15,367 nucleotides of DNA from Desulfobacterales bacterium (lineage in GTDB: Bacteria; Desulfobacterota; Desulfobacteria; Desulfobacterales; JAUCGF01): the NCBI GenBank assembly GCA_029940345.1, contig JAOZRC010000046.1, forward strand, positions 1 to 15,367, read 5' to 3'. Below, piece by piece: positions 1 through 15,367 of the stretch. Position 1 is the stretch's first letter. The number at the start of each line of letters is the position of its first letter. The notes below the pieces were generated by a model. It did not search any database and was not told where the DNA came from. It saw only the letters and a list, made by a program, of their open reading frames with translations. The position numbers and the translations under genes were made by a program.

Positions 1-29
1 AATATACTGAAAATATACCAAATATCATT

Positions 30-1256
30 TCAACAAAAACCGTTAGAATCAGACAGTTTTTTGTTGATCACGCCGATCGCCATTTCATCGGCCATGATGC
101 CGGCAAGGCATTCGGCCGAAGTGTCGCCCGGAATCGCCACCATATCCAGTCCCACCGAACAAACGCAGGTGATCGCTTCTAATTTTTCCAAGGACAGATA
201 TCCGTCTTCAGCCGCCTGGCCGATATTCAGGTCTTCACTGACCGGCACGAAAGCGCCGCTTAATCCGCCCACATTGGAGCTGGCAAAGGCGCCGCCTTTT
301 TTAACCGCATCGTTTAACATGGCCAGCGCTGCGGTGGTTCCGTGCACGCCGATGCTCAACAAGCCAAGACTCTGGAAAATTTCCCCCACGCTGTCGCCCA
401 CGTTCGGAGTTGGCGCCAGGGAAAGATCAACCACGCCAAAGCGAATATTTAATGCTTCGGCCACTTCACGGCCAATCAATTCACCCACGCGTGTGACTTT
501 ATAAGCTGTTTTTTTGATTATTTCAGATAAGTGCCCTAAATCTGAATCGGGATCAGAAGCCAGGGCGCGATCAAGCGCTTTTTTTACCACACCGGGACCG
601 CTAACGCCGACATTGATTACGGCATCAGCAACGCCGATGCCGTGATAAGCGCCGGCCATAAACGGGCTGTCCTGGGGAATGTTGGCAAATACACACAGCT
701 TGGCGCAGGCCAGGCCGTCGGCGTCGGCGGTTAAATGAGCCGCTTTTTTAATGATCTGCCCCATTTTTAAAACAGCATCCATATTGATGCCCGCACGCGT
801 AGAGGCCACATTGACGGAAGCGCAGACACGTTCGGTTACAGTCAGCGCTTCGGGGATAGCTTCAATTAGCGCCTGGTCACCTTTGGCGATACCTTTTTCC
901 ACCAATGCGGAAAAGCCGCCGATAAAGTCCACTTCAACATCACGCGCCGCCCGATTCAGCGTCTTGGCAATAGCGACCATCTGTTCTTGATCAAAGGGAG
1001 CGCCCACAACGCCTATGGGGCTTACGGCGATGCGTTTATTGACAATGGGGATTCCGTACTTAGCACCGATACGATTGCATACGGGAACCAGATCGTTTGC
1101 CAAATCTATGATTTTACGATAAATATTTTCGGTAAGCGTATCTATCAGATCGCTTGCGCAGTCAAAAAGATTGACACCCAATGTTACGGCGCGAACATCT
1201 AAGTGTTCATTTTGAACCATTTCCAAGGTGGCCAGTATTTCTTTGTCGGATAACAT
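30..1256 (-). CDS. PFL-family protein (UPF0210/DUF711)
   Basis: A 408-residue cytoplasmic protein of the UPF0210 (DUF711) family, whose fold is related to pyruvate formate-lyase. Its biochemical role is not established. Family hallmarks are the N-terminal stretch [11 protein letters not shown], the central [10 protein letters not shown] and [14 protein letters not shown] segments, and the glycine-rich [12 protein letters not shown] and [15 protein letters not shown] segments. I see no glycyl-radical motif at the C-terminus, so PFL-like catalysis should not be assumed. The frame is open to an upstream ATG at 1388, but the start at 1256 is preferred. It has AGGA at 1263-1266 six bases upstream, begins MLSDKEIL as expected, and avoids 44 extra residues that would lie over the end of the upstream ACT gene. 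It is the second gene of a minus-strand pair, 19 bases after the GcvR-like ACT gene. UPF0210 next to an ACT-domain gene is a recurring arrangement in bacteria, which suggests a role under amino-acid control. Identity is confident; function is unknown. Confidence 0.92.
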
Positions 1257-1262
1257 AATAGT

Positions 1263-1266
1263 TCCT
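1263..1266 (-). promoter_or_regulatory. Ribosome binding site deciding the UPF0210 start
   Basis: Read on the minus strand, the context is TAGGAACTATT followed by ATG at 1256. The AGGA core sits six bases before the start codon. This fixes the start of the UPF0210 gene 132 bases inside the maximal open frame. Confidence 0.6.
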
Positions 1267-1275
1267 ATTTTTTCC

Positions 1276-1847
1276 CTAAATCCGATTAATCGCTTTAAAA
1301 ATATTACGATGCCATATACTGATAGTAAGTCCCAAAGACTGCGCTTGGGCCCTGAGAGCATCATCCAGTTCCTGTTGGTCGGTATCAATGGGTATATCGA
1401 CTTCGTAAATCATGACGTTGTCCCCCGGATTATCGCCCCCTTTGAAAATAGCTTGTAAATTTGTGACATTAACGCCATAGCGGGCAATGGTTGCCGTGAT
1501 GCCGGCCACAAGTCCCTTGCGGTCCAGTCCTTTGGTCGTGATGATAAACGGTTCACTTTTAACCGGGGGATAGTAGGTTTCATCGTAAACCAGTTGTTTT
1601 ACATGACGATGTCAAGATGGTTCACGCTTTGGTTGAGTTCATCTTTGAGCGCGCTGATTTTGATATGACTCGGAACAGACACAATAAAAATACCGGCAAA
1701 CTGATTTTGTAAAATCATTTGACTGACGTTTTCGACATTGCCATCCCGATTCAATAAAATTTTGGTGACGGCTGCCAGGATTCCGGGGCGGTCCTGTCCC
1801 AGAACGGAAATGATCACTTTATTAATAAAAGAGCCTCCCTGAAACAT
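1276..1847 (-). pseudogene. Two-ACT-domain GcvR-like regulator, interrupted by a frameshift
   Basis: Two ACT domains are encoded in sequence but in different frames. The first (1847 to 1599) reads VIISVLGQDRPGILAAVTKIL and ends NHLDIVM then a TAA stop. The second resumes at once in the -1 frame as VKQLVYDETYYPP, then FIITTKGLDRKGLVAGITATIARYGVNV, ending with TAG at 1276. Adding one base next to position 1602 joins them into about 190 residues, the size of the glycine-cleavage regulator GcvR, which also has two ACT domains and an 'IVMK' join at the same point. No ATG, GTG or TTG opens the second frame between the break and GTG at 1509, and that start would remove the first strand of the ACT fold. 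The break is therefore a real mutation, a sequencing or assembly error, or (less likely) recoding. The start is also uncertain: ATG at 1847 has a poor ribosome site, while GGAGG at 1834-1838 lies seven bases before an ATT codon at 1826. If functional, the protein would be a cytoplasmic amino-acid-sensing regulator expressed with the UPF0210 gene. Confidence 0.8.
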
Positions 1848-2041
1848 TTTCGTCTTGTATAGGGTGTTGCGATTATGCTAAAGATGCTTAAATTTAGCGG
1901 TTGAAAAATATTGTATTTTCGGAATACCGCTATTTGTTAAAAAAAATTGCGGCTTATCCCAGATAAGCTTCCACGGGTAAACGAACAATGGCTTATTTTC
2001 TAAGCCCCTGGCTTCGCACCATTGAAAAGGAAATGACGACA
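1848..2041. other. Divergent intergenic region
   Basis: About 194 AT-rich bases separate the minus-strand ACT/UPF0210 pair from the plus-strand membrane protein, so it should hold promoters in both directions. On the minus strand CATAAT (1872-1877) could be a -10 box, but I find no convincing -35. On the plus strand no clear pair of boxes stands out. There are two inverted repeats: TAGCGGT at 1895-1901 with ACCGCTA at 1926-1932 (long spacer), and a tight hairpin at 1952-1968, listed separately. Confidence 0.4.
1952..1968. repeat. Perfect 7-bp hairpin, loop CCA
   Basis: GCTTATC (1952-1958) and GATAAGC (1962-1968) are exact inverse complements separated by CCA. There is no T-run on either side, so it does not look like an intrinsic terminator. 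It lies 73 bases before the preferred start of the membrane protein and could be an operator or an element in the 5' leader. A related hairpin, GCTTA-CCCA-TAAGC, occurs at 9297-9310. Confidence 0.5.
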
Positions 2042-2881
2042 ATGGCTTCTGACAAGAGTATGGCATCTTTACTTAAAGAAAACAAGAAACTATTCATTAT
2101 AATGGCAATCGGTCTTTTGCTGATTGAATTGGAAATTTTTGCTTTTGCCGCAATTAAATCCGGTACGGAAGCGTGGCTCCAGATCATCGATAAAGAAGGC
2201 AACGTTATTCATGAAACCGATGGCGGCAACTTGAGTGATTTTAACAAATACTATTTTGAAAAGACCTTTGGCCCGTTGAGCCAGTACAAAGTAAAGCATG
2301 TGAAAAAAGATATACCGTTTCCGTTCAGGGCGTGGTTTGTCGCAGCCGTGGGAATTCCTATCGGCATGATGCTTTTATTCGGCTTTTTCGTCAGGGCCTA
2401 CGTTTCTTTATTTTATGGTGATGAACGCTCTGAAGATAAAACGGATGCGCCCCAAAAGGATAAGCAATCGGATGAAGAAACCCGGTTGGAAAAAATCATG
2501 AACCGGATTAGCCGTCATAACATCTTTATCATTGGCGGCCTTGTTATGATAGGGCTTTTTGCCTATTGGGTGATACCCAACTTTATCACTTATATCGGCC
2601 GCATGGGGGTTGACACCATCATTCGGTTTAAATGGTTTTTTGTGGGGGCGTTCACGCTATTCAGCGTTGTTATTATATGGTTACTTTATTTACGATATCT
2701 TTTAGCTAAAAAATCAATCGAGAGTCGCACCGAAATTGATAAACACCGCATCCAGCTTGAAATGAGTCGTGCGACGGACGTAGCCAATCAATTGGAGTAT
2801 AATCCAGCCGCGATACAAGCCCTTCCGGAGACAACATCCAAGGAGCCCGATCAAAAAACGGCTGCGGATAATAATGCATAA
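2042..2881 (+). CDS. Four-helix membrane protein of unknown function
   Basis: I do not recognise the family. From the preferred start the product is 279 residues with four hydrophobic segments at about residues 17-39, 95-121, 160-186 and 196-222. Between the first two is a polar stretch of about 55 residues (WLQIIDKEGNVIHETDGG and on) that is probably extracytoplasmic. Between the second and third is a very charged cytoplasmic loop rich in D, E and K. The C-terminal 55 residues are charged, begin KKSIESRTEIDKHRIQLEMS (possibly a short coiled coil) and end in a disordered-looking tail. The frame is open from ATG at 1988, and ATG codons also occur at 2033 and 2042. The one at 2042 is preferred because AAGGA lies about ten bases upstream, whereas 1988 has no ribosome site. 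The stop overlaps the start of the DHH-CBS gene by 8 bases, so the two are translationally coupled and probably functionally linked. No signal peptide cleavage site is evident. Confidence 0.75.
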   Translation: MASDKSMASLLKENKKLFIIMAIGLLLIELEIFAFAAIKSGTEAWLQIIDKEGNVIHETDGGNLSDFNKYYFEKTFGPLSQYKVKHVKKDIPFPFRAWFVAAVGIPIGMMLLFGFFVRAYVSLFYGDERSEDKTDAPQKDKQSDEETRLEKIMNRISRHNIFIIGGLVMIGLFAYWVIPNFITYIGRMGVDTIIRFKWFFVGAFTLFSVVIIWLLYLRYLLAKKSIESRTEIDKHRIQLEMSRATDVANQLEYNPAAIQALPETTSKEPDQKTAADNNA

Positions 2882-4184
2882 CTTTCATTCAATTATCACA
2901 ACGCATCGAAACACTGATTTTGATGCCTTGGCGAGTGTTGCGGCGGCGAATCTTTTATATCCGGATGCCAAACCGGTGTTGCCTCGTAATCTGAATCCGA
3001 ATGTCAAAGCGTTTTTATCCCTGCATAAAGAACTTTTTCGGATGTATGCCCCCAACGAAATCTGTCCTGATGCGGTGAAACATCTGGTTGTCGTTGATAT
3101 TAACCGCTGGGGGCGTCTTGAAGGACTCAACTGTTTGGCGAACCGGGATGATCTTGAGATTATTCTATGGGATCACCACCTGCATGATACGGATATCTTA
3201 GCGGATTGGAAATGCCAGGAAGCGATGGGGGCGACGATTTCGCTCCTGGCGCGCCGGTTACAAGCGGAAAAAATAGGTCTGACGCCGATCCAGGCCACTC
3301 TCTTTTTAATTGGGCTATACGAAGATACCGGACATTTGACATTTGCCGGAACGCGATCTGATGACGCTCGTGCGGCGGCCTATTTGCTGGATAATGACGC
3401 TGATTTGGGTGTGTTGAGTTCATTTTTGCGTCCCGGCTATGGTGCGGCACATAAAAATGTTTTGTTTAAGATGCTTGAGACAGCGGCCCGCATTACCTTG
3501 AATGGCTACAATTTCAGTATCAGTCAAATCGCAATTGACGGCCATATCGATGGCCTGGCCATGGTGGTGCGCATGTACCGCGAGCTTTTAAACTTAGACG
3601 CCGCCTTCGGCATATTTAGCAGCCCCAAAAACAAGAAATGTATGGTGATCGGCCGTAGTGATAATGATGGGATTAATGTTGGCTCTATCATGCGCAGCTT
3701 GGGCGGCGGCGGTCATCCGGGAGCCGGTTCGGCGATGTTGAAGGCGGTGAATCCGGATACGATTGCCAGTATGATTAAAGCGCTTATACAGGGAAATCAG
3801 GAAGCTTCCGTACAAATTAGCGACATGATGTCTTCGCCGGTTTACACCATATTACCGGACACCAGTATGCATCAGGTGAAAACGATTTTGGACAGGGAAG
3901 GCTATACGGGCCTACCGGTGGTTGATAATAAAAAGTTGTTGGGTGTTATTTCCAAGCGGGATATTCGCAAAATTAAAAATCCGCGACGTCTTAATGCGCC
4001 GGTGAAAGGCTTTATGAATCGGCGTGTCCAAACGATCTCACCGGATAAAAATCCGTCCCAGGCCGCCCGTCTGATGGTCAAATATGATATCGGACGTTTG
4101 CCGGTGTTAGAGGGTGATAAACTCATCGGCATTATTACGCGCTCGGATGTGATGAAGCATTTTTATCATTCATTGCCGGGTTGA
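2874..4184 (+). CDS. DHH/DHHA1 phosphoesterase with tandem CBS domains
   Basis: A 436-residue cytoplasmic protein. DHH motif I is H11-R-N-T-D15-F-D17, motif II contains D75 (VVVDINRWG), motif III is D100-H-H, and motif IV includes D151 (YEDTGHLTF). A DHHA1 substrate domain follows with the GGGGHPGAGSA loop at about 277-287. Two CBS domains occupy roughly 317-366 (MMSSPVYTILPDTS, GVISKRDI) and 377-430 (FMNRRVQTISPDKN, GIITRSDVM). All metal-binding residues are present, so Mn2+-dependent cleavage of a small phosphoester or short oligonucleotide is likely. The CBS pair probably binds an adenine nucleotide. The DHH-(DHHA1)-CBS order matches the front half of the DHH-CBS-poly(A)polymerase proteins (A-adding tRNA enzymes and relatives), but the reading frame stops after CBS2 and no polymerase motif follows. 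Candidate activities are nanoRNase or pApA/cyclic dinucleotide hydrolysis; neither can be chosen from sequence. The start overlaps the upstream membrane protein gene by 8 bases. Confidence 0.9.
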   Translation: MHNFHSIITTHRNTDFDALASVAAANLLYPDAKPVLPRNLNPNVKAFLSLHKELFRMYAPNEICPDAVKHLVVVDINRWGRLEGLNCLANRDDLEIILWDHHLHDTDILADWKCQEAMGATISLLARRLQAEKIGLTPIQATLFLIGLYEDTGHLTFAGTRSDDARAAAYLLDNDADLGVLSSFLRPGYGAAHKNVLFKMLETAARITLNGYNFSISQIAIDGHIDGLAMVVRMYRELLNLDAAFGIFSSPKNKKCMVIGRSDNDGINVGSIMRSLGGGGHPGAGSAMLKAVNPDTIASMIKALIQGNQEASVQISDMMSSPVYTILPDTSMHQVKTILDREGYTGLPVVDNKKLLGVISKRDIRKIKNPRRLNAPVKGFMNRRVQTISPDKNPSQAARLMVKYDIGRLPVLEGDKLIGIITRSDVMKHFYHSLPG

Positions 4185-4330
4185 CGGCGTCGGGAAGCAG
4201 CCTTCATAGCGTTATTTATAGAAGTCTCGAAAACTATGACATCGCAAAAAAATCGGAAGTGTTCTCTCACAAGACGGGTTACTGAAAAGGATTTTAATTG
4301 ACTTGCCCCATGACTAGGCGATCATCAAAA

Positions 4331-4335
4331 AAGGA
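4331..4335 (+). promoter_or_regulatory. Ribosome binding site of glgP
   Basis: AAGGA lies eleven bases before the ATG at 4347, in an A-rich leader. It supports this start over any internal methionine. The 162 bases between the DHH-CBS stop and this start hold TTGACT at 4298-4303, but no acceptable -10 box at the right distance, so I do not call a promoter there. Confidence 0.5.
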
Positions 4336-4346
4336 AAAAATAAATA

Positions 4347-6899
4347 ATGCATTTTCATACATTTTTGATATTCCCCAAAATTCCCGAAAAACTTGTTTTT
4401 CTCGAAGTGCTGGCGCGCAACCTTTGGTGGTGCTGGCATCGGGATGCCATCGGCTTGTTCCGACGCATCAATCCGCGTCTTTGGAGCGAGGTCGGGGGCA
4501 ACCCGATCATGTTTGCAACGCGTCTGACCCAGGAGCGGTTCGAAGAACTGGCCCGGGATCAAAGTTTTCTGGCCCATTTGGAACGTGTCAGGAGTCTTTT
4601 TAAACAGCAGGTGCTGACGCATCATAATTATTCCGAATCACCTTATGGCCAATCAGACGCCATCGCCTATTTTTCCATGGAATTCGGCATTCATGAAAGT
4701 TTACCGATCTATGCCGGCGGCTTGGGCATTTTGGCCGGAGATCATCTGAAAGCGTCAGCCGATATGGGCTTACCCCTTGTTGCCGTGGGGCTGTTATATC
4801 AATACGGCTATTTTCGTCAGGAGCTTGATCAAAACGGCTGGCAGCATGAAAAATATCAGGAAACTGATTTCTATTTTTTACCCATGCGAAGAGCGCATGA
4901 TATAAACGGGAATAAGGTGAGTATCTCCGTGGCCGGCCCGGAAGGCGAGATTCATGCGGCCGTATGGAAAATTGATGTGGGCAGCATCACGCTGATCCTG
5001 CTGGACACCAATCTGTCAAAAAATCCCCCGGCTATTCGTGAAATCACATCCCGGTTGTACGCCGGGGATGAAAAATTACGTTTGGCCCAGGAAGTTCTTT
5101 TGGGAATCGGCGGTATGCGGGCGCTCAATGCGCTGAATATTTTTCCCAAGGTCTGCCACATGAACGAGGGGCATTGTTCGTTTGTCAATTTGGAGCGCCT
5201 GGTCCAAATTATGTCCGCCTATCAGACCGAGCTGAAAACCGCCATGGAGATTGCCGCGCGAACCACCGTATTTACTACCCATACGCCGGTGGCCGCCGGC
5301 CACGACGAGTTTCCCGCCGAACTTGTCAGACCTTACTTATATGCCTTTGAGGCGACGCTGGGGGTCACCTGCGATGAAATTTTATCATGGGGACAACTCA
5401 AGGGACAAGGCGCTGACGCCCCTCTTTCCATGTTTATTTTGGGGATGAAAATGGCTCAACATATCAACGGCGTCAGTGCTTTACATGGACAGGTGGCGCG
5501 CGATATGTGGAAAGAAATCTGGCCGGGGCGAACCGAAAAACAGATTCCCATCACGCATATCACCAATGGCGTGCATTTGCCATCATGGCTTTCCAGCAAT
5601 ATTATCCAGTTATTGGAGCGCTATTTGGGCCCGGAATGGTATTTGCAAAGCGCTGATCCGGATATCATTGAGCGTATTGACGCAATCTATGATGAAGAAT
5701 TGTGGAGCGCTCATGAAATGAACCGGTCGCGTCTGATTCGCACCTGCCGGGACTTGGCGCGTAAGCAGGCCATTCGCCGCAACGAGGCCTCTTCGGCGCT
5801 GTCCGATATCGAAACGGTGTTGAATCAGGATGTGATGACCATCGGTTTTGCCCGGCGCTTTGCCACCTACAAACGCGCCTACCTGCTTTTTAAGGATCCG
5901 GAGCGTCTCATGCGCATGCTGACATCGGAAACACATCCGGTGCAATTTGTTTTCGCAGGCAAGGCGCATCCTCTAGATGACGAAGGCAAAAAGATGATCC
6001 AGACGGTTGTCCGTTTTGCGGAGCGGGAGGGCGTTCGGCACCGACTGATTTTTATCGAGGATTATGATATTCATCTGGCCCGCCATTTGATTCAAGGCAC
6101 CGATATATGGTTAAACACGCCTCGCCGTCCTTTGGAAGCATGCGGCACGTCGGGAATGAAAGCGGCGGCCAACGGCGTGTTGAATGTCAGCATTTTGGAT
6201 GGCTGGTGGTGTGAAGGCTATTCTACGTCAACCGGATGGCGCATCGGCAGCGGCGAACAGTATTCCGATCACGCCCATCAGGACTCCCTGGACAGCCAGG
6301 CGCTCTATAATATACTGGAAAATGAAGTGATCCCCTGTTTTTATAGCCGCAAAAACGGTGCCGATTCCTGGGTGTGGCTTAAAATGATGAAGGCATCCAT
6401 GAAAATGGCGTTTCGCTCTTTTTCCAGCCTGGCAATGGTCACTCAGTATGAAAAACGGTTCTATTTGCCCGCTTGCCGGAGATTTGAAACGCTGGTACAA
6501 AATGAGGGCGCCGAGGCCCGACGTCTGGCCGCTCAGAGAGTGCGCTTGCGCACGCATTGGGACGCCATTCGAATCGAATCGCCGGTTAAAAATATCAAAG
6601 GGCCTTTTCGCGTGGAAGACAATTTCCAGGTTTTCGTCAATGTGTATTTGGGTGAACTGCTGCCTGAAGAAGTGGATATCGAGCTTTACTGCGGCAATGT
6701 CAGGACGGTTGACAAGCTGGAAAATGCCCAGACATTGCAAATGGCAGTGGTTGAAGACAAGGGTGACGGCAATTATCGCTATGCGGGGAAAATCGCTTGT
6801 GACCTGGCGGGACGTTTCGGTTTTACAGTGCAGGTGACCCCGCGGGGAGATGATTTGATTAAATTTACACCGGGATTGATTAAATGGGAAGAGAATTAG
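4347..6899 (+). CDS. glgP: Alpha-glucan (glycogen/maltodextrin) phosphorylase, DUF3417 type
   Basis: An 850-residue GT35 enzyme that cleaves alpha-1,4-glucan with phosphate to release glucose-1-phosphate; cytoplasmic and PLP-dependent. An N-terminal DUF3417 domain covers roughly residues 15-110 (LARNLWWCWHRDA). The catalytic body follows with FSMEFGIHESLPIYAGGLGI, HMNEGHCSF, TTHTPVAAGHDEF, THITNGVHLPSWL and the phosphate-site segment FARRFATYKRA. The PLP lysine is K605 in EACGTSGMKAAANG, matching the GTxxMK signature of the family. About 200 residues follow K605, ending in a beta-rich region. The length is normal for the short, non-allosteric subgroup found in bacteria and archaea. This subgroup lacks the regulatory N-terminus of animal phosphorylase, so control by phosphorylation is not expected. 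glgA begins 4 bases after the stop, so the two are almost surely one transcript. I see no glgB, glgC or glgX in the window. Confidence 0.95.
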   Translation: MHFHTFLIFPKIPEKLVFLEVLARNLWWCWHRDAIGLFRRINPRLWSEVGGNPIMFATRLTQERFEELARDQSFLAHLERVRSLFKQQVLTHHNYSESPYGQSDAIAYFSMEFGIHESLPIYAGGLGILAGDHLKASADMGLPLVAVGLLYQYGYFRQELDQNGWQHEKYQETDFYFLPMRRAHDINGNKVSISVAGPEGEIHAAVWKIDVGSITLILLDTNLSKNPPAIREITSRLYAGDEKLRLAQEVLLGIGGMRALNALNIFPKVCHMNEGHCSFVNLERLVQIMSAYQTELKTAMEIAARTTVFTTHTPVAAGHDEFPAELVRPYLYAFEATLGVTCDEILSWGQLKGQGADAPLSMFILGMKMAQHINGVSALHGQVARDMWKEIWPGRTEKQIPITHITNGVHLPSWLSSNIIQLLERYLGPEWYLQSADPDIIERIDAIYDEELWSAHEMNRSRLIRTCRDLARKQAIRRNEASSALSDIETVLNQDVMTIGFARRFATYKRAYLLFKDPERLMRMLTSETHPVQFVFAGKAHPLDDEGKKMIQTVVRFAEREGVRHRLIFIEDYDIHLARHLIQGTDIWLNTPRRPLEACGTSGMKAAANGVLNVSILDGWWCEGYSTSTGWRIGSGEQYSDHAHQDSLDSQALYNILENEVIPCFYSRKNGADSWVWLKMMKASMKMAFRSFSSLAMVTQYEKRFYLPACRRFETLVQNEGAEARRLAAQRVRLRTHWDAIRIESPVKNIKGPFRVEDNFQVFVNVYLGELLPEEVDIELYCGNVRTVDKLENAQTLQMAVVEDKGDGNYRYAGKIACDLAGRFGFTVQVTPRGDDLIKFTPGLIKWEEN

Positions 6900-6903
6900 A
6901 CAG

Positions 6904-8433
6904 ATGCAAGCTTTGCCCAAAAACCCACGCGTGTTGGTCGTAACACCGGAAGTGACCTATCTGCCTGAAGGCATGGGGAATATCGCCAACTATCTTACGG
7001 CCAAAGCGGGCGGTTTGGCCGATGTATCGGCCGCGCTGATCGCCGCTCTGTTTGAACAGGATGCCGATGTGCATGTGGCCATGCCGGATTACCGCACCAT
7101 TTTCAGCGATCATTTCGGTCCGTTGTGGCCAACTTTACAAAAAGAGATCGAAATTTTAGAGAACACGATGCCGGATGAACGCATCCATTTGGCCCAGGAT
7201 CAAGCATTTTTCTATCTGCATCATGTTTATTCTGGTTATGAATGGCAGAATATAAAAATCGCGCTTGCGTTTCAACGCGAGGTGATCAACAATATCATTC
7301 CCCGCGTGCGCCCTGATCTGATCCACTGCAACGATTGGATGACCGGTCTGATACCGGCGGTGGCAAGACAACGGGGGATTCCCTGCCTGTTCACGGTGCA
7401 TAATATTCACACGGTCAAAGCGTCCCTGGCACAAATCGAAGACCGCGGCATTGACGGCGCCGCTTTTTGGAAACACCTGTATTATGAAAATGAGCCGTTA
7501 AATTACGCCAACGCCCGTGAAAACATTGCGGTTGATTTTTTGACATCCGGTATTTTTGCCGCTCATTTTGTCAATACGGTCAGCCCCTCTTTTCTTCTGG
7601 AGATCGCGGATGGACGTCATCGTTTCATAAAAGCGTATTTGCGGACCGAATTTCGCAATAAGCTGCATTCCGAGTGCGCGGTGGGGATTCTGAATGCGCC
7701 GGATCCTTCCTACAATCCGAAGACGGACAAAGCCTTGGCGCGCCAATATGAGGCATCTGGCCACGTCGAAGGCAAATTGGCCAATAAGCGGGTCTTGCAG
7801 CAACACTTGGGGTTAGTGCAAGATGATCAGGCGCCTGTCTTTTTTTGGCCTTCACGTCTGGACCCGGTTCAAAAAGGGTGCCAGTTGTTAGCCGACATCA
7901 TGTATCAGATTGTATCGCGTTATCGTGACCTGAACTTGCAAATCGTTTTTGTAGCTAACGGGGAATTCAAACCCCACTTTGCCGAAATTGTGAAGTTCCA
8001 TCAATTGTCAGACCGGGCGGCGATCTGCGACTTTGATGAAAAACTGGCGCGTCTGGCCTTTGGCGCTTCCGATTTTGTCCTGATGCCCTCCTTATTCGAA
8101 CCCTGCGGTCTTCCGCAAATGATCGGCCCGATATACGGCTGTCTTCCGGTTGCGCATGACACCGGCGGGATTCATGATACGGTCAGGCATTTGGATGCGG
8201 ATTCGGACAAAGGCAACGGCTTTCTCTTTGAAACTTTTGATTCCGGCGGTCTTGATTGGGCCATAAACGAGGCTGTTCGGTTTTATAATCTTCCCGCAGA
8301 GGTGAAAGCGACCCAACTGCGACGCATCATGGCGGAAAGTGTCAAAACGTTTAATCACAGCGTGACGGCAGGTCGTTATATCGATCTTTATGAAATGATG
8401 CTCCGCCGTCCTTTGGTGAAACGGAAAGGATAG
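6904..8433 (+). CDS. glgA: Glycogen/starch synthase, GT5, divergent subgroup
   Basis: A 509-residue glycosyltransferase expected to extend alpha-1,4-glucan chains from ADP-glucose (or UDP-glucose) in the cytoplasm. GT5 signatures are all present: the KxGGL nucleotide-sugar loop as K34-A-G-G-L, HCNDWMTGLIPA, TVHNIHT, VNTVSPSF, the donor-phosphate residues R318 and K324 in PSRLDPVQKG, E399 in FEPCGL, and HDTGGIHDTV. It is about 30 residues longer than typical GlgA, partly from an insertion between the first strand and the KxGGL loop (PEVTYLPEGMGNIANYLTA). It also reads GILNAPDPSYNPKTD where most GlgA proteins read GILNGID-x-x-x-WNP-x-TD. Catalytic residues look intact, so I expect an active enzyme, possibly with altered donor or acceptor preference. 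GGGAAGAG at 6886-6893, inside the end of glgP, is the ribosome site, ten bases before the ATG. The spacing implies co-transcription with glgP and with the phosphoesterase gene downstream. Confidence 0.92.
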   Translation: MQALPKNPRVLVVTPEVTYLPEGMGNIANYLTAKAGGLADVSAALIAALFEQDADVHVAMPDYRTIFSDHFGPLWPTLQKEIEILENTMPDERIHLAQDQAFFYLHHVYSGYEWQNIKIALAFQREVINNIIPRVRPDLIHCNDWMTGLIPAVARQRGIPCLFTVHNIHTVKASLAQIEDRGIDGAAFWKHLYYENEPLNYANARENIAVDFLTSGIFAAHFVNTVSPSFLLEIADGRHRFIKAYLRTEFRNKLHSECAVGILNAPDPSYNPKTDKALARQYEASGHVEGKLANKRVLQQHLGLVQDDQAPVFFWPSRLDPVQKGCQLLADIMYQIVSRYRDLNLQIVFVANGEFKPHFAEIVKFHQLSDRAAICDFDEKLARLAFGASDFVLMPSLFEPCGLPQMIGPIYGCLPVAHDTGGIHDTVRHLDADSDKGNGFLFETFDSGGLDWAINEAVRFYNLPAEVKATQLRRIMAESVKTFNHSVTAGRYIDLYEMMLRRPLVKRKG

Positions 8434-8459
8434 CTGGGCGCGGCGCTAAGTGAGACGAC

Positions 8460-9200
8460 ATGCGAATTGCGATTGTTTCAGATATCCACGGTAATATGGA
8501 AGCGCTCAAAAAGGTGGTTGTCAATATTGGCGTTTCCAGGATTGATGCGGTCATTTCCATCGGTGACAATATCGGGTACGGCCCCGAATCCGAAGAGGTG
8601 GCCCAGTTGATTCGGCAAAGTGATATCCCCTCGGTGATGGGCAACCACGAACTCGGCCTGGTTGATCGCACCTATCTTGCAAATTTCAATCCGACCGCGC
8701 GTGACTCTTTGCTGAAAACGGGCTCGCAACTGTCCAATGACACCATCAACTATATTTGTACGCTCAAGTCTTTTCTGGTCACCCATGGGATGCGCTTTGT
8801 ACACGGGTTCCCACCGGACTCGGTTGTCATGTATCAGTTCCAGGCTGATGATGCGGATATTCGCAACGCCTTACAGCGATTTGATGAAAAAATCTGTTTC
8901 ACAGGGCATTCCCACTACCTGGAACTGATCGATTCAGACGGGGAGAAGATCACCCGGCGTCCATTGGCAGAAGAGATTGTCGCCCTGGACCGGCAACATC
9001 GCTATATCATCAATATCGGCAGTGTCGGGCAGCCTCGGGATGACGACAAAAGTGCAAAATACGCCATTATGGACACGGAAGCTTACACGATGGAAATAAA
9101 ATTTGTTCCGTATGATATTATGAAAACCGTCAAAAAAATACTCAAAGCCGGCTTTCCTGCCGCCAATGCGCGTCGGTTGATGAAATCGAACATCAAATAA
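8460..9200 (+). CDS. Calcineurin-like metallophosphoesterase (small YfcE/MJ0936-like class)
   Basis: A 246-residue cytoplasmic phosphoesterase with a complete two-metal site: D8-x-H10 in SDIHGNMEAL, GD36-N in IGDNIGYGP, GNH63E, H115 in FVHGFPP, and GH150-S-H152 in FTGHSHYLEL. The NIGSVGQPRD segment is typical of this family. Relatives hydrolyse model phosphodiesters or phosphomonoesters, and their natural substrates are mostly unknown. It starts 26 bases after glgA with only a weak GTGAG ribosome site, so it is most likely the last gene of the glg transcript. The context allows a role in sugar-phosphate or nucleotide metabolism, but that is inference from position only. The protein is slightly longer than YfcE, with a basic C-terminus. 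Confidence 0.9.
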   Translation: MRIAIVSDIHGNMEALKKVVVNIGVSRIDAVISIGDNIGYGPESEEVAQLIRQSDIPSVMGNHELGLVDRTYLANFNPTARDSLLKTGSQLSNDTINYICTLKSFLVTHGMRFVHGFPPDSVVMYQFQADDADIRNALQRFDEKICFTGHSHYLELIDSDGEKITRRPLAEEIVALDRQHRYIINIGSVGQPRDDDKSAKYAIMDTEAYTMEIKFVPYDIMKTVKKILKAGFPAANARRLMKSNIK

Positions 9201-9261
9201 CAAATAAAAGCCAAATGGCAAAATACAAAAAAAGCATCCCACATTCGTCGGTTTACACGTT

Positions 9262-9325
9262 GTCCCGTCAGGGACTTAATATCTATAGCAAAAAAGGCTT
9301 ACCCATAAGCAAGTCCCGTAGGGAC
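9262..9325. repeat. Cluster of three short hairpins (REP/BIME-like)
   Basis: Three palindromes follow one another. They are GTCCC-GTCA-GGGAC at 9262-9275, GCTTA-CCCA-TAAGC at 9297-9310, and GTCCC-GTA-GGGAC at 9313-9325. The two GTCCC elements are clearly copies of one unit. The block lies between the phosphoesterase stop and the SNF2 promoter, where it could act as a transcript-end stabiliser or a transcriptional insulator. No T-run follows any stem, so an intrinsic terminator is not indicated. I recall GTCCCGTAGGGAC-type repeats as dispersed elements in several bacterial genomes but cannot verify copy number here. Confidence 0.65.
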
Positions 9326-9360
9326 GATATGGAAAAAGTTTAAATCGCTTTCAGGCTATT

Positions 9361-9389
9361 TTGAAGGATGCCAAAAAAACAAATATAAG
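9361..9389 (+). promoter_or_regulatory. Sigma70-like promoter for the SNF2 operon
   Basis: TTGAAG (9361-9366) and TATAAG (9384-9389) are separated by exactly 17 bases, matching the -35 and -10 consensus at 4 and 5 of 6 positions. Transcription would begin near 9396, leaving a leader of about 30 bases before the ATG at 9427. It follows the hairpin cluster that closes the glycogen block. Confidence 0.5.
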
Positions 9390-9426
9390 CCAAAAACCCA
9401 AAAACACCAAACCCTGAAAATAATTA

Positions 9427-12237
9427 ATGACGAAAAAACAGAAACTGAATACGGCAATCGACATTTTTGAAAAATTGAAACGTCCCAAAACCTTTATCAA
9501 CAAACAAAAAAAGCCACACCGACTTTTTTTCCAGCTCGGATTCGATTCCGAAGGCGCTTATCTCCGGGTGGTGAATCATAAAGGGAAGGCCATAGAGCCT
9601 GACTATGAATATCACAGCGGCGCTGTCCGTGAACTTTTGAAATCGTTCGACGCCATCCGGAATCGCAACAGCTTCCGGATTGAATGGGACAATCCCCGTG
9701 GTGAGGTATACCTGGGGGAAAACGACCATCTCCTATGGCAACTGAAGCGGTGTGATAATTTTGTTGACCCGGATTTCAATCCTGTCCGGTTCTCATCCGA
9801 CCCCGGCAAACTGATATTTCTGATTGAAAACAAAGGCGCCGCCCTCACCGGTAAAATCATCCTTGCGGCCAATGGCGCGCATATCGAAAAAATTGCCCTG
9901 CTGAATGAAAACCATGCGTTTGCCGGTGGCGTTATTTATACGATTCCGCCGTTGAGTGTGAACTATAAGCTGATTGATTTTTTTCGCATCGCCCTGTTGC
10001 CGGCTGATATGACAGAGAAGTACCTTTCGTTGCTTTTTTCCTGTTTCAGTAACATTCATGTGCGCTATAACGGCTATAAAGTGGTGATCGGCGAACCCAA
10101 AATAACGCGGCCCACGCTGATCATTGAAAAAATTGACGTCGACAATGCGCTGCATCTGCGCCTTGCCACCTCTCTGCCCGGTTTTGATCCCGATTTTTTC
10201 GATGCTTACGATGTCACCCGTGTTGCCATGCTCAACGATTTGGAGAAAAAAATCACCGTTTCCGACATTGAATATGAAGAAATATATTCCGGATGGAAAG
10301 AGATCGAAAAATTACTCAATAAACATCGGCGTGTGCTTAAAAACGGAACCGGTTATTTCATTGATGACAATCTGTTTATCATTGACGAATCTTTGGCCAA
10401 GGCGTTTATTCATGCCGAACTTCCCCACCTGATCACCCGCTTTGCCGTTATGGGCGCTGAAAAATTAAAGACGTTTAAAATCCGTGCGGTCAAACCGAAA
10501 CTGGACCTGTCTTTGTCTCATGGAATTGATTTTCTGGAAGGCGATGCGCGTCTTGAGATCGAAGGCCAATATATTCCGCTTTTCGATGCGCTGAATCAAT
10601 ATAAGAAAAATTCTTATATCACGCTGAATGACGGCGTCAATGCCATTGTCAATCAGGATTATATGAACAAGCTGATGCGCCTTTTTAAAAATCAAGGCAA
10701 GAAAAAGGATGCGAAGGTCAAGGTATCGTTTTTCGACTTGCCGATTGTCGAAGAGATGATTGATGAGAAAATCGCGGCCAGCGCCTTTAAGCAATCAAGG
10801 GATATTTTTTTAGGGTTTAACAAACTGAGTAAATCCAAACCGCGTTTCCCTAAATTGAACACGCAGTTGCGCGACTACCAAAAACAGGGCTTCAAATGGG
10901 TGAAATATCTGAACCGGCATGAACTGGGCGGATGTCTGGCCGATGATATGGGCTTAGGTAAGACGGTTCAGGCGATTGCTATGCTGGCATCGGTTTATCC
11001 TAAGCAGGCCAAACCGTCGCTGATTGTTATGCCTCGCAGTCTCTTGTTTAACTGGGAAAACGAAATCCGTAAATTTCGACCGCAATTGACGTTCACCATC
11101 TATCACGGCCAGAATCGCGACTTTGCCGCGGCCAAAGCGAACAACCTGATTTTAACGACCTACGCAATGATTCGCAACGATATTGAGATATTGCAGGATG
11201 TGGCATTTTATTATATCATTTTAGATGAGTCTCAACACATCAAAAATTTAAACTCCAAGATATCCAAGGCCGTGATGCTGCTTGATTCCAAGCACCGGCT
11301 GGCGTTAAGCGGCACGCCTGTCGAAAATAACCTGGGCGAACTGTACGCCTTGTTCCGGTTTTTGAACCCTTCCATGTTCGGTTCCGTACAGGATTTCAAT
11401 CGCAACTATGCGACCCCGATTCAGAAAAACGATGACAAGGACGCGCTGCACGATCTCAAAAAGAAAATTTACCCGTTTATTCTCCGGCGCCTCAAAGGCG
11501 AAGTGCTCAAGGACCTTCCGGATAAAGTGGAGCAAACCCTGTATGTGGACATGAGCGATGAACAGAAATCGCTTTACGAACAGCGACGCCGCTTTTATTA
11601 TGAAACGGTCAAGGCGCAGATCGCTCAGAACGGTATTCGTAAATCCCAGTTTTTTATCCTCCAGGCCCTTAGCGAACTGCGCCAGATTGCGGCTGTCCCT
11701 GAGTCTAAAAGTGAAAACGGCATTATCTCACCCAAACGCGAAGTGCTGAAAGAGTATTTTGTCGATCTGGCAGCCAATAACCATAAAATACTCTTGTTTG
11801 CCAATTTTCTCAATGCGTTGGACTGTGTTGCCAACGACCTGGAAGAGGCCGGCATCGATTACTTGCAGATGACCGGTGCCACCCGCGACCGCAAGCGCTT
11901 GGTGGATCGTTTCCAGGAGGATGAGAATGTCAAGGTGTTCCTGATGACGCTGAAAACCGGCGGGCTGGGGCTGAATCTCACGGCCGCGGATTATATCTTT
12001 ATCTTTGACCCCTGGTGGAACCGGTCGGCTGAAAATCAAGCGATTGACCGCACCCATCGGATCGGACAGAAAAAGACCGTTTTTGCGTATCGGCTTATCA
12101 CCCGGGCAACCATCGAAGAGAAGATTCTGCGCCTCCAGGAGCAAAAAAGCCAACTGTTTGACAGTCTGATCTCCAGCGATGGCGCTTCGATCAAAGCCAT
12201 GAGTGTGAAAGACGTCGAATATGTTTTGGGAGATTAA
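9427..12237 (+). CDS. SNF2-family ATPase (DEAD/DEAH-like superfamily 2)
   Basis: A 936-residue SNF2/Rad54-type motor that should use ATP to move along double-stranded DNA and displace or remodel bound proteins; it is not expected to unwind strands. The ATPase occupies about residues 485-936. QLRDYQKQGFKWV is the Q-motif region, followed by Walker A GLGKT with K512, the DESQ box at D600-Q603 (an uncommon variant of DExQ/DExH), SGTPVENNLGELYALFRF (motif III), TGGLGLNLTAADYIFIFDPWWN (motif V), and DRTHRIGQ with R875 and R878 (motif VI). It ends in KDVEYVLGD. Residues 1-480 resemble nothing I can name: mixed alpha/beta, lysine-rich, without SWIM-type cysteines (CxC...CxH). This half probably gives target or partner specificity. 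The ATG at 9427 has no strong ribosome site in its AT-rich leader, but no other nearby methionine is in frame. The partner gene begins 3 bases after the stop. Family is certain; biological role unknown. Confidence 0.93.
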   Translation: MTKKQKLNTAIDIFEKLKRPKTFINKQKKPHRLFFQLGFDSEGAYLRVVNHKGKAIEPDYEYHSGAVRELLKSFDAIRNRNSFRIEWDNPRGEVYLGENDHLLWQLKRCDNFVDPDFNPVRFSSDPGKLIFLIENKGAALTGKIILAANGAHIEKIALLNENHAFAGGVIYTIPPLSVNYKLIDFFRIALLPADMTEKYLSLLFSCFSNIHVRYNGYKVVIGEPKITRPTLIIEKIDVDNALHLRLATSLPGFDPDFFDAYDVTRVAMLNDLEKKITVSDIEYEEIYSGWKEIEKLLNKHRRVLKNGTGYFIDDNLFIIDESLAKAFIHAELPHLITRFAVMGAEKLKTFKIRAVKPKLDLSLSHGIDFLEGDARLEIEGQYIPLFDALNQYKKNSYITLNDGVNAIVNQDYMNKLMRLFKNQGKKKDAKVKVSFFDLPIVEEMIDEKIAASAFKQSRDIFLGFNKLSKSKPRFPKLNTQLRDYQKQGFKWVKYLNRHELGGCLADDMGLGKTVQAIAMLASVYPKQAKPSLIVMPRSLLFNWENEIRKFRPQLTFTIYHGQNRDFAAAKANNLILTTYAMIRNDIEILQDVAFYYIILDESQHIKNLNSKISKAVMLLDSKHRLALSGTPVENNLGELYALFRFLNPSMFGSVQDFNRNYATPIQKNDDKDALHDLKKKIYPFILRRLKGEVLKDLPDKVEQTLYVDMSDEQKSLYEQRRRFYYETVKAQIAQNGIRKSQFFILQALSELRQIAAVPESKSENGIISPKREVLKEYFVDLAANNHKILLFANFLNALDCVANDLEEAGIDYLQMTGATRDRKRLVDRFQEDENVKVFLMTLKTGGLGLNLTAADYIFIFDPWWNRSAENQAIDRTHRIGQKKTVFAYRLITRATIEEKILRLQEQKSQLFDSLISSDGASIKAMSVKDVEYVLGD
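12228..12232 (+). promoter_or_regulatory. Ribosome binding site inside the SNF2 gene
   Basis: GGGAG lies eight bases before the ATG at 12241 and within the last codons of the SNF2 gene. This is direct evidence that the second gene is translated from the SNF2 message and fixes its start. Confidence 0.65.
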
Positions 12238-12240
12238 GCC

Positions 12241-14916
12241 ATGCCGACTGTTCGTGATCGCCTGATCCGTCTCTACCCGGAAGATTATCTGGATGACATA
12301 GAATCCACGTCAAAGTGGACGAGCGCTACGGATACATGCAGTCTTTGCGGGGACGATTCCTTCAAGCCGTTATGCCGCACGGCGTCAGCGAATGTGTGTG
12401 CGGGCTGCGCCAGGGCAATTTTAAAAGCGGTGGCGGATGACGCCGAAATTGCGGCATGGCACTACGGCCGTATTCAAAAGGCGCTCGCGTCTGCCGGGGC
12501 GTTGAGACAGCGGCTGACCGTTTTATGGCGCTATAAAGAGGCCGAATCGTTGTTTGTCAAACAGCCCTCTTCGGACGTTTCCGAATTACATCGGTTACTG
12601 GTGTCCAACCTGGGGTTTATCACCCAACATCCCATGGACAATGCCGTGCGCCAGGCCGCTTACGAAGCCTGTGTCAGCGCCGGTGAAACAGTTCTTCCTG
12701 CGCTGTTGTCCCGCAAAGATATCACCAAACCGTGGAAACTGTATGCCAACATCGTGTTAAGCGCCGGAACCATCGCACCGGATCATCCTGAAGTGCGCCA
12801 ATTGCTGGTAAAAGCGTCTCAGCATGCCAATCCCAATGTGCGCGGCCGGGTGGCGTCCGCTATTATGGGGCATGACACACCCTGGGTTCGGAATATGCTG
12901 AAGCGTCTCAAGGCCGATCCCAATCCGCGGGTGCGCGAATTTATCGTTTCAGAGAACTGCCAGATGCCCTTATTCAAGAAACCGGCCAAGCCGAAGACAT
13001 TCAGATCGAAAGAGTCTGAACGCAACCATGCGCTTTTATCCGAACCAGGTGCGGCCATCGTCCAGGTGATTGACAAGCACTACTCCAAGGCGGTTCTGAT
13101 AACGATTTATAATACCTATTTACATCATTTTTACACCGAAGATGATTTTGACCTCAAAGGCGGTTTTGCGATCAGCAAACTCAGCAAGGCCAAGTTGGTG
13201 CGGGCATTGGCGTATATCCTGGCAGAGCCGGATATGCTGGCCGCCCTGGTGTCCGGGATGCCCCCGGGGGTTAAAACGGTGCTTGACACCCTGGTCTGGG
13301 AAGGCGGCCAACACCTTGCCCAAAATCTTGATACCGACAATACTTTTGAACCGCCGCTTATCACCCATAAAAAAGAGAAACGATTCGGCCCGAATGTTAA
13401 GAAAGTCGGCTACCTCAGCCTGCCCTACCAGGTTTTCCCGTATCAAAGCGACTACCATTTCGCAGGTGGCAGCCTATACTATGATTATTACCTGTTCCTG
13501 CCGGAAGTGCTGCGCAAGGTCTTTAAAACGGTGCTTTCGCCCCCGTCCGCCTATCATCTCAAAGGCCGGCCGGCCATTGGTAAAACCGCTTACATATATG
13601 AAGACCGCCACCGCATTTTAAGCCGTATCGAATTGTTTTGCGCCTACATCGCCCAGGGCAATCTGAAGTATTCCAAAAGCGGTGAAAAAGTTCTCAAAAC
13701 CTCTGTCAGGCAGATGGCCAAGTACTGTGACATTGAAGAATTTTACGATCCCAAGGACAAAGACCTGGGGGTGTTAAGAACCTCCCTGATTATCGATTTT
13801 TTGACCAGCTACGGGGATGCCCAAAAACCCACTTCGGCGGCGTCGGCAAGTCCGGCCTTTTTGAAACGGATCTTCACCGCTTTTTTCCAGGACAGCCCTG
13901 AATACGGCGGCTATTATCTGAACCGCCTGCTGTCACATCTGAAAGGTGTTCATAATCTCAAATCCGGCTATTATGAACAGGAGCATCGCCAGAATGAGCG
14001 AACGGTGCGAGCCTCCCTGGCAATGCTGCTGAAAAAATTACCGGCCGAGAAAGGTGCCTGCCAGTGGACGTCCGTGTCCGATCTGATCAAATACTGCCTG
14101 TACCGGGATATCGATCTGCGCATTGTCGACCGCGACTTTGCCTCGCGCTACCTCTCTCTTGACCGTGAGATGAATTCGGGGATCGGGTATCGGCAGATAC
14201 ATATCGGTTCGTCGCTTTATACGGAGGCCGTCACGGCTCCGTTTCTCAAAGGCGTGTTGTTTTTATTGGCCGCTTTCGGACTCGCGGATATCGCCTACGA
14301 TACGCCTGCAAATGATCGCCTGCGGAAAAAAAACAAGGGCTATCTGTCGGTATTCGATGGCCTTCGCTATGTCCGTCTCACCGAACCAGGCGCGTATGTG
14401 GCGGGCCTGACAGACACCTATAATGATTTAAAAAAAACCGGCGTTTCGGAAAAACAAAGCGCTGAGATCATTTTGGATGACACGCGCCTGCTGATCCGTT
14501 TGGAGGGCCAAGACCGCCTGAAAGCGATGACTTTGGAACGGCTGTCGGAAAAAGTCAGCGCGAATAGCTACAAAGTCACCTTCCAGTCTTTCCTCAAAGA
14601 GTGCGCCTCCGCAAAGGATATTCATGCCAAAGTCAAACTCTTCAAAGAACAGATCGCATCTGACCCACCCCCCCTATGGCTGGATTTTCTAAATGACATC
14701 GTTAACAAAATCGACCCCTTAAGCCCCCGACCGGACATGCATCTGTTCCGCCTGAGCGATAATAAGGAATTGATCACCTTAATGGCCCGGGATGCGATTT
14801 TGAAAAAATATATTTTCAAGGCCGAAGATTATCACATCGCCATTCGTTCTGAAAACCTCCTCAAGGTCAAAAAACGCCTGGAAGAGTTTGGGTATTTTAT
14901 TACCCAGCTTCGGTGA
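12241..14916 (+). CDS. Zinc-site, HEAT-like and helicase-associated-domain-like partner of the SNF2 protein
   Basis: An 891-residue soluble protein I cannot name outright. Residues 33-56 hold a four-cysteine zinc site (C33-x2-C36, then C53-x2-C56, with C45 between). Residues about 115-240 are paired helices of HEAT type, clearest in PDHPEVRQLLVKASQ and DPNPRVREFIVSE. From about 300 the text changes. SKAKLVRALAYILAEPDMLA then PPGVKTVLDTLVWEGG resembles the repeating start of the helicase-associated winged-helix family (PF13625-like, found beside or within XPB-type helicases). Near the end, LLIRLEGQDRLKAMTLERLS then YKVTFQSFLKECASAKDI and FRLSDNKELITLMARDAILK then KKRLEEFGYF match the shape of that family's C-terminus. 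No ATPase or nuclease motif is visible. It starts 3 bases after the SNF2 stop. I infer a DNA- or protein-binding cofactor that recruits or regulates the SNF2 motor. Gene certain, domain reading moderate, function inferred. Confidence 0.8.
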   Translation: MPTVRDRLIRLYPEDYLDDIESTSKWTSATDTCSLCGDDSFKPLCRTASANVCAGCARAILKAVADDAEIAAWHYGRIQKALASAGALRQRLTVLWRYKEAESLFVKQPSSDVSELHRLLVSNLGFITQHPMDNAVRQAAYEACVSAGETVLPALLSRKDITKPWKLYANIVLSAGTIAPDHPEVRQLLVKASQHANPNVRGRVASAIMGHDTPWVRNMLKRLKADPNPRVREFIVSENCQMPLFKKPAKPKTFRSKESERNHALLSEPGAAIVQVIDKHYSKAVLITIYNTYLHHFYTEDDFDLKGGFAISKLSKAKLVRALAYILAEPDMLAALVSGMPPGVKTVLDTLVWEGGQHLAQNLDTDNTFEPPLITHKKEKRFGPNVKKVGYLSLPYQVFPYQSDYHFAGGSLYYDYYLFLPEVLRKVFKTVLSPPSAYHLKGRPAIGKTAYIYEDRHRILSRIELFCAYIAQGNLKYSKSGEKVLKTSVRQMAKYCDIEEFYDPKDKDLGVLRTSLIIDFLTSYGDAQKPTSAASASPAFLKRIFTAFFQDSPEYGGYYLNRLLSHLKGVHNLKSGYYEQEHRQNERTVRASLAMLLKKLPAEKGACQWTSVSDLIKYCLYRDIDLRIVDRDFASRYLSLDREMNSGIGYRQIHIGSSLYTEAVTAPFLKGVLFLLAAFGLADIAYDTPANDRLRKKNKGYLSVFDGLRYVRLTEPGAYVAGLTDTYNDLKKTGVSEKQSAEIILDDTRLLIRLEGQDRLKAMTLERLSEKVSANSYKVTFQSFLKECASAKDIHAKVKLFKEQIASDPPPLWLDFLNDIVNKIDPLSPRPDMHLFRLSDNKELITLMARDAILKKYIFKAEDYHIAIRSENLLKVKKRLEEFGYFITQLR

Positions 14917-14971
14917 GTTTTTACCTTATGACGTGGGTCAGTCAGCACTGGAGATTAAAGAGTCGAGGTAG

Positions 14972-14998
14972 GTCGGGTTAGCGCTAGCGTAACCCGAC
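14972..14998. repeat. REP-like palindrome
   Basis: GTCGGGTTA (14972-14980) and TAACCCGAC (14990-14998) are exact inverse complements around GCGCTAGCG, which is itself nearly palindromic. The preceding GAGGTAG and following AAATAAATA are typical flanks of the dispersed GTCGGGTTA/TAACCCGAC repeats I recall from many bacterial genomes, some linked to REP-associated (RAYT) transposases. It sits 55 bases after the stop of the SNF2 partner gene. It may fold in the transcript and protect the 3' end, but no T-run follows. The rest of 14917-15030 shows no gene. Confidence 0.75.
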
Positions 14999-15030
14999 AA
15001 ATAAATATATATGGTTAGAAATCAAAATTT

Positions 15031-15360
15031 CTACGGAAAGAAGATTTCACAACGATCTAAAACCATTCTCTTACTCAGCTTAGATACCGGTATACCCGGA
15101 TAACCTTTCCCCTTGCTACCTTCCCTGAACCATTGTTTAAAATAATTATTTAACGAGTCGTCAACTTTCAAAATTAAAAGAATCATAGGTTGAGGTTCCA
15201 GGCCTTCCAATGGATTAGAACCTCCATCAAATATTTTTTTTACCAAAGGAGACCTGTGTATATAAAATTTAGGCCAAAACAGATCTATTTTCCATGTTTC
15301 TATTTTCCGTCTTGCTTTTTCACGCAACAGCCCCAGGCTGCTATTTTGTATGGTTATCAT
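15031..15360 (-). CDS. AT-rich hypothetical ORF, possibly partial
   Basis: A 109-residue reading frame of unknown family. It begins MITIQNSSLGLLREKARRKI, contains the segments PLVKKIFDGGSNPLEGLEPQ and VDDSLNNYFKQWFREGSKGK, and ends CEIFFP. There is no membrane segment or recognisable motif. By hand count 15061-15360 is about 37% GC, well below the neighbouring SNF2 partner gene. That, together with the adjacent REP-like palindrome, hints at a different origin or a decaying gene. The ATG at 15360 lies seven bases from the window edge with no stop upstream in frame, so the true start may be outside. It converges with the SNF2 unit. It may be a real small gene, the 3' end of a larger one, or chance. 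Confidence 0.4.
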   Translation of the reverse strand: MITIQNSSLGLLREKARRKIETWKIDLFWPKFYIHRSPLVKKIFDGGSNPLEGLEPQPMILLILKVDDSLNNYFKQWFREGSKGKGYPGIPVSKLSKRMVLDRCEIFFP

Positions 15361-15367
15361 CGGCTTT

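Follow-up and report, generated by a model that had tools for sequence, protein, structure and literature searches.

A bacterial gene pair of a SNF2-family ATPase and a putative p52-like adaptor related to proteins encoded beside XPB

A SNF2-family ATPase gene and the partner gene directly downstream of it form a conserved unit in Desulfobacterales, and the pair probably encodes a two-subunit double-stranded-DNA translocase composed of a SNF2 motor, a p52-like adaptor and an optional Zn/HEAT arm. Profile–profile comparison showed that the partner core, its last ~600 residues, shares a superfamily, by sequence, with the PF13625 proteins whose genes adjoin bacterial XPB. A physical complex, its translocation, its target and its pathway are what we infer for the pair. 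By the window we mean the whole stretch of DNA analysed, 15,367 nucleotides of contig JAOZRC010000046.1 from a Desulfobacterales bacterium. Its features are as follows.

9245..9345, no strand: dispersed genomic repeat, at least 40 matches in the genome with its own copy included (40 of 83 candidates scored)
9427..12237, plus strand: SNF2-family ATPase gene, 936 aa ORF
Residues ~471-936 of that protein: SNF2 motor, with motifs I (DMGLGKT, 507), II (DESQ, 600), III (SGTP, 628), V (845) and VI (QAIDRTHRIGQ, 871)
12228..12232, plus strand: ribosome-site-like GGGAG, read from the sequence, within the end of the SNF2 gene
12241..14916, plus strand: partner gene, 891 aa, Zn/HEAT module and putative p52-like adaptor core
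12337..12408, plus strand: putative zinc site CxxC...CxxC, partner residues 33-56
12430..12975, plus strand: HEAT-like helical repeats, partner residues ~64-245 (Pfam match 164-233)
13084..14913, plus strand: adaptor core, partner residues ~282-891, with homology to the products of XPB-adjacent genes
14461..14832, plus strand: PF13625/p52-clutch-like segment, residues ~741-864, approximate, from alignments with two XPB partners (L051 and L108)
14968..15001, no strand: dispersed palindromic repeat, 35 matches in the genome counting its own copy, with no relation to the upstream repeat

Both ORFs are real and lie where the original prediction had placed them, separated by 3 bases, and the ribosome site described for the partner is present within the SNF2 gene, 8 bases 5′ of the ATG. 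Two other claims about the surroundings failed. The good promoter reported upstream is at chance level, not above it: no plus-strand site passed the scan between 9150 and 9427, a 9/12 match lies at 9361, and the whole scanned region yielded 11 sites against 6.9 ± 2.6 in shuffles. The repeats said to flank both ends of the unit differ in sequence and are both dispersed genome-wide; as two different dispersed elements they were rejected as the ends of a mobile unit. The window had no Rfam match at the gathering threshold and contains no tRNA.

The SNF2 protein was found (E ≤ 1e-20) in 15 of the 146 genomes of the order, and partner sequence was found in all 15; in 12 of them the partner directly follows SNF2 on the same strand. 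A partner not conserved beside SNF2, which would have counted against the original prediction, is therefore not what was observed. One adjacent case (G046) has SNF2 split over two ORFs and a partner that runs off the contig; elsewhere the partner begins at a contig end (G523), is a 99-position remnant 22 bases downstream of SNF2 (G496), or lies on a different contig from SNF2 (G458). The partner profile matched (E ≤ 1e-5) in 17/146 genomes; in the two that lack this SNF2 (G494 and G521) all matches are weaker and belong to another p52-like type. Fusobacterium vincentii has the same gene order with no gap. Distances between SNF2 proteins correlate with those between partners (r 0.93, 13 pairs, reached in 0 of 10000 permutations).

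These data bear on a reading in which the two are merely neighbour genes with no shared complex, the partner being a p52-like protein that serves the genome's XPB or another factor. An XPB is indeed encoded in the same genome, with a partner-like gene of its own upstream (L070), and p52-like proteins with no adjacent motor exist (L153, L154); partner-like proteins with neither SNF2 nor XPB next door also include L044 and L045. Against it stand the joint occurrence of SNF2 and partner in every SNF2 genome, their frequent adjacency and correlated divergence, the same arrangement in another phylum (Fusobacterium) and a fusion of modules in L049, described below. We regard this reading as very improbable.

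The window ATPase is a member of the SNF2 family of SF2 ATPases by both domains and motifs: PF00176 (E 1.3e-70) and PF00271 (E 2.1e-18) match, the SNF2_rel, ResIII and Helicase_C matches fall within residues 480-880, and motifs I, III, V and VI are present in 30/30 aligned sequences and motif II in 29/30. As had been noted, the SWIM cysteines are absent (CxC..CxH in 0/30 aligned homologues and none in the window protein, which has 4 Cys in total), and by this motif the protein is not a SWIM-type SNF2. The N-terminal ~480 residues, unassigned from the start, stay so, with no Pfam match at E < 1; the predicted model of residues 31-425, where no Pfam family falls, has pLDDT mostly 75-92. Profile comparison found no clutch or XPB-NTD-like domain in this half (19.6; shuffles ≤18.9). 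The ATPase half took up the listings of the fold searches with the model, so a structural counterpart of the clutch may have escaped them.

In structure, the motor also matches chains of Mot1, ISW1 and CSB. Together with a match to RapA, a bacterial SNF2 protein (NF003426, E 5.6e-12), these would suit a pair working in transcription or RNA-polymerase recycling in the manner of RapA or Mfd, the adaptor contacting RNA polymerase; p52 itself acts within a transcription factor (PMC6422496). The RapA match lies far under its cut-off, however (44.7 of 576 bits), and no RNA-polymerase-binding module came up in the general domain searches. This specific role is rather doubtful.

Anti-phage defence, in which the SNF2 motor and a Zn/HEAT sensor would form a module comparable to the SNF2 proteins ZorD, DpdE or DrmD and the partner would act as its recognition factor, is also unlikely in our judgement. 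In its favour is the motor, whose top PADLOC matches are DpdE (E 3.5e-137) and ZorD (E 7.1e-106) and whose second-ranked Foldseek match, aligned across 927 columns, is ZorD. The two PADLOC matches begin at SNF2 residues 391 and 386, however, and therefore miss most of the N-terminal half, and the partner matched no PADLOC model. Occurrence is patchy (15/146 genomes), which would fit defence. Limited searches found no copy in phage records, and a scan of viral contigs with two peptide patterns gave 153 stretches, none of which was confirmed. As for neighbours, one locus (L131) has AAA/STAND, Schlafen-AlbA and reverse transcriptase genes, and in Fusobacterium a D12 adenine methyltransferase gene follows dnaE. 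We scanned 102 flanking ORFs of at least 130 aa from 16 loci against PADLOC, leaving out SNF2 and partner and any ORF that runs past the 3′ end of its locus; ORFs entering at the 5′ end were read from the first start codon onward. The matches included type I restriction, RT, Cas1 and mad, but each of the 25 PADLOC families listed (of 74) matched at most two of the 102. Of the flanking genes annotated in the gene-neighbourhood check, most have metabolic or signalling roles and some are of defence or mobile type. Companions of Zorya, DISARM or Dpd were not recognised by Pfam or NCBIfam among the window's nine scanned ORFs, the contig ending 451 bases past the partner.

Returning to the motor-plus-adaptor pair, we found the predicted N-terminal modules in the partner. 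The CxxC/CxxC site is present, with C33, C36, C53 and C56 invariant in 17/17 aligned rows, and so are the HEAT-like helices (PF13646, E 7.5e-7). This Zn/HEAT module is missing from shorter partners, and elsewhere it occurs as a fusion with WD40 (P0029) or, within one 1659-aa ORF, with a related SNF2 motor (L049). The rows listed for VIA-align were filled by HEAT proteins, uninformative on the core, with p52 not among the matches listed, and of 18 weak matches of the partner profile in 395 genomes (E 1e-7 to 1e-3), 16 fell in the HEAT region, likewise uninformative on the core, and two in the core (L050, L051). Three other weak matches were judged to be chance: botulinum neurotoxin A light chain in PDB at partner profile positions 278-337 (E 0.017-0.1) and Peptidase_M27 in 1/17 partner rows (E 0.008), because HExxH occurs in 0/17 rows, and likewise NF040728 (E 0.063).

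The PF13625 resemblance that had been proposed for the partner holds up, though Pfam does not detect it. In the Pfam scan, PF13625 was absent from the matches of the window partner at E < 1 (the gathering cut-off was not reached), and it is not among the best 25 of 34 families listed for the 17-row partner alignment. Profile–profile comparison with XPB partners did recover it. Against the eight XPB partners with a PF13625 match the core gave E 3.7e-10 (score 91.4, 487 columns), and against all ten E 2.7e-9, with controls (2 reversed and 20 shuffled) that reached at most 22.3; another alignment of the same ten gave E 2.6e-10 over 205 columns. Adding to the ten a bridge, L142, encoded 1 kb from an XPB gene and matched by both the SNF2-partner profile (67 bits) and the XPB-partner profile (71 bits), gave E 5e-17 (score 147, 490 columns; maximum 24.8 in 1 reversed and 20 shuffled controls). 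The C-terminal half thus did not match an unrelated fold, the outcome named as counting against the original prediction; it is homologous to PF13625 XPB partners.

This homology depends on diverse XPB partners. L051 and L107 alone gave 58.5 (E 2.9e-6), while partners of the largest XPB group (f93) alone were not significant (29.1 with 11 partners, 28.9 with five), nor were L113 and L070 alone (32.3). The ten partners of profile A3 are a choice that leaves out the complete f93 partners L094, L095, L096, L099, L103 and L104; adding these six, to make 16, took E from 2.6e-10 to 2.2e-7. A first 14-member set scored 21.8, six of its rows being short (232-356 aa), several cut at locus ends and some possibly in a wrong frame. 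Of 43 candidate ORFs at nine XPB loci, profile A1, made of SNF2 partners, matched only two (L050, L051). In a set of six further SNF2 partners, the XPB-partner profile matched two at E < 1e-4, one at 0.0046 and one at 0.62, and did not match the other two.

A likeness to p52, the motor-holding subunit of TFIIH, a human factor for repair and transcription, is suggested by several searches; the idea was formulated before the fold search was made. All four Foldseek matches of the predicted partner fold with E < 0.001 are 434-441-residue chains from TFIIH-containing entries, one of them (8ebt_D) named general transcription factor IIH subunit 4, with low TM-scores for the p52-type matches (0.13-0.23, rmsd 23-25). 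Profile A6 (XPB partners) matched 12 PDB sequences at E ≤ 10, seven XPB/RAD25 and five TFB2/p52, at the NTD and the clutch, all weakly (E 0.004-0.3; TFB2 clutch E 0.0045). Profile A3 matched seven XPB, two p52 (E 0.38-0.40) and two unrelated sequences; profile A5, in which SNF2 partners are included, seven XPB, no p52 and three unrelated; and profile A1 neither XPB nor p52. The bacterial XPB NTD matched the XPB partner at E 5.5e-12, a homology partly built in because eight of the ten partners were collected with PF13625, and compared directly with the SNF2-partner profile it did not rise above shuffles (25.0 vs 25.9). Human XPB-p52 is a pseudo-symmetric dimer (PMC6422496), an arrangement that the NTD/partner homology in bacteria would resemble. 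These matches suggest that the partner core carries a clutch-like domain as in p52/TFB2, and that bacteria too may use a TFIIH-type motor holder. A literature search of limited coverage, with few subscription journals, found no bacterial XPB or SNF2 protein described with a p52-like partner.

We propose that the SNF2 protein would act as an ATP-driven motor and that the C-terminal ~600 residues of the partner would hold it, stimulate or limit its ATPase and link it to a target, with the optional N-terminal Zn/HEAT module probably serving as the target-recognition arm. The motor would move along double-stranded DNA and displace or remodel a protein bound there, with genome maintenance or transcription as the likeliest setting. 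Of the original prediction, the motor-plus-adaptor reading, the conservation of the gene pair and the likeness to PF13625 are all supported.

A wider reading, which we hold only tentatively, is that p52-type adaptors are ancient and modular. There would be a bacterial p52/clutch superfamily with an XPB branch and a SNF2 branch; the XPB-p52 core of TFIIH would descend from a bacterial-type two-gene motor-adaptor cassette, and the SNF2 branch would have swapped the motor, kept the adaptor and, in some lineages, gained a Zn/HEAT targeting arm. If the adaptor family is p52-like, simple two-protein systems from bacteria would allow the origin of the TFIIH XPB-p52 core to be tested, and XPB and SNF2, distant motor families, share one kind of adaptor. 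On the same condition, unannotated bacterial SNF2 operons would gain a mechanism to test.

Among known systems, the SCO1167/SCO6262-type and pilus-regulating SNF2 helicases of NCBIfam have a similar ATPase half (E 1.6e-113 and 2.9e-116), with matches that start at window SNF2 residue 471 and scores (380.6 of 1200 and 389.8 of 1100 bits) that stay far under what the families require. The ATPase half is also related to the defence proteins DpdE, ZorD and DrmD. In DISARM, Zorya and Dpd, companion genes such as DrmA/B, ZorA/B and DpdA lie beside the SNF2 gene; no companion was recognised among the window's nine scanned ORFs, and the partner has no PADLOC match. Mot1 is a single polypeptide with a SNF2 motor and a HEAT arm that binds TBP; the Zn/HEAT arm of the partner may be comparable in role, and we know of no p52-like core in Mot1. 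Bacterial XPB and its adjacent partner (L108-L111, L050, L051, L107, L113, L070) have the two-gene motor-adaptor arrangement and homologous adaptor cores in common with the window pair and differ in motor family; PF13625 is recognisable by Pfam in 8/10 of the collected XPB partners and not in the window partner. XPB-p52 (Ssl2-TFB2) of TFIIH likewise joins an SF2 double-stranded-DNA translocase to a separate adaptor that bears a clutch-type domain towards its C-terminus, as the window pair appears to do, but there the motor is XPB, and here it is a SNF2 protein in which no XPB-NTD-like domain was found, and the partner adds a Zn/HEAT arm.

The window is contig C562 of a 6.05 Mb genome (93% complete), and the gene pair and its flanking elements lie as follows.

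9245-9345, dispersed repeat, 40 matches in the genome including its own copy
9427-12237, SNF2 ATPase gene
12228-12232, GGGAG, within the SNF2 gene
12241-14916, partner gene (891 aa), 3 bases after the SNF2 gene
14968-15001, dispersed repeat of a second family, 35 matches in the genome including its own copy

Upstream of the SNF2 gene are alpha-glucan phosphorylase, GlgA-like and metallophosphoesterase genes; a relative, Desulfococcaceae bacterium HSG9, has a like upstream gene order, judged by ORF lengths, and a partner with 66% identity. HEAT is the partner's sole Pfam match above cut-off, and as a single-sequence query it found nothing above noise in the PDB. At 2874-4184 the window encodes a DHH-DHHA1-CBS protein whose likeness to A-adding tRNA nucleotidyltransferase covers the model's first half (positions 3-428 of 880); next to it is a gene for a 297-aa protein without convincing family.

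SNF2 residues 1-470 were searched against 146 genomes of the order (E ≤ 1e-20), yielding 15 carriers. The partner is directly 3′ of the SNF2 gene on the same strand in 12 of these, including G046, where two ORFs share the SNF2 protein and the partner extends past the contig end. In G523 the partner starts at the edge of a contig, in G458 it is on a different contig from SNF2, and in G496 (locus L132) it is a truncated remnant (profile positions 8-106) 22 bases 3′ of an intact SNF2 gene. The motor-adaptor pair of the original prediction consists of real genes, with partner sequence in 15/15 SNF2 carriers, and is a conserved unit. Pairwise SNF2 and partner distances correlate (13 pairs, r 0.93, 0/10000 permutations as high), which shows co-inheritance, not contact. 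A partner-profile search of the order (E ≤ 1e-5) flagged 17/146 genomes, the same 15 plus G494 and G521, whose weaker matches (3e-14 and 5e-18) are p52-like proteins of 621-632 aa with no adjoining SNF2 or XPB gene. In the 12 kb around the p52-like proteins at L153 (4910-6808) and L154 (5609-7477), no XPB or SNF2 gene was found. At L040 (2247-4925 and 7187-9984) a second SNF2 gene, of PF12419 type, lies near an SNF2-partner pair in which the SNF2 protein is divided between two ORFs. Beyond the L132 remnant are SelB-like and cysteinyl-tRNA-synthetase-like genes.

The partner had also been credited with a PF13625 likeness, and this is borne out by profile-profile homology between its core (residues ~282-891) and proteins encoded beside XPB helicases. 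Our SNF2-partner profile A1 (the window partner and 16 database relatives, with gene context examined for a minority of the 16) matched two such proteins, L050 (2.4e-7) and L051 (5.0e-4), and the L051 protein as query recovers the window partner (3.1e-5). We collected ten XPB partners, eight by PF13625 match and two (L113, L070) by adjacency and BLAST similarity; an XPB-type ORF adjoins nine on the same strand, and the contig of L112 is without one. XPB identity is from Pfam for L050, L051, L070 and L142, and from PF13625 match and alignment for other loci. The core matched eight XPB partners with E 3.7e-10 (score 91.4, 487 columns, partner residues 282-890), all ten with E 2.7e-9 (2.6e-10 in an alternative alignment, but over 205 columns) and sixteen with E 2.2e-7; for the eight- and ten-partner comparisons, two reversed and 20 column-shuffled controls scored ≤22.3. 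A bridging protein, L142 (G458), has an XPB gene 1 kb away and a sub-threshold PF13625 match (1.4e-7; 32.0 bits against a cut-off of 34.2). Both SNF2-partner and XPB-partner profiles match it at ~70 bits each, and including it gave E 5e-17 (score 147, 490 columns; controls ≤24.8). The eleven partners of the largest XPB group (f93) alone gave a non-significant score of 29.1, and two small XPB-partner sets were at or near noise, so the link runs via diverse partners. On these profile comparisons, the partner core is a homologue of proteins encoded beside bacterial XPB. Contig C942 of the window's genome (L070, 946-5746) also encodes an XPB pair, where a 564-aa partner-like gene is upstream of the helicase gene (overlapping it if a TTG start is used); with a further 464-aa gene lacking a Pfam match, this is an apparent three-gene XPB operon, and at L113 ORFs of comparable length follow one another in this order.

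p52/TFB2, the XPB-holding TFIIH subunit, was proposed as the likely eukaryotic counterpart prior to the fold results. Foldseek with the partner's AlphaFold2 model (pLDDT 82.6, pTM 0.62) gave four PDB matches at E < 0.001, all 434-441-residue chains of TFIIH-containing entries; one of them, 8ebt_D, carries the name general transcription factor IIH subunit 4, and the other three are presumably p52, from entry and length. The likeness claimed is local only, because TM-scores are 0.13-0.23 and rmsd 23-25. Against 177,635 distinct PDB sequences (E ≤ 10), XPB-partner profile A6 had 12 matches, seven XPB/RAD25 (best E 0.0043) and five TFB2/p52 (yeast 0.0045 at 336-404, human 0.29 at 323-388), and none other. 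A second such profile, A3, gave seven XPB, two p52 and two unrelated; A5, with SNF2 partners mixed in, gave seven XPB, no p52 and three unrelated; A1 alone found neither XPB nor p52. The bacterial XPB N-terminal domain (NTD) matched the XPB partner C-terminal domain at E 5.5e-12 (shuffles ≤16.8), a homology partly expected because 8/10 XPB partners carry a PF13625 match; against the SNF2-partner profile the NTD was not above shuffles. Fold search and transitivity via the XPB partners together suggest the SNF2 partner's link to p52.

Confidence is lower for the SNF2 model (pLDDT 70.2, pTM 0.41; residues 31-425 mostly 75-92), and its ATPase half fills its best structural matches, the Sulfolobus SNF2 core (1z63), ZorD, ISW1 and Mot1 chains. 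Profile comparison found no XPB-NTD or clutch-like domain in the N-terminal half; that of a relative, L071, matches PF08455 (bacterial SNF2-associated) at 3.7e-4, with 20.0 bits against a cut-off of 27. Long partners (858-904 aa among the complete long pairs used for the distance comparison) carry the Zn/HEAT module, a CxxC/CxxC site with HEAT repeats, while short ones (597-628 aa; L041, L042, L043, L046, L128, L133, L143) are core alone. In the 1659-aa single ORF of L049 the module (116-342) is fused to a related SNF2 motor (1116-1644) with no core detected, and in protein P0029 it is C-terminal (724-937) to a WD40 region. The core is the motor's constant companion in gene pairs, L049 being the exception. 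A shorter variant of ~690 aa (L044, L045) comprises Zn/HEAT and roughly the last 430 core positions, and at L044 (3716-8914) is flanked by IMP dehydrogenase and GMP synthase genes, with SNF2 absent next door. At L155 (565-6578) the genes for a 586-aa p52-like protein and for a 1402-aa SNF2 protein of a different type, 42% identical in its ATPase half, are divergently oriented and ~45 bases apart.

In Fusobacterium vincentii SB055, a member of another phylum, the gene for a 597-aa partner (26% identity; 302 bits with A1) begins immediately after an 899-aa SNF2 gene, with zero bases between them, and a single small ORF separates this pair from the DNA polymerase III alpha gene downstream; a frameshift-rich Fusobacterium polymorphum record holds fragments of this order. 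The F. vincentii record is labelled a plasmid, but we read it as chromosome because it is 2.1 Mb with dnaE. Two PLSDB Fusobacterium 'plasmids', NZ_CP084075.1 and NZ_CP084113.1, resemble chromosomal sequence, the one being 2.1 Mb long and carrying dnaE, the other a frameshift-rich piece of 17 kb with dnaE fragments. The annotated neighbourhoods vary widely (glycogen, molybdopterin oxidoreductase, histidine kinase, SelB, dnaE) and indicate no single pathway. That the pair is a defence module we consider unlikely, at odds raised because of neighbours in two places, STAND-like AAA, Schlafen-AlbA and reverse transcriptase genes next to SNF2 at L131 and a DNA adenine methyltransferase gene 3′ of dnaE in Fusobacterium; PADLOC on 102 flanking ORFs gave scattered matches (best 25 of 74 families listed).

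The most economical reading, and to us a probable one, is a predicted two-subunit dsDNA translocase of SNF2 motor and p52-like adaptor, undescribed as far as our literature searches show. The adaptor would regulate as well as target the motor, and the Zn/HEAT arm would extend targeting. p52/p8 are reported to enable and also limit the XPB ATPase, and to anchor the motor (PMC13024598). Sequence and models together suggest that bacteria hold a p52-like adaptor family serving two motor families, XPB and SNF2. More tentatively, and with rather more doubt than belief, such p52/clutch adaptors may be ancient and modular, the eukaryotic XPB-p52 core descending from a bacterial-type two-gene motor-adaptor cassette; our confidence in this and in the translocase is lowered because the f93 set is non-significant. 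Human XPB-p52 is reported to be a pseudo-symmetric dimer (PMC6422496), and the bacterial XPB NTD and XPB partner C-terminal domain are homologous, as in the human pair.
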